A program made the position numbers and the translations under genes. A stretch of DNA of 64,000 nt from Chitinophaga pinensis (GTDB lineage Bacteria > Bacteroidota > Bacteroidia > 2-12-FULL-35-15), in assembly GCA_945885475.1 (NCBI GenBank), contig CAMCYR010000008.1, forward strand, positions 1-64,000. The letters run 5' to 3'. How positions within the stretch are numbered: position 1 is the stretch's first letter; each line of letters opens with the position of its first letter. This document shows, piece after piece, positions 1 to 64,000 of this stretch. The notes under the pieces were generated by a model. The model made no database searches. It was not told where the DNA came from and worked only from the letters and a program-made list of their open reading frames with translations.

Positions 1-573
1 GCTGCGACTATTATTTTGTTAACAATAAAGAAAAAAAGTGACATTACTTTTTTAGGTTTAAATAAAACTAAAAGCTTCATAATGGTAATTATCCCAATAT
101 TGCTGTTTACAATTTTTGGCGCAAATAATGACCAAAATTTAAATAGACATTTCTATGGTTTTTTAGTTGGGACTTCTTTAACGTTATATGCAGTATTTGA
201 AGAATATGGCTGGCGTGGTTTTTTACAAAATGAATTTGCGAATCTCAAACCATTTTTGAGGGCTATAATAATTAGTTCATTTTGGTATTTATGGCACTTA
301 AGTTTTATATCAAACGACACAACAGTATTTGACGAATTAAAATTTTTCGGAATACTTGTTTTTGCTAGCTGGGGAATTGGTGCTATTGCCGAAAAAACCA
401 AATCAGTATTTGCATGTGCTTGCTTTCATTTAATAGGTAGCATTTTGACTTTTTCTCCTTTAATATCAAACTCATTTGACAATCAAACACGTTATATAAT
501 TTTCGGAATATGTTTATTTTCTTGGATTATAATTGTTAATACTAGGGAGAAGTCAATGATAAAACGGAAATAA
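1..573 (+). CDS. CPBP-family intramembrane metalloprotease, 5' partial
   Basis: The frame is open from the first base, so the start lies outside the window; about 190 residues are visible. The protein is strongly hydrophobic, with several membrane segments. It carries the CPBP (CAAX protease/bacteriocin-processing) signature: EEYGWRGF (EExxxR) about one third of the way in, then WYLWHLSF and later FHLIG, which supply the family histidines. Members are intramembrane proteases, in bacteria often linked to bacteriocin self-immunity or protein maturation; the substrate here is unknown. An attC-like hairpin follows directly, so this looks like the gene of an integron cassette. Family assignment is firm, role is not. 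Confidence 0.75.
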   Translation, partial: AATIILLTIKKKSDITFLGLNKTKSFIMVIIPILLFTIFGANNDQNLNRHFYGFLVGTSLTLYAVFEEYGWRGFLQNEFANLKPFLRAIIISSFWYLWHLSFISNDTTVFDELKFFGILVFASWGIGAIAEKTKSVFACACFHLIGSILTFSPLISNSFDNQTRYIIFGICLFSWIIIVNTREKSMIKRK

Positions 574-581
574 TGCACAAC

Positions 582-713
582 TGCTAACAGCACCTACCCA
601 AAAGTGGCGAGTTCGTCCTTCGTAAGACAGTTTATCGTATATTTGAAATGCAGTTTTCCGTTTGAAGTTCAGTGGTAAAATCGCCACCTTCGGGTAGCTG
701 CAAACCGTTATAT
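582..713 (+). other. attC-like integron recombination site 1
   Basis: A 132-bp imperfect inverted repeat separates two unrelated genes. The left arm (AACAGCACCTACCC, about 586-599, then GTGGCGA at 604-610) pairs with the right arm (TCGCCAC at 681-687, then GGGTAGCTGC at 692-701). The site ends in GTTATAT (707-713), which fits the GTTRRRY R' core except at one position. The left core TGCTAAC is degenerate relative to RYYYAAC. The same arms recur at 1485-1616. Length, polarity and position after a + strand gene match integron attC sites. Confidence 0.75.
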
Positions 714-757
714 GCCATATTTCGACCACCACCAATCGACAGAAATCAAATAAATAG

Positions 758-788
758 TTTCATTTTAACGAAACTTTTAGTATCTTTG
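758..788 (+). promoter_or_regulatory. Bacteroidota-type promoter of the higBA cassette
   Basis: TATCTTTG at 781-788 matches the -7 consensus TAnnTTTG, with a TTT at 758-760 about 20 bases upstream as a -33 box. Transcription would start near 795, 16 bases before the toxin ATG. Cassette toxin-antitoxin genes usually carry their own promoter, which this supports. Confidence 0.5.
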
Positions 789-810
789 ACACAATGAATA
801 ATTATAATGA

Positions 811-1167
811 ATGGACAAACATTTTGAAATCCTATTTTTAGACGAAGCATTTGAATTTTTGAGCAGTTTGGAACGCAAGCATTACGAAAAGATACTTTAC
901 AATATTCGTAAATCTCAGGTTGAACTTGATCCTGAACTTTTCAAAAAACTCTCGGTCGACATTTGGGAATTTAGGACATTATACCAAGGACTTCAATATC
1001 GGCTACTTGCTTTTTGGGACAAGACTTCGGCAACGGATACTTTGGTTGTTTCGACACACGGATTTATCAAAAAAAGAAGCAAAGTTCCAGACAATGAAAT
1101 TCAAAAAGCAGTTAACACTAGGACAAAATATTTAGCAGACAAACAAGTAAAAAACAAGAAAAAATGA
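811..1167 (+). CDS. higB: HigB/RelE-type toxin (phage-derived Gp49-like)
   Basis: 118 residues, the usual size for the Gp49/HigB branch of the RelE superfamily. The order of elements fits: an N-terminal helix pair (FLSSLERKHYEKILYNI), then LWEFR-like IWEFRTLYQGLQYRLLAFW, then a strand ending in VVSTHGFIKKRSKVPDNEI, where the TxGFxKKxxKtP motif is typical. The family cleaves mRNA on the ribosome. The stop overlaps the downstream HTH gene by four bases (ATGA), the classic toxin-then-antitoxin order of hig modules. The pair sits alone between two attC sites, as TA modules do in sedentary chromosomal integrons, where they stabilise cassette arrays. Confidence 0.88.
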   Translation: MDKHFEILFLDEAFEFLSSLERKHYEKILYNIRKSQVELDPELFKKLSVDIWEFRTLYQGLQYRLLAFWDKTSATDTLVVSTHGFIKKRSKVPDNEIQKAVNTRTKYLADKQVKNKKK

Positions 1168-1478
1168 AAGCACATACTTTAGACCAAGTGCAAGACAAAC
1201 TAATTGGTAAAATAGGGACACCTGAAAGAGACATATTTGAATATGAACTTCAAATGGACTTAATTGGTAAAGCCATCAAGCAAACTCGACAAGAACGACA
1301 CTTGACACAAGAAGAACTAGGAAAACTAATTGGTGTTCAAAAAGCACAAATTTCACGACTAGAAAACAATGCAAGCAACGTAACAATGGACACGTTATTA
1401 AGAGTTTTTACTGCACTAAAAGCAAAAATTAAACTACAAGTAGAGCTGCCAAACTTGAACATTAGCATTGGAAAATAA
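1164..1478 (+). CDS. higA: HigA-type XRE-family antitoxin
   Basis: 104 residues. The second half is a Cro/CI helix-turn-helix: IKQTRQERHLTQEELGKLIGV, then QKAQISRLENNASNVTMDTL, the canonical XRE sequence. The N-terminal third probably contacts the toxin. Its ATG overlaps the toxin stop (ATGA), implying translational coupling. The protein should neutralise HigB and repress the operon from the promoter just upstream. It ends seven bases before attC 2, so the cassette holds nothing else. Confidence 0.88.
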   Translation: MKAHTLDQVQDKLIGKIGTPERDIFEYELQMDLIGKAIKQTRQERHLTQEELGKLIGVQKAQISRLENNASNVTMDTLLRVFTALKAKIKLQVELPNLNISIGK

Positions 1479-1484
1479 TACGGC

Positions 1485-1616
1485 ATATAACAGCACCTAC
1501 CCAAAAGGCAGGGTTTCATGTTCCAAAGACAGTTTTGTGGTTAATCAAACATTAGTTTTTCAAATAAAGTTTTGTGGTAAAAGTCCCGCCCTTAGGTTAG
1601 CTGCCAAACGTTATAG
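1485..1616 (+). other. attC-like integron recombination site 2
   Basis: 132 bp, the same length as sites 1 and 3. It starts ATATAAC and ends GTTATAG (1610-1616). The left arm AACAGCACCTACCC is identical to site 1. It pairs with GGTTAGCTGCC near 1595-1605, and GGCAGGG pairs with CCCGCC near 1585-1590. The interior differs from site 1. It immediately follows the higA stop. Confidence 0.8.
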
Positions 1617-1626
1617 GTGATTTAAT

Positions 1627-2160
1627 ATGAAATGGTTTAAACAAATACTTGGAATTTTTGGGGAAGGAAATTCAGTCGTGATCGCTGAACCCTCGCAGAT
1701 TTTAATCCAACAAGATTATTATTCAATCGCCTGGGGATTAAAACATAAAGGTTATTACATAAGTTCGGAAGGAATAAAGTATTCCTACGATAAACCGAAA
1801 CAATGGAATTTTTATGAAAGACTAAACCATAATGGCCAAAAAGAAAGAAGTTGGGGTAATGATAAAATAAGCTTTATCGAAAGGAATAAGCTCCTTAAGA
1901 ATCTAGGGGTTTGCAAAATAAGTTATACAAAATCTAAATTTGATCAAGACAAACTTTTTTATATAATTGATGAATTAACCAACTCTGAATTAATTGAAAC
2001 AATGGTTGGCGGTTGTGATATGGGTTTGCACTCAACATCATTATTAATTTTCGACAATTTAAATAATACCTACAAAAGAATCTTATTAGGATGTCAAGGC
2101 GATTTTTTCCTTGAGCTTAAAACTGACAAAAAAAAGATTATTTATGATTTGATCAAATAA
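1627..2160 (+). CDS. Hypothetical cassette protein
   Basis: 177 residues, no recognised family. It lacks a signal peptide and membrane segments and is mixed in composition with many aromatic residues. Motifs such as YYSIAWGLKHKGYYISSEGIKYSYDKP and a C-terminal GGCDMGLHSTSLLIFD suggest a compact alpha/beta fold, perhaps an immunity-like protein. The ATG at 1627 lies 11 bases after the R' box of attC 2, the usual tight packing in cassettes, and the stop is six bases before attC 3. A single-gene cassette of unknown function. Confidence 0.6.
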   Translation: MKWFKQILGIFGEGNSVVIAEPSQILIQQDYYSIAWGLKHKGYYISSEGIKYSYDKPKQWNFYERLNHNGQKERSWGNDKISFIERNKLLKNLGVCKISYTKSKFDQDKLFYIIDELTNSELIETMVGGCDMGLHSTSLLIFDNLNNTYKRILLGCQGDFFLELKTDKKKIIYDLIK

Positions 2161-2165
2161 ACCAC

Positions 2166-2297
2166 CTATAACACAGGTCTGGCGCCATTTGGGCATCTCG
2201 CTCCGCAAGACAAATATTAATTGACTTTGAAATCAGGCTTCGCAATTAAAAATATAGTAAGAAACCCAAACGAGCGCCAGGCCTGGGAACGTTACCG
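2166..2297 (+). other. attC-like integron recombination site 3
   Basis: 132 bp. Begins CTATAAC (2166-2172) and ends GTTACCG (2291-2297). Arms: ACAGGTCTGGCGCC (2172-2185) pairs with GAGCGCCAGGCCTGGG (2272-2286), and GGGC/GTTT stretches pair further in. Its sequence differs from sites 1 and 2, but the size and architecture are the same, which is the behaviour of attC sites (conserved structure, variable sequence). Confidence 0.75.
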
Positions 2298-2342
2298 GTC
2301 ATGCTAGGACGACAACCGACTATTAACAATTAAGAAATTAAA

Positions 2343-4310
2343 ATGACAAGAAGTTACTACTCAAATACAATTTCGGACTTCTTGCAAGACGATGAAACAC
2401 GAATTCTTGGACAACTAAGTTTGCATCACAATCATGCACTTGAAGACTTACAAAAAAACGCTTGGGTTAAACAAATAACAATTCTAAAAGACACACTGCA
2501 AAGTATTGACAACGGACAAATATATTTTGAATTTTCAATCCCACGTATGGGCAAGCGAGTTGACAACGTTTTAATAATTAACGACCTCATTTTTGTTTTA
2601 GAATTTAAAGTTGGTGACAATCAATATCAGAAACACTCAATAGAACAAGTGGTTGACTATTGTTTGGACTTGCAAAATTTTCACGAAGGCAGCCATCATG
2701 AAAAATTAATTCCTGTATTGATTTCTACAAAAGCAGAAACGATAGAAAACGTATTTACGGTTGAAGACAATTTGTTTGAGCCTTTAAAAGCTAATCAACA
2801 GAATTTATGTGACGTAATAAACAAGACACTTTTACAAAGCAACGGAAAACAAATAAATGCTACTGACTGGGAAAATTCAATTTACAAACCCACGCCAACT
2901 ATTATTGAAGCTGCACAAGCTCTCTACAAGGGGCACAATGTAAAAGAGATTTCAAGGCACGATGCAGGAGCAATCAATCTTTCAAAGACAACCGACTGCA
3001 TCAATAACATAATTGAAACTGCAAAAAGAGAAAATAAAAAATCAATTTGTTTTTTGACTGGAGTTCCTGGTGCTGGGAAAACATTAGCAGGACTAAATAT
3101 TGCTAACGAAAGAATGAAAGCGGATGAAGATGAACATGCAGTTTTTCTTTCTGGAAATGGGCCGTTAGTAGATGTTTTGAGAGAAGCCTTAACCAGAGAT
3201 GAAGTTGCAACATCAAAAGAAAATGGTGAACCACTGACAAAAAAAGTTGCTGCAATAAAAGCTAACGCTTTTATTCAAAATATTCATCACTTTAGAGATG
3301 ACAATTTAATTTCTAAAAAAGCACCAGTTGAAAAGGTTGTAGTATTTGACGAAGCACAGAGAGCTTGGGCAAAGGAACAGGTAAGCTCCTTTATGAAACG
3401 AAAAAAAGGAGTTGAAGATTTTGACATGTCAGAGCCAGAGTTCTTAATCAGTGTTATGGATAGACACGAAGACTGGTGCACAATCATTTGTTTAATCGGA
3501 GGCGGACAAGAAATAAATACTGGTGAGGCCGGAGTTTCTGAATGGCTTTCTTCTTTGAAAAACAACTACCCCCATTGGGATATTCATTACTCAAATTTGA
3601 TTTCTACAGACGATAATTATTTATCAGACACTGAATTACGAAATTGGGTTCAATCTGTAGCCACTGAAAAACATGAATTGCATTTATCGGTTTCTGTAAG
3701 GTCTTTTCGTTCAGAGAAAATTTCCGAATTAATGCACGAAATTTTAGAAGCAAAACATGAAAGAGCAAATACTATTTTAGGAGAAGTCAAAAATGATTTT
3801 CCAATTTTAATTACTAGAGACTTGACAACAGCAAAAAAATGGTTAAGAACTCAAGCAAAAGGAAGTGAAAGAATTGGACTAGTTGCAAGTTCAGGCGGTA
3901 GAAGATTAAGACCTTTAGGAATTGATGTGAAGAATGAAATTTCTGCTCCTAATTGGTTCTTGAATAATTCTGATGATATTCGTTCTTCTTATTTCTTGGA
4001 AGAAATAGCAACTGAATTTGACATACAAGGATTAGAAATTGATTGGGTTTGTTTAGCCTGGGACATCAACTATTATTTTGAAAACGGAAAATGGAATTGT
4101 CAATACTTTTCAGGGACAAAGTGGCAAAATATCTACAATGAAAACGACAAAACATATTTGCAAAATGCATACAGAGTGCTTTTGACCAGAGCCAGACAAG
4201 GACTAATAATTTATATTCCAGAAGGTGACGACCTTGACCATACAAGACCAAAAGAACTGTATGACCAAACATTTAATTACTTTCAATCATGCGGAATACA
4301 GAATATATAA
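2343..4310 (+). CDS. DUF2075-family ATPase (Schlafen group 3-like DNA/RNA helicase domain)
   Basis: 655 residues, cytoplasmic. The N-terminal ~200 residues contain a restriction-endonuclease-like stretch (IYFEFSIPRMGKRVDNVLI, then VLEFKVG), resembling a PD-(D/E)xK core with D, E and K. The ATPase follows: Walker A LTGVPGAGKTLAGL near residue 240, Walker B VVVFDEAQRAW near 335, and a C-terminal helicase-like motif VLLTRARQGLIIYIP. DUF2075 proteins are found in defence islands and mobile elements, but their substrate is generally unknown. As an integron cassette it is long (about 2 kb). Nuclease-ATPase architecture suggests nucleic-acid targeting, possibly anti-phage; this is inference. Confidence 0.75.
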   Translation: MTRSYYSNTISDFLQDDETRILGQLSLHHNHALEDLQKNAWVKQITILKDTLQSIDNGQIYFEFSIPRMGKRVDNVLIINDLIFVLEFKVGDNQYQKHSIEQVVDYCLDLQNFHEGSHHEKLIPVLISTKAETIENVFTVEDNLFEPLKANQQNLCDVINKTLLQSNGKQINATDWENSIYKPTPTIIEAAQALYKGHNVKEISRHDAGAINLSKTTDCINNIIETAKRENKKSICFLTGVPGAGKTLAGLNIANERMKADEDEHAVFLSGNGPLVDVLREALTRDEVATSKENGEPLTKKVAAIKANAFIQNIHHFRDDNLISKKAPVEKVVVFDEAQRAWAKEQVSSFMKRKKGVEDFDMSEPEFLISVMDRHEDWCTIICLIGGGQEINTGEAGVSEWLSSLKNNYPHWDIHYSNLISTDDNYLSDTELRNWVQSVATEKHELHLSVSVRSFRSEKISELMHEILEAKHERANTILGEVKNDFPILITRDLTTAKKWLRTQAKGSERIGLVASSGGRRLRPLGIDVKNEISAPNWFLNNSDDIRSSYFLEEIATEFDIQGLEIDWVCLAWDINYYFENGKWNCQYFSGTKWQNIYNENDKTYLQNAYRVLLTRARQGLIIYIPEGDDLDHTRPKELYDQTFNYFQSCGIQNI

Positions 4311-4461
4311 TGACATCAGAAAAAGAAGCACGAACCGGTAACACGGGTTTGGCAAAAGTGGCGGTTCAGTGCTCCGCAGACACATTTATGGTTAATCAAA
4401 GTTTGGTTCTCCGCATCAACATTTGTGGTGAAAATCCTCAACTTCTTAAACCCGAAACCGT

Positions 4462-6145
4462 CAAACTGTCTAAAAACTAACAACCTTTTGTTTACTACTT
4501 TCAATAAGTAATTGCAAATAAAAAATGTAATTAAATTACATTTGTACATGCAATTTATACAAGGAAAAATCAGAACTCAAAGCATCCTTTTCCCTGAATC
4601 GTTAGATCAGATTATTGATCAAAACAACGAAGTGCGCATCATCGACCTATTTGTTGAAAGTATCAATCCCGCAGATTTCAAGTTTGTAATTAAAACTTCT
4701 ATTGAAGGAAGACCTTCTTATAACCCGAAGGATTTACTAAAGCTTTTTGTGTATGGATACTTAAATCAAATACGGTCCTCACGTGCATTAGAAAAGGAAT
4801 GCAAAAGAAACATTGAATTGATGTGGTTAATGAAAGAGCTTGCTCCTGACCACAATACCATTTCAAATTTCAGAAAAGAAAATGAAAAAGCAATTCGTAA
4901 GGTGTTCCGTTACACTGTTAGTATTGCCAAGCAATTTGATTTAATCGGTGGAAAATTAGTTGCTGGCGATAGCACCAAACTTCGCGCACAAAATTCTAAG
5001 AAAAATAATTTTAATGCTCGTAAGATTGAAAGACATCTTGCTTACATTGATAACAAGCTTAATGAATATAATAAAGCGATTGAGTTTGCAGATGATGAAA
5101 ACAAAAAGTTAATTCAATTAGAAATTCTAAAACAAAACAGACGCAAAAGACAATATCAAAACTATACAGCTATTCTAGAGCAGACAGGAGAAGTTCAGAT
5201 ATCTACTTCCGATCCTGATAGCAGACAACTTATCACCCGTAACAATATAACAGAAGTAGCTTACAATATCCAAACCGTAGTAGATGCAAAACATAACTTG
5301 CCAATTGATTATAAAGTAACCAATGAAAATGATAGCAAAGCAATGGGAGCTATGCTCAGGAGAACAAAAATAATTTTAAATTCAACCGATTTTACTGCTC
5401 TTTACGATAAAGGATATCACACCGGAAGTGAAATTAAAACTGCTATTGATTTAGGAATACACATCATGGTTGCAATTCCGGAAGTGGCTTCCAATGCACC
5501 TGATACAGCTTATAATGTTGCAAATTTTAAATACGATAAAGTAAATGATACATATACTTGTGCGCAAGCACAAGTATTAACAACAAACGGAAGTTGGTAT
5601 AAGAAAAACAGAGGCAAATCATTTACTCAAATGAAACACTACAAAACAAAAGCTTGTAGTACTTGTCCTGTGAAAGATTTATGCACAAAGAATAAAGATG
5701 GAAGATTAATAGAACGCAGTGAGCATGCACCTTTTATTGAACAAAATAAATTAAACATTGAAGCGAATCCAACACTTTACAAAAAGCGACAAGCAATTGT
5801 GGAACATCCTTATGGAATATTAAAAAGGCAATGGGGCTTTTATTACATCATGACAAAGAAAACAAAAAAGCATGCTAGTGCTGATGTTGGATTGATGTTT
5901 ACCGCTTACAATTTGCGAAGGATAATGAACATTGTTGATAAAAATGTGTTTAAAAAGTTCCTAGAAGAGCTTGGCTTTTTATTTTTTGAAAAAATAACCT
6001 CTCCAAACAAAAATAAAATCATTAGGATGGTTCCAATTTTTGAAGAATCAAAAACAAATTACTTTTTTAGAGTCGCTTAAATCAAATGTAAATCAATCTT
6101 TTATTTACTATATTTGATTTTAATTCGCAGTTTTTAGACAAACTG
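4462..6145 (+). mobile_element. IS1182-family insertion sequence
   Basis: 1684 bp. The ends are imperfect inverted repeats, CAAACTGTCTAAAAACT on the left and the complement of CAGTTTGTCTAAAAACT on the right (14 of 17 identical). Both ends are flanked by CCGT (4458-4461 and 6146-6149), a 4-bp target duplication. It carries a single transposase gene with an intact frame, so it is probably functional. It split attC site 4 at its R' core. Confidence 0.85.
4548..6080 (+). CDS. IS1182-family DDE transposase
   Basis: 510 residues from the ATG at 4548; the in-frame TTG at 4512 is upstream of a better start. The N-terminal DUF772-type domain is visible (GRPSYNPKDLLKLFVYGYLNQIRSSRALE, interrupted here only by length). 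It is followed by the typical DHNTISNFRK, then the DDE catalytic region: VAGDSTKLRA, later ALYDKGYHTGSEI, and the C-terminal VEHPYGILKRQWGFYY. CxxC-containing insertion STCPVKDLCTK is also typical. The frame is uninterrupted and the gene fills the IS, so the enzyme is likely active. Promoter-like TACATTTG lies just before the ATG. Confidence 0.92.
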   Translation: MQFIQGKIRTQSILFPESLDQIIDQNNEVRIIDLFVESINPADFKFVIKTSIEGRPSYNPKDLLKLFVYGYLNQIRSSRALEKECKRNIELMWLMKELAPDHNTISNFRKENEKAIRKVFRYTVSIAKQFDLIGGKLVAGDSTKLRAQNSKKNNFNARKIERHLAYIDNKLNEYNKAIEFADDENKKLIQLEILKQNRRKRQYQNYTAILEQTGEVQISTSDPDSRQLITRNNITEVAYNIQTVVDAKHNLPIDYKVTNENDSKAMGAMLRRTKIILNSTDFTALYDKGYHTGSEIKTAIDLGIHIMVAIPEVASNAPDTAYNVANFKYDKVNDTYTCAQAQVLTTNGSWYKKNRGKSFTQMKHYKTKACSTCPVKDLCTKNKDGRLIERSEHAPFIEQNKLNIEANPTLYKKRQAIVEHPYGILKRQWGFYYIMTKKTKKHASADVGLMFTAYNLRRIMNIVDKNVFKKFLEELGFLFFEKITSPNKNKIIRMVPIFEESKTNYFFRVA

Positions 6146-6318
6146 CCGTTATGGGCAAGTTTAAAAAACGAAGCGGTCAGACTAGAGAACCTCCAAAGAC
6201 AATCAATATCGACAGTTCATAATGAGTTTAGACATCAAATAAACGTGGAGACCAGCGACCACAAAAAACGGGGCGAAATCGAAAAGCCAAATGAGTAGAA
6301 AACAAAATTCAATTTATT

Positions 6319-6555
6319 ATGAAATCAAAATTAGTAGCGTTTTTATTATGGTTCTTTCTGGGTTGGTTATCAATGCACAGATTTTATGTAGGTAAAATTG
6401 GTTCAGGTATCCTTTATCTTCTTACAGGACAGCTTTTAGGAATTGGTTGGATTGTTGACTTATTCTTACTTGGTGGAATGGTTGATAATTGCAACAACAA
6501 GAAGGAAATCAAAGACCTTAAAAGAGAAGTAAAAATTACACAAGCAATGCAATAA
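6319..6555 (+). CDS. TM2 domain-containing small membrane protein
   Basis: 78 residues. The TM2 domain fills most of it: a first membrane segment, then the signature WLSMHRFYVGKIGSGILYLLT (G/S-x-HRFYxGk), then a second segment GIGWIVDLFLLGGMVDNCN ending in D and N as usual. The C-terminal tail is charged. Function of bacterial TM2 proteins is unknown. It is followed by a strong terminator rather than an attC site, so it may not be a true cassette despite lying just after attC 4. Confidence 0.82.
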   Translation: MKSKLVAFLLWFFLGWLSMHRFYVGKIGSGILYLLTGQLLGIGWIVDLFLLGGMVDNCNNKKEIKDLKREVKITQAMQ

Positions 6556-6561
6556 TTAAAA

Positions 6562-6590
6562 AAACGGGTGGGCTAACGCCCACCCGTTAA
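6562..6590 (+). terminator. Rho-independent terminator after the TM2 gene
   Basis: AACGGGTGGGC - taac - GCCCACCCGTT is an 11-bp perfect stem, seven bases after the TM2 stop. An A-run precedes it and TTAAATTT follows, so it could act in both directions. Confidence 0.75.
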
Positions 6591-6616
6591 ATTTATCATT
6601 CTAAAAATATTCAACT

Positions 6617-6679
6617 ATGAACATAAAGTCAGTAGCGTTAAAAAGCATATTTATTGTAATGGTGTGGAAATTCCGCTGA
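6617..6679 (+). pseudogene. Severed 5' end of a gene at an IS21 boundary
   Basis: An ATG opens 20 codons (MNIKSVALKSIFIVMVWKFR) with a signal-peptide-like basic-then-hydrophobic pattern. The frame stops exactly where the IS21-like repeats begin. It looks like the start of a secreted-protein gene cut by the insertion. It may once have belonged to the T9SS C-terminus at 7272-7622, but nothing proves this. Confidence 0.35.
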
Positions 6680-7018
6680 AAGAGACCCCACTTGACCGGT
6701 TGAAAGAGGCCCCACTTGACCGGAGCAAACTGACCCCAGAAGATCGGAGCAAACTGACCCCACCGTTTTTAGTTTAATCATACTGTTTTTCAGATTGATT
6801 TTTTTTGTTTTTGATTCGTAAATTATACGCTTCAGTAAACTTAATAAATCATGGCGAATAAAGCAATTAGTATGAGCAAAATACGACAAATCATAAAACT
6901 CTATTCCCAGCAAATGGGAAAGAGAAAAATCGGAGAACGTCTTGGTATGTCCAAGAATACAGTAAAGCTCTATATTGAGCAGTTTCACTGTAAGCTTCCC
7001 CAAAGTTCGGCCAGTTAA
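6676..7018 (+). mobile_element. IS21-family element remnant
   Basis: The segment opens with repeated end motifs typical of IS21 termini: two copies of TTGAAAGAGGCCCCACTTGACCGG-type sequence, then two of GGAGCAAACTGACCCC (about 6676-6766). After a 85-bp leader comes the N-terminal part of istA (6851-7018). No istB or right end is visible, so most of the element is deleted. Confidence 0.7.
6851..7018 (+). pseudogene. istA: Truncated IS21 transposase IstA (N-terminal fragment)
   Basis: 55 codons from ATG to TAA. The residues match the IstA start: MANKAISMSKIRQIIKLYSQ, then KIGERLGMSKNTVKLYIEQF, a helix-turn-helix. After EQF the normal sequence stops and a short unrelated tail leads to a stop, marking the deletion breakpoint near 6985. 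Full IstA is about 500 residues, so this is dead. Confidence 0.75.
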
Positions 7019-7065
7019 AAATAGAAAACAAGGAAAAGTTTTACTAATTTTAAATGGAAGAAAAA

Positions 7066-7176
7066 ATGAAAAAGACCCAATTTACCGAGACTCAAATTGT
7101 AACCATGTTGAAGCAACATGAGCAAGGAGTAAAAGTATTTGATATTGCCAGATCAAATGGAATATTGATACTATAG
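7066..7176 (+). pseudogene. Truncated IS3-family OrfA fragment
   Basis: 36 codons, MKKTQFTETQIVTMLKQHEQ followed by GVKVFDIARSNGI, the first helix-turn-helix of IS3-family OrfA proteins. The sequence then breaks off before the usual ATFYNWK motif and stops. It lies directly after the IS21 relic and before a decayed attC, so this is a graveyard of nested insertions. Confidence 0.7.
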
Positions 7177-7183
7177 CTCATCC

Positions 7184-7273
7184 CATATTAGCTACTGGCA
7201 ATTTTTGGGTGTTAAAGCTCAAATGCTTAAATTTGCATAATAAAAAATTGGTAGTAGCTGCCAAATGTTAGCG
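7184..7273 (+). other. Decayed attC-like site 5
   Basis: Arms AGCTACTGGCAATTTTT (about 7190-7206) and AAAAATTGGTAGTAGCT (7243-7259) form a long hairpin. The right end, GCTGCCAAATGTTAGCG, parallels GCTGCCAAACGTTATAG of site 2, and GTTAGCG is a GTTRRRY-like core. The left core is not recognisable (CATATTA where CATATAAC is expected), and the site is shorter (90 bp). Probably an inactive remnant. Confidence 0.5.
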
Positions 7274-7622
7274 GTCATTCATATTTTTACAACGGTATTA
7301 TGGTTTAGGGGAATTTGAAGTTTATACAACTGATTGTAATTGCGGAAATAATTCAACGGTTGGAGTTGTTGATGAAGTTCATAAGGAAAACAATTTTGAA
7401 CTCCATGTTTATCCAAATCCTGCAACTGAATTCATAACAATCAAAACGAACGTAACAGAAAAAACAAATCTTCAAATTTATGATTTACATGGAAAATTGT
7501 GGTTGAATAAAGTAATAACAGCATCAGCAACCACCATAAGTACAAGTCAATTGCTAGTTGGAACTTACATTGCAGAGCACAGCAAAAAACAAATGATTAA
7601 AAAGTTTGTAAAAATAAAATAG
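7272..7622 (+). pseudogene. C-terminal fragment of a T9SS-secreted protein
   Basis: An open frame with no start codon begins just after the decayed attC. Its last ~80 codons are a type A T9SS sorting domain: LHVYPNPATEFITIK (the YPNPxxxxxxI signature), then LQIYDLHGKLW, then LLVGTYIAEHSKKQMIKKFVK. The sorting domain is complete, but only about 35 residues precede it. The rest of the gene was lost in the recombination or insertion events to its left. Confidence 0.75.
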
Positions 7623-7738
7623 GAAACAATATTACAGAATATATGAACCACTAGCTTAATTTTCTCAAATTAAAAAAGGTACACAAGTTAATCCTGAGAC
7701 TTTTTTTTTAAAAACTTTATATTTAAAACAATATTAGT

Positions 7739-8176
7739 ATGAAAAAATTATATGTAATCTTATCGCTAATTTTATTCAGTGTTTGTTGTTTTTCTCAGAG
7801 TCGTTATATCTCAGTAAATACAAAAAAGATTGTTTATTCAAGGGACGGAGGAATATGCCAATGCTGTGGTGGTTCTCAAAGTTTAGAATATGACCATGTT
7901 ATTCCATTTTCTTGCGGCGGTAGCAGTGAAGCCTCAAATATTCAATTGCTTTGTTTAAAGTGTAATCGAAGTAAATCGAATAGTTGCTTTTGCAAAGTAC
8001 ACAATAAAAAAGTAGGTTATAATTGTTGTGATGGTAACACAACTAGAAAGAAATCGAATGGATCTACTGCTGCGAAATCTTCAAGCGCTGCTCGACAATG
8101 CTCCGGTACAACAAAAAAAGGAATGAGATGTAAAAAAATGACAAGCAGCTCTAGTGGAAGATGTCATTTACACTAA
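7739..8176 (+). CDS. Secreted HNH endonuclease-like protein with C-terminal Cys-rich tail
   Basis: 145 residues. An N-terminal signal peptide (KKLYVILSLILFSVCCFSQS) is followed by an HNH core: CQCCGGSQSLEYDHVIPFSC, then NIQLLCLKCNRSKSNS, supplying the zinc cysteines, the catalytic DH and the N/K residues. The tail RQCSGTTKKGMRCKKMTSSS ending GRCHLH resembles the DUF5763 zinc-binding motif (CxGxTkkGxxCkxx..gxCxxH). Export of an HNH nuclease is unusual and suggests DNA scavenging or a toxin. A HNH fold is clear; activity is inferred. It stands alone with about 115 bases of AT-rich sequence upstream. Confidence 0.8.
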   Translation: MKKLYVILSLILFSVCCFSQSRYISVNTKKIVYSRDGGICQCCGGSQSLEYDHVIPFSCGGSSEASNIQLLCLKCNRSKSNSCFCKVHNKKVGYNCCDGNTTRKKSNGSTAAKSSSAARQCSGTTKKGMRCKKMTSSSSGRCHLH

Positions 8177-8204
8177 TGATTTATAAACTAAATAATAAAA
8201 AGTA

Positions 8205-8450
8205 ATGAGCAATAATTTACTATTTGCAATCGACATACATACGGAAGAGGTCATCATTTCTGAGTCTCCCAAAGGTAGTAATAAAATAAATTTTATTGAA
8301 CGTATTCATCGTCAAGACAATGATATATTGTACAATGCTGTTGTCACGCTGACAAGTATAACGAAATCGGCTAAGGTTGATACGGCAGTTTTTAAAGCAA
8401 TGGATAAAGTTTGTCAACTGATTTACAACAGTATGAAAGAAAATAAATAG
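8205..8450 (+). CDS. Hypothetical protein, 81 residues
   Basis: Starts at an ATG 28 bases after the HNH gene and ends just before the FAD monooxygenase region. Sequence: an N-terminal strand pair (LLFAIDIHTEEVIISESP), then helices (DNDILYNAVVTLTSITKSA, VFKAMDKVCQLIYNSM). No recognised family, signal peptide or membrane segment. Spacing suggests it could be co-transcribed with its neighbours. Modest confidence that it is real, based on acidic/basic balance and clean spacing. Confidence 0.5.
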   Translation: MSNNLLFAIDIHTEEVIISESPKGSNKINFIERIHRQDNDILYNAVVTLTSITKSAKVDTAVFKAMDKVCQLIYNSMKENK

Positions 8451-8485
8451 TAATGAACATAGCAGACAAAAAAGCAAAAGAATAG

Positions 8486-9961
8486 TTGAAAAAAAAAGAG
8501 GAAACGAAAAAGTTTAGTTGGGCTGCATGTGATGAATGCCAGGGACGCGGCAAAAGAAGCAAGAAGCTCCGGAAGAAAGTGCGGCTGAGCTTCAAGAGGA
8601 CAATCGAACAATTTGAAAAAACGAAAAGTGAAGGGACGGCTCCAGTTCGTCCCAAAGGTCATTTATACTCTTGCTTGAATTGTGGCGGAACCGGCTTGAT
8701 CCATTCTACCGGCCATCCTTTACCAGATAAAGAAAACTACCCACACGTTGCAATCATTGGTGGTGGAATAGGAGGAGTGGCGCTTGCTGTGGCTTGTTTG
8801 CACCGCGGAATTCCTTTTACTTTATATGAGCGTGATTCTAGTTTTGATGCACGGTCACAGGGCTACGGACTCACCCTGCAGCAAGCGAGTAAAGCGATTG
8901 GAGGATTGGGTATTTTGTCTTTAGAAGAAGGTGTTATTTCGACTAGACATATAGTGCATACAACAGAAGGAAATGTGATCGGTGAATGGGGGATGAGAAA
9001 GTGGTTGTCTTCAGATCCAAAAAAATCTCCCAGGCGCACCAATGTGCATATCGCACGACAGTCGCTACGTTTGGCTTTGCTTAAACAACTCGGCGGACAT
9101 GATGCTGTTCAATGGGGACATCAGTTAATAGCTTATAAAGAATGTGAGACTAAAGGTATTGATTTGAGCTTTCAGGTTGATGGAGAGATAAAAAGTATAA
9201 AGGCAGATCTTGTTGTTGGAGCAGATGGTATTCGTAGTTCGTTGCGGAGCTTACTGATCGGTGATGACATAAGCCCTTTGCGTTACTTAGGCTGTATCGT
9301 GATCTTGGGAATTTGTCCTTTAGCAGCTCTCGAAGGTCTTGATAATTCTTTATTGGACTCTGCCACCGTCTTTCAAACCGCAAATGGAAATGAGCGGATC
9401 TACATCATGCCCTATTCGTCAGACACTGTTATGTGGCAACTTAGTTTTCCAATGCCTGAAAATGAAGCAAAGGCTTTAAGTGCAAAGGGTGTTCATGCAC
9501 TCAAAGAAGAAGCGTGTCGCAGAGCGCAGTGGCACGATCCTATTCCTCAGATTTTAGCGGCAACCTTGGAAGCGCAAATATCCGGTTATCCAGTTTATGA
9601 CCGGGAATTACTCAAACCAGAAATGCTGGAGAGAGCAGAAGCTGTAACCCTGATCGGTGATGCAGCTCATCCAATGAGTCCATTTAAAGGACAAGGGGCA
9701 AATCAGGCTTTGCTAGATGCACTTGCGCTGGCGAGGGCAATATCAAAAGGATGCAGACCATTCACTGAATGGAGAAAAGTAGGAATAAGAAAAAGTGTAT
9801 TAACGGAGTTTGAATCAGAAATGTTAGAACGCAGTGCAATCAAGGTGAAAGATTCGGAAGAGGCGGCGCAGTTCCTTCATTCCGAAATTATACTCCGTGA
9901 GGGTGATGAGCCAAGAGGAAGGTGCCTGAAAAGTACCAAGAAAAATACAACAGTAAGATAG
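8486..9961 (+). CDS. FAD-dependent monooxygenase with N-terminal zinc-ribbon-like extension
   Basis: 491 residues. The first ~75 residues hold two CxxCxGxG-type knuckles (CDECQGRG and CLNCGGTG), like half of the DnaJ zinc centre. A PheA/TfdB-type flavin hydroxylase follows: the FAD-binding GGGIGGVALAVACLHRG with ER, the mid DG motif LVVGADGIRSSLRSL, and the late GDAAHPMSPFKGQGANQALLD. Such enzymes hydroxylate aromatic or polyketide-like substrates with NAD(P)H and O2; the substrate is unknown. The start is TTG: an ATG at 8453 in the same frame is cut by TAG at 8483. Start choice is therefore uncertain. Confidence 0.82.
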   Translation: MKKKEETKKFSWAACDECQGRGKRSKKLRKKVRLSFKRTIEQFEKTKSEGTAPVRPKGHLYSCLNCGGTGLIHSTGHPLPDKENYPHVAIIGGGIGGVALAVACLHRGIPFTLYERDSSFDARSQGYGLTLQQASKAIGGLGILSLEEGVISTRHIVHTTEGNVIGEWGMRKWLSSDPKKSPRRTNVHIARQSLRLALLKQLGGHDAVQWGHQLIAYKECETKGIDLSFQVDGEIKSIKADLVVGADGIRSSLRSLLIGDDISPLRYLGCIVILGICPLAALEGLDNSLLDSATVFQTANGNERIYIMPYSSDTVMWQLSFPMPENEAKALSAKGVHALKEEACRRAQWHDPIPQILAATLEAQISGYPVYDRELLKPEMLERAEAVTLIGDAAHPMSPFKGQGANQALLDALALARAISKGCRPFTEWRKVGIRKSVLTEFESEMLERSAIKVKDSEEAAQFLHSEIILREGDEPRGRCLKSTKKNTTVR

Positions 9962-10206
9962 CAAACTATTAGTGGAATATATACATAAAGTCAAAACAAA
10001 AGTGGGCTTTTTCTTAAGAAAAATACCACAACACAAAATGGACTGAAGATTGATCCTAAAATATAAAAATTCTAAATTATACAAGCCTCAAAGCCTCTTG
10101 TTTGATAATTTTATTCACAGATGAATTTTTGATTTCCTTTGCTTTTTCCGAATAAATTCCCGTAATTAGAGCTAGAAATCAACTCTAAAATTAAATTACT
10201 TATTAA

Positions 10207-12612
10207 ATGAAATTTTCAAAATTACTTTTTAGTGCCGTCTGTATTTTTGCATTCGCAACAAATTCATCCGCTCAGTTGAATGTTACTTTTCAGGCACAAT
10301 TGCCTTATCCCGGAGAAACCTGTGCAAATATTTGCGGTTATGTGGATTCATTAGGTAACGAATACGCCTTGGTTGGCGCACAAATGGGAATGTCGATCGT
10401 TGACGTGACCATTCCGAACTCTCCGGTTGAAGTACTTCAAATTCCCGGTCCTGATAATTTATGGAAAGAAATAAAGGTGCGTGGGAAATATGCCTATGTT
10501 ACTTCTGAAGGAGGAAACGGTTTACAGATCATAAACCTAAGGTCATTGCCGAATGTAGCGGGAGTAACATCTCGCTATTGGGCTCCAACTATTGCTGGTG
10601 CCGGAACATTAAATACGATCCATGCATTGCATATCGATAATAATTTTGTGTATTTATACGGTAGTAATTTATTCGATGGAGGTGCTTTGGTTGCCGATCT
10701 TACTGATCCATGGAATCCTGTTTATGCAGGTAATTATCAGAATAACGTGTCTCCTTATGTACACGATGGCTATGTGAGAAACGATACATTATATTCTGGA
10801 CATATTTACGATGGTTTTTTCTCAGTTGTTGATTTTAGGAATAAAACAGCACCGGTTGAATTGGCGAATCAGTTTACACCCAACAACTTTACGCACAACA
10901 CCTGGTTATCTCAAAATAGTAAAACCTTGTTTACGACAGATGAAAAGGACGATTCCTATTTAACAGCATACGACATATCAAATTTAGGAAGTATAAATGA
11001 ATTGGATCGTATTCAATCGAATCCGGGTTCTAACTCAGTTGTACACAATACGCATATTATTAATGTTGTAGGAAATGATTATGCGGTTACCTCTTGGTAC
11101 AAAGACGGATTCACTATCACCGATGTTGGTCGTCCGATCAATATGATTCAAGTTGGAAATTACGATACCTATGCAGGTTCAGGCGGTGGATTTGAAGGTG
11201 ATTGGGGTGTATACCCTTATTTGCCTTCCGGAACAATTGTTGTTTCTAATATTGATGAAGGATTATTTGTATTTTCTCCAACCTATGTGCGTGCTTGTTA
11301 CTTAGAAGGAATTGTTACGGATAGTATTTGTGGTGTAACATTAAATGATACTGATGTTTCTATTTCGGTTGTTGGAGTTACAGATAGTACAGATATTGTT
11401 GGACAATACAGAACAGGAACAGCAATCCCGGGAACATACAATATTACTTTTTCTCATTCAGGTTACGTTACAAAAGTATTTACTGGAGTTGTTTTGGCTC
11501 CCGGAGTGTTGACAAACCTGAACGTTCAATTGGCACCGATCAGCACAGTAAGTATTACAGGAACCGTTTCAAATGCGATATCCTCCGCACCGATCGCTGC
11601 AGCAAATGTAACCATTACAGATGCCTCCAATACCTATAATTTTACGAGCAACGTTACTGGAAATTTCTCGAGCTGTAATGTGGTGAGTGGAACAAATTAC
11701 AATGTGTATGCAGGTAAGTGGGGATATGAAACCTATTGTGCTTCGGGACAAACGATCAATACAGGATCTTCGGTTTTAGCATACCCATTAACACCAGGAT
11801 ATTACGATGATTTTACTTTCAATTTTGGCTGGAATGTAAACTCAAGTGCTTCTATAGGAGCATGGGAGCGTGGTATTCCCTTAGGAACGTTCAATGCAGG
11901 AATTGCTGCTAATCCAGGACTGGATGTTGCGACAGACTGTTCTAATCAGGCTTATGTAACCGGAAATACAGGTGTTACAGGTTCTGATCAGGATGTGGAT
12001 AATGGCGCAACAACGTTAACTTCTCCGATCTTTGATCTTACTTCTTATTCGACTCCATACCTTGATTACTCACGTTGGTTCTTCAACAGTGGCGGAATGG
12101 GTTCACCAAATGATTCATTAACTATTTATGTAAGCAACGGCTTAACGAGTGTTTTAATTGAAACCGTTTTGGCAACAAGTCCTTTAAATTCAACATGGGT
12201 TCCGAAATCATACAAAATATCGGATTATATCGCGCCTACAGCGACTATGAAAGTTATTGTTCGTACAGCGGATGCTGCACCTGGACATATCTTGGAAGCT
12301 GGTTTTGATAAGTTTATGATCGTAGAAGGTCCAGCAGGAATTAACGAAAGCAATTTAAATAATTCTGTTTCAGTTTATCCGAATCCGTTTACAGACGAGA
12401 CCAGTATTTCATATGACTTAACTAATTCCTTAGCTGCAGGTGCATCTGTTTTGATCACAGATGTAACAGGTAAGCAAGTTGCGCGTTACGAACTAAAACA
12501 GCGTAAGGGAGTTGTGAATATGAGTCCTTCAATAAGCAATGGCGTTTATTTTGTAAGAATTGTGAATGGTGATGAACAAACAAAGCCAGTGAAAATTCTT
12601 AAAATGAAATAA
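10207..12612 (+). CDS. Choice-of-anchor B family protein (LVIVD repeats) with T9SS sorting domain
   Basis: 801 residues. A signal peptide (to ~residue 22, ATNSSAQ) leads into an LVIVD-repeat beta-propeller-like region (~25-385) with repeated ...ALVGAQMGMSIVDVT..., YAYVTSEGGNGLQIINL, the choice-of-anchor B family pattern. Next is a carboxypeptidase-regulatory-like beta-sandwich (SITGTVSNAISSAPIAAANV, ~450-530), then a jelly-roll-like domain. The C-terminus is a type A T9SS sorting signal: SVYPNPFTDETSISYDL, then VLITDVTGKQVARYEL, GVYFVRIVNGD and a basic end. It is secreted across the outer membrane by T9SS and probably surface-attached; the binding role is unknown. Monocistronic, ended by a terminator. 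Confidence 0.88.
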   Translation: MKFSKLLFSAVCIFAFATNSSAQLNVTFQAQLPYPGETCANICGYVDSLGNEYALVGAQMGMSIVDVTIPNSPVEVLQIPGPDNLWKEIKVRGKYAYVTSEGGNGLQIINLRSLPNVAGVTSRYWAPTIAGAGTLNTIHALHIDNNFVYLYGSNLFDGGALVADLTDPWNPVYAGNYQNNVSPYVHDGYVRNDTLYSGHIYDGFFSVVDFRNKTAPVELANQFTPNNFTHNTWLSQNSKTLFTTDEKDDSYLTAYDISNLGSINELDRIQSNPGSNSVVHNTHIINVVGNDYAVTSWYKDGFTITDVGRPINMIQVGNYDTYAGSGGGFEGDWGVYPYLPSGTIVVSNIDEGLFVFSPTYVRACYLEGIVTDSICGVTLNDTDVSISVVGVTDSTDIVGQYRTGTAIPGTYNITFSHSGYVTKVFTGVVLAPGVLTNLNVQLAPISTVSITGTVSNAISSAPIAAANVTITDASNTYNFTSNVTGNFSSCNVVSGTNYNVYAGKWGYETYCASGQTINTGSSVLAYPLTPGYYDDFTFNFGWNVNSSASIGAWERGIPLGTFNAGIAANPGLDVATDCSNQAYVTGNTGVTGSDQDVDNGATTLTSPIFDLTSYSTPYLDYSRWFFNSGGMGSPNDSLTIYVSNGLTSVLIETVLATSPLNSTWVPKSYKISDYIAPTATMKVIVRTADAAPGHILEAGFDKFMIVEGPAGINESNLNNSVSVYPNPFTDETSISYDLTNSLAAGASVLITDVTGKQVARYELKQRKGVVNMSPSISNGVYFVRIVNGDEQTKPVKILKMK

Positions 12613-12635
12613 TATAGCTAATCAGTTATAAAAAA

Positions 12636-12668
12636 TATCCTGTCAGTTTATTGGCGGGATTTTTTTTT
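12636..12668 (+). terminator. Terminator of the LVIVD-repeat gene
   Basis: ATCCTGTCA - gtttat - TGGCGGGAT forms a stem with G-U pairs, followed by nine or more T residues. It ends at the stop codon of the convergent minus-strand gene. Confidence 0.7.
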
Positions 12669-13377
12669 AGAAGGAAAATCCTAAACTAAAGTCGAACATC
12701 AGATGGAGGTGATTGTTGTAAAGCAATCCGAAATCGGAAGTATCGTAAGGAGAACTTGTATAGCTGTTGTAATGATAGAAAATAGTGTTTGATTTATATC
12801 CGATACCACCGCTGACGTCCATTGTGAGTTTGCCGATCTTACCAACCTGCACACCGAAAATAACATTCGCATTAAAATGTCGAATGTCATAATACGTTTG
12901 ATTGTAAAAACGGTTCAGTCCAAATGAAAGTTTTGCGTTAGTGTATGAAACATGTGGTCCGACATAAAATCCATAAGGAGAATGATGCTTACGGTTCACC
13001 AGATAAAATTTATGAGCATACTGTATGCGCCAGCCGTTTACTTTTAATACATCATTGGTAGGTACATTTGTCGCATTTTCTATTACTTTCCACAGCACAT
13101 TCTTACTTAATAAACCGATACTCACCTGATCGGATTGTTTTCTGCCGGTAGTAATTTCAGCTGTCAAACGATATTCGGAGGTGAAGAGCAATAATCCACC
13201 GCCTGCTAAAATACCTGTAATGCTAGTTTTTAGAACAAGTGGTTGAATGGGGTAGGGTTTTTTCTTTTTAAAAACGGGGTTTAGTTTGATTGTGTCGGTT
13301 AGGTCAACAGCTTTTGTGCTGACACTTCCCAGTATCAATAATAAAAAAAAGAAAAAGGCGATTCTTTTATTGATCAT
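12667..13377 (-). CDS. Outer-membrane beta-barrel-like protein, unknown
   Basis: 236 residues with a signal peptide ending near STKAVD. The mature part alternates hydrophobic/polar residues (RIQYAHKFYLVNRKHHSPYGFYVGPHVSYTNAKLSFG) and ends in F (DFSLGFSF), the C-terminal signature of outer-membrane barrels. It resembles the DUF3575-like small barrels of Bacteroidota, but I cannot assign a family. The start ATG overlaps the tsaD stop by four bases (ATGA), so the two are translationally coupled and co-transcribed on the minus strand. Confidence 0.65.
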   Translation of the reverse strand: MINKRIAFFFFLLLILGSVSTKAVDLTDTIKLNPVFKKKKPYPIQPLVLKTSITGILAGGGLLLFTSEYRLTAEITTGRKQSDQVSIGLLSKNVLWKVIENATNVPTNDVLKVNGWRIQYAHKFYLVNRKHHSPYGFYVGPHVSYTNAKLSFGLNRFYNQTYYDIRHFNANVIFGVQVGKIGKLTMDVSGGIGYKSNTIFYHYNSYTSSPYDTSDFGLLYNNHLHLMFDFSLGFSF

Positions 13378-14408
13378 TCCGTTTTGCTATTGAGATCGTA
13401 TTTTGCAGTAGGAGTAGCCGCCTGGTTACTGAAGTCATTCTTCAGAAACTTATAATATCCTGTGATGGCTATCATTGCCGCATTGTCAGTGCAATACTCA
13501 AATCTAGGGATAAAAACGTTCCAATCCAATTCGCGTTCAAGCTTATTTAATTCGTTTCTTAGACCAGAGTTTGCAGAAACACCACCTGCAATAGCAATGT
13601 GTTTGATATTGGTTTGCAGTGCAGCTGTTTTTAGCTTGCTGAGTAAAATATCGATGATCGTAGATTGAATGGATGCGCAGATATCATTTCTATTTTCTTC
13701 TATAAAATGCTCGCTTCTGGCTGTTTCATTATTAATAAAATTCATAAATCCTGTTTTTAATCCGCTAAAGCTGAAATTAAGTTCAGGAACCTGAGGTTTA
13801 GAAAATTTGAATGCTTTTGGATTTCCTTCTTTCGCATACTTATCGATTAAAGGCCCGCCAGGATAAGGTAAGCCCATGATTTTAGCAGCTTTGTCAAATG
13901 CTTCTCCGGCAGCATCATCAATCGTTTCACCAAGGATAGTCATATTGAAAAAATCCTTCACAAGAACAATTTGTGTATGACCTCCGGATACAGTTAAGCA
14001 TAAAAAAGGAAAAGGAGGTTTTGTTTTCCCTTCATCTTCTATGAAGTGAGCAAGAATATGTCCTTGCATATGATTTACCTCAATCAGCGGAATGTTCAAG
14101 CCGAGTGCGAATGCTTTTGAAAAAGAGGTGCCAACCAACAAGGAGCCCATTAATCCGGGACCGCGGGTAAAAGCAATTGCATTGATTTCGTTTTTACTGA
14201 TTGCTGCTTGTTTTATGGCCTGATCAACCACTGGGATAATGTTCTGCTGATGCGCGCGGGAGGCCAATTCCGGAACTACACCGCCATAAAGTTTGTGAAT
14301 GCTTTGGCTGGCAACAATATTGGCAAGTATTTTGCCATCTTTAAGAACAGCTGCAGAAGTGTCATCGCATGATGATTCAATACCCAATATAACGATTGAT
14401 TTGCTCAT
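13374..14408 (-). CDS. tsaD: tRNA N6-adenosine threonylcarbamoyltransferase TsaD
   Basis: 344 residues, full length. It begins LGIESSCDDTSAAVL, the phosphate-binding ASKHA motif, then GGVVPELASRAHQQNI. The metal-binding NHMQGH occurs near residue 110 (HxxxH), and SGGHTQIVLV, DDAAGEAFDKAAK and GGVSANSGLR complete the family pattern. With TsaB/TsaE it transfers threonylcarbamoyl to A37 of ANN-decoding tRNAs, an essential cytoplasmic step. Divergent from tamB over ~50 bp, as in many Bacteroidota. Confidence 0.97.
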   Translation of the reverse strand: MSKSIVILGIESSCDDTSAAVLKDGKILANIVASQSIHKLYGGVVPELASRAHQQNIIPVVDQAIKQAAISKNEINAIAFTRGPGLMGSLLVGTSFSKAFALGLNIPLIEVNHMQGHILAHFIEDEGKTKPPFPFLCLTVSGGHTQIVLVKDFFNMTILGETIDDAAGEAFDKAAKIMGLPYPGGPLIDKYAKEGNPKAFKFSKPQVPELNFSFSGLKTGFMNFINNETARSEHFIEENRNDICASIQSTIIDILLSKLKTAALQTNIKHIAIAGGVSANSGLRNELNKLERELDWNVFIPRFEYCTDNAAMIAITGYYKFLKNDFSNQAATPTAKYDLNSKTE

Positions 14409-14422
14409 ATTTATTAACTTTG
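14396..14422 (+). promoter_or_regulatory. Putative tamB promoter
   Basis: TAACTTTG at 14415-14422 is an exact TAnnTTTG -7 box, with TTG at 14396-14398 about 16 bases upstream as a short-spaced -33. Transcription would start near 14429, just outside tsaD, which places the tamB start codon after that point. Confidence 0.45.
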
Positions 14423-14461
14423 CACGACATTTTAGTCTTACATTTATAACGGTTCAAAGGT

Positions 14462-17400
14462 ATTAAAAAACTTTCAAACATATTATTCCGCATTCTTTCA
14501 CTGATAATATTTATTTTGTTAGTGCTATTTCTCCTCATACAGGTCAAGAAAGTACAAGTATACGCGGGACATAAAGCTTCTGAGTTTCTATCCTCCAAGT
14601 TAAATACGACCATACTTATCGGAAGTGTCGACATTGAATTTTTCAAAAAAATTGTTCTGGAAGATGTGTACATCGAAGATCTACATCACGATACCCTTTT
14701 TTATTCGAAGAAGATTAAAGTAGACATCGGGAAATTGGATATCAAACAGCACCAGTTGTATGTGAGTGATATCATTCTACTAAATTCAAAAGCGAAATTG
14801 ATCAAATACCTCAGTGATGATGATCTGAACCTACAGTTTATACTTGATGCGTTTGATAGCGGTGATACAACAAAAACAACTTCTACCCCTTGGGATATCC
14901 GTTTCGGAGAGGTAACACTCGTGAATACTGATTTTACATATCGCAGTGAACATGATACGTTAGAAACTATAGGTATTAATTATTTCGATTTGCGGGTAAG
15001 CAAAGTAAACGGGAGAATTACAGATATTCAATTTGAGGAGGACACTATTCATGCAACCGTAGATTATTTGTCGGCGGTAGAGAAAAGCGGATTCGTCCTT
15101 CAGAACTTAAGCAGCTATGTGAATATTAGTCCGGTAGGGATGAAGTTTGATGAGCTCCATATAAAAACTCCGGAGAGTACAATTACTACCGATCTTACTT
15201 TCAAATATCCCAATTACCGGGCATTCAAAGATTTTATCAATTTGGTGAAATTTAATGCTGAGTTTGATAAAACGCAGTTGGAGCTGAGTGATATCGCCTA
15301 TTTTGCACCACAACTGAAAGGTGTTTTTAGAAATGTTCAGATTTCGGGCAAGGTCAGCGGCAAGGTGAGTGATCTGAAAGGGAAGGATATGGAAATTAAA
15401 CTGGCTTCCGCCACCGAATTTGTGGGTGATGTTACATTAACCGGTTTACCAAAGATTGATGAAACATTCATTTACCTGAACATTGTAAAGCTCGTTAGCA
15501 ATTATTCTGATCTGAAAGAATTTCCAATTCCTCCGTTTGAAAAACATCAAACCCTGAGTTTGCCTTCCAACATTGCTACTCTTGGAAATATGAAGTTCAA
15601 GGGAACATTTACCGGCCTTTACAATGATTTTTATGCCTATGGAGATTTTACATCGGCTCTCGGAGCTTTGTCATCGGATTTGTCTGTACGCCGCGATATG
15701 CAGATGGATAAAGAGGTGTACAAGGGTAAATTAAGATCGTATAATTTTGATTTCGGACGTTTCTTTGGTGCCGGTGCTTTAGGCGAAGTGTCGATGGATG
15801 TAAATGTAGACGGCTCCGGATTAACATTGGAGAAAATCGCTGCTGAATTGAAAGGAACTGTTCACACCCTTGAATTCAATAATTATACCTATGAAAATAT
15901 TGCTATTGAAGGAAATATCGCGAATCAGATTTTTAAAGGTAAATTAAATGTGAAAGATGAGAATATTGATTTTGACTTTATCGGTGATGTTGACTTTACA
16001 GGAAAATTACCGAAGCTCGATTTCATCACGACACTTAATAAGGCAAATCTGGCCGCTTTAAATTTTTTGAAAACAGAAAAGAAAACAGATCTTTCAACCC
16101 AGCTCATTATTAATGTTACCGGCAGTAATATTGATAATCTGATCGGACAGATCAATTTTGATAATACAATCTACAAAGAAAATGATGAAGTCTATAAGTT
16201 AAGTGTCTTTGATCTTTTGCTTGAAACGGAGCCGGATGGTAAGTCTATTAAGTTATCATCCGATTTTGTAGATGCTAAAATTAAAGGGCAGTTTAAAGTC
16301 CTAGAATTGCAAAGCGCTTTTGAAAAAGTACTGAGCAAATATATTCCATCTTATTTTGAACCGAAAACAAAAGATAATTCTATTCAGAATTTTGAATACT
16401 CCTTTTTATTTAAAAAGACGGATGCGGTTACTCGCTTGTTTGTGCCTTCCTTAAAAGTATCACCGAAAACAATGTTGAAAGGAAATTTTAATTCCGTGGC
16501 CAAAATTTTTACTTTATCCGGTAATTCAGAAAGGCTGAGTTTTTTCGATGTGATCTTCAAGAATTGGACGATTGATGCATCAGCTGCTGCCGATGATATG
16601 GTTTTTAGCATTGCCAGTGAACGACTATCACTTACTGATAGTTTAGGATTAACTGATTTTGCAATCAATACGCTCACCCGTTCGGATAGTGTGGCAATTG
16701 GAATAGTCTGGAATAGCCGGACCGAAAAAGAATACAAAGGAGATGTTAAGTCCGTTCTGAACTTTAAAAAAGATAAAGTGATTGAATTTAAAATACTCCC
16801 TTCCTTAGTTATTTTGTCCGATTCGATCTGGAAAGTAGATACTGATAATCTCGTAACCATTGATCCTAACTTTATCCGGATTCAAGAGTTGGCCTTTGAG
16901 CATGGAAGCCAAATGGTTGCTATTGAAGGATTGGTTTCTGAAGATAAAAAAGATCAGCTTAAGTTAAAATTGAAGAACTTTAATTTAGCGAATGTTAACA
17001 TCTTCACGAGTCCTGCAGGTTTAAATTTTAAAGGTGTCATTAATGGAGAGTCTATCATTAACGATTTGTACCATGATCTCGTATTGACGAGTGATCTTGA
17101 TTTTAATTCCTTTTTTATAAACAATAACGCGATTGGAAATGGAGCCGTTGCAAGTGTTTGGGATAAGGCAAAAGATGCACTATACCTGCATGGCTCGTTT
17201 GCAAAAAATGAAATTCCGAATATTTTATTTTCCGGTTACTACTATCCTAAAAAAGATGAAAACACCTTAGATCTGGAGTTTAATTTACAAGCGATGCAGC
17301 TGCACCTGTTTCAACCCTATATTAAAGAATATTGTTCCGTTTTTGATGGTTTGTTTTCGGGCAGCTTAACGGTAAAAGGTACACTTAAAAAGCCTGAACT

Positions 17401-18961
17401 GAATGGCTTGTTGACCGTGAATGCTCAAAAAATAAGAGTGAATTATTTAAATACGATGTATAAATTTAATCACGACATCACTATTGAAAATAATTCTTTC
17501 GGAATTGAAAATATGGTGATATATGATATTCCTAACAATAATAAAGCACTTGTTACCGGGAAAGTCTACCATGATAATTTCAAGAATTTCCAGTTGGATA
17601 TTGATTTGCAAGCAAACAAATTTATGTGCCTGAATACTTCAGAAATAGATAATAGTTTATATTACGGGCAAGCATTCGTAACGGGTATTGTGAATGTTTT
17701 TGGATTTGTGAACAACGAAATATTTATTGATGCGAATGTAAAAACAGAGAAAGTTACCTCAAGTGACAAGTCAGATAAAGTAAATATTTTATCAAAAACG
17801 GAGTTTACAAAATTTTATATTCCACTTGGCGGAACATCTGAGGTGAGTCAGAGTAATTTCATTACGTTCATACAAAAGGACAGTTCGTTAAAGATCAATG
17901 AAGATTATAAAGTTTCCTTAGGCGGACTCGTATTGAATTTTGATCTGGATGTTACTCCTGACGCGGAGATCCAATTGATCTTTGATCAAAAAGTAGGAGA
18001 TGTGATCAAGGCGAGAGGAAACGGTAATTTGAATTTAAAGATCGATAAAGGCGAATTTAAAATGTATGGCGACTACGTGATCGAGAATGGAGATTATTTG
18101 TTTACCCTTCAAAATATAATCAATAAGAAATTTGATATTAAAAAAGGTGGTACAATTAAATGGAGCGGAGTGCCATATAAAGCAGATCTTAATATCAGTG
18201 CGATCTATAAAGCGCGCGCTTCAATTAAAACATTTTTTCCTGAAGACTCCACCAATTCATCTTATAAGAAAAGATATCCGGTGGACGTTGGCATGAATAT
18301 GACCGGAGACCTTTTGTCACCGGAAATAGATTTTGAAATTGGTTTGCCAACAGTTGATGCGCCAAACCGGCAGACGGTGATGAGCTATATTAATAATGAA
18401 GCGGAAGAAAACAGGCAGGTGTTTTCATTGTTGATCCTCAATAGTTTTGTTACACCTTATCAGTTAAGTAACACAGGTGGAGGAGGCCCTAATGTCGCAA
18501 ATGCAGCTAGTTCAAATACCAGTGAAATGCTTTCGAATCAGCTGAGTAACATGTTGAGTAAGATCAGCAACGATTTTGACATTGGAGTGAATTACCGGCC
18601 TGGTGACGCGATCACAAAAGATGAATTAGAGGTGGCACTTTCAACTCAATTGTTCAATGATAAGCTTTCCATTGAGGGGAATATTGGAAATAATACCAAT
18701 ACACAAAATGCAAACAACATTGTTGGGGATGTGAACATTGATTATAAAATAACGGAAGATGGTAAAGTAAGAGTTAAAGCGTTCAATAAAGCGAACGATA
18801 ATAACCAGACCAATATTAACGGGACATATAAGCAGGGCGTAGGGGTTTTTTACCGTGAGGAATTTAATACCTTAGGTGAATTGTACAAACAATACCTAAG
18901 TACGATAAAGGGATGGAAGGGTCGAAAGAAAAAGAAAGAAGAGGAAATGAATACTCCTTAA
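14462..18961 (+). CDS. tamB: Translocation and assembly module protein TamB (DUF490)
   Basis: About 1500 residues. TamB is an inner-membrane-anchored periplasmic bridge made of beta-taco repeats that helps lipid transport and outer-membrane assembly. Shown by the long repetitive beta-rich body (AsmA-like LxLxNxxF elements), and the C-terminal DUF490 region with INLKIDKGEFKMYGDYVIENGDYLFTLQ, GGTIKWSGVPYKADLNISAIYKA and VGMNMTGDLLSPEIDFEIGLP. No ATG exists at the 5' end. A TTG at 14516 would cut the anchor helix in half; starting at ATT 14462 keeps KKLSNILFRILSLIIFILLV intact, so I prefer a non-canonical start there. The next in-frame upstream stop is TAA at 14447. Confidence 0.9.
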   Translation: MKKLSNILFRILSLIIFILLVLFLLIQVKKVQVYAGHKASEFLSSKLNTTILIGSVDIEFFKKIVLEDVYIEDLHHDTLFYSKKIKVDIGKLDIKQHQLYVSDIILLNSKAKLIKYLSDDDLNLQFILDAFDSGDTTKTTSTPWDIRFGEVTLVNTDFTYRSEHDTLETIGINYFDLRVSKVNGRITDIQFEEDTIHATVDYLSAVEKSGFVLQNLSSYVNISPVGMKFDELHIKTPESTITTDLTFKYPNYRAFKDFINLVKFNAEFDKTQLELSDIAYFAPQLKGVFRNVQISGKVSGKVSDLKGKDMEIKLASATEFVGDVTLTGLPKIDETFIYLNIVKLVSNYSDLKEFPIPPFEKHQTLSLPSNIATLGNMKFKGTFTGLYNDFYAYGDFTSALGALSSDLSVRRDMQMDKEVYKGKLRSYNFDFGRFFGAGALGEVSMDVNVDGSGLTLEKIAAELKGTVHTLEFNNYTYENIAIEGNIANQIFKGKLNVKDENIDFDFIGDVDFTGKLPKLDFITTLNKANLAALNFLKTEKKTDLSTQLIINVTGSNIDNLIGQINFDNTIYKENDEVYKLSVFDLLLETEPDGKSIKLSSDFVDAKIKGQFKVLELQSAFEKVLSKYIPSYFEPKTKDNSIQNFEYSFLFKKTDAVTRLFVPSLKVSPKTMLKGNFNSVAKIFTLSGNSERLSFFDVIFKNWTIDASAAADDMVFSIASERLSLTDSLGLTDFAINTLTRSDSVAIGIVWNSRTEKEYKGDVKSVLNFKKDKVIEFKILPSLVILSDSIWKVDTDNLVTIDPNFIRIQELAFEHGSQMVAIEGLVSEDKKDQLKLKLKNFNLANVNIFTSPAGLNFKGVINGESIINDLYHDLVLTSDLDFNSFFINNNAIGNGAVASVWDKAKDALYLHGSFAKNEIPNILFSGYYYPKKDENTLDLEFNLQAMQLHLFQPYIKEYCSVFDGLFSGSLTVKGTLKKPELNGLLTVNAQKIRVNYLNTMYKFNHDITIENNSFGIENMVIYDIPNNNKALVTGKVYHDNFKNFQLDIDLQANKFMCLNTSEIDNSLYYGQAFVTGIVNVFGFVNNEIFIDANVKTEKVTSSDKSDKVNILSKTEFTKFYIPLGGTSEVSQSNFITFIQKDSSLKINEDYKVSLGGLVLNFDLDVTPDAEIQLIFDQKVGDVIKARGNGNLNLKIDKGEFKMYGDYVIENGDYLFTLQNIINKKFDIKKGGTIKWSGVPYKADLNISAIYKARASIKTFFPEDSTNSSYKKRYPVDVGMNMTGDLLSPEIDFEIGLPTVDAPNRQTVMSYINNEAEENRQVFSLLILNSFVTPYQLSNTGGGGPNVANAASSNTSEMLSNQLSNMLSKISNDFDIGVNYRPGDAITKDELEVALSTQLFNDKLSIEGNIGNNTNTQNANNIVGDVNIDYKITEDGKVRVKAFNKANDNNQTNINGTYKQGVGVFYREEFNTLGELYKQYLSTIKGWKGRKKKKEEEMNTP

Positions 18962-19139
18962 TGCAATAAAATATAGTCTTTTGAAGTCTACTGCATTTCG
19001 TTTTCCGATAACAAGTAAAATAACAAAGAATTTTAGCATATCAATCAGCCAAAGAATTCTAAGAGAAATCAGAATTTTCCGATTGCAGGCCTTTGATCAC
19101 ACTTTGAAAAGTAGATTCCAGGAAAAATCAGCGCAGGTG

Positions 19140-20351
19140 TTAATCAATTTTTAAGGAGTGACCCATTTTATCTCTTTTAGTCTGCAGATAAAATTTATTA
19201 TGTTCATTTGATTCAACTTCAATCGAAATATTTTCAACGATCTCAAGTCCATAACCAATTAGTCCGGCACGTTTCTTTGGATTGTTACTCATTAAGCGGA
19301 TTTTGGAGACGCCAAGATCTCTGAGAATTTGAGCACCAACACCGTAATCACGTTCATCGGGTTTAAAACCAAGTTCTTCATTAGCTTCTACAGTATCTCT
19401 TCCTTCTTCCTGAAGTTTATAGGCTTTAAGTTTGTTCAATAGTCCGATACCACGGCCTTCCTGATTCATATATACAATTACACCTTTACCTTCTTTTTCA
19501 ATCATTTCCATTGATTTGTGAAGTTGAGGACCACAGTCACATCTGCAAGAACCAAAAATATCACCCGTAAGGCAGGACGAGTGAACGCGAACTAAAACAG
19601 GTTCATTCTTTTCCCACTGTCCTTTTATCAAAGCAAGGTGTTCCTGATCATTGGTCGTCTGGCGATAGGCAACCAAATCGAAATTACCCCATCGTGTTGG
19701 CATTTTAACCTGCACATTTTTAGTGATGATTGTTTCGTGATTGATTCTGTAGGCGATCAGATCTTCAATAGAAATAATCTTCAGATTATGTTTTTTAGCA
19801 ATTTCAAGAAGTTCGGGCAATCTTGCCATAGAACCATCTTCGTTCATGATCTCTACCAAAGCGCCAGCGGGTTCGAATCCGGCAAGGCGAGCAAGGTCAA
19901 CAGTTGCCTCGGTATGTCCTGCTCTACGCAGAACACCGCCATTTTTAGCTTTTAAAGGAAAAATATGTCCGGGTTTACCAAATTCCTCCGGTTTTATAGT
20001 TGGATTAATTAATGCCTGAATCGTTTTTGAACGGTCAGAAGCGGAAATGCCGGTAGTACAGCCATAGCCAAGAAGGTCAACAGAAACGGTAAACGCAGTA
20101 GAATGTTCAGCAGTATTGTTAGATACCATCATTTCCAGTCCTAGGCCAATACATCGCTCTTCAGTGATAGCGGCACAGATGAGTCCGCGACCGTGTGTAG
20201 CCATGAAATTAATGACTTCCGGTGTTACATTTTGAGCGGCAGTTAAAAAGTCTCCTTCATTCTCGCGATTTTCATCGTCTACAACAATAATCACTTTACC
20301 TGCTTTTAAATCGGCAATAGCTTCTTCAATGGTATTTAATACAGAATGCAT
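19140..20351 (-). CDS. ribBA: Bifunctional DHBP synthase / GTP cyclohydrolase II RibBA
   Basis: 403 residues, standard fusion length. The N-terminal RibB domain has [22 protein letters not shown] and [13 protein letters not shown] with GHIFPL and [11 protein letters not shown]. The RibA domain (~205-403) has [20 protein letters not shown] with the zinc cysteines, then [13 protein letters not shown] and [10 protein letters not shown]. It catalyses both opening steps of riboflavin synthesis: GTP to the pyrimidine and ribulose-5-P to dihydroxybutanone-P. Monocistronic; no FMN riboswitch is seen upstream. Confidence 0.97.
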
Positions 20352-20440
20352 TTTTAATAGTATTGGATTGTAAAGATAACAAAAATAAATAGTTTTTGTT
20401 TATTCCTTAAAAGAGACTAAAGGTAAAAATGGCCCTGATA

Positions 20441-20665
20441 TCAGTGCATGTTTGTTAAATAAGGACTTTGCTGTTTGTGAATTAGGAATTCTTTCGATGA
20501 TAAAAAGGTAGGGATAATGGCGGCAGTGGAGAAACCATCTTTCCATGTGGTCATGTCTTCATTATCTGGTACGTTGACATCACCTTTAGTAAGTTTCTCT
20601 GCTATTTTCTTATTTGTAGTATCCGATGTTTTGATTTTGGGTAGGTGCTCAGCTCGATCATCTCG
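20441..20665 (-). pseudogene. Possible decayed gene in a 500-bp intergenic stretch
   Basis: The stretch 20352-20848 holds no intact gene. On the minus strand a 74-codon open frame without a start (…KIAEKLTKGDVNVPDNEDM…FLSSKEFLIHKQQ) looks coding-like in composition. It is bounded by stops, suggesting a frameshifted remnant. No family recognised. Nothing else convincing lies in the interval. Confidence 0.25.
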
Positions 20666-20848
20666 CTAGGCTGTAGTTCAATTTAAAGTAATGTTGCTGA
20701 ATCTTTTTGAACACCTTTTTCATGTAAGCTTTTATTTTCGTACTTCTCGATCTTTATTTTTGTAATCTATAAAATAAAAAGCTACATTTATTTTCGATTT
20801 GGCAAGACTTAAATCCTATTTGCTCGTAGCCGCTTTACTGACAATTAA

Positions 20849-23680
20849 ATGTTTATGGGGGAAAGGAATTATTTAGCAAAAGATAAAATTATAACAATGA
20901 CAGAAATTGATCGTTTGACTTTTTTATTGGAGGAAGAGAAAAAGAAGAATGTGCTACTTTTAAAAGAATTACAGCAAAAAAAGGATGAACTTGAATCACT
21001 TTTAAATAATAGTGAATATCATACTTATCGCACTGTTATTGAATCGGCGAATGATATTATTTTTAAGACCGATCTGAAAGGGAATTTTACTTTCGTAAAT
21101 CCTGCTGCTGAAAATAAAACAGGCTACTTGAATAACGAATTAATTGGCATGCATTTCATGACAGTTATCCGTGACGATCACCGAAATCGTATACAACAAA
21201 CATACATCGATCAGTATCAATCGCAATTAAAAACATCATATTCCGAATTTCCATTTATTTCAAAAAGTGGAGACGAGATTTGGGTCGGACAAAATGTTCA
21301 GCCAATATTTGATGCCGAAAATAGTATTATCGGTTTTACAGCAATTTCAAGAGATATCACCGAACGGATAAAATCACAGGAGCAATTACACTTAGTTAAT
21401 ACTCGATTCGAATCGATTGTTAATAATCTGGATATCGGATTGGTATTGGAGAATACTAACCGCAAAACAATAATGGCTAATCAACGGTTTTGTACTCTTT
21501 TTAACTATGAAATGGATCCAAATGAGATGATCGGTTTTGATTGCTTCAAATATTTAGAAAACGCAGAAGACTTTTTTTTAAATGGAAGAAAACAGATTGA
21601 AATATTTAACAGTTTTGTTGATGAAAAAATAACGAAGCTCGCCCATCAAGTTTCCCTAAGTGATGGACGTTTTCTCGAATGCGATTATATCCCCCTTTTT
21701 GTGGATTCTATCTATTCGGGTCATTTGTGGAAATATACAGATGTGAGTGAGAGAATAAATGCTCAACGTATATTGATTCAAAACGAAGAGAAATACCGCC
21801 TGATTATTCAAAACATGAATCTAGGACTTCTTGTTGTTGATAATGACGGGATTGTGGTCGATTCAAATCCAAGTTTTTCCGATATGACAGGTTATACCAG
21901 CGAAGAGTTGATCGGAAAGTCAGCTGCTGCTATATTTATTCCCGAAAGCAAAGAAGAAACCTTGGAAAATATAATCGATCTCAGAAAAAAGGGTATTTCC
22001 AGTGCGTATGAACTGAATCTAAAAAATAAATCAGGAGAGAATATTTGGATGTTGATCAGTGGCTCGCCCATTTTTGACGCTAATAATAATATCAACGGAT
22101 CTATTGGTATCCATTTGGATATTACTGAACGAAAAGAACAAATGATCGGATTGATGTTAGCAAGGAAAAAAGCGGAGGAGTTGGCTTATTCAAAAGAAAT
22201 ATTTCTTGCAAATATGAGCCATGAAATCAGAACTCCTATGAACGCTGTTATTGGTATGGCAAGGCTTCTAGAGGAAATGCCCATGTCTGCTAAGCAAACT
22301 GCTTATATTGAGGCAATTAAAATATCTTCAGAAAATTTGTTAGTGATCATTAATGATATTCTCGATTTTTCTAAAATTGATCTTGGAAAATTGGAATTGG
22401 AAGAAAGTAATTTCAACTTCTTTTCTTTTATCAGAAATATTATGATTCAATTTGAAGTGAAAGCACGAGAGAAAAATTTGTTATTTAAAAATCAGATCGA
22501 TTCGGATATAAGTGAATTTTTTGTTTCTGATCCGGGAAGGCTTGCACAAATTATTTCTAATCTCATCAGTAACTCAATTAAATTTACCCACGAAGGTGGA
22601 GTTGAATTAAATTGTGTTTTGATCCGCGAATCTCCAGAAAGTCAAGTGCTTCGGATTTCCGTATCGGATACGGGTATTGGTATTGAACAGGAAAACAAAG
22701 AATTGATCTTTGAAAGTTTTATGCAAGAACATTCCTCGATAAATCGAAAATACGGAGGTACCGGATTAGGACTTTCTATTTCGAGACAATTACTAAAATT
22801 GTTCAAAAGTGATATGACAGTAATAACTGAAAAAGGAAAAGGAAGTGCTTTTAGTTTTGAGGTTGAATTGAAAAAAGGTTTCCTTAATTCGGCTATTGCA
22901 AGTTCCGAAAAAATAATTGATACATCTGTTTTGAAAGATAAGTCAGTACTCTTAGCCGAGGACAATAAAACAAATCAATTACTTGCAAGAGTTATATTGG
23001 AAAAATTTGGAATAATAGTCACTATTGCAAATAATGGGTATGAAGCCATTGAACTTCTTTTAGATAATGATTATGATATCATTCTAATGGATCTTCAAAT
23101 GCCATTGATAGATGGTTTATCAGCTACTAAAATCATTAGAAGCAAATTGAGAAGCAATATTCCTGTAATTGCACTTACCGCTAATGCAATTTTAGGTGAT
23201 AAGGAGAAATGTATCGCTGCGGGAATGGACGACTATATTTCAAAACCTTTTGATAGGAATGAACTTGCTCAGAAAATGTTGAGACTTATTATAAAAAAAT
23301 CATCCAAATTAGAGCCAATGGCAATTACAAATAAGTACATTGTTCCGATTTATGATTTGAATAGACTGAGAGCACAGGCATCACATGATGAGGCTTTTGT
23401 TTTAAAGCTTCTCGAATTGTTTTGCGAATTGATCAATGAAACGATCCAGAATATCGATGAAGCAATTGCTTCAAAAAAATTGAATTTAGTGAAAGATTAT
23501 GCACATAAAATTAAAGCTTCAATCGATCTGCTCGATATCACAGAGCTGAAAAGTAAAGTACGAGAAATTGAAGACCCAAAAAATGATACAGAAAAATCCT
23601 ATCTTATGCAGATAGATTATTTTAAAGACAGTTTGAGGTATGTGCAGTTGCTCCTGAGAAAAAATGAACTTTCAAAATAA
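20849..23680 (+). CDS. Hybrid sensor histidine kinase (PAS x3, HisKA, HATPase, REC, HPt)
   Basis: 943 residues from ATG 20849 (an ATG at 20897 is also possible). After a short coiled coil come three PAS domains (about 57-175, 185-300, 315-435), with TGYxxxELIG and ISRDITERIK / HLDITERKEQ boundaries. HisKA has NMSHEIRTPMNAVIG (His ~458), the HATPase has ISNLISNSIKFTHEGG and DTGIGIEQENKELIFESF and GGTGLGLSI. A receiver follows with LMDLQMPLIDG (Asp ~748), and a C-terminal HPt with YAHKIKAS (His ~885). There is no membrane segment, so it senses a cytoplasmic signal. No partner response regulator is adjacent. Confidence 0.94.
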   Translation: MFMGERNYLAKDKIITMTEIDRLTFLLEEEKKKNVLLLKELQQKKDELESLLNNSEYHTYRTVIESANDIIFKTDLKGNFTFVNPAAENKTGYLNNELIGMHFMTVIRDDHRNRIQQTYIDQYQSQLKTSYSEFPFISKSGDEIWVGQNVQPIFDAENSIIGFTAISRDITERIKSQEQLHLVNTRFESIVNNLDIGLVLENTNRKTIMANQRFCTLFNYEMDPNEMIGFDCFKYLENAEDFFLNGRKQIEIFNSFVDEKITKLAHQVSLSDGRFLECDYIPLFVDSIYSGHLWKYTDVSERINAQRILIQNEEKYRLIIQNMNLGLLVVDNDGIVVDSNPSFSDMTGYTSEELIGKSAAAIFIPESKEETLENIIDLRKKGISSAYELNLKNKSGENIWMLISGSPIFDANNNINGSIGIHLDITERKEQMIGLMLARKKAEELAYSKEIFLANMSHEIRTPMNAVIGMARLLEEMPMSAKQTAYIEAIKISSENLLVIINDILDFSKIDLGKLELEESNFNFFSFIRNIMIQFEVKAREKNLLFKNQIDSDISEFFVSDPGRLAQIISNLISNSIKFTHEGGVELNCVLIRESPESQVLRISVSDTGIGIEQENKELIFESFMQEHSSINRKYGGTGLGLSISRQLLKLFKSDMTVITEKGKGSAFSFEVELKKGFLNSAIASSEKIIDTSVLKDKSVLLAEDNKTNQLLARVILEKFGIIVTIANNGYEAIELLLDNDYDIILMDLQMPLIDGLSATKIIRSKLRSNIPVIALTANAILGDKEKCIAAGMDDYISKPFDRNELAQKMLRLIIKKSSKLEPMAITNKYIVPIYDLNRLRAQASHDEAFVLKLLELFCELINETIQNIDEAIASKKLNLVKDYAHKIKASIDLLDITELKSKVREIEDPKNDTEKSYLMQIDYFKDSLRYVQLLLRKNELSK

Positions 23681-23910
23681 GTACTCTTTCCAGGTTGTTG
23701 TTATACATAAATAAGCTAAAATAAAAATTGATTCTTGCGTTTTTAAAAATTGAGATAAACCATTCTTCAGACAGGATGCTTTTTTTTGGTTGAACGCAAT
23801 CTATTTTACTCGTATTACAGTTTCGTTTCTGGTTATCTATTCTTGTTTTACATTCTGGTTATCTATTCTGGGATCCAACGAATGTTAAATTTCATTTTTT
23901 TATTGCTTTT

Positions 23911-25155
23911 CTATATCAAAAACTGCAATAAATTATTATTCTCATTCAAATATTCAAATTGAAATCCTGATTCAAAAAGATTTTTTTTAAGGAGATCTAA
24001 ATCTTTCGGATTCTTGATCTCCATCCCGACCAATGCAGGGCCGTTTTCACGGTTATTTTTTTTTATATATTCAAAATGAACAATATCATCTTGCGGACCA
24101 AGCACATTGGACACAAACTCTTTTAAAGCGCCTGCCCGCTGTGGAAAACGGATCACAAAAAAATGTTTGATTCCTTCATATAACAGAGAGCGTTCCCTGA
24201 TCTCTTCCGTACGCATGATATCATTATTGCTACCACTTACAATACACACAACATTTTTACCTTTTAATTTTTCACTTAACAGATCTAGGGAGGCGATGGT
24301 GAGTGCACCTGCAGGCTCCACAACGATCGCTTGTTGGTTATACAGATTTAAGATAGTGGTGCACACTTTTCCTTCCGGTACTAGAATAATCTCTGCTAAT
24401 CTATTTTTACAGATCTCAAAGTTTTTTTCACCTACTTTTTTAACTGCCGCGCCATCTACAAATTTATCGATTGTATCCAATTCGGTATTTACACCTTTTT
24501 TGATGGACAGCGACATAGAAGGTGCGCCTTGAGGTTCAACACCAATGATCTTTGTTCTGGGTGCAACCTGAGCAAAATAACTGATTATTCCGGCTGCCAG
24601 GCCGCCGCCTCCGATGGGAACAAGCACATAATCGATGCTAAAATCCGAGTCCTCTACAATCTCTTTTGCAACCGTTGCTTGTCCTTCTATCACTTTGTCA
24701 TCATCAAACGGATGCACGAAGCAAGCCGATTTTTCGATGCAGAATTTTTCTGCCGCCTTGTTTGCATCATCAAATGTATCACCCGTCAGTATCACGTCTA
24801 CATGCTCTTTTCCAAACAGTTTCACCTGATTAATTTTTTGCGATGGAGTAGTGGTCGGCATAAAAATTATACCTTTGATATTTAATTTTTTGCAGGAATA
24901 GGCAACACCCTGCGCATGATTGCCGGCGCTCGCGCAAACGATTCCATTTTTTTTTTCTGTTTCGGAAAGCGACACGATCTTATTATAGGCTCCTCTTAAT
25001 TTATAGGAACGAACTACTTGCAGATCTTCCCTTTTGAGATAAATATTGCAACCGTATATTTCACTTAGCTGAGTATTAAATTGCAAAGGTGTTCGTGTTG
25101 CCACTCCTTTCAAATGTTCTGCAGCCGTATTTATTGCTTCTAATGGTCGTATCAT
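23911..25155 (-). CDS. ilvA: Threonine ammonia-lyase (biosynthetic)
   Basis: 413 residues from the ATG at 25155, which overlaps the ilvC stop (ATGA); a longer frame to 25191 would start inside ilvC. A PLP-dependent fold II enzyme: SYKLRGAYNK contains the Schiff-base lysine (~52), CASAGNHAQGVAYSCKKL the substrate loop and VPIGGGGLAAGI the phosphate-binding glycines. The C-terminal ~80 residues (HFFVIRFPQRAGALKEFVSN) form a single ACT-like regulatory domain, as in the shorter IlvA class. It makes 2-oxobutanoate, committing threonine to isoleucine. Last gene of the ilv operon. Confidence 0.95.
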   Translation of the reverse strand: MIRPLEAINTAAEHLKGVATRTPLQFNTQLSEIYGCNIYLKREDLQVVRSYKLRGAYNKIVSLSETEKKNGIVCASAGNHAQGVAYSCKKLNIKGIIFMPTTTPSQKINQVKLFGKEHVDVILTGDTFDDANKAAEKFCIEKSACFVHPFDDDKVIEGQATVAKEIVEDSDFSIDYVLVPIGGGGLAAGIISYFAQVAPRTKIIGVEPQGAPSMSLSIKKGVNTELDTIDKFVDGAAVKKVGEKNFEICKNRLAEIILVPEGKVCTTILNLYNQQAIVVEPAGALTIASLDLLSEKLKGKNVVCIVSGSNNDIMRTEEIRERSLLYEGIKHFFVIRFPQRAGALKEFVSNVLGPQDDIVHFEYIKKNNRENGPALVGMEIKNPKDLDLLKKNLFESGFQFEYLNENNNLLQFLI

Positions 25156-26189
25156 GGTCTTAATTTTCTGACAGCAGCTCCCGCTTGCCACAATTCTGAT
25201 TCTCGTATTTCCTTCAGTTCCTTTTCTAAATTATCTCTATACGCTGGTTTACTACCTTCCGCTATAACCCTTTCTGCTTCTTTGCCGGAAGCTACGGCTT
25301 CGTATAATTCTTTAAAGACAGGCGCGGTTGCATTTCTGAATTTTCCTTTCCAATCCAATGCACCTCTTTGTGCGGTAACAGATGTGTTTGCAAACATCCA
25401 ATCCATCCCGTTTTCTGCAACCAGCGGCATCAGACTTTGTGTTAACTCTTCAACTGTTTCGTTGAATGCTTCAGAAGGCGAATGTCCATTTTCACGCAGC
25501 ACATTGAACTGCGCTTCAAACAATCCTGCCAAGGCACCCATTAAAATTCCGCGCTCACCTGTAAGATCTGAGTACACTTCTTTCTTAAAATCTGTTTCAA
25601 ATAAATATCCTGATCCTACAGCGATGCCCAATGCTAATACTCTGTCTTTCGCTTTTCCGCTTGCATCCTGAAAGATGGCGTAGCTCGAATTCAGTCCTTT
25701 ACCTTCTAAAAATAATCTTCGCAATGAAGTCCCTGAACCTTTTGGTGCAACAAGTATCACATCCACATTTGCTGGAGGAACGATGCCTGTTTTTTCATGA
25801 AAAGTTATGCCGAATCCATGAGAAAAATACAATGCTTTTCCTGCTGTTAAATGTGGTTTTATCAAATTCCAGGAAGCAATTTGTCCGGCATCGGAAAGTA
25901 AATATTGTACAATGCTTGCACGCTTAACAGCTTCTTCGATCTCAAATAGGTTTTTGTTTTCTATCCATCCATCTGCTAGTGCTTTCTCCCAGCTCTTACC
26001 ACCTTTGCGCTGACCGATGATCACGTTGATGCCGTTGTCTTTTAAATTCAACGACTGTCCCGGTCCCTGAACACCATAACCGATCACGGCCACGGTTTCT
26101 GATTTTAATACTTCACGTGCCATGTCTAAAGAGAATTCTTCACGTGTTACAACGTTTTCTAAAACGCCTCCGAAATTTATCTGTGCCAT
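25152..26189 (-). CDS. ilvC: Ketol-acid reductoisomerase (class I)
   Basis: 345 residues. The NADPH-binding start VAVIGYGVQGPGQSLNLKDNG, APKGSGTSLRRLF, and DLTGERGILMGALAGLFEAQF with ETVEELTQSLMPLVAENGMDWMF supply the Rossmann loop and the Mg-binding acidic residues. It converts acetolactate / acetohydroxybutyrate to dihydroxy acids, NADPH-dependent. Gap to ilvN is four bases and the 3' end overlaps ilvA, so it is tightly coupled in the operon. Confidence 0.97.
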   Translation of the reverse strand: MAQINFGGVLENVVTREEFSLDMAREVLKSETVAVIGYGVQGPGQSLNLKDNGINVIIGQRKGGKSWEKALADGWIENKNLFEIEEAVKRASIVQYLLSDAGQIASWNLIKPHLTAGKALYFSHGFGITFHEKTGIVPPANVDVILVAPKGSGTSLRRLFLEGKGLNSSYAIFQDASGKAKDRVLALGIAVGSGYLFETDFKKEVYSDLTGERGILMGALAGLFEAQFNVLRENGHSPSEAFNETVEELTQSLMPLVAENGMDWMFANTSVTAQRGALDWKGKFRNATAPVFKELYEAVASGKEAERVIAEGSKPAYRDNLEKELKEIRESELWQAGAAVRKLRP

Positions 26190-26193
26190 AATT

Positions 26194-26751
26194 TTAATTG
26201 TTATTAAAGTGTTTGATTGTTTTAGTACTGTTATTTTCTATTTCTTTTAAATAAGTGCTTAATGTTTTCATCGGCTTTGTGATCGCTACTTGACCGCTTC
26301 GTACAAATTCTAACATTCCGAACTTTTCTAGTTCATTGAACAAACGGCTGATTTCCCAGTCTTCTCCGGTTTTTTCTACCACAATAAATTCAGACGAGAC
26401 ACTTAAAATGTGTGCATGATGTTCGTTGATTGTGCGCGTAAAATGTTCGTTCTCTTTTAATGCATCTGATGAAACTTTATAAAGTGCAATTTCTCTACTG
26501 ACAATCTCTGGTGCCAGGTGATAAAAGGCTTTTAACACTTCGATCTGTTTATCAATTTGTCCGACTAGCTTTTCAACCAGATCTTTCGTAACATTCACCA
26601 CGATCGTATATCTATAGATACCTTTTACTTCGCTTACACTTGCTGTTATGCTTTCGATGTTGATATGTCTGCGTGTAAAAATGATCGTGATCCTATTCAG
26701 CAGTCCTATTCTATCTTCCGTAAAAATGGAAATGGTATATGTGTTTTTCAT
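26194..26751 (-). CDS. ilvN: Acetolactate synthase small (regulatory) subunit
   Basis: 185 residues. The N-terminal ACT domain is plain: YTISIFTEDRIGLLNRITIIFTRR then HINIESITASVSEVKGIYRYTI. The C-terminal ALS_ss domain has ELEKFGMLEFVRSGQVAITKP. It activates IlvB and confers valine feedback. Five bases separate it from ilvB, as expected for a stoichiometric complex. Confidence 0.95.
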   Translation of the reverse strand: MKNTYTISIFTEDRIGLLNRITIIFTRRHINIESITASVSEVKGIYRYTIVVNVTKDLVEKLVGQIDKQIEVLKAFYHLAPEIVSREIALYKVSSDALKENEHFTRTINEHHAHILSVSSEFIVVEKTGEDWEISRLFNELEKFGMLEFVRSGQVAITKPMKTLSTYLKEIENNSTKTIKHFNNN

Positions 26752-26756
26752 TTTAT

Positions 26757-28466
26757 TTATTCTAATATTATTTCTGATACACTCGCTCCGGTGGTGACCA
26801 TCGGAAAAACATTTTCTTCATTCTCGACCACTACTTCTAACAGAAACGATTCGCTGCTATCCAGCATTTCTGTCAATCCATTCATCAGGTCCTTACGTTC
26901 CGTTATTTTTTTTCCTTTGATGCCATATCCTTTTGCGATGGCTATAAAATCAGGATTTTTCATTTCGGTGAAGGAGTATCTTCTATCGAAAAATAATTGT
27001 TGCCATTGACGTACCATCCCTAAAAAGTTATTATTAACCACAAGGATCTTCACAGCGATGTTACTTTGCATGATGGTACCCAGTTCCTGTATTGTCATCT
27101 GAAATCCGCCATCACCAAGCACTGCGATTACTTGTTTGTGCGGCAAGGCAACCTTTGCTCCGATAGCAGCCGGTAGTCCGAATCCCATTGTTCCCAATCC
27201 ACCCGAGGTCACAAAATGATTGGGAAGTTTTGATTTGTAATAGCGGGACGTGATCATTTGGTGCTGCCCGACATCCGTAACAACAATAGCTGAGCCTTCC
27301 GTAAGGTTGTTCAGTTGGTGGATCACTTCCGACATTAATATATTTTTTGTATCGGGCTGTGTGGCTTTTTGTATAACCTTTTCAAACTCAACATCATTAC
27401 AGTCATAGAATTTATTCAGCCATGCTGTTCTATCTTTTTTATCTGTCAATGGAAGTAGGGCTTGAAGTGATTCTTTCGCATCACCCATCACCGCTATATC
27501 AGCTCGAATGATCTTGTTAACTTCTGAAGGATCGATCTCAAAATGAATAACCTTCGCTTGCTTTGCATATTTTTCCACATTGCCGGTAACACGGTCATCG
27601 AAACGCATTCCGATTGCGATTAATACATCACACGCATTGGTAAGTAAATTCGGACCATAGTTTCCGTGCATCCCTAAATATCCGGTATACAATTTATGGT
27701 CGGGAGGGAACGCCGATAATCCCAATAGGGTAGAAGCAACTGGTATTTGAGCTTTTTCAGCCAAAGCCAACAATTCTTTTTCTGCTCTGGATAACAACAC
27801 ACCGTGTCCGCACAATATGAATGGTCGCTCCGCAGCATTTATCATTGCAGCAGCTTTTTCTACATCATCCGCATTTACTTTTGGAGTAGGAAAATAACTC
27901 CGTATACCTTCACACTTTTCATAGTTGTACACTGTTTTTCCGAATTGAGCATCTTTGGTGATGTCAACTAAAACAGGACCCGGTCTTCCGCTTGTTGCGA
28001 TGTAAAATGCTTTCGCTATTGCCGGAGCGATATCTTCAGCTTTCGTTACTTGTATATTCCATTTGGTAACAGGCATAGAAATTCCAACAACATCTGTTTC
28101 CTGAAAAGCATCTGTTCCCAATAAGTGCGAGGCTACTTGTCCTGTGATGCAAACAAGAGGTGTTGAGTCAATCTGCGCATCCGCGATACCGGTAATTAAG
28201 TTGGTAGCACCCGGACCGGATGTAGCAAATACTACTCCCGCTTTTCCTGATACACGGGAATACCCTTGTGCAGCGTGTGTTGCACCTTGTTCATGTCTTA
28301 CTAAATAATGATTCAGTTGTTCCATATAATCATATAAGGCATCATAAACGGGCATGATCGCTCCTCCTGGATAACCAAAAACGATGCTTACATCTTCATC
28401 CAGCAGCGACAAGATCAAAGCTTCTGCTCCGGTTACTTCCTGATCATATTTTGTATGTTTTTTCAT
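26757..28466 (-). CDS. ilvB: Acetolactate synthase large (catalytic) subunit
   Basis: 569 residues. ThDP enzyme: FGYPGGAIMPVYDALY with the catalytic Glu region RHEQGATHAAQGYSR, VFATSGPGATNLITGIADAQ, the central IGMRFDDRVTG, and the ThDP motif GLGTMGFGLPAAIGAK...LGDGGFQMTIQELGT..VKILVVNNN. It condenses pyruvate with pyruvate or 2-oxobutanoate. Second-to-third position of the operon, 18 bases after ilvD. Confidence 0.97.
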   Translation of the reverse strand: MKKHTKYDQEVTGAEALILSLLDEDVSIVFGYPGGAIMPVYDALYDYMEQLNHYLVRHEQGATHAAQGYSRVSGKAGVVFATSGPGATNLITGIADAQIDSTPLVCITGQVASHLLGTDAFQETDVVGISMPVTKWNIQVTKAEDIAPAIAKAFYIATSGRPGPVLVDITKDAQFGKTVYNYEKCEGIRSYFPTPKVNADDVEKAAAMINAAERPFILCGHGVLLSRAEKELLALAEKAQIPVASTLLGLSAFPPDHKLYTGYLGMHGNYGPNLLTNACDVLIAIGMRFDDRVTGNVEKYAKQAKVIHFEIDPSEVNKIIRADIAVMGDAKESLQALLPLTDKKDRTAWLNKFYDCNDVEFEKVIQKATQPDTKNILMSEVIHQLNNLTEGSAIVVTDVGQHQMITSRYYKSKLPNHFVTSGGLGTMGFGLPAAIGAKVALPHKQVIAVLGDGGFQMTIQELGTIMQSNIAVKILVVNNNFLGMVRQWQQLFFDRRYSFTEMKNPDFIAIAKGYGIKGKKITERKDLMNGLTEMLDSSESFLLEVVVENEENVFPMVTTGASVSEIILE

Positions 28467-28484
28467 TTTTTAATTTAATTTATT

Positions 28485-30158
28485 TTAGAGATCAGTTAAA
28501 CATCCAGTACTGGCAGAGCTTACCTGTTTTGCATATTTATAAAGCACTCCGTTTTTTACTTTTAGCATTGGCTGCTTCCATTCTTTTTTCCGTTCCGATA
28601 ATTCCGCATCGCTGAGCAGTACATTTATTTTATTTTCTACCGCATCAATCACGATCGTATCACCGTCTTTCACTAAAGCGATCGGTCCACCTTCAAATGC
28701 TTCCGGACTGACATGTCCGACTACGAAACCATGCGTCCCGCCTGAAAATCTCCCGTCAGTTATCAGCGCAACGCTGTTTCCTAATCCTGCTCCGATCAAA
28801 GCGGAAGTTGGTTTTAACATCTCCGGCATTCCCGGTCCGCCTTTCGGTCCTTCATTACGAATCACCAAAACATTTCCTGATTTTACTTTCCCTTGGCGGA
28901 TACCTGTGATGCATTCGAATTCATTTTCAAAAACAATTGCTGGACCACTGAATCTTTCACCTTCTTTGCCAGTGATCTTCGCTACGGATCCTTCCGGAGC
29001 GAGGTTTCCATACATCACTCTTAAATGTCCGCTGCTTTTTATTGGTGTCTCTATCGGTACGATCACATCTTGTCCTGCACTTAATCCAGGTACTTCCGCC
29101 AAATTTTCTGCGATAGTTTTCCCGGTCACTGTTAAGCAGTCGCCATGCAGTAATTTTTTTTCTAATAAATAATTCATCACAGCAGGTATTCCGCCAAGGG
29201 CAAATACATCTTCCATTAAATATTTTCCACTGGGCTTCAGATCAGCCAATACAGGGGTTTTTTCGTTAATACGGCTGACATCTTCCAAGGTGAATTCTAT
29301 GCCCGCTGTTTTTGCCATTGCTAGTAAATGCAATACCGCATTGGTGGAACCTCCGAGCACAACAACGATGGTCAAGGCATTTTCAAACGATTTTTTACTA
29401 AGGATGTCTGAAGGCTTGAGATCTTTTTCCAAGAGTACCTTCAAAAATTCTCCTGCCTTCAGGCACTCTTCTTTTTTCTCAGCGCTCATTGCCGGATTGG
29501 ATGAGCTAAAGGGCAAACTTAATCCTAGCGCTTCTATCGCAGATGACATGGTGTTGGCTGTGTACATTCCTCCGCAGGCACCTGCACCCGGACAAGCATT
29601 TTTTATGATACCTTTAAAATCTTCATCGCTTATTTTTCCTGCATACTTTTCACCCAATGCTTCAAAGGCGGAAACGATGTTTAATTTTTTATCCTTGTAT
29701 TTTCCCGAAGCGATTGTTCCACCGTAAACCATTATGGATGGGCGGTTTACACGGATCATTGCCATAGTAACACCGGGCATGTTTTTATCGCAGCCAGCAA
29801 TTGTGATCAGACCATCGTAATAATGTGCTGCCGTAACTGCTTCTACAGAGTCCGCAATTATTTCTCGAGAGACCAATGAATACCGCATGCCTTCTGTGCC
29901 ATTGGTGATGCCGTCGCTTATTCCGATCGTATTAAATTGCAGTCCGACCAAGCCATTTTTCTGAACACCCTCTTTCACATATTTCGAAAGCACATTCAAA
30001 TGCATGTTACAGGTATTTCCTTCATACCATGTTGAAGCAATGCCCACTTGTGCTTTCTTCATGTCATCATCGGTTAATCCTACACCATAAAGCATTGCTT
30101 GCGATGCGGGCTGCGACTCGTCCTGAGTAACTGTTCTGCTGAATTTATTTAAGTCCAT
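28485..30158 (-). CDS. ilvD: Dihydroxy-acid dehydratase
   Basis: 557 residues, usual size. The Fe-S cysteines occur in GCDKNMPG and [17 protein letters not shown], and [24 protein letters not shown] and [21 protein letters not shown] follow in order. It dehydrates dihydroxy acids to the 2-keto acids of Ile/Val. Three bases after ilvE. Confidence 0.97.
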
Positions 30159-30160
30159 AA

Positions 30161-31051
30161 TTATACAAATGAAAAATTACCATATTCGTTAAATGCAACT
30201 CTGCGTGCATATTTAGCTTGCAATACCGACCCGAGTGAATCTTCCCATCTTAATTTAAAATTCACCCTGTCTAAAGATTGGATGCCAGCTACTTCAGCTG
30301 CTGTTCCTGTGAAAAAAGCACTGTCTGCTCCTTTTACTTCTTCCGGAGTAAAGTGTTTTTCTACCAATTTGAATCCCAACTCTTCACACAATTCAAACAT
30401 CGTTGCGCGTGTGATACCTGGTAAAATATTTCCAAGTGGCGAGGTATATAGTACCTCATCTTTTTCAAAAAAGAAGTTTGCTCCGGGGCCTTCAGCAACA
30501 AATCCGTTTGCATCTAACAGCAATGCTTCATCAAATCCTTTTTGTTTCGCTTCCGTTGTCGCCAGGATCGAGTTCACATAATGTCCAGTTACTTTCGCCT
30601 CTACATGGCAGGATTTCGGGTTGGGACGTTGATAAGAGGATATCATGACATCTAGTAATTTGTTTCCTAAATATTTACCCCATTCCCAGGCGCAAAGCAT
30701 TACATGCACTTCATCTGTTGGTGTAAGCGACATGTTTGCTCCTGCAAATATTAATGGACGGATATAGGCATTTCCCAAATTGTTCTTTTCCAATAAGTGA
30801 TACGTCAGTTTTGTAAATTCTGCTGACGTGTAAGGTGCACGCAGATACATCCTTTCAGCAGAATGCAGTAAACGATCATAATGCGCTTCCGATTTGAAGA
30901 TCTTTGTTCCATCGGGTGTTGCATAGGATCTGATTCCCTCAAAAACTCCGTTGCCATAATGCATGGATTGCACATACGGACTAATCATGAGGTCTTTTGC
31001 TTTGAGCCATTCTCCATTAAAAAATACCACTGTGTTGTCGTTGTAATACAT
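30161..31051 (-). CDS. ilvE: Branched-chain amino acid aminotransferase
   Basis: 296 residues, fold IV PLP enzyme: [14 protein letters not shown] near the N-terminus, [13 protein letters not shown]-type sequence with the PLP lysine ([11 protein letters not shown]), [18 protein letters not shown], and [15 protein letters not shown]. It performs the last amination to Leu/Ile/Val. First structural gene of the operon, directly behind a long regulated leader. Confidence 0.95.
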
Positions 31052-31081
31052 ATTGTTTTGTTTTAATTGTTTGTGTGAAAT

Positions 31082-31113
31082 AAAAAACCCTTTGTCTTTT
31101 ATGAGAAGGGCTT
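31082..31113 (-). terminator. ilv attenuator terminator 2
   Basis: On the minus strand GCCCTT - loop - AAGGG then TTTTTT, 20 bases after leader peptide 2 and just before ilvE. Its 5' arm includes TTCTCAT (31101-31107 in + coordinates), which can instead pair perfectly with ATGAGAA at the leader-2 stop codon (31130-31136), an antiterminator. Confidence 0.7.
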
Positions 31114-31132
31114 TTTTTAAAAAAAGTAATTC

Positions 31133-31183
31133 TCATGCCGGCAGATGAATAATAATGACTGCTGTAATAATAGATATTTTCAT
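31133..31183 (-). CDS. ilv operon leader peptide 2
   Basis: 16 codons: MKISIITAVIIIHLPA. Six of 16 are Ile with a Val beside them, matching the operon product. The stop TGA overlaps the antiterminator arm ATGAGAA. It lies between attenuator 1 and attenuator 2. An in-frame upstream ATG at about 31237 would give a longer version that reads through terminator 1. Too short for ordinary gene calling, so this rests on codon content and position. Confidence 0.65.
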   Translation of the reverse strand: MKISIITAVIIIHLPA

Positions 31184-31193
31184 AATTTTTAAA

Positions 31194-31226
31194 ATAAAAA
31201 AAGCCTTTCCGTTAAGGAAAGGCTTT
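31194..31226 (-). terminator. ilv attenuator terminator 1
   Basis: On the minus strand AAAGCCTTTCC - ttaac - GGAAAGGCTTT followed by TTTT: an 11-bp perfect stem with a U-tract. Its 5' arm CCTTTCCTT (31214-31222) can alternatively pair with AAGGGAGAGG (31246-31255), which lies right at the leader-1 stop codon. Confidence 0.8.
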
Positions 31227-31253
31227 CTATAAAACATAGCAAAATCCTCTCCC

Positions 31254-31301
31254 TTAAAGGGTTTGAATAATGATAATAATATATAAAGTTTGGTTTTTCA
31301 T
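31254..31301 (-). CDS. ilv operon leader peptide 1
   Basis: 15 codons: MKNQTLYIIIIIQTL, with five consecutive Ile codons (ATT/ATC). The TAA stop lies inside the antiterminator arm (…CTTTAAGGGAGAGG). A ribosome stalled at the Ile run leaves that arm free to break terminator 1; a ribosome reaching the stop covers it. This is the classic attenuation geometry. Confidence 0.75.
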   Translation of the reverse strand: MKNQTLYIIIIIQTL

Positions 31302-31315
31302 TTTTTTTATCGTGA

Positions 31316-31323
31316 CAAATGTA
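31316..31323 (-). promoter_or_regulatory. ilv operon promoter (-7 box)
   Basis: TACATTTG on the minus strand matches TAnnTTTG. A TTG lies 15 bases upstream, shorter than the usual 19-21. Transcription would start about eight bases before the ATG of leader peptide 1. No other good box lies between here and the leader. Confidence 0.45.
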
Positions 31324-31438
31324 AATCAATTAAGTATTCAAATACACGAAAAATTTTTTTTTTAGTAAGTCTGATTTAATGTTCCTTCGTTTTTTATGTA
31401 TTACCTTAACGTTAATATGTATTAGCTTGTTAAATAAA

Positions 31439-32491
31439 CTATTTAAAACTAGCTTGATTTTTAATATTGAAGGGATTCGGAGTCACAAAACGCAATACGA
31501 TCTCTAATCCTCCTTTATATGAACTCGCTGTTTTTAATCCCGACATGTTTATATCGTAGCTTACCCCGAATGCATAATTTGAATATTCATAAAGGATGGA
31601 AGCGATGAGTGCATCTTTTAAACGATAATCGACACCGATCGAAACTGCTGAACTTTTTTTGATGTTTGTGTATTTCGAACCTTCCTGTAAAACATATTTA
31701 AATACACTTCCCATGATCACTTCTTGTTGTGTTCCTTGTCGGACAAATAAAAGTTCGGGAGCGATCAACAGATTTGTATTTTTGATTCCGAATTCAACTG
31801 TCCCTTGTGCTATAAATTTTGTATTTAGTTTTTCTCCTGTCTTTCCGTAAAACGAATAGTCAGGTAAGCCGAAGTGAAAAGCAGAAATTCCCAGCATAGC
31901 GTGTACACCATTGTTTGCCGAAATGTATTGCTGATCTTTTCCATAGGTCCAAGCCATTCCTGCTCCCAGATCCGGGTAAGTATAAGAGGTAACGCCTGCT
32001 GCTTCTCCCGTTGGAGCGGTTGCATCAAAAGCTGTTCCTACATACTGACTTTCCCATTGCAAGGCAGAGTAGTTTACAGTACGCTGGCCGAATCCTCCCA
32101 TGATGCCCATTCCTAATTTGCTGCGGTCGCTCAACTTTACAACTCCCGACAGATTTAAAGAACCAAAATTATTTCCCATTTGAGAATCACCTGCTTTATC
32201 TGAAACCAGTTGAATGCCCAATCCGATATAATTGTCCTTGCTTTTTTTCTTAGAGGTATTCAACTCCGCCGAAAATGCAAATGTTTTATAAGGTGAAACA
32301 AAACTTCTCCATTGATCTTTGTAATTTAAAACAATACGAAGATCTTTGTTCAAAGCGGTCATACCCGGGTTAAGCGCCATGGGCGTTTCTCTGAATTGTG
32401 AAAAGTGAATATCTTGTGCTTTGTAATTTAAAACAAAGAAAAAACTTATTCCAAAGATCAGAATGATTATTTTGCTTTTTAGATTTTTCAT
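31439..32491 (-). CDS. PorP/SprF family type IX secretion outer-membrane protein
   Basis: 350 residues with a signal peptide (to ~YKAQD). The opening DIHFSQFRETPMALNPGMTALNKDLRI and YKDQWRSFVSPYKTFAFSAE are the PorP/SprF signature (HFSQF...NPA; YrnQW). The rest is a beta-barrel. SprF-type proteins anchor or export partner proteins with type B (gliding-motility) C-terminal domains. The neighbour just upstream (13-bp gap) is exactly such a protein, so this is a dedicated pair. Confidence 0.92.
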   Translation of the reverse strand: MKNLKSKIIILIFGISFFFVLNYKAQDIHFSQFRETPMALNPGMTALNKDLRIVLNYKDQWRSFVSPYKTFAFSAELNTSKKKSKDNYIGLGIQLVSDKAGDSQMGNNFGSLNLSGVVKLSDRSKLGMGIMGGFGQRTVNYSALQWESQYVGTAFDATAPTGEAAGVTSYTYPDLGAGMAWTYGKDQQYISANNGVHAMLGISAFHFGLPDYSFYGKTGEKLNTKFIAQGTVEFGIKNTNLLIAPELLFVRQGTQQEVIMGSVFKYVLQEGSKYTNIKKSSAVSIGVDYRLKDALIASILYEYSNYAFGVSYDINMSGLKTASSYKGGLEIVLRFVTPNPFNIKNQASFK

Positions 32492-32504
32492 TTTCAGTAT
32501 TTTT

Positions 32505-35500
32505 TTATTTTAGTAAACTAACATTTCCTGACTTCTTAATCACCTCTGTGGAATTTATTAATGTGATGGAGAGGTAGTAAACAAATACAGCATTATCCAA
32601 TGGTTTTCCTTGATAGCTGCCATCCCATGATACAGAAGGATCTGTTATTTCAATCATTTTTTCCCCCCATCTGTCGTAAACTACTAACAACATTTCTTTT
32701 ACACACACGGGATTGATTTTTACTCTGAATACATCATTGCTTTGATCATTGTTCGGAGAAAATGCATTAGGAACAAATAGTTCACCACATTCTAAGTCAA
32801 CAGAAATTCTCACACAAGCCGTATCCGCGCAGCCAGTTGTATCTGTTACAGTTACACAATAATCAGTTGTGACTGTTGGCGAAACAGAGATCGTATTTGT
32901 TGTTGCACCTGTGCTCCATAAATAAGAACCGCCACCGCTTGCCGTTAATGTTGCTGAAATACCTGCGTTAATCGTTGCATCCGCTCCTGCATTTGCAGTT
33001 GGGCCCGGATTTGAACTCACGCTTACATTTGCTGAAGCCGTACATCCGTTCGCAGGATCGGTAACGACAACCGTATATGTTCCTGCAGCAGTAACCGTAG
33101 GTGATGCTGTTGTTGCGCCTGCCGAAATTCCCACTCCAGTCCAGTTGTATAAAACACCCGCTGATGTGGATGTTGCACTGATCGTTCCGGAACTTATTCC
33201 GCAATTCAATATCAACGATTGTCCTGCGGTTACAGTAGGAGGATTTGTGTTACTTGTAACAAGCACACTTGTAGTTGAAGTGCATCCGTTTGCAGGATCA
33301 GTGACGGTAACCGTATATGTTCCTGCTGCATTTACAGATGGAGTATCTGTAAATGCACCAACAGTGATGCCTACTCCCGCCCAGCTGTAAGTTGCTCCAG
33401 TAGTTGTTGAACTGACAGAAATAATTCCGCTTGAAGGAGAACATCCCAATGCAAGCGGCGGTCCTGCTGATACTGCAGGTGGTGTTGTATTAGATGAGAC
33501 ATTAACGGTTTGTTGTGATGAACATCCTGTCAGTAGATCGGTAATTGTTAAAGTATAAGTTGCTGCAGCGGTAACGGTATAGTTAGCTGCAGCCGGACCT
33601 CCTGTCCATTGGTATCCGACACCCGGACTTGTCGAACTCCCGTTAAGTGTTAGTGATGGTGTTGTACAAGTAATAACCATAGGGGTGGCAATGCTGATGT
33701 TTGGTAAAGTACCGCTGGAATTTACAGTTACTGAAGCAGATGCTGTACATCCGTTCGCAGGATCAGTGGCCGTTACGGTATATGTTCCTGAACTACTCAC
33801 TGTTGAAGGGTTTGTAGCATTCACTAATGAACCTCCGTTCCAAACCAATGTTGAACCTGCTGACGTTCCTGTAAGTGAAACAGAAGGAACAGAACAGGTG
33901 ATAGATCCGCTGCTGACTGCTGTCACTGTCGGAGCAATAGTATCTGATAAAACAATAACTGTTGATGTTGCTGTGCATCCGTTTGCAGGATTTGTTGCCG
34001 TAACAGTATATGTTCCTGCTGCAGAAACGTTAGCCGGATTAGCAGCATTTACTAACGCACCGCCGTTCCAAACCAGTGTTGATCCTACTGACGTTCCTGT
34101 TAATGTTGCCGTTAATGCGGAGCATGAAATGGAATTACTTCCAGCTGAAGAAACAGTAGGAGCGGTTGTGCTTCCTGAAACAATAACGGTAGATGTTGCT
34201 GTGCATCCGTTTGCAGGATTTGTTGCCGTAACAGTATATGTTCCTGCTGCAGAAACGTTAGCCGGATTTGCAGCATTTACTAACGCACCGCCATTCCAAA
34301 CCAGTGTTGCTCCTACGGATGTTCCTGTTAATGTTGCCGTTGCTGTTGAACATGAAATGGAATTACTACTTACTGAACTAACAGTAGGAGCAGTTGTGCT
34401 TCCTGAAACAATAACTGTTGATGTTGCTGTGCATCCGTTTGCAGGATTTGTTGCCGTAACAGTATATGTTCCTGCTGCAGAAACGTTAGCCGGATTAGCA
34501 GCATTTACTAACGCGCCGCCATTCCAGACCAGTGTTGCTCCTACGGATGTTCCTGTTAATGTTGCCGTTAATGCGGAGCATGAAATGGAATTACTTCCAG
34601 CTGAAGAAACAGTAGGAGCGGAGCCTACAGTTATTGTTACTGTTGAAGAAACCGTTCCGTTCGACCATTGAAATACGTTTGATCCTGCTGAGAGTCCTGT
34701 TACTCCTGAACTTGCGCTTGATGCATTTGAAATAGTACCTGTTCCGCTTATCAATGTCCATGTTCCGATTGTTGGACTTAATGCATTTAGCGTTGCACTG
34801 TTGCTGCAAATTGATTGATTAACTCCTGCATTCGCAGATTCCGTTGTAAAACTTCCTGCCTCTATAAATACACCACTGTCATATGCGGCATCATTCGCGT
34901 CACCTATTAATAAGCGTATATGATAGGTTACACCGGGTGTTAATCCTGTTTGTGATGCCGTTAATATACGTGTATTGCCATTGTATTGTGTTCCATTAAT
35001 AAAACCCAAGAATTCAGGAGTGGGAGTTCCTACGGTCCAACCAGGGTTTTCTGCTGTACACAATCCCGCACTTGGTGCACCGCCACTAGATCCGACTATC
35101 CCGTCATTTACGGAGTTGATTCCTACTTCTGATCCGTTCGGCAGACGAGCAATATTTTTTGCATCACTGATATAACCTTGTCCGCCAGCGATTCCTGGAC
35201 CGCTGATCAAAAAGGCAAATTTATCGTTGTAGCTGGAACAGTTATAGTTGATTGCAAATGCACTTCCGCTTTCATCATTGTATTCTTCTGATGCAAAAAT
35301 ATAACGGAAAGAAACGCTTGAGGTAACAGGAATAAAATCAAATTCCAAAATAGCTGCATTATAATAATTGTATGGTGAAATCAATACCTGCGCATCCGCA
35401 TCTTGTCCGGCAAGAGGATTACTAGAGCGGATCTCGCCTGCTGTTCCTGAAACATAACCGGTGCTCATCTGAGCAACGGATCCCGGATTGGTTCCTAATG

Positions 35501-35804
35501 TCAATGGAACCGAAGATGTATTTCCCGTACTAAGGTATACACCGCTTGTAAATCCCATACCTGTCAATGTAGGGCCTGCTGTAGAAAAATAACCGACCTG
35601 ATATTTCGAACTCGCTCCATATACTCCTCTGAAGTTTACTCCCGATATAGTGGTCCCACTTCCGACCGGAACAAGAACCGTATTCACCAGCTGCGTGGTT
35701 GTATACAAGGTGTTGTTTACAGTAATTTGCGCCAAACTTGAAAACTGGCTGAATGCAGCGAACAAGATGGTGATTATTCTTGACGATAATTTTAGTTTAT
35801 ACAT
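32505..35804 (-). CDS. Large T9SS type B surface protein with choice-of-anchor L and Ig-like/SprB-like repeats
   Basis: 1099 residues. Signal peptide, then a choice-of-anchor L domain (~25-310) with VSFRYIFASEEYNDESGSAF and DKFAFLISGPG. The middle (~330-1000) consists of about eight 75-residue Ig-like repeats, each with TxTG...GATLVWNGG and GTYTVTATNPANGCTAT; three are nearly identical. The last ~95 residues are the gliding-motility-associated C-terminal domain (LFVPNAFSPNNDQSNDVF, VYDRWGEKM, WDGSYQGKPLDNAVFVYYL), the T9SS type B sorting signal. Likely a cell-surface adhesin or motility/matrix protein, exported with the PorP/SprF partner next door. Confidence 0.92.
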   Translation of the reverse strand: MYKLKLSSRIITILFAAFSQFSSLAQITVNNTLYTTTQLVNTVLVPVGSGTTISGVNFRGVYGASSKYQVGYFSTAGPTLTGMGFTSGVYLSTGNTSSVPLTLGTNPGSVAQMSTGYVSGTAGEIRSSNPLAGQDADAQVLISPYNYYNAAILEFDFIPVTSSVSFRYIFASEEYNDESGSAFAINYNCSSYNDKFAFLISGPGIAGGQGYISDAKNIARLPNGSEVGINSVNDGIVGSSGGAPSAGLCTAENPGWTVGTPTPEFLGFINGTQYNGNTRILTASQTGLTPGVTYHIRLLIGDANDAAYDSGVFIEAGSFTTESANAGVNQSICSNSATLNALSPTIGTWTLISGTGTISNASSASSGVTGLSAGSNVFQWSNGTVSSTVTITVGSAPTVSSAGSNSISCSALTATLTGTSVGATLVWNGGALVNAANPANVSAAGTYTVTATNPANGCTATSTVIVSGSTTAPTVSSVSSNSISCSTATATLTGTSVGATLVWNGGALVNAANPANVSAAGTYTVTATNPANGCTATSTVIVSGSTTAPTVSSAGSNSISCSALTATLTGTSVGSTLVWNGGALVNAANPANVSAAGTYTVTATNPANGCTATSTVIVLSDTIAPTVTAVSSGSITCSVPSVSLTGTSAGSTLVWNGGSLVNATNPSTVSSSGTYTVTATDPANGCTASASVTVNSSGTLPNISIATPMVITCTTPSLTLNGSSTSPGVGYQWTGGPAAANYTVTAAATYTLTITDLLTGCSSQQTVNVSSNTTPPAVSAGPPLALGCSPSSGIISVSSTTTGATYSWAGVGITVGAFTDTPSVNAAGTYTVTVTDPANGCTSTTSVLVTSNTNPPTVTAGQSLILNCGISSGTISATSTSAGVLYNWTGVGISAGATTASPTVTAAGTYTVVVTDPANGCTASANVSVSSNPGPTANAGADATINAGISATLTASGGGSYLWSTGATTNTISVSPTVTTDYCVTVTDTTGCADTACVRISVDLECGELFVPNAFSPNNDQSNDVFRVKINPVCVKEMLLVVYDRWGEKMIEITDPSVSWDGSYQGKPLDNAVFVYYLSITLINSTEVIKKSGNVSLLK
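33955..34622 (-). repeat. Three near-identical 228-bp tandem repeats
   Basis: Each copy encodes one 76-residue Ig-like unit. The phrase GTGCATCCGTTTGCAGGATT recurs at 33973, 34201 and 34429, exactly 228 bp apart. DNA identity is high even at silent positions, so the copies arose recently or are kept alike by recombination. Flanking repeats of the same protein are much more divergent. Confidence 0.92.
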
Positions 35805-35936
35805 TGGATAGCGTTTTAATAGAAGCTTATAAAAAATAATGATGTTCTCTCTTTACTAATGTTGTTTTAATATAAAATTAACACATACTTTCAAATTTTT
35901 TTTGAAATAGTCGCTGTTATTAGGGTATCTGATCTG

Positions 35937-36140
35937 CTAAATAGTTCTTTTTTCTCTGTTTTTAAATTCCAGTATTAATCGTAGCCGGATAAGTCCTTTA
36001 TCTTGTATTTCTTTTAGCTCATCCATACTTTTGTCTGAAAGTTCCTGGCGCGTATACAATTCTGTATTTCTCAGAATACGAGCGATTGTTCTTGTTTTTA
36101 ATATGTTATCTGATATATTCGTTTTATTTGTCTTTCTCAC
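35937..36140 (-). CDS. Hypothetical protein, 67 residues
   Basis: A charged, helical small protein (TRTIARILRNTELYTRQELSDKSMDELKEIQ). No family or signal peptide is recognised. The ~480-bp gap between the surface protein and the next gene otherwise appears empty. It may be a small regulator; it could also be a chance frame. Confidence 0.35.
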   Translation of the reverse strand: MRKTNKTNISDNILKTRTIARILRNTELYTRQELSDKSMDELKEIQDKGLIRLRLILEFKNREKRTI

Positions 36141-36281
36141 TTCACTCTGGTTTTTTAATTATTTCAGCAATAAATTTTACTTTTTTTATCGTTTGGTTAT
36201 TTTCTAAACTAAAAATAATCAATTGATATTTGTTTAACATAAAATTAATTCATAATTTTAGTAAGTCTGAAATTTAAAACT

Positions 36282-37799
36282 ATGAAAAAAAATAGTAACG
36301 CTTTTGTCCTAGTAAAAAGTCTGAGTATGTCGGAAAAGAGATATTTTAAAATATTTTCTGAGCGACATATAATTGGTTCACAAAATAAATATGTTGCTTT
36401 ATTTGATCAGCTAGATAAGGCAAATATTGAAGAGGATGCTTTTTTTATCCAAAATCTCAAGAAAGCGGGTATGAATGCTGATTTTATTTCTGCCGATAAA
36501 AACTATCTCTATCAACTCATCCTGAAGAGCCTGAATGATTTCCATAAGTGTAAGACCTATAATTTAGAAATTAAAGAAGCGCTCATCTCCGTTGAAATTC
36601 TTTTTCACAAAGGTTTGTACCTGGAGTGTTTAAAGCTGATTTCCAAAACAGAGATCATTGCCAATGAGTGTGAAAATTTTCAGCTTAGCATCGATCTGCT
36701 GATGTGGAAAAAAAAATGTAGTGGTTATTCACTCGGATTAAAAAAGGCCTCAGAAGTGAATAAAATGATTGATACGTATCTATTGCTGCTAAATAATCTG
36801 AAACGGATCACCGATCTGTATTACGAATCTAACCTGCTTCAATCCGAAAACGAAAACTATTCAAAGAAAGAAGTCCTCAAAAAGTATGAGCAGATCCTCA
36901 AACAGCCCGAATTAAAATCGGAAAGTAAAGCGATTTCCTTTTCCGCCAAGATCTTTTATTACCTGATCTATTCCAATTATTATTACGCCTGCGACAACAA
37001 GCCGAAAGAGTATGAATGTTTACAAAAGCTGATCGATATTCTTAACGCATCAAAGATCTATGCTTTGGAAAATTCCTTAGACTATGTTTCCATATACAAC
37101 CGTTTATTGTCAATAAAAAAGCATTTTAAGTCGTCTTCCTTTTTTGATGATATCTTTAATTTAAGAGAGTTTGCGAAACAGGTTTCATTTCAGAAGGAAG
37201 TGATTCTCGAACGTGTTTTTGTGCATACCAATGCGCATGAGATCGAATATTATCTCATCAACAACGATTTTTCAGCAGCACTTCAAAAAATCAAGGAAAT
37301 TGAAAAAGAGATCCAAAAGCTGAATCTAAGCATCGAACCTTACCACCTGATCAATTTCTATTATTTGTATGCGATCACACTTGTGTATTTTGGAGAGTAC
37401 CACAAAGCCTTGAAATTTATAAATATCATCCTGAATGATTTTGATACAGCCGACCGACCACAGGTATTCATGAGGGTTGAGATGCTTAATATCGTTGTTC
37501 ATTTCGAACTAAAGAACGGTACGCTAGTAAATTCTTTAGCGACTCAGATCCTGAAAAAGAACAAGTCGTGCAAAATTTTATTGCTGGTAGAAGAAACAAT
37601 TGTAAATGCTATTTTGAAGATCACTGGGTTTAAACATTCAACTTTAAAAGATGAAACGGATGAACTGAAGATCCTTGCAGAAGCTGTCTGGCTTGCTAAA
37701 AAGTCAGTTACAGGATCCTCGGTTTCTTTAATTGAGCAGTACGACAAATGGATTACAGCAAAGATCAAACGGAAGATCGTGGCAGACTTGTATCGTTGA
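36282..37799 (+). CDS. Hypothetical helical-repeat protein
   Basis: 505 residues, ATG at 36282. Almost entirely alpha-helical, with TPR-like helix pairs (e.g. ALISVEILFHKGLYLECLKLISKTEII and LINFYYLYAITLVYFGEYHKALKFINIIL). No signal peptide, membrane segment or catalytic motif. The opening LVKSLSMSEKRYFKIFSERH recalls a recurring Bacteroidota family of unknown function. Probably a cytoplasmic scaffold or regulator. It stands alone. Confidence 0.7.
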   Translation: MKKNSNAFVLVKSLSMSEKRYFKIFSERHIIGSQNKYVALFDQLDKANIEEDAFFIQNLKKAGMNADFISADKNYLYQLILKSLNDFHKCKTYNLEIKEALISVEILFHKGLYLECLKLISKTEIIANECENFQLSIDLLMWKKKCSGYSLGLKKASEVNKMIDTYLLLLNNLKRITDLYYESNLLQSENENYSKKEVLKKYEQILKQPELKSESKAISFSAKIFYYLIYSNYYYACDNKPKEYECLQKLIDILNASKIYALENSLDYVSIYNRLLSIKKHFKSSSFFDDIFNLREFAKQVSFQKEVILERVFVHTNAHEIEYYLINNDFSAALQKIKEIEKEIQKLNLSIEPYHLINFYYLYAITLVYFGEYHKALKFINIILNDFDTADRPQVFMRVEMLNIVVHFELKNGTLVNSLATQILKKNKSCKILLLVEETIVNAILKITGFKHSTLKDETDELKILAEAVWLAKKSVTGSSVSLIEQYDKWITAKIKRKIVADLYR

Positions 37800-38366
37800 A
37801 AGATTTTTTCGTTTTCCGTTCGCTGTCTTTTAGATTGCTTTCTCCATCCTTATCCAACCCTTCATCGAAAAAGTAGATTTTATGAAGTGTTATTCGTAGA
37901 GTAAAAGGGTCATGCAAAGGATTTCCTTTGATTTGCTGTGCCGATACACGATGTTTTTTAACAAATCACAACAAAACAAATTATTAATTACATTTTTGCC
38001 AATAGTTTTGATTTATTCAAAATCTGCTTTAAGAAATTAGAATTAAATTGAATCGCAGCAATCGAAACAGGCTAAAATAATTTTGACGTTTATAAAAACA
38101 GAAGATAGTTCACTCTTGGCGCTGCTAGATAAATTTGATTCGGCAGGTAACATTACACATTTCATTGAATATGCGTCTACGAGATCGTAAATAAAAAGAT
38201 TATTCTGGAATAAGATATTGATAATTGGATTTAGTTTAGAGAATAATTACAATTATCCGCCCCGGCTTATCCGGGGCGTTAAACATTAAAAAATCAATTA
38301 ATAACTCTTGTAATGAGGGCGTTTTTAGTTTGTGTGAAGGGCTCATGCCGCATCCTGCTAACCTAT
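37800..38366. other. 567-bp gene-free interval with a GC-rich hairpin
   Basis: No convincing gene. A perfect 8-bp hairpin CGCCCCGG-cttat-CCGGGGCG stands out at 38259-38279, far above local GC. It lacks a clear T-run, so it may be a terminator or a REP-like palindrome. A 35-codon open stretch near 38080-38190 could be a gene fragment. Confidence 0.4.
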
Positions 38367-38921
38367 CTAATTAAGTTTCACATCAAATAATTTCATCGTT
38401 CCTTTGGTTGCACCTGTTTCAGTGCATTTATAAACATACAATGAAACCAATGACACCTTTTTGCTTATAGAATAATCTAAGGTATCTAACTCAATTTTTT
38501 CGGTAAATCTAATAAATGGGATATTCCATGAAGTAATTTCACTTTTTATCGGAGCAGAAACAAACGTCCCCGGATTTTTAGGATCTTCTATATGAGCAGT
38601 AGAATCCCACTGAACAAGAATATGATCAACATCCTTCGGAGACAATTCTTCATTCGGAAAATCTCTATAGGCTTTTATTTTACCTGCTAAAACAGCTTTC
38701 GTAATAGAAGAAATTAATTTTTCTCTATCAAATTTGTTGGCAGCATTTGTAAGATCAGATTGATCCCAAATCGTATCTGTTTCAAGTGAAAGTGACGATT
38801 GAACATTCTCCGCCCAAAGTAATTTGCTGTTAGCCGTTTCTTTAAGGGAGGGATTTTTACAGGAAAATATTAATGAAATAATGTATACGGAAGTAATCGG
38901 AAGCAATATATTTGTTTTCAT
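38367..38921 (-). CDS. Lipoprotein, weakly GldN-like
   Basis: 184 residues with a lipobox (IISLIFSC, Cys ~21), so membrane-anchored. The body KFDREKLISSITKAVLAGKIKAYRDFPNEELSPKDVDHILVQWDST and the paired IPFIRFTEKIELDTLDYSISKKVSLVSLYVY resemble the layout of T9SS/gliding protein GldN, but short motifs only. I would not assign GldN. Convergent with nothing; faces away from the SiaC cluster. Confidence 0.6.
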   Translation of the reverse strand: MKTNILLPITSVYIISLIFSCKNPSLKETANSKLLWAENVQSSLSLETDTIWDQSDLTNAANKFDREKLISSITKAVLAGKIKAYRDFPNEELSPKDVDHILVQWDSTAHIEDPKNPGTFVSAPIKSEITSWNIPFIRFTEKIELDTLDYSISKKVSLVSLYVYKCTETGATKGTMKLFDVKLN

Positions 38922-39187
38922 TTCTTTTAGATAATAATTGATTTACATTGAATTTTTTTAACGCAAATTATGCATTTATAAATAGCAAATTAGCTAATTA
39001 ATATTTATAAAATTAGTACTTTTAACTGCAAATCCAAGATTTAATAGTCCTAACTAAACTTTAATGTTATCTCTATCAATTAATAGCATTGAAATTACAA
39101 TGCCGATAGATTTTGTAAAATACATGTTTATGAATAAGTTATTTTTTTAAAAATTTCTTTTTTTTCACAGTATTTTAATATTATACA

Positions 39188-39195
39188 TATATTTG
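39188..39195 (+). promoter_or_regulatory. Putative promoter -7 box of the SiaC cluster
   Basis: TATATTTG matches TAnnTTTG. Transcription would start near 39202, which rules out the TTG at 39193 as a start codon and supports ATG 39232. Confidence 0.5.
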
Positions 39196-39231
39196 TTAAT
39201 TATAAAACTAAACTCCTTAAGCCTACAATTT

Positions 39232-39621
39232 ATGGCAGAAAACTCATTTAAAGCTGAACAATCAGCAAAAACACCTATTTTAAACTTTGATGGAACCACA
39301 GGTGTTTTTGACTTGAAAGGGAAATCGATCCCCGAAAATTCAGTAGCATTTTACAAGCCATTGTTCGATTGGCTGGACAGCTACATTCAAAACCCAGCTC
39401 CGAAAACAACATTGAATATTCAATTAGATTATTTTAATACCAGTTCGTCAAAGTGTATTGTCGACCTTTTTAAAAAGATAGAACAAATAACTAAAAATGG
39501 AAAAGGAGAGGCATTAATCAACTGGTTTTATGATGATCAGGATGATGATATGTTGGAAGCGGGTGAGGATTATCAATCTATCATTAAAATGCCCTTTAAT
39601 ATCGTTTCATTTACAAAATAG
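39232..39621 (+). CDS. siaC: SiaC family regulatory phosphoprotein (DUF1987)
   Basis: 129 residues from ATG 39232. Matches DUF1987/SiaC: TPILNFDGTTGVFDLKGKSI, ENSVAFYKPLFDWLDSYI, and LDYFNTSSSKCIVDLFKKIE, where Thr70/Ser71 align with the phosphorylated Thr of SiaC. In Pseudomonas, SiaB kinase and SiaA PP2C phosphatase switch SiaC, which then controls the SiaD diguanylate cyclase. Here the matching phosphatase (SpoIIE) is three genes downstream; no SiaB or SiaD is in the window. Cytoplasmic. Confidence 0.9.
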   Translation: MAENSFKAEQSAKTPILNFDGTTGVFDLKGKSIPENSVAFYKPLFDWLDSYIQNPAPKTTLNIQLDYFNTSSSKCIVDLFKKIEQITKNGKGEALINWFYDDQDDDMLEAGEDYQSIIKMPFNIVSFTK

Positions 39622-39653
39622 TTTAAACCTTCTTTAATTTTTAATCTTTTATC

Positions 39654-40496
39654 ATGAAAAAATTAGTTACTCTTTCTTTTGCTGCTTTATTAGTGTCTTG
39701 CGGTGGAAATTCATCTAAACCCGAAACAGCTGAAGTTAAAACCGACACTGTTAAAAAAGAAGTTCAGACTCAACCTACAAATGATCTGGCGGACTTCCAA
39801 TTTCATGTTCTTGTAATCAATGTCCCTTCTCCATTAGAGATTATTACTTTTTTACCAAAAGCAGGACTGCCCTTCAATAAGAGCCTTGTAAACGCTACCG
39901 AAAATGAAACGAAATACACGACTACTACTAAAAAAGGTCTTAATTATGGTGCTTACATTGTAGATCTTGTCTATTTATCTACGAATGAGCAATTTTCTGA
40001 AGTAAAAACCTATTTTAAAACATCGAGAAATCTAGCACAAAGTCTTGGTTGTGCTGAAAGCTTTGATAACATTGCCGGCTCCAGGTTAGAAAGCAACATC
40101 GATAAAAAGGATACGATCAATAAAGTGATTGATCAGATTTATACAGAAATGGATGGATATCTTCGTTCAAACGACCGCTTATTAACTGCAACTCAGATTT
40201 TGGTTGGAAGCTGGATAGAAAGCCAATACATAACAGTTGGTTTGATTAAAGATCAGGCAAAAAATAAAGACAATGAAATCTTATTTCAAAAAGTTGCTCA
40301 ACAAAATTTCACTTCTCAGAAATTGGTTGAACTTTTAAAAGAATACGAAAAAGAAAAAGACTTTAAAGTTATTATTGCAGGTGTTTCTGAACTGGATAAA
40401 TTATATTCAAGTATTAAAAATGGCGAGGTAGATGCTGCTTTTCTTCAGAAATTACATGCAAAATTAGGCGATGTAAGATCGAATATTGTAAACTAA
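39654..40496 (+). CDS. Lipoprotein of the SiaC cluster
   Basis: 280 residues, lipobox AALLVSCGG (Cys ~16) after MKKLVTLSF. A Thr/Glu/Lys-rich linker (PETAEVKTDTVKKEVQTQPT) precedes a helical domain (FSEVKTYFKTSRNLAQSLGC, INKVIDQIYTEMDGYLRSNDRLL). Family unknown. 33 bases after siaC, 95 bases before the ABC gene with a terminator between. Probably periplasmic-facing, with a cluster-specific role that I cannot identify. Confidence 0.72.
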   Translation: MKKLVTLSFAALLVSCGGNSSKPETAEVKTDTVKKEVQTQPTNDLADFQFHVLVINVPSPLEIITFLPKAGLPFNKSLVNATENETKYTTTTKKGLNYGAYIVDLVYLSTNEQFSEVKTYFKTSRNLAQSLGCAESFDNIAGSRLESNIDKKDTINKVIDQIYTEMDGYLRSNDRLLTATQILVGSWIESQYITVGLIKDQAKNKDNEILFQKVAQQNFTSQKLVELLKEYEKEKDFKVIIAGVSELDKLYSSIKNGEVDAAFLQKLHAKLGDVRSNIVN

Positions 40497-40525
40497 TAGC
40501 ATAGTTTTAGTTAAAATTTCTAAAA

Positions 40526-40561
40526 AGCTTTGGAGTGAATAGTTCTTCAAAGCTTTTTTTG
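40526..40561 (+). terminator. Terminator after the SiaC-cluster lipoprotein
   Basis: AAAAGCTTTG - loop - CAAAGCTTTTTTT. The strong stem and T-run suggest that the downstream ABC gene has its own promoter or relies on readthrough. Confidence 0.7.
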
Positions 40562-40591
40562 TTTAAACAAAAAAAATAGAAAAAATAAATT

Positions 40592-43500
40592 ATGAGTGAA
40601 AAAATACTGAAAGCCTTAATGCGCCTGTTTGCGATTATTGCAAAGGCTCATGAAAGTACTACAAATGCAACGGATGTTGTTGAATCATACTTGAAGCAAC
40701 AACTGAATAAGGAACAGGTAAGTGAATATCTAGCCGTTTACGAGGATTTTCTAAAACAACAGAACGAAGGAGCCGATGGAGAAAAGAAAAAAAGACGATT
40801 GGCTGTTAGTTCAGTTAAAGTTATAGTTATCTGCGAACAGATAAATGAAGAGTTAACTCAGAAACAGAAATACATAGTTCTTTTGAATCTTATTGAGTTT
40901 GTGAATTTCAATAATTCGATTTCGGAACAGGAAATGGAATTTGTTGAGACAGTTTCTTCTTCCTTTAATATCCCTAATGAAGAACTGACTCAATGTATTC
41001 AATTGGCAACAAAAGCAACTATATCTGAAATTGATGATGTGCCTGAATTTTTAATTGCAGGTAAACAAAAAAATGAGTCCAAAGTAAATACCAAATTTTT
41101 CCAATCCGATTCTATTTCTGGTAATCTGGCTGTTCTGCGAGTAAATAGCATTGGGATCTACCTTGTTCGATACTTTGGTAAAACCGAATTGTTCCTGAAC
41201 GGGCAGATTATCAATCAGCATGCAATTTATATATTGTCACAAGGCTCGTCCATCAGAAGCTCTAAAGTTCAACCCATTTATTATAGTGATATCGTCAGTT
41301 GTTTTTTAAAAGATGCTTCTGATGATAAATTTATTTTTGCAGTTAAAAATTTGGAGTATAAATTCAAAAGTGGCAAAGTTGGATTACGACCATTGAATTT
41401 TGCGGAGAATTCAGGTAAACTAATTGGTATCATGGGTGGAAGTGGTGCCGGTAAATCTACACTGCTGAATATTTTGAATGGGAATAATGCACCTTCCTCC
41501 GGTGAAGTTTTGGTAAATGGTCATAACCTTCACAAAGAAAAGAAAATGCTTGAAGGTGTGATTGGTTATATTCCTCAAGATGATCTTTTGATAGAAGAGC
41601 TTACCGTATATCAAAATCTTTTTTATAATTCTAAATTATGTTTTGATGGGATGGAGGAGTCTAAACTCCATCAAATGGTGTTAGACATGCTAAGTGATCT
41701 GGGATTGTTGGAAACGAAGGATTTGAGAGTAGGTAACCCCTTGGATCAGACAATTAGCGGTGGACAGCGTAAACGATTGAATATAGCACTGGAATTAATT
41801 CGTGAACCTTCTGTATTATTTGTGGATGAGCCAACATCTGGTTTGTCTTCACGTGACTCCGAAAATATCATGGATCTTTTAAAAGAACTGGCGCTAAAGG
41901 GTAAATTGGTTTTTGTTGTTATTCACCAACCTTCCTCCGACATTTTTAAAATGTTTGATAAGCTTTTATTACTCGATGTGGGTGGTTATCCTATTTATAA
42001 CGGAAATCCTGTTGAATCAGTAGTGTACTTCAAAACACTAATTAATCAGGTGAATGCGAATGAAAGCGAATGTAATGCTTGTGGGAATGTGAATCCTGAA
42101 CAGATCTTTAATATTATTGAATCTAAGGTATTAGATGAAAATGGCAATCAAACAAGAGACAGAAGGATTTCTTCAAAAGAATGGAATGAGTTTTACACTT
42201 CGAAATTAGCAATAGACCCAAATGCTTCCCACGCTGATGAGAAACGTCCCATTAAAAATACCTTTAGAAAACCAAATTTCTTAAAACAATTTAACGTATT
42301 CACAACGAGAGATGTATTGTCCAAATTATCGAATGCCCAATACCTCTCAATCACTTTATTTGAAGCACCTATATTAGCATTGATATTGGCTTCCCTTATC
42401 AAATATTATCATTCGGATAAAGGTTATATGTTGTCGAATAATAAAAATATGCCCGCTTATTTATTTATGTGTGTACTTGTGGCATTGTTTATTGGGTTGA
42501 CAGTAAGTGCCGAAGAAATTATTCGAGATCGGAAAATATTGAAACGCGAATCTTTTTTGAATTTGAGTAAAGGGAGTTACCTTACTTCTAAAATTATGAT
42601 TCAGTTTTTTATATCTGCAATACAAACGGTGATGTTTGTTCTAATCGGTAACTATATTCTAGAAATTAAAGGTATGTACTTCGATTATTGGTTGGTGTTG
42701 TTTACTACTTCCTGTTTTGCAAATATGCTGGGTCTCAATATTTCGGCCTCTTTTAATTCAGCTGTAACAATTTATGTTCTTATTCCATTTCTATTGATTC
42801 CTCAGATTCTTTTGAGTGGAGTGATCGTGAAATTTGAGGAGTTAAATCCTGAAATTTCTAGTAATTCAGTGGTACCTATATGGGGAGATATAATGACATC
42901 CAGATGGGCGTTTGAAGCCTTGGCGGTGAATCAGTTCATGGAAAATGACTACGAAAAAAATATTTATGCATTTGATAAAGCCATCAGTTATAATTCTTAT
43001 AAAAAAGTCTACTGGTTTTCAAAAATGAATGAATTGATTGATGAATGTAATGAGAAATCTAAAAATGCATCTGTGAATCTTGCGATATTTAAAACGGAGA
43101 TTGTAAGAGAAATGAAAACCTTTCCCGCTATTAGTTTTTCTGCTATACGTAATTTTAACTTAACAGCTTTTGATATAAATACAGCAACTGAAACCAAAGA
43201 TTATTTAACAATCTTAAAAAAAATCTATGCGGAATATTATGATGCAGCAGTAAAAAGCAAAGATATGTGGATGGCAAAGTTTCAGGAAACCGAAGCAGGT
43301 AAAGTTCGTTATGAAAACCTTATGAGTGGATCACAGAATGGGAAACTTGAGGAACTTGTAAAAAATGTTGGTTCCGATCTGGATGAAGTGATTGTAGAGG
43401 ATGGCAAACTGATTGCAACTGCTAATCCGATATTCAGGGATGGATCCAGCGATGAGCTGATCCGAGCGCACTTTTTTGCTCCTACCAAAAGTATTTTTGG

Positions 43501-43648
43501 TAAAGCTTACAGTACTTATTGGGTTAATATCCTCGTTATATGGGGAATGACAGTATTTTTATGGCTGACTTTATATTTTGACGGACTTAAGAAACTTTTG
43601 AAGTTATCCTCGAATTTGACTGAAATTTTTTTAAGGAAGAAGAAATAA
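40592..43648 (+). CDS. TerB-like / ABCG-type ABC transporter fusion
   Basis: 1018 residues. The N-terminal ~180 residues resemble a TerB-like helical domain (ILKALMRLFAIIAKAHE..., YIVLLNLIEFVNFNNSISEQEMEF), then a small FHA-like/beta region with ...TELFLNGQIINQHAIYILSQGSSIRS. The ABC domain follows: Walker A IMGGSGAGKSTLLN (~285), signature ISGGQRKRLNIALEL, Walker B VLFVDEPTSGLSSRDS. The ~6-TM ABC2 permease lies at ~600-1000. Half-transporter ABCG architecture. The TerB and phosphopeptide-like regions suggest control by phospho-signals, fitting the SiaC/phosphatase neighbours; substrate unknown. Confidence 0.85.
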   Translation: MSEKILKALMRLFAIIAKAHESTTNATDVVESYLKQQLNKEQVSEYLAVYEDFLKQQNEGADGEKKKRRLAVSSVKVIVICEQINEELTQKQKYIVLLNLIEFVNFNNSISEQEMEFVETVSSSFNIPNEELTQCIQLATKATISEIDDVPEFLIAGKQKNESKVNTKFFQSDSISGNLAVLRVNSIGIYLVRYFGKTELFLNGQIINQHAIYILSQGSSIRSSKVQPIYYSDIVSCFLKDASDDKFIFAVKNLEYKFKSGKVGLRPLNFAENSGKLIGIMGGSGAGKSTLLNILNGNNAPSSGEVLVNGHNLHKEKKMLEGVIGYIPQDDLLIEELTVYQNLFYNSKLCFDGMEESKLHQMVLDMLSDLGLLETKDLRVGNPLDQTISGGQRKRLNIALELIREPSVLFVDEPTSGLSSRDSENIMDLLKELALKGKLVFVVIHQPSSDIFKMFDKLLLLDVGGYPIYNGNPVESVVYFKTLINQVNANESECNACGNVNPEQIFNIIESKVLDENGNQTRDRRISSKEWNEFYTSKLAIDPNASHADEKRPIKNTFRKPNFLKQFNVFTTRDVLSKLSNAQYLSITLFEAPILALILASLIKYYHSDKGYMLSNNKNMPAYLFMCVLVALFIGLTVSAEEIIRDRKILKRESFLNLSKGSYLTSKIMIQFFISAIQTVMFVLIGNYILEIKGMYFDYWLVLFTTSCFANMLGLNISASFNSAVTIYVLIPFLLIPQILLSGVIVKFEELNPEISSNSVVPIWGDIMTSRWAFEALAVNQFMENDYEKNIYAFDKAISYNSYKKVYWFSKMNELIDECNEKSKNASVNLAIFKTEIVREMKTFPAISFSAIRNFNLTAFDINTATETKDYLTILKKIYAEYYDAAVKSKDMWMAKFQETEAGKVRYENLMSGSQNGKLEELVKNVGSDLDEVIVEDGKLIATANPIFRDGSSDELIRAHFFAPTKSIFGKAYSTYWVNILVIWGMTVFLWLTLYFDGLKKLLKLSSNLTEIFLRKKK

Positions 43649-43670
43649 ATGAGGATTTGTATTATTACTG

Positions 43671-43712
43671 TTAGAGAACCTTATCCATTAAAAAAAGAAG
43701 GGGCTCTTTTGA
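43671..43712 (+). terminator. Weak terminator after the ABC gene
   Basis: AGAGAACC - loop - GGGGCTCT followed by TTTTGATTTTTATTT. The stem is interrupted, so strength is uncertain. Confidence 0.4.
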
Positions 43713-43744
43713 TTTTTATTTAAACAATATCTAAACAAAAAAAC

Positions 43745-45898
43745 ATGGGCTTAAACGAAATTAAATCATCCAAAACATTAAATGTCATCGTTTGGATTTT
43801 AATCATTCCTTTATTATTGGGAGAGTTCTTTAAAATCCAACATTGGCCTGGTGCAAACATTTTAATAACGTTTGGTGCATTTATATTTACTTTCTTTTAT
43901 ATGCCACTCTTTGCTATTGAAAGTTGGAAAACAAAAGAAACAAAAATATCAAAGGCCTTACTACTTCTTCAAAGCGTTATCTTGTTGCTTTTTGCAATTG
44001 GTTTTACATTTTTAATAATGCATTGGCCTGGTGCCGGAGTTTTTTATTTTATCAATAATTATATACTTCTATATATTATTGTTCCATTTGCACTCTATCA
44101 TTTAGCATTATCGAGAAAGAAAAATTTATTTACTGCTCATAATATTTTGCTCATTATCTATTTTTTTGGTCATGCAATTGGTGCGCTTTTAAATTCAGGA
44201 AGCGGCAGAATCAATATAGACACTGTACTGCAACAAGGATTAAATACGGAGGAAGCACTCAGAACAGCTTCTTCAAGAAATAAACAACTGTATGGTACCT
44301 TATATAAAGTAGGAATAGATAAAAACAATGATATTTTAATCAGAGCTAATAAGTTAAAAACCGCTACCGATTCTGCAATAATTCATATTAAAGATTTAAA
44401 ATCACATCTATTAGTCATCATAGATAAAATTCCAAAAACACAAGCAGACACGCTATCATCTCTATTTATAGAAAACAAAGTAAATATTGAGCTTACAACA
44501 AATATTTTAATTGGCAATGAGTATAATCCTAATAAAGACAAATACTCCGCCTCAAAATTAAAATCAGTTCTAAACAATTTCAGAGATACATTACTAAGTT
44601 TAATTCAAGAACAAAATCGCACTATTATGCAGGAGGGATTGAATTTAAGTACAGATAATTATTCGGGAGAAGAAGGTCAGCCTGTTAGTTGGGAGATAAC
44701 TAATTTTAATTATATGCCTTTATTATATGTTTTTAATACGCTTACGAATATTCAATACGAAATTAAAAATGCTGAATACCAAGCATTGACTGACATCATA
44801 AATTCTGGTAATAAAGATTTAAATACAGCATTGTTTAGTCAAATATCAAATCTTAATTCAAAATATGATATGATTAAAAAGCAGGAGGAAATAGTGATGT
44901 TGAAAAGTGAAAATGAAAAAGGTATGGAACTTCTAAATGCAAAAGATTCTGAGTTAAGCGATAATAAGCAAACGATTGTTTATTTCATACTTGTTATTAT
45001 GGTTTTTCTTATGTTGGTGTTTTTTGTTTTGCGAAGTAATTATCTAAGGAAACAAATAAATAATACATTGTTAAAGCAAAAAGAAATTATTGAAAGTCAA
45101 AAAACAGAAGTAGAAGATCAAAAATATTTAGTGGAAGAAAAACAAAAAGAAATATTAGATTCAATCAGTTATGCTCAACGAATTCAAAATGCTTTACTTC
45201 CTCCTCTTCAGGAGGTTTCCTCATCTCTTCCCAATTCATTTGTTTTGTTTAAGCCTAAAGATATTGTTGCAGGAGATTTTTACTGGTTCGCTGAAACTAA
45301 TGATAAAAAAATAATTGCTGCTTGTGATTGCACCGGTCATGGTGTCCCGGGCGCCTTTATGAGCACCATAGGTTCTGAAAAGCTGAATGAGGCGATTAAA
45401 GATAGCTCTGATGTTTCGGTTATTTTAAATCTGGTGAATCGAGGAATGAAAAAAGTATTGCGCCAAACAGATAAAATAAATTCAACGCGTGATGGAATGG
45501 ATGTCTCTCTTTGTGCTTTCAATAAAGATCTGTCTCAAGTGGAATATGCCGGTGCGAATCGCCCTCTTTGGATCATACGCAAAGATCAACTTGAAATAGA
45601 GGAGATTAAAGCCACAAAGGTTGCTATAGGTGGATTAACAGAAGATAATCAGGTATTTACGAAGCATACCATCGACCTCCAGAAAGGAGATTCTGTTTAC
45701 CTTTTTTCTGACGGTTATGCCGATCAATTCAGTCCGCAGGACAAAAAATTAATGACCCGGAAATTTAAAGAGATAATTCTGTCCATTCAGAATAAAACAA
45801 TGGAAGAACAAAAGGAATACTTGGGTTCTTTTATTGATGAATGGAAAGGGAATATGGAGCAGACAGATGATATATTGGTTGTAGGGGTAAGAGTCTGA
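43745..45898 (+). CDS. SpoIIE-family PP2C phosphatase with GldL-like membrane domain
   Basis: 717 residues. The N-terminal region has four to five membrane segments, with two GldL-type motifs, KIQHWPGA and LIMHWPGA, a hallmark of the T9SS motor protein GldL. A ~270-residue sensor-like stretch follows, then another TM (~410-430) and a coiled coil (KEIIESQKTEVEDQKYLVEEKQKEI). The SpoIIE domain (~490-717) has KDIVAGDFYWFAE, CDCTGHGVPGAFMSTIG, AGANRPLWII and LFSDGYADQ, ending TDDILVVGVRV. Metal-binding Asp residues are present. Acts as the SiaA-like phosphatase of the cluster, probably on SiaC. Confidence 0.9.
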   Translation: MGLNEIKSSKTLNVIVWILIIPLLLGEFFKIQHWPGANILITFGAFIFTFFYMPLFAIESWKTKETKISKALLLLQSVILLLFAIGFTFLIMHWPGAGVFYFINNYILLYIIVPFALYHLALSRKKNLFTAHNILLIIYFFGHAIGALLNSGSGRINIDTVLQQGLNTEEALRTASSRNKQLYGTLYKVGIDKNNDILIRANKLKTATDSAIIHIKDLKSHLLVIIDKIPKTQADTLSSLFIENKVNIELTTNILIGNEYNPNKDKYSASKLKSVLNNFRDTLLSLIQEQNRTIMQEGLNLSTDNYSGEEGQPVSWEITNFNYMPLLYVFNTLTNIQYEIKNAEYQALTDIINSGNKDLNTALFSQISNLNSKYDMIKKQEEIVMLKSENEKGMELLNAKDSELSDNKQTIVYFILVIMVFLMLVFFVLRSNYLRKQINNTLLKQKEIIESQKTEVEDQKYLVEEKQKEILDSISYAQRIQNALLPPLQEVSSSLPNSFVLFKPKDIVAGDFYWFAETNDKKIIAACDCTGHGVPGAFMSTIGSEKLNEAIKDSSDVSVILNLVNRGMKKVLRQTDKINSTRDGMDVSLCAFNKDLSQVEYAGANRPLWIIRKDQLEIEEIKATKVAIGGLTEDNQVFTKHTIDLQKGDSVYLFSDGYADQFSPQDKKLMTRKFKEIILSIQNKTMEEQKEYLGSFIDEWKGNMEQTDDILVVGVRV

Positions 45899-46368
45899 TT
45901 TCTCTTAAGTTTGATGGGATTATTGAAAATGAAGCGGGCGAACCAATTTCAATTTGTATTTCAGATTTTAAAGTGAATAGAATCCATGGAGTTTCTGATA
46001 AAGAAACAATGAAAGTAATATATGTTCCAATAATTGCACAACTTAAAAACCTACTAATGGAGATGGGGTATGAAGAGCATAAAGGGAAAACCCTATACAT
46101 ATTAGCCCCATTTGAAACAATGGAAAGACGGACAATGATGGATTTTATTAGTAAATCATTCTCCTATTATTACGAAAAACTCAAAACAGGAAGAGCTCTA
46201 ACCTTTTATGATCTTCGGAAAACATACATTTCTCACCTATATGCAACGCATGGTAGCAGCGCTCGCCTAATTTCAGGGCATAGTGGCGAAGAAGTCATGA
46301 AAGTACATTACATTGATGAAAAAGTGCTATCGGAAGTAGCGAAAAACTTCACTATATTTGGGTTATAG
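45871..46368 (+). pseudogene. C-terminal remnant of a tyrosine recombinase
   Basis: The frame is open from 45871, overlapping the phosphatase 3' end, with no credible start. Residues match the integrase catalytic half: GCR...SLISLKFDGIIEN near the entry, YDLRKTYISHLYATHG (catalytic R), LISGHSG (H/R-H) and VHYID with the nucleophile Tyr. The N-terminal DNA-binding half and first catalytic segments are missing. It lies directly left of a tRNA 3' half, where an element's integrase would end. Interpretation: leftover of an older element integrated at the same site. Confidence 0.8.
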
Positions 46369-46495
46369 CCAGTAAAAAAATTCTATCAAAAAAAATGACC
46401 TTTTTAAATTAAAAAAACTTTTAAATTCGTCTAAACCTGCCTCCAAACCTGCCTCAAAAACTTTAAATTGACAAATCTAAGATATCTCCAAAAAA

Positions 46496-46520
46496 GAAAC
46501 CCTTGATTATCAAGGGTTTC
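46496..46520 (-). terminator. tRNA-linked terminator
   Basis: GAAACCCTTGAT - ATCAAGGGTTTC, a 12-bp perfect stem. It sits just past the 3' end of the tRNA fragment, as a normal tRNA terminator would, so the tRNA end and its terminator were copied as one block. Confidence 0.7.
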
Positions 46521-46524
46521 TGTG

Positions 46525-46570
46525 TAGCGAGATCGGGAGTTGAACCCGAGACCTCAGGGTTATGAATATG
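46525..46570 (-). other. 3' half of a tRNA with CAU anticodon (element attachment site)
   Basis: On the minus strand the segment reads TTCATAA (anticodon loop, CAU) - CCCTG (anticodon stem 3' strand) - AGGTC - TCGGG-TTCAACT-CCCGA (T-arm) - TCTCGCT plus discriminator A. The 5' half is absent: the bases before the loop do not pair with CCCTG. Such half-tRNAs mark the junction left by tyrosine integrases that target tRNA genes. The donor is probably tRNA-Met or the CAU tRNA for Ile. The flanking 46369-46715 interval otherwise holds only repeats (see findings). Confidence 0.75.
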
Positions 46571-46715
46571 GGTTATCTGTTAATAGATTCAGCAAAGGCA
46601 GCATTTCTGTGCGTTCCAATATTCAAAACTACACATTTCCTCTTGAATTATTAAATTTCCTCACCGTAATTCCTCACCATTAGAAAACAAGCTTATTTTT
46701 CCTTAAATTTGACAC

Positions 46716-47024
46716 GTGAAAGCACTTACCCTCATTTTCAGTATTTATATTTTGACTTTATCTTGTATGCCCTGCAAAGATACATGCCAAGATGCTGGGG
46801 AATTAAAATCAACACTTTCTAATACGCATCATTCCGACAATAACGAAGAAGCTTGTTCACCTTTTTGTATTTGTGCTTGTTGCGGACAATCATATACTTC
46901 AATTTATTATACCTCAAACCTTATTTCTAATACAACTCCATCTTCTGAAAAAATTGCTGCGACAGCGCCTTCTTTTATTTCAGAAGTATATCTTTCCATT
47001 TGGCAACCGCCAAAACTTAGTTAA
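46716..47024 (+). CDS. DUF6660-like small protein of metal efflux loci
   Basis: 102 residues, GTG start. A hydrophobic N-terminus (signal-peptide-like) then a Cys/His-rich segment: CMPCKDTCQD, HHSDNNEEACSPFCICACCG. The cysteines are candidate metal ligands. DUF6660 proteins sit before CzcA-type genes in Bacteroidota, exactly as here, so it is probably a periplasmic metal-related accessory. A TAnnTTTG-like box overlaps the GTG, so the true start or a leaderless mRNA is uncertain. Confidence 0.65.
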   Translation: MKALTLIFSIYILTLSCMPCKDTCQDAGELKSTLSNTHHSDNNEEACSPFCICACCGQSYTSIYYTSNLISNTTPSSEKIAATAPSFISEVYLSIWQPPKLS

Positions 47025-47112
47025 TGATTTAAATGTGCTATTGGCACAATGAAAAACTGTTTACGGTGCAATTGCTCCGTATATTTTCTGTCATATCATT
47101 AACTGAAAAATT

Positions 47113-50100
47113 ATGCTTAATTCTATTATTGCGTTCTCTATAAAGAACAAGCTCATCATTAGCCTTTTCATTCTTGGATTAATTGGCTATGGAAGTTATC
47201 AATTCACTCAACTACCAATTGATGCGGTTCCTGACATCACCGACAATCAAGTGCAAGTTATTACAGTAACTCCTTCATTAGGAGCACCAGATGTAGAACG
47301 GCTTATCACATTTCCAATTGAACAGGCAAACAGTAATATTCCAGGACTAAAAGAAATTCGGAGTTTTTCCAGATTTGGTTTATCACTTATAACAATTGTG
47401 TTTGATGATGATGTAGATGTTTATTGGGCAAGACAACAAGTGACTGAAAGGTTAAAGTCAGCTCAAGAACAAATCCCCAAAGGGTTGGGTTCACCCGAAT
47501 TAGCGCCAGTTACAACTGGACTCGGAGAAATCTATCAATATGTTTTAAGAGCAAAACATGGTTACGAAACCGAATACGATGCAACGAAATTGAGAACAGT
47601 TCAAGATTGGATTGTTCGAAGACAATTACTCGGAGTTAAAGGTGTAGCAGATGTGAGCAGTTTTGGTGGTAAACTCAAACAATACGAAATAGCTGTTGAA
47701 GCAAACAAACTAAAGTCGTACAACATTACAATCAATGATGTTTTTACTGCATTGGAAAAGAACAATGAAAACACAGGAGGAGCATACATTGAAAAAAAAT
47801 CAACTGTGCTTTATATCAGAAGTGAAGGTTTGATTGGAAGCATAGATGACATCAAAAATATAGTTGTAAAAAACACCAACAACGGAACTCCATTATTAAT
47901 AAATGATGTAGCTGAAGTTAAAATTGGCAATGCTATCCGTTACGGTGCTATGACATACAATGATGAAGGTGAAGCTGCTGGAGCTGTAGTAATGATGTTA
48001 AAAGGAGGCAATAGTAGTGAAGTAATAAAAAGCGTAAAAGAACGAATTGCTATAATTCAGAAAACACTCCCTAAAGGTGTAATTATTGAACCTTTTTTAG
48101 ATAGAACAAAAATGGTCAACAATGCAATCGGAACGGTATCTAAAAACTTAATGGAAGGTGCTCTTATTGTAATTTTTGTTTTGGTTTTATTTCTTGGAAA
48201 TTTTAGAGCTGGTTTTTTAGTAGCATCTGTCATTCCGTTAGCAATGCTTTTTGCAATTATAATGATGAACCTATTTGGCGTGAGTGGAAATCTTATGAGC
48301 CTTGGCGCATTGGATTTCGGATTGATTGTAGATGGAGCTGTCATTATTGTAGAAGCTGTAATGCACAGCATAAGTCATAATAAGTCATTTGGGACTGGAG
48401 TTAGGATTAATCAAAATGAGATGGATATCGAAGTGAATTCATCCGCAAGCAGAATGATGAACAGTGCGGTATTCGGACAAATTATTATCCTAATTGTATA
48501 TCTGCCGATTTTTACATTGCAAGGAATTGAAGGTAAAATGTTCAAACCAATGGCTCAAACAGTTGCATTCGCTTTGTTAGGAGCATTTATTTTATCTCTT
48601 ACCTATATTCCTATGATGAGTGCTTTATTTCTTAGAAAAAATGCTTCAAGTAAAAAGAATATTTCTGACCGAATGATGGATTTCTTTATCCGAATACATC
48701 AAAAATACCTGTCAAAAGTATTGAACATTCCTAAAACGGTCATTGGAGTTTCTGTTGGACTTTTACTTATTTCCTTTTTTGTTTTTTCAAAAATGGGTGG
48801 AGAATTTATTCCTGCTTTAGAAGAAGGTGATTTTGCAGTTGAAACAAGGGTTTTAACTGGGAGTAATATCTCAACAACAACAGATGCATGTATGAAAGCT
48901 GCACACATATTAAAAAAGCAGTTTCCTGAAGTAGAAAAAGTAATTGGAAAAGTTGGTAGTGGCGAAATCCCTACAGACCCAATGCCAATGGAAGCTGCCG
49001 ACTTGATGATTATTTTAAAAGATAAATCTAAGTGGACATCAGCAAAAACATTCAATGAGCTGTCAGAAAAAATGAGTGAAGCCTTGCAAGATGTTCCTGG
49101 AGTGACCTATGGCTTTCAATATCCAGTTCAAATGCGTTTTAATGAATTAATGACGGGCGCAAAACAAGATGTTGTTTGTAAAATTTATGGAGAAAATTTA
49201 GACACATTGGCAAAGTATTCACAAAAACTTGGAGACATTTCAAGTAAAATTGATGGTGCTAAAAATGTTTACGTTGAAGCAATAACGGGTTTGCCCCAAG
49301 TTATTATTCATTACAAACGAAACATGATTGCTCAATACGGATTGAACATTTCTGACATAAACAGAGTTGTGAATATGGCTTTTGCAGGACAAAGTAGCGG
49401 TCAAGTATTTGAAGACGAAAAGCGATTTGATATGGTTGTTCGATTAGCTGGAGACCAAAGGCAACAATTGGAAGATGTTCAAAATCTTTTAATTCCAACT
49501 GACAAAGGAACTCAAATCCCATTGAATGTTGTTGCAGATGTATCCATTCAAGAAAGTGTAAATCAAATTCAACGAGATGATGCAAAGCGCAGAATCATTG
49601 TCGGATTTAATGTTCGTGGGAGAGATGTTCAAAGCATTGTGAAAGAACTTCAGGAAAAAGTGGACAAAGAATTAAAACTTCCTTCTGGCTATTTTACATC
49701 TTATGGTGGAACATTTGAAAATTTGATTGCTGCAAAAAAACGATTATCAATTGCAGTTCCACTTTCATTGATGCTAATTTTTTTACTTCTTTATTTTGCT
49801 TTCAATTCAGTAAAACAAGGATTGCTCATTTACTCTGCAATTCCATTGTCTGCAATTGGTGGAATCTTATTCTTAGCATTGAGAGGTATGCCTTTTAGTA
49901 TTAGCGCAGGAGTTGGATTTATAGCTTTGTTTGGTGTAGCTGTTTTAAATGGTATTGTTTTACTTGCTGAATTTAATCGAATTAAAAATGATGGTGAAAC
50001 AGATGTAAAACAGATTGTATTGCAGGGAACAAAATTACGATTGCGACCTGTATTAATGACAGCTTTCGTTGCTTCATTGGGATTCTTGCCAATGGCTTTA

Positions 50101-51471
50101 AGTAATGGTTCTGGAGCAGAAGTTCAACGACCATTAGCAACCGTAGTTATTGGAGGTCTGCTGATTGCAACCTTTCTGACTCTTTTTGTCTTGCCAGTTT
50201 TGTATGTATTATTCGAAAAAGGTATTTCATTTAAGCCAGGAAAAAAGACTTCAATTACTGCTGCATCTATTGTACTTCTAATGTTTGTTTCGTTTCAAAA
50301 TGCTCATGCTCAGCAAACCATTACTTTACAAGCTGCCATTGATACTGCATTGAAAAATAATTTAAATGTTAAAAATGAAAAGTTAAATGCCGAATATCAA
50401 AAGAAGTTAAAAGCAGCTGCGATTGACATTCAACAAACAAATATTACAGCTGAATATGGCCAAATAAACAGCTTTTATAAAGACACAAAATTTGGTGTTA
50501 GCCAGTCGATTTGTTTTCCTACAGTTTATGCAAAGCAAAAATCATTGCAAAACGAATATTACAAAAGCAGCGTAATAAATATTGCATTGGAGGAAGCTCA
50601 ATTAAAAAGAGAAGTGAGTGAGACTTTTTATTTGTTGATTTATTTGGAACAGAAACAAAAACTTTTGAGTCAGAACGATAGCATGTTTGCTGCGTTTTTG
50701 CAAAAGGCTAACTTGCGTTTTACAAAAGGAGAAAGCAATATACTTGAGAAAACAACTGCTGAAACTCAGCAAGGACAGATTGCTATTCAATTAAAAGAAG
50801 TAAAAGAAGACGTTGAAATTTTGCTTCTGCAATTTCAACTATTACTTAATACAAAAACGCCTTTTATTCCTGTTGCGGAGAATAACAAAATGATATTTAG
50901 TGCAACACTTGACACTTCAGCTATAAGCGGTCATCCTACAATGAAGATATTGCAACTGCAAAAACAGATTTCTTTAATCAATACTAAACTGGAAAAATCG
51001 AGATTGTTGCCTGACTTAAATTTTGGTTATAGCAATGGGAGTATTCAAGGAGTTGGAGCTGATAATGTATTGTATTCGAAATCTGACAGGTTTAATTCTT
51101 TTCAGTTTGGTTTAGGAATACCGCTTTTTTTCGGTTCACAAAGGGCAAAAATAAGTTCTGCGAAAACACTTGAGATGATTAGTGAAAACAACTATCAATT
51201 GGGTTTACAAAACCTAAAAACGGAATATCAAAGCGCTTTTTTGAAATATCAAAGGCAGCTCGAAACAGTTAAGTATTTTGAGGAAACGGCAGTGCCGAAC
51301 GCAAATATTATTACAAAAACTGCGAATCAACAATTTGCAAATGGGGACATAAATTACCTGGACTGGACAATGCTTATAAATAATGCTACAAGCATTCAAA
51401 GTAATTATACTAATGCACTTAACGACCTGAATCAAACTACTATTCACCTTAATTATTTAATCTCTAAATAA
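47113..51471 (+). CDS. czcA: CzcA-family heavy-metal RND efflux pump fused to a TolC-like outer-membrane domain
   Basis: 1452 residues. The first ~1040 are an HME-RND pump: DAVPDITDNQVQVIT, two porter halves, and the TM4 proton-relay motif LDFGLIVDGAVIIVE (~400), of the divalent-cation (Zn/Co/Ni) HME type rather than the Cu/Ag type. From ~1050 a second signal-peptide-like stretch (IVLLMFVSFQNAHAQ) leads into an outer-membrane efflux domain (OEP): ITLQAAIDTALKNNLNVKN, then the repeated ALKxxNLNV.../ANIITKTANQQFANGDINYLDWT. A two-in-one pump/channel, seen in Bacteroidota. Followed 8 bases later by the adaptor. Confidence 0.93.
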   Translation: MLNSIIAFSIKNKLIISLFILGLIGYGSYQFTQLPIDAVPDITDNQVQVITVTPSLGAPDVERLITFPIEQANSNIPGLKEIRSFSRFGLSLITIVFDDDVDVYWARQQVTERLKSAQEQIPKGLGSPELAPVTTGLGEIYQYVLRAKHGYETEYDATKLRTVQDWIVRRQLLGVKGVADVSSFGGKLKQYEIAVEANKLKSYNITINDVFTALEKNNENTGGAYIEKKSTVLYIRSEGLIGSIDDIKNIVVKNTNNGTPLLINDVAEVKIGNAIRYGAMTYNDEGEAAGAVVMMLKGGNSSEVIKSVKERIAIIQKTLPKGVIIEPFLDRTKMVNNAIGTVSKNLMEGALIVIFVLVLFLGNFRAGFLVASVIPLAMLFAIIMMNLFGVSGNLMSLGALDFGLIVDGAVIIVEAVMHSISHNKSFGTGVRINQNEMDIEVNSSASRMMNSAVFGQIIILIVYLPIFTLQGIEGKMFKPMAQTVAFALLGAFILSLTYIPMMSALFLRKNASSKKNISDRMMDFFIRIHQKYLSKVLNIPKTVIGVSVGLLLISFFVFSKMGGEFIPALEEGDFAVETRVLTGSNISTTTDACMKAAHILKKQFPEVEKVIGKVGSGEIPTDPMPMEAADLMIILKDKSKWTSAKTFNELSEKMSEALQDVPGVTYGFQYPVQMRFNELMTGAKQDVVCKIYGENLDTLAKYSQKLGDISSKIDGAKNVYVEAITGLPQVIIHYKRNMIAQYGLNISDINRVVNMAFAGQSSGQVFEDEKRFDMVVRLAGDQRQQLEDVQNLLIPTDKGTQIPLNVVADVSIQESVNQIQRDDAKRRIIVGFNVRGRDVQSIVKELQEKVDKELKLPSGYFTSYGGTFENLIAAKKRLSIAVPLSLMLIFLLLYFAFNSVKQGLLIYSAIPLSAIGGILFLALRGMPFSISAGVGFIALFGVAVLNGIVLLAEFNRIKNDGETDVKQIVLQGTKLRLRPVLMTAFVASLGFLPMALSNGSGAEVQRPLATVVIGGLLIATFLTLFVLPVLYVLFEKGISFKPGKKTSITAASIVLLMFVSFQNAHAQQTITLQAAIDTALKNNLNVKNEKLNAEYQKKLKAAAIDIQQTNITAEYGQINSFYKDTKFGVSQSICFPTVYAKQKSLQNEYYKSSVINIALEEAQLKREVSETFYLLIYLEQKQKLLSQNDSMFAAFLQKANLRFTKGESNILEKTTAETQQGQIAIQLKEVKEDVEILLLQFQLLLNTKTPFIPVAENNKMIFSATLDTSAISGHPTMKILQLQKQISLINTKLEKSRLLPDLNFGYSNGSIQGVGADNVLYSKSDRFNSFQFGLGIPLFFGSQRAKISSAKTLEMISENNYQLGLQNLKTEYQSAFLKYQRQLETVKYFEETAVPNANIITKTANQQFANGDINYLDWTMLINNATSIQSNYTNALNDLNQTTIHLNYLISK

Positions 51472-51479
51472 ATCGCACA

Positions 51480-52619
51480 ATGAAAAAATATTTAATTATT
51501 TCTTTACTGGTAGTCTTCTTTATATCATGTGGAAGCGAAGTAAATACAACTGAAACGAAAGAGGAACCTGCAAACGAAACAAAAGTTGAGCTTACTGAAG
51601 CACAATTAAAAAATTCAAACATTCAAACTGGAAAAATCGAGCAACGTACAATTTCTTCATTGCTAAAAGTAAATGGCAAAATAGAAGTTCCGCCACAAAA
51701 CATGGTCTCTGTTAGTGTACCGATGGGTGGTTATTTAAAAGCAACCAAATTGCAAGCGGGGTTGCACATTAGCAAAGGAGAAATAATTGCAACTATGGAA
51801 GACCAACAATATATTCAACTTCAGCAAGATTATCTTACAGCTAAAGCTCATTTCAGTTCCACAGAAAAGGAGTTTAACCGCCAAAAGGATTTGAACCAAA
51901 GTAAAGCAAGCAGCGATAAAGTGTTTGAAGAAGCTCAATCAGAATATCTTTCTCAGAAAGTACTTATCAAATCATTGTCTGAAAAATTAAAATTGATTAG
52001 TATAAATCCAGATAACCTAAATGAAAATACAATTTCAAGAAGTATTAATATCTATTCACCAATTGACGGTTTTGTATCAGAAGTAAAAATGAATATTGGA
52101 AAGTATGCCAATCCAACTGATGTGTTATTTGAATTAGTAAATCCAGAAGATATTCACTTGCAGTTGACTATTTTTGAAAAGGATTTGTCGAAAGTTTCTA
52201 TTGGTCAAAAGATATTCGCATACAACAATACAAATCCCGACAAAAAATATATTTGTGAAGTTTTATTGATTGGAAAAGATGTTTCCGCTGAAAGAACAGT
52301 TCAAGTTCAATGTCACTTTGAGCAATATGACAAATCACTTATTCCAGGAATGTATATGAATGCGGAAGTAGAAGTGTCAACGAACAATGCTTTTGTAATT
52401 CCTAATGATGGCTTGGTTAGATTTGAAGGCAAACAATATGTTTACACTCAAACATCTCCCAGAAGCTTCGAAATGCAAGAAGTAACAACACAAAACACCG
52501 AAAACGGATTTACTCAAATAATCTTTGCTGATAGTGGAGAAATGAAGGACAAAGTATTCGTTTTAAAAGGCGCTTACACTTTGCTTATGAAAATGAAGAA
52601 TACGGAGGAAGAAGAGTAA
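51480..52619 (+). CDS. czcB: Efflux RND periplasmic adaptor (CzcB-like lipoprotein)
   Basis: 379 residues. Lipobox VVFFISCGS (Cys ~18), then a beta-barrel/lipoyl domain (VNGKIEVPPQNMVSVSVPMGGYLKA), a helical hairpin (FSSTEKEFNRQKDLNQSKASSDKV) and INIYSPIDGFVSEVKMNIGKYA. It links the pump to the channel and may bind metal. Eight bases after czcA and ended by a terminator, completing the operon. Confidence 0.92.
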   Translation: MKKYLIISLLVVFFISCGSEVNTTETKEEPANETKVELTEAQLKNSNIQTGKIEQRTISSLLKVNGKIEVPPQNMVSVSVPMGGYLKATKLQAGLHISKGEIIATMEDQQYIQLQQDYLTAKAHFSSTEKEFNRQKDLNQSKASSDKVFEEAQSEYLSQKVLIKSLSEKLKLISINPDNLNENTISRSINIYSPIDGFVSEVKMNIGKYANPTDVLFELVNPEDIHLQLTIFEKDLSKVSIGQKIFAYNNTNPDKKYICEVLLIGKDVSAERTVQVQCHFEQYDKSLIPGMYMNAEVEVSTNNAFVIPNDGLVRFEGKQYVYTQTSPRSFEMQEVTTQNTENGFTQIIFADSGEMKDKVFVLKGAYTLLMKMKNTEEEE

Positions 52620-52649
52620 ATTTAGCATAACCTTTTATTTCAAAAAGTC

Positions 52650-52684
52650 AACACCATTCTATAAAAAGAATGGTGTTTTTGTTT
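52650..52684 (+). terminator. Terminator of the metal-efflux operon
   Basis: ACACCATTCT - ataaa - AAGAATGGTGT followed by TTTTTG. It separates the efflux operon from the ORFan array. Confidence 0.8.
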
Positions 52685-52704
52685 TCCCAATCTTATTAAC
52701 ATGG

Positions 52705-52735
52705 TTCTTTTTCTTTCTATACTGACCTATCTTTG
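52705..52735 (+). promoter_or_regulatory. T-tract/TGACCTAT element, copy A
   Basis: TTCTTTTTCTTTCT (52706-52719) followed by TGACCTAT at 52723-52730 and then CTTTG. In this copy the AT-rich core also spells TATCTTTG, an exact -7 box. 27 bases lie between the element and ATG 52762. First of the set. Confidence 0.6.
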
Positions 52736-52761
52736 TGTAATTAAATTAAAATAATCAAGAA

Positions 52762-53415
52762 ATGGAAGAGATTATTTCAAATATTAAGAAGCAGATTCTA
52801 TCCGATGGTTATACTCAAGAGGAAGCCGAAACAGTAAAAGTATATCAGGTTCCTGGAGAAAATTTTATGCGTTTTTCTTTCGGTAAAAGTTCAAAAATAT
52901 TTATCAGACAAGTATTGATTGTGCAATTGGAGCAGGTAGTAAAAACTTCACCCTGGCTTTCATTTGTATTAATTGGTTCAGGAATAGAATTCCTTGGCAA
53001 GTGTATTGATTCAGAATATCCAGAGAGCTGGGACGAGAGAGGAAGGTCAGGAGACAACTTCAAGGATGCAATACGGCAACTTAATGGTCTTAAAAAGTAT
53101 GCTTTCTTATTAGATAGGCAACGTTTTAATTTGTATGATATGTTCAGATGTGGCTTAACCCATGGGCTGGCTCCTAAAAATGGAATTTCACTTTCCTCTG
53201 GTTTGAGTGAATCTCCAAATCTCCATGAAACAAATGGCGTAGTGAACTTACATATTAATTCCCTCTTTGAGGACTTCAAAATGGCCTGTGAGGAAGTAAT
53301 AAGCCGAACCTATGCCGAACCCAATAAGATGAATGGTAACAGAATGTATATTAATGGGACATACTCTGTTCCAATAGCAACAACATTTACGAGCTCGTTT
53401 GAAGTCAAAAAATAA
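52762..53415 (+). CDS. Hypothetical element-borne protein, 217 residues
   Basis: No family recognised. Features: RFSFGKSSKIFIRQVLIVQLEQVVKTSPWLSFVLIGSGIEFLGKCID, a hydrophobic-helical section, then RFNLYDMFRCGLTHGLAPKNGISLSS, which has R..G..H residues and could be functional. No signal peptide. First gene of a compact three-gene unit (next gene after 30 bases). Probably cytoplasmic. Confidence 0.6.
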   Translation: MEEIISNIKKQILSDGYTQEEAETVKVYQVPGENFMRFSFGKSSKIFIRQVLIVQLEQVVKTSPWLSFVLIGSGIEFLGKCIDSEYPESWDERGRSGDNFKDAIRQLNGLKKYAFLLDRQRFNLYDMFRCGLTHGLAPKNGISLSSGLSESPNLHETNGVVNLHINSLFEDFKMACEEVISRTYAEPNKMNGNRMYINGTYSVPIATTFTSSFEVKK

Positions 53416-53445
53416 TGTACTCAATCCCAAATTCATGATAATATT

Positions 53446-55305
53446 ATGAGCTGGTTTTTAAATCAATTTACTTCACGGGAGTTTGCTACACTTATATGGC
53501 TGGTAGTTATTCTGTCGGTTTGCTTACTTAATAAGAAGATTCGTTCTGGAGCAATAAAGGTTATTATAGCCTTCTGTGAAATCAAGATTGTTCGCTTAAT
53601 TGCGGTGATGGTGGTTTATATGCTTGGATGTTTGTTTTTGCTCCGCTCTCTTGGCTATTGGAATAAAGATTTATTGAAAGATAGCTGTTTTTGGTTTGTT
53701 GGTGTTGCAATGACACTCTTCTTTAAAGTTAGTTCTGCAAAGGACACTGTTTTCTTTAAGGAAATTGCAATCGACAGTATAAAATGGATTGTGCTGGTTG
53801 AATTCCTGGTGAATTTATACACTTTCAACTTTTGGATTGAACTATTCTTTGTTCCTTTTATGCTTATTGTGGTTTTGTTACAGATTGTTTCTGCCCACAG
53901 AAAAGAAGCGCAGATGAACAGAATATTTACCAATATCATTTCGCTTGTCGGACTTTTTCTCATCGCATTTACGCTATTCAAATCCGTTGAATATTACCAA
54001 AACACATTTAGTGTTTCTGTACTAAAGGAATTTTTATTGCCAATTATTCTGACTCTTGTTTTTATTCCATTACTGATGCTTTTTGCTGTTTACATGAACT
54101 ATGAGCTACTCTTCGTTCGTTTGAAGTACTTTGTAAAGGATGAAAAGAGGTTGAGGCAATTCAAAAGGGAAATCAAAATGCAAGCGAGGTTAAATTTGCG
54201 AAAGATAAATCGTGTAGCCAAAAATTTGCCAGCACTTGGTATAAACGAAGGACAAGATGTAAGAACACTTGTAAAAAACATTGTTTACATTGGTAGCACT
54301 AAGTCAATAAAAAATACCAGCAGAATGCAGGAAACGAAAAATCAGCACTACGTTCCTCGAACTTATTTAAAACGCTTTGGTGAAAAAAGGGGAAAGCAGA
54401 CCTACATCCATAAGCTTCCAAAGGATTCGCTTTCTGAGACAGACGTAGTCGAGAGTAATACAAAAAAGGTTTGTGTGGACGAACATATATATACCTTGGC
54501 AGGTAACACACCAGAAGAAAGAATGTTTATTGAATCTTTATACGGAACTGACTATGAAAATAAATACGAATCTGTTTACAATATTTTGATGGATAGAAGC
54601 AAAAGGGATGTTTCCGATGACGAGAAAAAACTTATAATATCTACTGTCGTTACAATGCTTTTCCGTACTCAGAAGATGCCAGTTCTTTACAATGAATTCA
54701 TAGATAGGGTAATCGAAGATGCATTCTACTCTTGCCAAGCGGCTAATAAAGATTATTTCTTTTTCGAGAAGGAAAAAATTTCCATTGCAAATAAAACCCT
54801 TCAGCAAGTTCAGGCTGAAAATAAAAAAGAAGCTCAACCAGTAATGGCAATAATACAATTGCAAGTAGCACTGAGACTAATTGATATACGGGTGCAAAAT
54901 GACGGAATGATGGTCATTAAGTTAGAGGATGAAGATTGTAATTTTATAACCAGCGATAATCCAGTTAGTCATCATTTAATTGACGGTTCCGTTATTTCCG
55001 CATTTGACTGGAATAATATACTTTTTCTGCCATTAGACAGTAAGCATCAGTTGATGCTTATACCTGGAGAGAAGACAAATTTTCTTGGTCGATTAAGTAA
55101 AAAAGGCATTTCAGCAAAGTTATGTGCTTTATCATCCAACACTGAGCAACAAAGGAACAGTCAGAATATTTTGTTAGGAAGTTCTGATGCACTTAAAACA
55201 TACTTAAAGACTAAGGAAGCATCTGAAAGGCCTGTTTCGGATGAAGATGCTCCAAAAACGTATAAAGACCTTTTAAATAAATTGAAGGATGAAGGTTTGA
55301 TTTAG
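53446..55305 (+). CDS. Multi-pass membrane protein fused to DUF4238
   Basis: 619 residues. Residues ~1-230 have about seven hydrophobic segments (FATLIWLVVILSVCLL, VRLIAVMVVYMLGCLFLL ...), then a basic linker (~235-290). From ~294 a DUF4238 domain begins: QHYVPRTYLKRFGEKRGK (the HYVPxxYLkxF signature), an acidic/aromatic middle, and CNFITSDNPVSHH (DNPV). DUF4238 is typically a free-standing ~300-residue soluble protein, so the membrane fusion is unusual. An internal ATG just before QETKNQHYVPR could also produce the soluble form. Function unknown; toxin/defence roles are possible. Confidence 0.72.
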   Translation: MSWFLNQFTSREFATLIWLVVILSVCLLNKKIRSGAIKVIIAFCEIKIVRLIAVMVVYMLGCLFLLRSLGYWNKDLLKDSCFWFVGVAMTLFFKVSSAKDTVFFKEIAIDSIKWIVLVEFLVNLYTFNFWIELFFVPFMLIVVLLQIVSAHRKEAQMNRIFTNIISLVGLFLIAFTLFKSVEYYQNTFSVSVLKEFLLPIILTLVFIPLLMLFAVYMNYELLFVRLKYFVKDEKRLRQFKREIKMQARLNLRKINRVAKNLPALGINEGQDVRTLVKNIVYIGSTKSIKNTSRMQETKNQHYVPRTYLKRFGEKRGKQTYIHKLPKDSLSETDVVESNTKKVCVDEHIYTLAGNTPEERMFIESLYGTDYENKYESVYNILMDRSKRDVSDDEKKLIISTVVTMLFRTQKMPVLYNEFIDRVIEDAFYSCQAANKDYFFFEKEKISIANKTLQQVQAENKKEAQPVMAIIQLQVALRLIDIRVQNDGMMVIKLEDEDCNFITSDNPVSHHLIDGSVISAFDWNNILFLPLDSKHQLMLIPGEKTNFLGRLSKKGISAKLCALSSNTEQQRNSQNILLGSSDALKTYLKTKEASERPVSDEDAPKTYKDLLNKLKDEGLI

Positions 55306-55327
55306 AAACCTGGATAAAATGAGCTAA

Positions 55328-56158
55328 ATGAAAAAGCAAGAAAGAATACTCACTCAAGATGAACTGGAGATTGTTCTCAGCCAAGCACAAGATTATGGTC
55401 GTTATCTTGAGCTGGAGAATATTTTATTTATGCACACAGATTGGAAAGATATTGTTTGGGTGACACCTATTAATAAATTAGCTTTTATATGGGGTAATGA
55501 GGATACAGGATTTCTGCATATTAACAAGCGACATTTGTTTTACCAGAATCTTAAATTTTGGAAAGAAAATGGTAAACCTGATGACCCAAGCCTTTTTAAA
55601 CGCAATACGATTCCCAGGGGCGATTATATGAACATTGCTGATGATGTTTTTTCAAAGGGTGTAAAAAATAAGAAGGGCGAAAGAGAAGGATTTGACAATT
55701 ACACTGGTTTATTCAAACACCGAGACGGTGATGAGCACGAGTATATTCTGGTAACATATAAAGACACCAAGATTGTTCATACACTTTATCCAACTAAAAA
55801 AATTGGCAATCAAGTGCGACCAAAGGATTTTCTTTGGCATCGAGGTGATGTTACTGGAACACTAACTTTTCCTGAAGGCGAAAGCCGATTAGAAATTGTT
55901 ATCCCTTATGTTGATAGTGATAATATTAAATGCTATTCAGCCTTATTTGAATTCATAAATAATAAAGCATATTTACGACTTCAAGTTCATAATCCAAAAG
56001 AAAAGCAAACTGGAACCACTCAGCCTATACTTGAGTGGGACGTAACGGCTGATACAGGTTTTGAATCAATGGGCAGATACTTTCAGCATGCAGACCTCGA
56101 ATTAGTGGAACAACACATATTAAGATTTCATCGCCAAGTTCAAAAAGAAAAAGCTTAA
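55328..56158 (+). CDS. Hypothetical element-borne protein, 276 residues
   Basis: No clear family. The stretch TGFLHINKRH and HEYILVTYKDTKIVHTLYP resembles, loosely, Barnase-EndoU-type (BECR) toxins, in which a conserved H-x-x-x-RH and a late aromatic strand recur. That is a weak similarity. A second half of beta strands (LTFPEGESRLEIVIPYVDSD, LEFVIFE-like) follows. 22 bases after the DUF4238 gene and thus co-transcribed with it. No signal peptide. Confidence 0.6.
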   Translation: MKKQERILTQDELEIVLSQAQDYGRYLELENILFMHTDWKDIVWVTPINKLAFIWGNEDTGFLHINKRHLFYQNLKFWKENGKPDDPSLFKRNTIPRGDYMNIADDVFSKGVKNKKGEREGFDNYTGLFKHRDGDEHEYILVTYKDTKIVHTLYPTKKIGNQVRPKDFLWHRGDVTGTLTFPEGESRLEIVIPYVDSDNIKCYSALFEFINNKAYLRLQVHNPKEKQTGTTQPILEWDVTADTGFESMGRYFQHADLELVEQHILRFHRQVQKEKA

Positions 56159-56185
56159 ACATTGGCTTGATTTATTTTCTCTCGC

Positions 56186-56213
56186 TTCTTTTTTTTCCAT
56201 TCTCCGACCTATA
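56186..56213 (+). promoter_or_regulatory. T-tract/TGACCTATA element, copy B
   Basis: CTTCTTTTTTTTTCC then, after about 8 bases, CGACCTATA at 56205-56213 (first base C instead of T). 36 bases to ATG 56250. Confidence 0.6.
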
Positions 56214-56249
56214 CAATCAAATCAATTTCTTTTATTTCTATTTATCTAT

Positions 56250-56594
56250 ATGCTCCCAGACGGAATCCAGCCAATCTATGCAGTCACAAATACTCATTAT
56301 TTGCTTGATAACTCAAGGCCAAAACTTATCGGCAAAACGTACCACGGTAAACGTTATTTATCCGATGGCTCCGTTTCACTGCAGGATGTAGTCGAATTTA
56401 ATTTCGGTGATTTCAGAATAGCGGACCTTTTTTTCTTCGAGAATGACCAATTGATTTTCCACTCAATTTCGCTTTATACAGAAGCATTTATCACTAATTA
56501 CTACAATGAGTTGCTTGAGCAAAAGAAAATATCGCCACAGTCCTTAATTTCACTTGTAACACAAAAATATACTTTGCATGAAATGGGATTTTAA
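56250..56594 (+). CDS. ORFan protein, 114 residues (paralogue of next gene)
   Basis: No family known. The C-terminal half shares a layout with the next gene: a FFF run, LIF, a helical stretch, then SP-LIS-V-KY-L-E-G (here QSLISLVTQKYTLHEMGF). This suggests duplication. No signal peptide. Preceded by its own regulatory element. Confidence 0.6.
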   Translation: MLPDGIQPIYAVTNTHYLLDNSRPKLIGKTYHGKRYLSDGSVSLQDVVEFNFGDFRIADLFFFENDQLIFHSISLYTEAFITNYYNELLEQKKISPQSLISLVTQKYTLHEMGF

Positions 56595-56612
56595 TTCCCT
56601 GGACTGATTCCG

Positions 56613-56630
56613 ACTTTTTTTCGACTATTT
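56613..56630 (+). promoter_or_regulatory. Divergent T-tract element, copy C
   Basis: ACTTTTTTT then CGACTATTTATATTC (56622-56636): the T-tract is present but the core has CGACTAT instead of TGACCTAT. Weakest complete copy. ATG 56648 is 17 bases on. Confidence 0.4.
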
Positions 56631-56647
56631 ATATTCAAACAAAAAAG

Positions 56648-57025
56648 ATGGGATTAATAAATAACCAAGGCGATATAGTCATTCTTGATTCCGATGGAAT
56701 GCAGACTTATATTGGCACATTGAAACATGGAATCAGTTATAACACAAAAGCAAAAGCCAAGAAAGTAGCTAGGGTAACTATTCAGCCGACAAACGGTTTT
56801 TTAACCGATGAATTTTTCTTTGCACCTGGCGAAAAAAACTACGAGCTGATATTTCAACACCTAATGAATCGAGATACAAATCCTGAGCTGTTAAAAACGT
56901 ATCTGATGTTTTTTAATGACCAGGAAAATTACTCACCAAAGGAGTTTATTTCTTACGTGATTAAAAACTATTTTGTTAAGGAATTAGGATGTCAATTTCC
57001 AAATGAAAGAAGTGAAAGTAATTAA
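56648..57025 (+). CDS. ORFan protein, 125 residues (paralogue of previous gene)
   Basis: No family known. ITQPTNGF-like start and TDEFFFAPGEKNYELIFQHLMN..., then SPKEFISYVIKNYFVKELGCQF, matches the layout of the 114-residue neighbour. The two genes are about one-third similar by eye. No export signal. Confidence 0.6.
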   Translation: MGLINNQGDIVILDSDGMQTYIGTLKHGISYNTKAKAKKVARVTIQPTNGFLTDEFFFAPGEKNYELIFQHLMNRDTNPELLKTYLMFFNDQENYSPKEFISYVIKNYFVKELGCQFPNERSESN

Positions 57026-57315
57026 GCCTTTAATTCACCCGTTTTTAGGGCTCAATTTAAGTGGTTAAAACAAGCTCACTAATCTCGCACTTTAATTAAG
57101 CCGTCTAACCTAATTTAAACCCTTAGTCATGCAGTAAGGCTAACAAAATGCAGACCAATTAAATCTTGGACTATGGTCTTATCGAGTCCTGTCCTCAATG
57201 GTTCTACACGCATCTTCCCTATCGAAAAAGGGGTGAATTAATTCGAAACATCTATTAGTTTTTTGATTTGCAAGAGTTTAGGAATTAAGTAATATTTATA
57301 AATAAAGAAAACAGC
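57026..57315. other. 290-bp gap without a gene
   Basis: No open frame or copy of the T-tract/TGACCTAT element is visible. There are several short repeats of the TTAA/AATTAA type only. It lies between two ORFan genes and could contain an RNA, but nothing supports one. Confidence 0.4.
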
Positions 57316-57552
57316 ATGGAGCCGAACCAATATGGACAACTTTTATTGCAATATCCACAGGTATTCTACCAAGGATATTATTACCTGGCGTATCAGGATT
57401 TTATCGAGATGAGTGGACTTCCAAAAACCACGCTCCATCGCATAATTAAAGTGATTCCAGACGTGCCAAAAATTAGCATAAAAAATAGGACGTTTTATCG
57501 AATAGATTTTTGCATTAAATATCACAGGTGGGCTAAAGGAAAAAACGGTTAA
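57316..57552 (+). CDS. Putative DNA-binding protein, 78 residues
   Basis: ATG 57316. LAYQDFIEMSGLPKTTLHRIIKVI resembles a helix-turn-helix in a winged or MerR-like small regulator, followed by a basic tail (ISIKNRTFYRIDFCIKYHRWAKGKNG). It could regulate the element. Overlaps the convergent minus-strand gene by four bases at their 3' ends. Confidence 0.55.
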   Translation: MEPNQYGQLLLQYPQVFYQGYYYLAYQDFIEMSGLPKTTLHRIIKVIPDVPKISIKNRTFYRIDFCIKYHRWAKGKNG

Positions 57553-57851
57553 TTGTTTTGTTCTTTTCTTCTGATAATTTCTGCTTTTAATTCTGTGATA
57601 CATTCTTGGCCAATCCGATATTGTTTTGCAACATCAAAGATGTATTTGCTCACAATTGTTTCTAGGATGAATATGTAAATTAAAAAGTACATCACCAGCC
57701 AAACAGTTATTCCAAAGTAATACATTCCAAATGCAATTGCATTTATGCAATGCAATATCCGATGTGCTATTGGTGAGAAGCAGAAGTTCACACATCTGAT
57801 AAAGACCAACAGAACAAACAAATGTAAGTTCCGATTTCTAAATTTTTTCAA
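57549..57851 (-). CDS. Small membrane protein, 100 residues, TTG start
   Basis: The only minus-strand member of the array. Two hydrophobic segments (LHLFVLLVFIRCVNFCF and FGMYYFGITVWLVMYFLIYIFILE) and a charged C-terminus. Start TTG 57851, since no ATG fits; a TGACCTATAAATTTG element lies just upstream on the minus strand. Family unknown. Confidence 0.55.
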   Translation of the reverse strand: MKKFRNRNLHLFVLLVFIRCVNFCFSPIAHRILHCINAIAFGMYYFGITVWLVMYFLIYIFILETIVSKYIFDVAKQYRIGQECITELKAEIIRRKEQNN

Positions 57852-57857
57852 TCAAAT

Positions 57858-57891
57858 TTATAGGTCACACAAACTAAAAAAAAGAAAGAAC
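57858..57891 (-). promoter_or_regulatory. T-tract/TGACCTATAA element, copy D-minus
   Basis: On the minus strand: TTCTTTCTTTTTTTTAG, about 7 bases, TGTGACCTATAAATTTG. The same element as in the + strand genes but pointing the other way. It also contains TAAATTTG, a -7 consensus. It makes a 12-bp inverted repeat with the + copy at 57914-57925. Confidence 0.65.
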
Positions 57892-57892
57892 T

Positions 57893-57928
57893 ATTTTTCT
57901 TTTTTCTTCAGACTGTGACCTATAAGAG
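57893..57928 (+). promoter_or_regulatory. T-tract/TGACCTATAA element, copy D-plus
   Basis: TTTTTCTTTTTTCTTCAGACTG then TGACCTATAAGAG at 57916-57928, 10 bases before ATG 57938. Divergent partner of the copy at 57858-57891. Confidence 0.7.
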
Positions 57929-57937
57929 TAAAAAAAG

Positions 57938-58396
57938 ATGAAATCAATCACACTACTCTTCCTGGTAATTATTTCCTTTTGCGCTTGCAAAACAGAATCC
58001 GACAAGCAATCAAAACCAGTTGCTGTTGCTGAGACAAAGCAAGAGCCAAGCAAACCATATTCAAATCCTGCTTTAATATATGGCTCAAGCTTTGGACATT
58101 GCTTTCAAACGCTTTATAGGAACAACCAGTTTGAACAAATGATTTGTTTTACTTCAAATAAAACATTGAAGGAATTCGGAAAAGAGAAAGTGTTGAATTA
58201 TTACATGAACAAATTCAAGCTTGATTACGAACTTGGAAAGCTGAGTAACATCACAACAAAAAACGGAATTAGTCTTCTAACATACACCAATGGAAGGATT
58301 CAAGCAACCAGGAGAAAACTGGTAATTCAATGTTCTGTGGAAAATGATTCAGTAAAAATAATTCTAGAAAGCTTGGTTGTGAGTCCGTTCGAATAA
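57938..58396 (+). CDS. ORFan lipoprotein, 152 residues
   Basis: Signal peptide with lipobox SFCACKTES (Cys ~17), then a Lys/Glu/Pro linker (VAVAETKQEPSKPY) and a ~110-residue domain (GSSFGHCFQTLYRNNQFEQM..). It is exported and membrane-anchored. Family unknown, and the lipoprotein form is clear. Confidence 0.7.
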   Translation: MKSITLLFLVIISFCACKTESDKQSKPVAVAETKQEPSKPYSNPALIYGSSFGHCFQTLYRNNQFEQMICFTSNKTLKEFGKEKVLNYYMNKFKLDYELGKLSNITTKNGISLLTYTNGRIQATRRKLVIQCSVENDSVKIILESLVVSPFE

Positions 58397-58400
58397 ACAT

Positions 58401-58427
58401 TCTATTTAAAAATGGCTTTGACCGATG
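58401..58427 (+). promoter_or_regulatory. Degenerate element, copy E
   Basis: TGACCGATG at 58419-58427 resembles TGACCTATA, but the T-tract is only TTCTATTTAAAA and the element overlaps the ATG at 58425. It may be coincidence. Confidence 0.25.
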
Positions 58428-58691
58428 AAAAGAGAACACAAAAAACTATTAAAGGGCATTGCACTTTTTGGTGGGTCTTATTACTTTAATGATTATATAG
58501 GTGCAGCAGATGGTCTGAATAAAATCGAAAAGCAAATTGCATTGCAATTAAACTTTTTTCCAATAAGCTTGGCAAGTATTTTTGCATCAATTGCGATTAT
58601 CGTAATTGGATGTGCAATAATATACGGCTTTGTTTCAGGGCTCTATCGGATATGTACGTTTCGAATGCGCTTGGAATCTTTCGAGAAGTAG
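58425..58691 (+). CDS. Small membrane protein, 88 residues
   Basis: ATG 58425, 28 bases after the lipoprotein. A basic N-terminus (KREHKKLLKG) then hydrophobic segments (IALFGGSYYFNDYIGAADG; FFPISLASIFASIAIIVIGCAIIYGFV) and a charged end. Two-segment inner-membrane protein of unknown function. Confidence 0.55.
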   Translation: MKREHKKLLKGIALFGGSYYFNDYIGAADGLNKIEKQIALQLNFFPISLASIFASIAIIVIGCAIIYGFVSGLYRICTFRMRLESFEK

Positions 58692-58699
58692 AAAACAAT

Positions 58700-58730
58700 A
58701 TTTCTTTTTTTACAAGGTTCTAACCTATAT
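58700..58730 (+). promoter_or_regulatory. T-tract/TAACCTATA element, copy F
   Basis: ATTTCTTTTTTTAC then TAACCTATA at 58721-58729, overlapping the first possible start (ATG 58729). The first base pair is TA rather than TG. Confidence 0.5.
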
Positions 58731-58734
58731 GGGC

Positions 58735-59028
58735 ATGGGAACTAAAGAAATTTTGTCAGAAATAAAATTCAAAATCTTAGCAGATGCAATTTCAGCAGTA
58801 AGTATAATGGATGTTCTAGAGAGAAATCCTAGTGACAACAATATTCAATTGTACATAACAACAAATAATCTTGAAACAGTTAATTCTAATGTGTTAGCTG
58901 ATTTATGCACAAAATATACAACACCACAAATATATGTAAGCTTTGTTGTTCCAACAAGTAAGATGATTGGAGACGAAACCATTATAAATACAGATATGGT
59001 TTGTGTCTTCATAGAAAAATGGAACTAA
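58735..59028 (+). CDS. ORFan protein, 97 residues
   Basis: ATG 58735 is preferred over 58729, which lies inside the regulatory element; earlier in-frame codons are inside the preceding gene. Alpha/beta composition (EILSEIKFKILADAISAVSIMDVLERN, then PQIYVSFVVPTSKMIGDE). Family unknown. Ends overlapping the next gene's start by ten bases. Confidence 0.5.
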   Translation: MGTKEILSEIKFKILADAISAVSIMDVLERNPSDNNIQLYITTNNLETVNSNVLADLCTKYTTPQIYVSFVVPTSKMIGDETIINTDMVCVFIEKWN

Positions 59029-59309
59029 TTATAAAGATGGAAACAAAATTCATTTTTATCAGCTTGGTCATTAGAAATGGCCATTATACTTACGGTTCTA
59101 GCAAAGTGTATGAAATTCCAAAAGAGAAAGACATGCAGGAGTTCGCATTGCAAGTTGTAAAGAATTATCACATAGGCGAACCACTTCAAAAGTTTCCTGA
59201 CACAAACTGGTGGTATTTTTTTGGCGGAGAAGTTTCGGTAATGCTGGAGACAGCCGAGGAAATCAGGGAGCAGGAATATATTGTGTTAAATAAATTCCAG
59301 TACAAATAA
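59019..59309 (+). CDS. ORFan protein, 96 residues
   Basis: ATG 59019 overlaps the previous stop, so translation is probably coupled; ATG 59037 is an alternative. No element precedes it, consistent with co-transcription. It reads ETKFIFISLVIRNGHYTYGSS, KVYEIPKEKDMQEFALQVVKNYHIGE and EVSVMLETAEEIREQEYIV. Family unknown. Confidence 0.5.
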   Translation: MELIIKMETKFIFISLVIRNGHYTYGSSKVYEIPKEKDMQEFALQVVKNYHIGEPLQKFPDTNWWYFFGGEVSVMLETAEEIREQEYIVLNKFQYK

Positions 59310-59340
59310 TTCTTTTTTTTAAATGCTCTGACCTATAAGA
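59310..59340 (+). promoter_or_regulatory. T-tract/TGACCTATAA element, copy H
   Basis: TTCTTTTTTTTAAATGCTCTGACCTATAAGA with TGACCTATAAGA at 59329-59340. The T-tract begins directly after the previous stop. 11 bases to ATG 59352. Confidence 0.75.
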
Positions 59341-59351
59341 GAAAACGAAAA

Positions 59352-59693
59352 ATGAATCCTAAATTCAAACATCTATTTTCTACTGAAATAATTAAAGCGT
59401 TTACAAAGCAAGGCTATACAGGTGATAAAGAGATGCGTGAAATAAAAATCATTTGCAAGCTTTTTAATCCCTGCGGAATAGGTTCTTGGTTCTTATATGA
59501 ACATGTTGAGGAAGACATATACATGGCATTCTGTTTATTAGATGACCCAAGTTATGCCGAGATAGGAACAATATCACTCAATGAATTGGTTGCCTTGAAA
59601 TTACCATTCGGCTTGGGAATAGAAAGAGACATTCATTTTCCAACAGGAGAAAAAACTCTGAAGGAAATTTATGACAAAGTAAAAGGCAGGTAA
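59352..59693 (+). CDS. DUF2958-like protein, 113 residues
   Basis: The signature of DUF2958 is recognisable: IKIICKLFNPCGIGSWFLYEH, then CLLDDPSYAEIGTISLNELVALKLPFGLGIERDIHFP, including the family's ELGxxSLxEL...GLxIERD pattern. DUF2958 proteins are common on integrative elements and phages, function unknown. Cytoplasmic. Confidence 0.75.
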   Translation: MNPKFKHLFSTEIIKAFTKQGYTGDKEMREIKIICKLFNPCGIGSWFLYEHVEEDIYMAFCLLDDPSYAEIGTISLNELVALKLPFGLGIERDIHFPTGEKTLKEIYDKVKGR

Positions 59694-59694
59694 A

Positions 59695-59725
59695 TTCTTT
59701 TTTTTATTCCCACTGACCTATAAGA
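59695..59725 (+). promoter_or_regulatory. T-tract/TGACCTATAA element, copy I
   Basis: TTCTTTTTTTTATTCC then TGACCTATAAGA at 59714-59725, 13 bases before ATG 59739. Begins two bases after the DUF2958 stop. Confidence 0.75.
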
Positions 59726-59738
59726 AGAAAGAGTTTAA

Positions 59739-60038
59739 ATGAAACTCAATAAAAGGTCTTTCTGCATTGGGATGGTCAGCTCTATCCTTACAAATCATTT
59801 TGAGGAACAAGTTTTTCTCAAAGCGCAAAGTCGTTGTGTTGATTTTGCTTTCCCATCAACAGCAGAAATTTTTTCTTTGTGGTCGATTGAGTTTGAGAAA
59901 TACTTCACCAAAAAATTCAAACGTTGGGACTACCAATTAGAAAAGGGAATACAGCCTTTGTCTTGGCAGGTTCGTGAAATAAAAAATTTAGAAAATTTGA
60001 TAATTGACTTCGGATATCACAAATTCAATCACATGTAA
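59739..60038 (+). CDS. ORFan protein, 99 residues
   Basis: ATG 59739. Helical/aromatic sequence (SSILTNHFEEQVFLKAQSRC, FSLWSIEFEKYFTKKFKRWDYQLEKG). No family or signal peptide. Preceded by its own element. Confidence 0.55.
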   Translation: MKLNKRSFCIGMVSSILTNHFEEQVFLKAQSRCVDFAFPSTAEIFSLWSIEFEKYFTKKFKRWDYQLEKGIQPLSWQVREIKNLENLIIDFGYHKFNHM

Positions 60039-60070
60039 TTTTTCTTTTTTTATAAATCAATGACCTATAA
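60037..60070 (+). promoter_or_regulatory. T-tract/TGACCTATAA element, copy J
   Basis: TTTTTCTTTTTTTATAAATCAA then TGACCTATAA at 60061-60070, 17 bases before ATG 60088. Confidence 0.72.
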
Positions 60071-60087
60071 TTAAAAACAGATTTTAT

Positions 60088-60597
60088 ATGAGTGCTTTCA
60101 AAATCGTAAATGAATCAATCGTGGACTATACGGATGATGACCAGCTTTATTTAATGATAATACTCTACAAGGAAAAGTATTATGTTGTTGTAGATAGCCG
60201 AACAGCTAGAATAGGCAATGTTAAAGCTCACAACAGAAAGGAAGCTGATGTAATGTTCAACGAGATAGAAGCTCGAATGAGAGCATACTCTGATTTATGG
60301 AAAATATTGGAAATGTTCAAAATTGCATTTTCCATGAAGTCGAAAAAGCAATTTATGTTTATTGTCAATATTCTTAATACTGAGCAGGAATTTAATTCTA
60401 TCTGGAAATTAAAGTTCACCTATGCTTGCGTTACATCACCAATGATAACAGACCTGATATACGAGGACAAAATGTATGACCACACCATACACATCTCTTT
60501 CCCAGGGAACGAATATCCGCTTGGGTACTTCAGAGCACCAGACGCTGAATCTCGATTTACGTTCTACGTAAGCGATTTTTTTATGAATAAAATATAA
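60088..60597 (+). CDS. ORFan protein, 169 residues
   Basis: ATG 60088. Alpha/beta composition (LYLMIILYKEKYYVVVDSRTARIG; LKFTYACVTSPMITDLIYEDKMYDHTIHIS). No family known. Last protein of the array before the recombinase. Confidence 0.6.
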   Translation: MSAFKIVNESIVDYTDDDQLYLMIILYKEKYYVVVDSRTARIGNVKAHNRKEADVMFNEIEARMRAYSDLWKILEMFKIAFSMKSKKQFMFIVNILNTEQEFNSIWKLKFTYACVTSPMITDLIYEDKMYDHTIHISFPGNEYPLGYFRAPDAESRFTFYVSDFFMNKI

Positions 60598-60603
60598 ATC
60601 ATA

Positions 60604-60640
60604 TTCTTTTTCTTTTTTTTAAAAGCTCTGACCTATAAGA
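60604..60640 (+). promoter_or_regulatory. T-tract/TGACCTATAA element, copy K
   Basis: TTCTTTTTCTTTTTTTTAAAAGC then TGACCTATAAGA at 60629-60640. No gene of normal size follows at the usual distance; the only start (60649) opens 11 codons. The next gene is the serine recombinase at 60796. Confidence 0.7.
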
Positions 60641-60654
60641 GGTATACTATGCAC

Positions 60655-60743
60655 AAAAGTGTCAAAAAAACCTTCCAGGTGTAAAAGGTGTCAATTAAAC
60701 CCCATTTAAAAGTGATACGAAAAATTAGGCTTTTGCGTGTCAA
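60655..60743 (+). repeat. GTGTCAA direct repeats upstream of the recombinase
   Basis: AAAAGTGTCAAAAAAACC (60655-60672) and AAAAGGTGTCAATTAAACC (60683-60701) are 19-bp near-direct repeats 29 bp apart, with a third GTGTCAA at 60737-60743. They resemble transposase or resolvase end sites (IS21-like ends also have such repeats). They could be res sites for the adjacent recombinase. Confidence 0.5.
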
Positions 60744-60795
60744 AGTATCTTGAACAGAAAACACAAGTTTATTTTACAACCAAAACAAACTAAAT

Positions 60796-61380
60796 ATGAC
60801 AACAGCCATTTACCTAAGATGCTCTACAACCAGACAAGATGTGGAAAATCAATTGAATCCGTTAAGGGATTATTGCCAAAAAGCAGGACTTGATATTTAT
60901 AAAATATATTCGGATTATGAAAGTGGAGATAGTAAGAACCGAGCAGGATTTGGAGAAATGATGATGGATGCAAGCCAAAAGAAATTCGAGATGCTTGTTT
61001 TCTGGAGTCTCGACCGTCTCTCCAGAGAAGGCGTAAGACAAACCCTTCATTACTTGGAGCAGTTGGAAAATTACGGAGTAGGTTTCAAAAGTTTCACAGA
61101 ACAGTACATTGATAGCACAAGCATCTTCCGTGACGTAATAATTAGTTTGCTTGCAACTTTGGCAAAGCAAGAAAAAATTCGGCTAAAAGAAAGAGTGATG
61201 GCTGGATTGAAAAAGGCAAAGCTTGAAGGTAGAATTGGTGGTCGACCAAAAGTTCATTCTGAAATCATCGAACGAATAATAGAATTAAAGAATCGAGGTT
61301 TTTCAAATAGACGAATTGGAAGAGAATTGCAAATTTCAAATACAAGCGTTGGTAATTATTTGAATTCGATTAAAAAATAG
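60796..61380 (+). CDS. Serine recombinase (resolvase/invertase family)
   Basis: 194 residues, typical of small resolvases. The N-terminal catalytic motif YLRCSTTRQDVENQL carries the Ser nucleophile (~10), followed by FWSLDRLSREG and the E-helix region (RDVIISLLATLAKQEKIRLKERV). The C-terminal Hin-type helix-turn-helix (ELKNRGFSNRRIGRELQISNTSVGNYL) binds DNA. Full length. Candidate substrates are the GTGTCAA repeats next to it, or perhaps the array. Confidence 0.9.
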   Translation: MTTAIYLRCSTTRQDVENQLNPLRDYCQKAGLDIYKIYSDYESGDSKNRAGFGEMMMDASQKKFEMLVFWSLDRLSREGVRQTLHYLEQLENYGVGFKSFTEQYIDSTSIFRDVIISLLATLAKQEKIRLKERVMAGLKKAKLEGRIGGRPKVHSEIIERIIELKNRGFSNRRIGRELQISNTSVGNYLNSIKK

Positions 61381-61967
61381 TATTAATGAGATGCAACGAA
61401 AGTGATTTTTGTTTCAGCTTAAACAAAAATATATTTGTGAAAGGAAAACAGGAATCACTTGCAATGCCTATTATTAAACCGTTTTAGCATGTTTGTTATA
61501 AATATGTTTTGTTTAAGCTCAAACAAATTTCAAATAAATTTCAATCATCTTTAATTGGTGAAAATATTTTAAAAAATATTTGTTCTTTGAAAGCATTGTT
61601 AATAAAGGATTGCATAGGTTTTGTAATTAAGTTAATTAAAATATCAAAAACTTTTTCTAAAAACTTTCGTATAAACAGTAAGAAAGAAAAGTTATCGAAG
61701 AACTTTTTAGCATAGCTAACGGATTGCAATTTTGAAAACAGAGTAAGGATTGTGCAATTCAACCACCGAACAAGCTACCGCTTAAATGCCTCCAGCAGTT
61801 ATTGGAGTGCCGAATTCGAAGAGTAAAAATTATGGCAAATCAGGCGTTGTAAAAAAACGTTCTGTGAAATTGTATTGTCTTGTTTAAAAAACACAAAGAC
61901 CACATGGACTAGCTGTGGCCTTTGAAAGGGTTAAACATTAAAAAATTGTAACTAATAAATCAAATAT
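61381..61967. other. 587-bp gap with a stem-loop
   Basis: No convincing gene; a 68-codon frame at 61509-61715 has low-complexity Lys/Ile/Phe composition and I reject it. A hairpin CAAAGACCACA / TGTGGCCTTTG lies at 61894-61924, before the next gene. The minus strand then shows a T-run, so it may be a terminator or a replication/conjugation site. AAACAAGTTTGTT-type palindromic tracts recur near 61490-61520. Confidence 0.4.
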
Positions 61968-62573
61968 ATGAAAAATGTAATTAACAAAAGTCTCGGTTTT
62001 ACAAAAGTTCCGAATACATTATTATGGAACAAAAAACTTCGCCTGGAGGAGAAAGCGTTGCTGGCCATTTTAATTTCCAACGACCCATCAAAGTGGAACA
62101 TTTTTGTGACGGAAATTTACTCAAGGTCAGAAAACAGTGATGGCAGCCAAAGGGCTACACTTAAATCATTAATCAAAAAGGGGTATGCAACTCAAAGCAA
62201 ATTTACAGACCCAAACACGAAGCAGATTAAGTGGCAAACCAAACCATATCTAGATGGTAATGCACATGAAAACAAATATCCTTCGCTTGAATTTTCAGGT
62301 GTGGGTATTATAAAGATGGAAATTCCAAGTATGGAAGCTGAGCCTTTGGAAAGTCCATTGATGGAAAGTACTGAGATAAATAATATTAATGAAAATAATA
62401 TTAAAGAAGAAAATACTAAAGAAGAAAATATTAATCCAGAAGCAAACGAAAAAAATAAAAAAGAAACTAATATTCCAGGAGAATCTCCTGGAAGTAAAGA
62501 AGGAAACCATCCTACGGATTCTGGTGATGGAAATGAACCTTATTCAGATGACGAAGAAGTACTTCCATTTTAG
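61968..62573 (+). CDS. Putative replication/DNA-binding protein (HTH domain)
   Basis: 201 residues. The N-terminus (LGFTKVPNTLLWNKKLRLEEKALLAILISNDPSKWNI...YSRSENSDGSQRATLKSLIKKGYATQ) looks like the winged-helix domain of DnaD/Rep-like helix-turn-helix proteins. The C-terminal ~90 residues are low-complexity Asn/Lys/Glu. Possibly a replication or transfer initiator of the element. Family assignment is by eye. Confidence 0.55.
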   Translation: MKNVINKSLGFTKVPNTLLWNKKLRLEEKALLAILISNDPSKWNIFVTEIYSRSENSDGSQRATLKSLIKKGYATQSKFTDPNTKQIKWQTKPYLDGNAHENKYPSLEFSGVGIIKMEIPSMEAEPLESPLMESTEINNINENNIKEENTKEENINPEANEKNKKETNIPGESPGSKEGNHPTDSGDGNEPYSDDEEVLPF

Positions 62574-62626
62574 TTTTTTTTAAATAAAACGAGCAATAAA
62601 AACAGAAATTAACAATCAATTAAAAC

Positions 62627-62917
62627 ATGAAAACAAAAAATCTGAATAAAAGCGAACCGAAAAAAGAAATAAAAGTCGGTGATGTTGTCCAAATCGAAGA
62701 GTTGGTAATGGCTCCACATGAGCAGTTGCAAATAAACTCTTTTAAAGCCAATTTTTTAGGTAAAAGAAAAAGCAAAGTAAAGGTAATGTTCATTAGCAAT
62801 AAGACTATGGCGGTTGAATATTTCTTAGACGTTATTTCGAGTACAGGAAAAGACCCTTACAAGCCTGGCAAATCAATTAAGATGTCGGGCGCTAACTTCT
62901 ATTTAGCAAGAAGGTAA
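62627..62917 (+). CDS. Hypothetical protein, 96 residues
   Basis: ATG 62627, 53 bases after the previous gene. Begins Lys-rich (KTKNLNKSEPKKEIKVGDVVQIEELV), and contains VKVMFISNKTMAVEYFLDVISS, an SH3-like beta pattern. No family known. Adjacent to recombination genes. Confidence 0.5.
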   Translation: MKTKNLNKSEPKKEIKVGDVVQIEELVMAPHEQLQINSFKANFLGKRKSKVKVMFISNKTMAVEYFLDVISSTGKDPYKPGKSIKMSGANFYLARR

Positions 62918-62936
62918 ACACTCGTAAAAGGTATTG

Positions 62937-63326
62937 ATGAACCTAAACAACAACATGGACTCTTCTTATTCACCTGGTCATTCTATCATGATACCTGTGA
63001 ATAATGTTGCTATGATTTTAGGTGTTAATGTTTCCAGAGCATCAAAATGGCTGAAAAAAAATGGAATCCCAATTCATACATTTTTTAAAGACGGACGTGT
63101 TTTCCAAATTGAAGTGGATATTGTAATTGATACAATTCGTGCGAAAGATTTAATGAAAAAATATCCAGGCAATTGGGAAGAGAAATACCAATTGGAAGCT
63201 AGAGATAAAATTGTTTGTCAATTAGTAATTGAGGAATTGAAAGGCTCATCATGGAAATCACCTTCTACTGTTGTAAAACCAATGAATGAATCAGATAATA
63301 AAATACTTAAACGACTAAAAGCATGA
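62937..63326 (+). CDS. Excisionase-like HTH protein, 129 residues
   Basis: ATG 62937 (a TTG three bases before is less likely). The core VNNVAMILGVNVSRASKWLKKNGIPIHTFFKDGRVFQIEVDIV is an excisionase/MerR-type helix-turn-helix. It overlaps the integrase ATG by four bases (ATGA), and xis-int coupling is typical of such elements. Might bend att DNA and set directionality. Confidence 0.6.
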   Translation: MNLNNNMDSSYSPGHSIMIPVNNVAMILGVNVSRASKWLKKNGIPIHTFFKDGRVFQIEVDIVIDTIRAKDLMKKYPGNWEEKYQLEARDKIVCQLVIEELKGSSWKSPSTVVKPMNESDNKILKRLKA

Positions 63327-64000
63327 AAAAACTAAGACTACCAGAGCATCCATACAAAGGATTGAAAATTTATTGTAGTGAATGTGATAAAGACAACCCA
63401 AAAGATTGTACTCATTACGAAACACAAAAATTTCGTGTTCGTGTACATGTTCCCAACACAAAAAAGGGAACTAAAATCAAAAGCTTTACTACCAGAGATT
63501 ACGATGAGGCAGTGAGGCTAGCAATAGATTTTAGAAAGGAATTGATTGCAAATAATTTTGAGATACCTAAACCAACTGTTGAAGGAAATGATTTTTCTCT
63601 TGAAGGAGCTATTTTAAAGTACAATCAATATTTAGGAGGAAAGCATCCACTAGCACAAAAGAAGAAGAATGTGACAAAAGACCACCAGGACGAGTGTATT
63701 CGATTCTGCTTACTATTTGCTGATGTTGTCAAAAAAAGAGCTGATGTGAGTCGTTTAAGAGTTGTGGAAGTTAATAAATATGATGTTTCCAACTTCTACA
63801 AATGGGCTGAAGGACATTATAGTAACAGAACATTTAATAAATGTATGATGGCGCTTAAGTCCTTTTTTAATTACTTAATTGATGACGAAGATGTAATTAT
63901 GAAAAACCCTTTTGGTTCTTATGTTTCAAAGGATGTTCCCACAAGTGAAAAACTTACCCTGACAAGGAATGAATTTGAAGCAATAATGGGAGCTGTTGAT
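63323..64000 (+). CDS. Tyrosine recombinase/integrase, N-terminal part (runs off window)
   Basis: 226 residues visible before the window ends. Start ATG 63323 overlaps the preceding stop. The N-terminus holds a small Cys/His knuckle (YCSECDKDNPKDCTHYE) then an arm-binding region (KFRVRVHVPNTKKGTKIKSFTTRDYDEAV). The SAM-like core-binding domain follows (RLRVVEVNKYDVSNFYKWAEGHYSNRTFNKCMMALKSFFNYLI), and the catalytic domain begins at ASEKLTLTRNEFEAIM. The catalytic residues are beyond the window. It should direct integration at the tRNA end; the C-terminal remnant at 45871-46368 may be from the same family. Confidence 0.85.
   Translation, partial: MKKLRLPEHPYKGLKIYCSECDKDNPKDCTHYETQKFRVRVHVPNTKKGTKIKSFTTRDYDEAVRLAIDFRKELIANNFEIPKPTVEGNDFSLEGAILKYNQYLGGKHPLAQKKKNVTKDHQDECIRFCLLFADVVKKRADVSRLRVVEVNKYDVSNFYKWAEGHYSNRTFNKCMMALKSFFNYLIDDEDVIMKNPFGSYVSKDVPTSEKLTLTRNEFEAIMGAVD

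Follow-up and report, generated by a model that had tools for sequence, protein, structure and literature searches.

The window, i.e. the whole 64-kb stretch of DNA analysed, carries an Ile/Val operon on its minus strand with the gene order ilvE-ilvD-ilvB-ilvN-ilvC-ilvA. Each gene scored above the cut-off of the TIGR model given in brackets.

30161..31051, minus strand: ilvE, first gene of the operon (TIGR01122)
28485..30158, minus strand: ilvD (TIGR00110)
26757..28466, minus strand: ilvB, acetolactate synthase large subunit (TIGR00118)
26194..26751, minus strand: ilvN, acetolactate synthase small subunit (TIGR00119)
25152..26189, minus strand: ilvC (TIGR00465)
23911..25191, minus strand: ilvA, threonine ammonia-lyase (TIGR02079)

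No leuA was found by TIGR00973 in the window's genome (G000, 99%-complete) despite the full ilv operon; judged by TIGR00973 alone, the products of the operon may be confined to Ile and Val. Counting the window's own genome, just 9 of the 36 genomes of the genus have a close IlvE match (at least 78% identity), which suggests that Ile/Val prototrophy is patchy in the genus.

The gene upstream of the operon (31439-32491) is co-directional with ilv. Between its end at 31439 and the start of ilvE at 31051 lie, in this order, leader 1, terminator 1, leader 2 and terminator 2; the stretch from the upstream gene to unit 1 showed no further strong terminator. The original prediction had placed two tandem units with Ile-rich leaders before ilv, and both leaders and both terminators are present as it described. 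The features of the region are as follows.

31361..31374, minus strand: conserved element TCAGACTTACTAAA, kept in relatives with 0-3 mismatches at a fixed distance of 51-53 bp ahead of the -7 box
31316..31323, minus strand: -7 promoter box TACATTTG, fitting TAnnTTTG, starting 22 bp ahead of leader 1 here and kept at 21-22 bp from it across the six tandem relatives
31254..31301, minus strand: leader peptide 1, MKNQTLYIIIIIQTL, whose 15-codon frame and [IV]5 run are kept across six loci
31246..31254, minus strand: segment 2 of unit 1, the antiterminator 5' arm, beginning within the stop codon and occupying the same alignment columns in 18 units
31214..31222, minus strand: segment 3 of unit 1, common to the antiterminator and terminator 1 in the alignment of 18 units
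31198..31228, minus strand: terminator 1 hairpin, 13 pairs, -17.3 kcal/mol, T7 tract at 31202-31196
31133..31183, minus strand: leader peptide 2, MKISIITAVIIIHLPA, conserved in six loci with lengths of 42, 51 and 54 nt
31130..31136, minus strand: segment 2 of unit 2, ATGAGAA, including the TGA stop, from the pairing analysis
31101..31107, minus strand: segment 3 of unit 2, TTCTCAT, from the pairing analysis
31082..31116, minus strand: terminator 2 hairpin, imperfect stem, -10.6 kcal/mol, stronger in relatives

No Rfam family matched at the ilv leader locus at gathering thresholds, and a T-box or riboswitch leader was rejected for want of such a match. Elsewhere in the window, the DUF805 RNA (RF03081) was found with 74.6 bits at 6240-6305 on the plus strand.

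In unit 1, the stem described earlier as a perfect 11 bp terminator was confirmed as the core of the hairpin, which has 13 pairs in the fold and is followed by T7. An arm at each leader stop had also been said to pair with the 5' arm of the terminator, and this holds for both units, with class-wide support described below. GGGAGAGG, directly after the stop codon of leader 1, pairs with CCTTTCCTT in the terminator's 5' arm, so that 31254-31246 is joined to 31222-31214 by 9 bp including a G-U pair. Nascent RNA folded up to segment 3 gave the antiterminator (-15.5 kcal/mol), and RNA extended through segment 4 gave the terminator (-19.2 kcal/mol). As the terminator is the more stable of the two with segment 2 free, antitermination must be kinetic. 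The last Ile codon of leader 1 is three codons before the stop. Furthermore, an ATG inside unit 1 opens a frame (31237-31133, minus strand) that runs through terminator 1 and in frame into leader 2 (MFYRKPFLNGKAFFILKIMKISIITAVIIIHLPA); it is also found in L009, is absent from the other relatives and is probably incidental.

In unit 2, the alternative pairing joins 31136-31130 to 31107-31101 by 7 bp, and the last Ile codon is four codons before the stop. The second terminator proposed after leader 2 is present as a hairpin, albeit with an imperfect stem. The folds are weaker than those of unit 1 (antiterminator -8.9, extended fold -12.8 kcal/mol), and the advantage of the native pairing is small (-9.8 vs -8.7 kcal/mol). 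A recent origin of unit 2 as a copy of unit 1 in this genome is not supported: the two are 77% identical (gapped, over a short AT-rich stretch), which is no higher than for the dissimilar units of locus L095.

Close relatives were taken from congeneric genomes and related contigs. Both units are kept in five of them with non-identical sequence (L004/L033, L005/L104, L007/L045, L009/L048, L010/L047), where paired loci such as L004/L033 look like one sequence from two collections. A check proposed with the original prediction, conservation of the leader peptides, thus came out in its favour, as frames and Ile/Val runs are conserved for both units in the six loci. Leader 1 reads MKNQTLYIIIIIQTL, MIKQALYIIVIIHPL, MKKQNLYIIVIIQTL, MKTQNLYIIVIIQTP, MKTQNLYIVVIIQTL and MKTQNLYIIIIIQTP across these loci; 17 of its sites vary, and 9 of these are third positions of codons. 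The three lengths of leader 2 mean that its insertions and deletions are whole codons. It had been suggested that leader 1 senses mainly Ile and leader 2 Ile and Val. This division is not borne out within this clade: in the relatives, one or two of the five residues of the leader 1 run are Val (YIIVIIQTL, YIVVIIQTL), and Ile dominates leader 2 to the same degree. A single unit is present in the other close relatives, and its terminator (AAGCCTTTC..GAAAGGCTT) is similar to terminator 1. When 18 such units were aligned, the antiterminator stem fell on the same columns in nearly all, with 91.6% of cells paired compared to at most 75% when slid; the terminator helix has 94.4% of cells paired and some double-sided changes. 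Covariation of the antiterminator within this close set of 18 units did not exceed that of shuffles.

The -7 box before leader 1 fits TAnnTTTG, which is given as the Bacteroidota sigma-A -7 consensus in PMC9723704, and the expected transcription start predicted from it is about 31311. No clear -33 element was seen at the ilv promoter. Of 31 tandem loci, 18 carry a TAnnTTTG no more than 60 nt ahead of the pair's first leader, and in none of the 31 does one lie in the stretch separating the leaders. As the one conserved -7 box precedes leader 1 and the leaders have none between them, both units should share one transcript. An ilv start downstream of one of the units had been named as a finding that would count against the prediction; a start site between the units appears unlikely on these counts.

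The upstream element TCAGACTTACTAAA is common to relatives with single and double units. It was found in L001, L004, L005, L035-L038, L040-L042, L064, L006 and L011, and not in L007, L009, L010, L008 and L046. It is possible that this is an activator site of the ilv promoter, or the site of some regulator. The exact sequence occurs twice in the genome, both times on the minus strand, at 31361-31374 and at 36257-36270; the latter precedes a small ORF near 36140.

For a wider comparison, IlvE was used to collect loci from genome contigs, and both IlvE and IlvD to collect them from genomes of the same class. A fixed detector was used, requiring a leader with at least 5 I/L/V in the last 14 residues and a terminator within 75 nt. 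Within 450 nt, 65 of 105 distinct ilvE-first loci have one unit and 22 have two, i.e. 87 have at least one. Within 900 nt the numbers are 57 with one unit, 29 with two, 2 with three and 17 with none. One of the triples, L080, includes a spurious detector match at its far end and was counted as two, giving about 30 two-unit loci within 900 nt. The other is Oceanihabitans sediminis (L095); its units 2 and 3 share 84% identity, their leaders read MTTHTNIIIISIIIRSRE and MTTFTNIIISIINIRSPE, and they evidently arose by duplication. When ilvE upstream regions were dinucleotide-shuffled, none of 420 shuffles gave a match, and 105 reverse complements gave 2; a chance origin of the leader and terminator units was rejected on this basis. 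On both strands of the 64-kb window, the ilv locus is the only place with two units, besides 2 unrelated single matches. Most ilvD-first loci are without any unit. The tandem counts are lower bounds, as the second unit of L093 has a leader without ATG; no third unit was seen in a long gap before ilvE in the loci inspected. The remark that single attenuators occur in Bacteroidota was right as far as it went, and understated the case, since units in tandem are a common arrangement in the phylum.

At least 13 changes in unit number (one versus two or more) fall on a quick IlvE tree of 98 loci, a rough figure, since many deep branches are weak. In the tandem loci the first unit ends mostly with TAA or TAG (25/31), and the last unit with TGA (28/31), since TGA there forms part of segment 2. 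Val-Val makes up the last two branched-chain residues in nine first leaders compared to one last leader, a pattern that may reflect few events, most carriers being Roseivirga and its kin.

Pairing was evaluated over 131 units between the region from 12 nt before the leader end onward and the terminator 5' arm with its loop. The mean energy was -12.4 kcal/mol for own, -8.5 for foreign and -6.7 for shuffled own partners (Wilcoxon 5e-16 against foreign and 2e-22 against shuffled, uncorrected for the ancestry that the units share). The foreign control contains relatives and is therefore conservative. The last Ile or Val is separated from the stop by 3 to 5 codons in 80 of the 131 units, and segment 2 starts within the stop codon or next to it in the loci inspected.

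The locus has the parts of a classical attenuator twice over. Both leaders are short ORFs rich in codons for a product of the pathway, Ile, before an Ile/Val operon. Intrinsic terminators lie between the leaders and the first gene, terminator 1 being strong and terminator 2 weaker here. The antiterminators use the terminators' 5' arms and are mutually exclusive with them; the structure prediction asked for earlier gave both alternative pairings beside the two terminators. Given the usual ribosome footprint, most of segment 2 would stay accessible during a stall at the last Ile codon and be masked once the ribosome has reached the stop; from their spacing, the sensing codons appear to be placed for this. 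Furthermore, the same genome has an ordinary single his attenuator ahead of hisG (L206, on the reverse strand of the locus in G000:C40), made up of the leader MKTILSIHHHHTYSTGEHAMYCVI and one terminator, and leader-peptide attenuation appears to be in use in this genome.

We propose, with a probability of about 0.83, that two classical ribosome-mediated attenuators stand in series before ilvE behind one promoter, sensing the charging of Ile (and Val) tRNA. The sequence itself shows these parts and that they are conserved, pairings that exclude one another, and just one conserved -7 box. Transcription from the promoter upstream of leader 1 would give one transcript that passes both attenuators before ilvE. 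In each unit a ribosome would translate the short leader, in which the Ile and some Val codons finish 3-4 codons ahead of the stop. With ample charged tRNA-Ile, the ribosome would get as far as the stop and cover segment 2, the terminator would form and RNA polymerase would leave. When it is scarce, the ribosome would stall on the Ile run, the free segment 2 would pair with segment 3 and the polymerase would continue. From these parts we infer ribosome stalling and termination in vivo, and likewise a multiplied response, as transcripts antiterminated twice would alone reach the operon and read-through would multiply. The steeper or graded response suggested originally is plausible, following only from multiplying two read-through probabilities.

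Three other readings were weighed against two attenuators in series. The weakness of terminator 2, at -10.6 kcal/mol with an imperfect 3' arm compared to -12.3 to -21.8 kcal/mol in L004, L005, L007, L009 and L010, would fit a species in which only unit 1 works and unit 2 is the decaying relic of a tandem arrangement functional in relatives. The segment 2 pairing of just 7 bp and the single unit of many close relatives point the same way. However, leader 2 retains its frame, the VIIIH run and the TGA stop, and terminator 2 its lower stem and T6 tail, and we consider such decay unlikely.

It is less likely still that terminator 1 belongs to the upstream gene, with an ilv start between the units and unit 2 alone regulating ilv. 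The upstream gene is co-directional and no other strong terminator was seen before unit 1, as that reading would have it; but the -7 box is conserved before leader 1 and missing between the leaders of all 31 tandem loci, and leader 1 is itself conserved as a coding frame. L009, moreover, has its own separate terminator upstream of unit 1, and in L105, L085 and L095 the nearest long upstream frame is on the opposite strand, so that the first terminator cannot simply end a co-directional upstream gene there. Slightly more improbable again is that the leaders act by nascent-peptide arrest or translational coupling and not through tRNA-Ile shortage at Ile codons. Short conserved peptides before regulated genes can work in this way in other systems, yet what the leaders share class-wide is just their Ile/Val character and the distance to the stop, and not the peptide sequence. 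Very probably the locus holds two attenuators in series that work or did so until recently.

The enterobacterial ilvGMEDA and ilvB attenuators likewise have an Ile/Val-rich leader and a segment 2-3 antiterminator competing with a 3-4 terminator before ilv. They have one attenuator per operon, whereas here two separate units of leader and terminator stand in series and the leaders are shorter. The Salmonella mgtCBR leader (PMC3641672) resembles the present locus in that its single leader RNA carries a pair of short ORFs and two switches resembling attenuation. Its tandem attenuators respond to proline and ATP, its stem-loops are unlike intrinsic terminators, and its authors regarded it as a singular example (PMC3641672); both ilv units here, in contrast, have intrinsic terminators and branched-chain leaders. 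The rimP leader of some Gammaproteobacteria (PMC2965389) also has two serial terminators, the upstream one with a possible antiterminator, but no leader peptides or amino-acid sensing are described for it. Tandem riboswitches, e.g. B. clausii metE as cited in PMC3641672, have two terminators per leader RNA with a sensor each; those sensors are ligand-binding RNA, and here they are translated leaders. Of the same phylum and with the same kind of switch is Flavobacterium psychrophilum, for which leader-peptide attenuation upstream of amino-acid operons was inferred from transcriptome data; the main text of PMC9723704 mentions neither ilv nor tandem units.

Attenuation in Bacteroidota and tandem attenuators in other systems are known already. 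Literature searches gave nothing specific on ilv attenuation in Bacteroidota. No description of recurrent tandem branched-chain attenuators before ilv was found in the literature searched, which omits most subscription journals, and earlier comparative work on attenuation, cited in PMC4833913, may include Bacteroidota. As far as sequence can tell, serial ilv attenuators are a recurrent two-stage, once three-stage, arrangement in many Bacteroidota. More tentatively, they may be a modular multi-stage attenuator of the phylum, in which a module of about 120 nt is duplicated and the stages differ in role (the first mostly with TAA/TAG and in some lineages Val codons, the last with TGA and Ile codons), combining Ile and Val signals in series.

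Amino-acid attenuation is normally described as a single switch. The same operon with two or three stacked switches, and with one in close species, is a natural experiment on the reason for stacking. Candidate benefits are a wider dynamic range, a sharper threshold, a lower leak and the combination of two amino acids. As carriers are found among cultured Roseivirga, Winogradskyella, Ulvibacter and Oceanihabitans, the question of stacking is directly testable.
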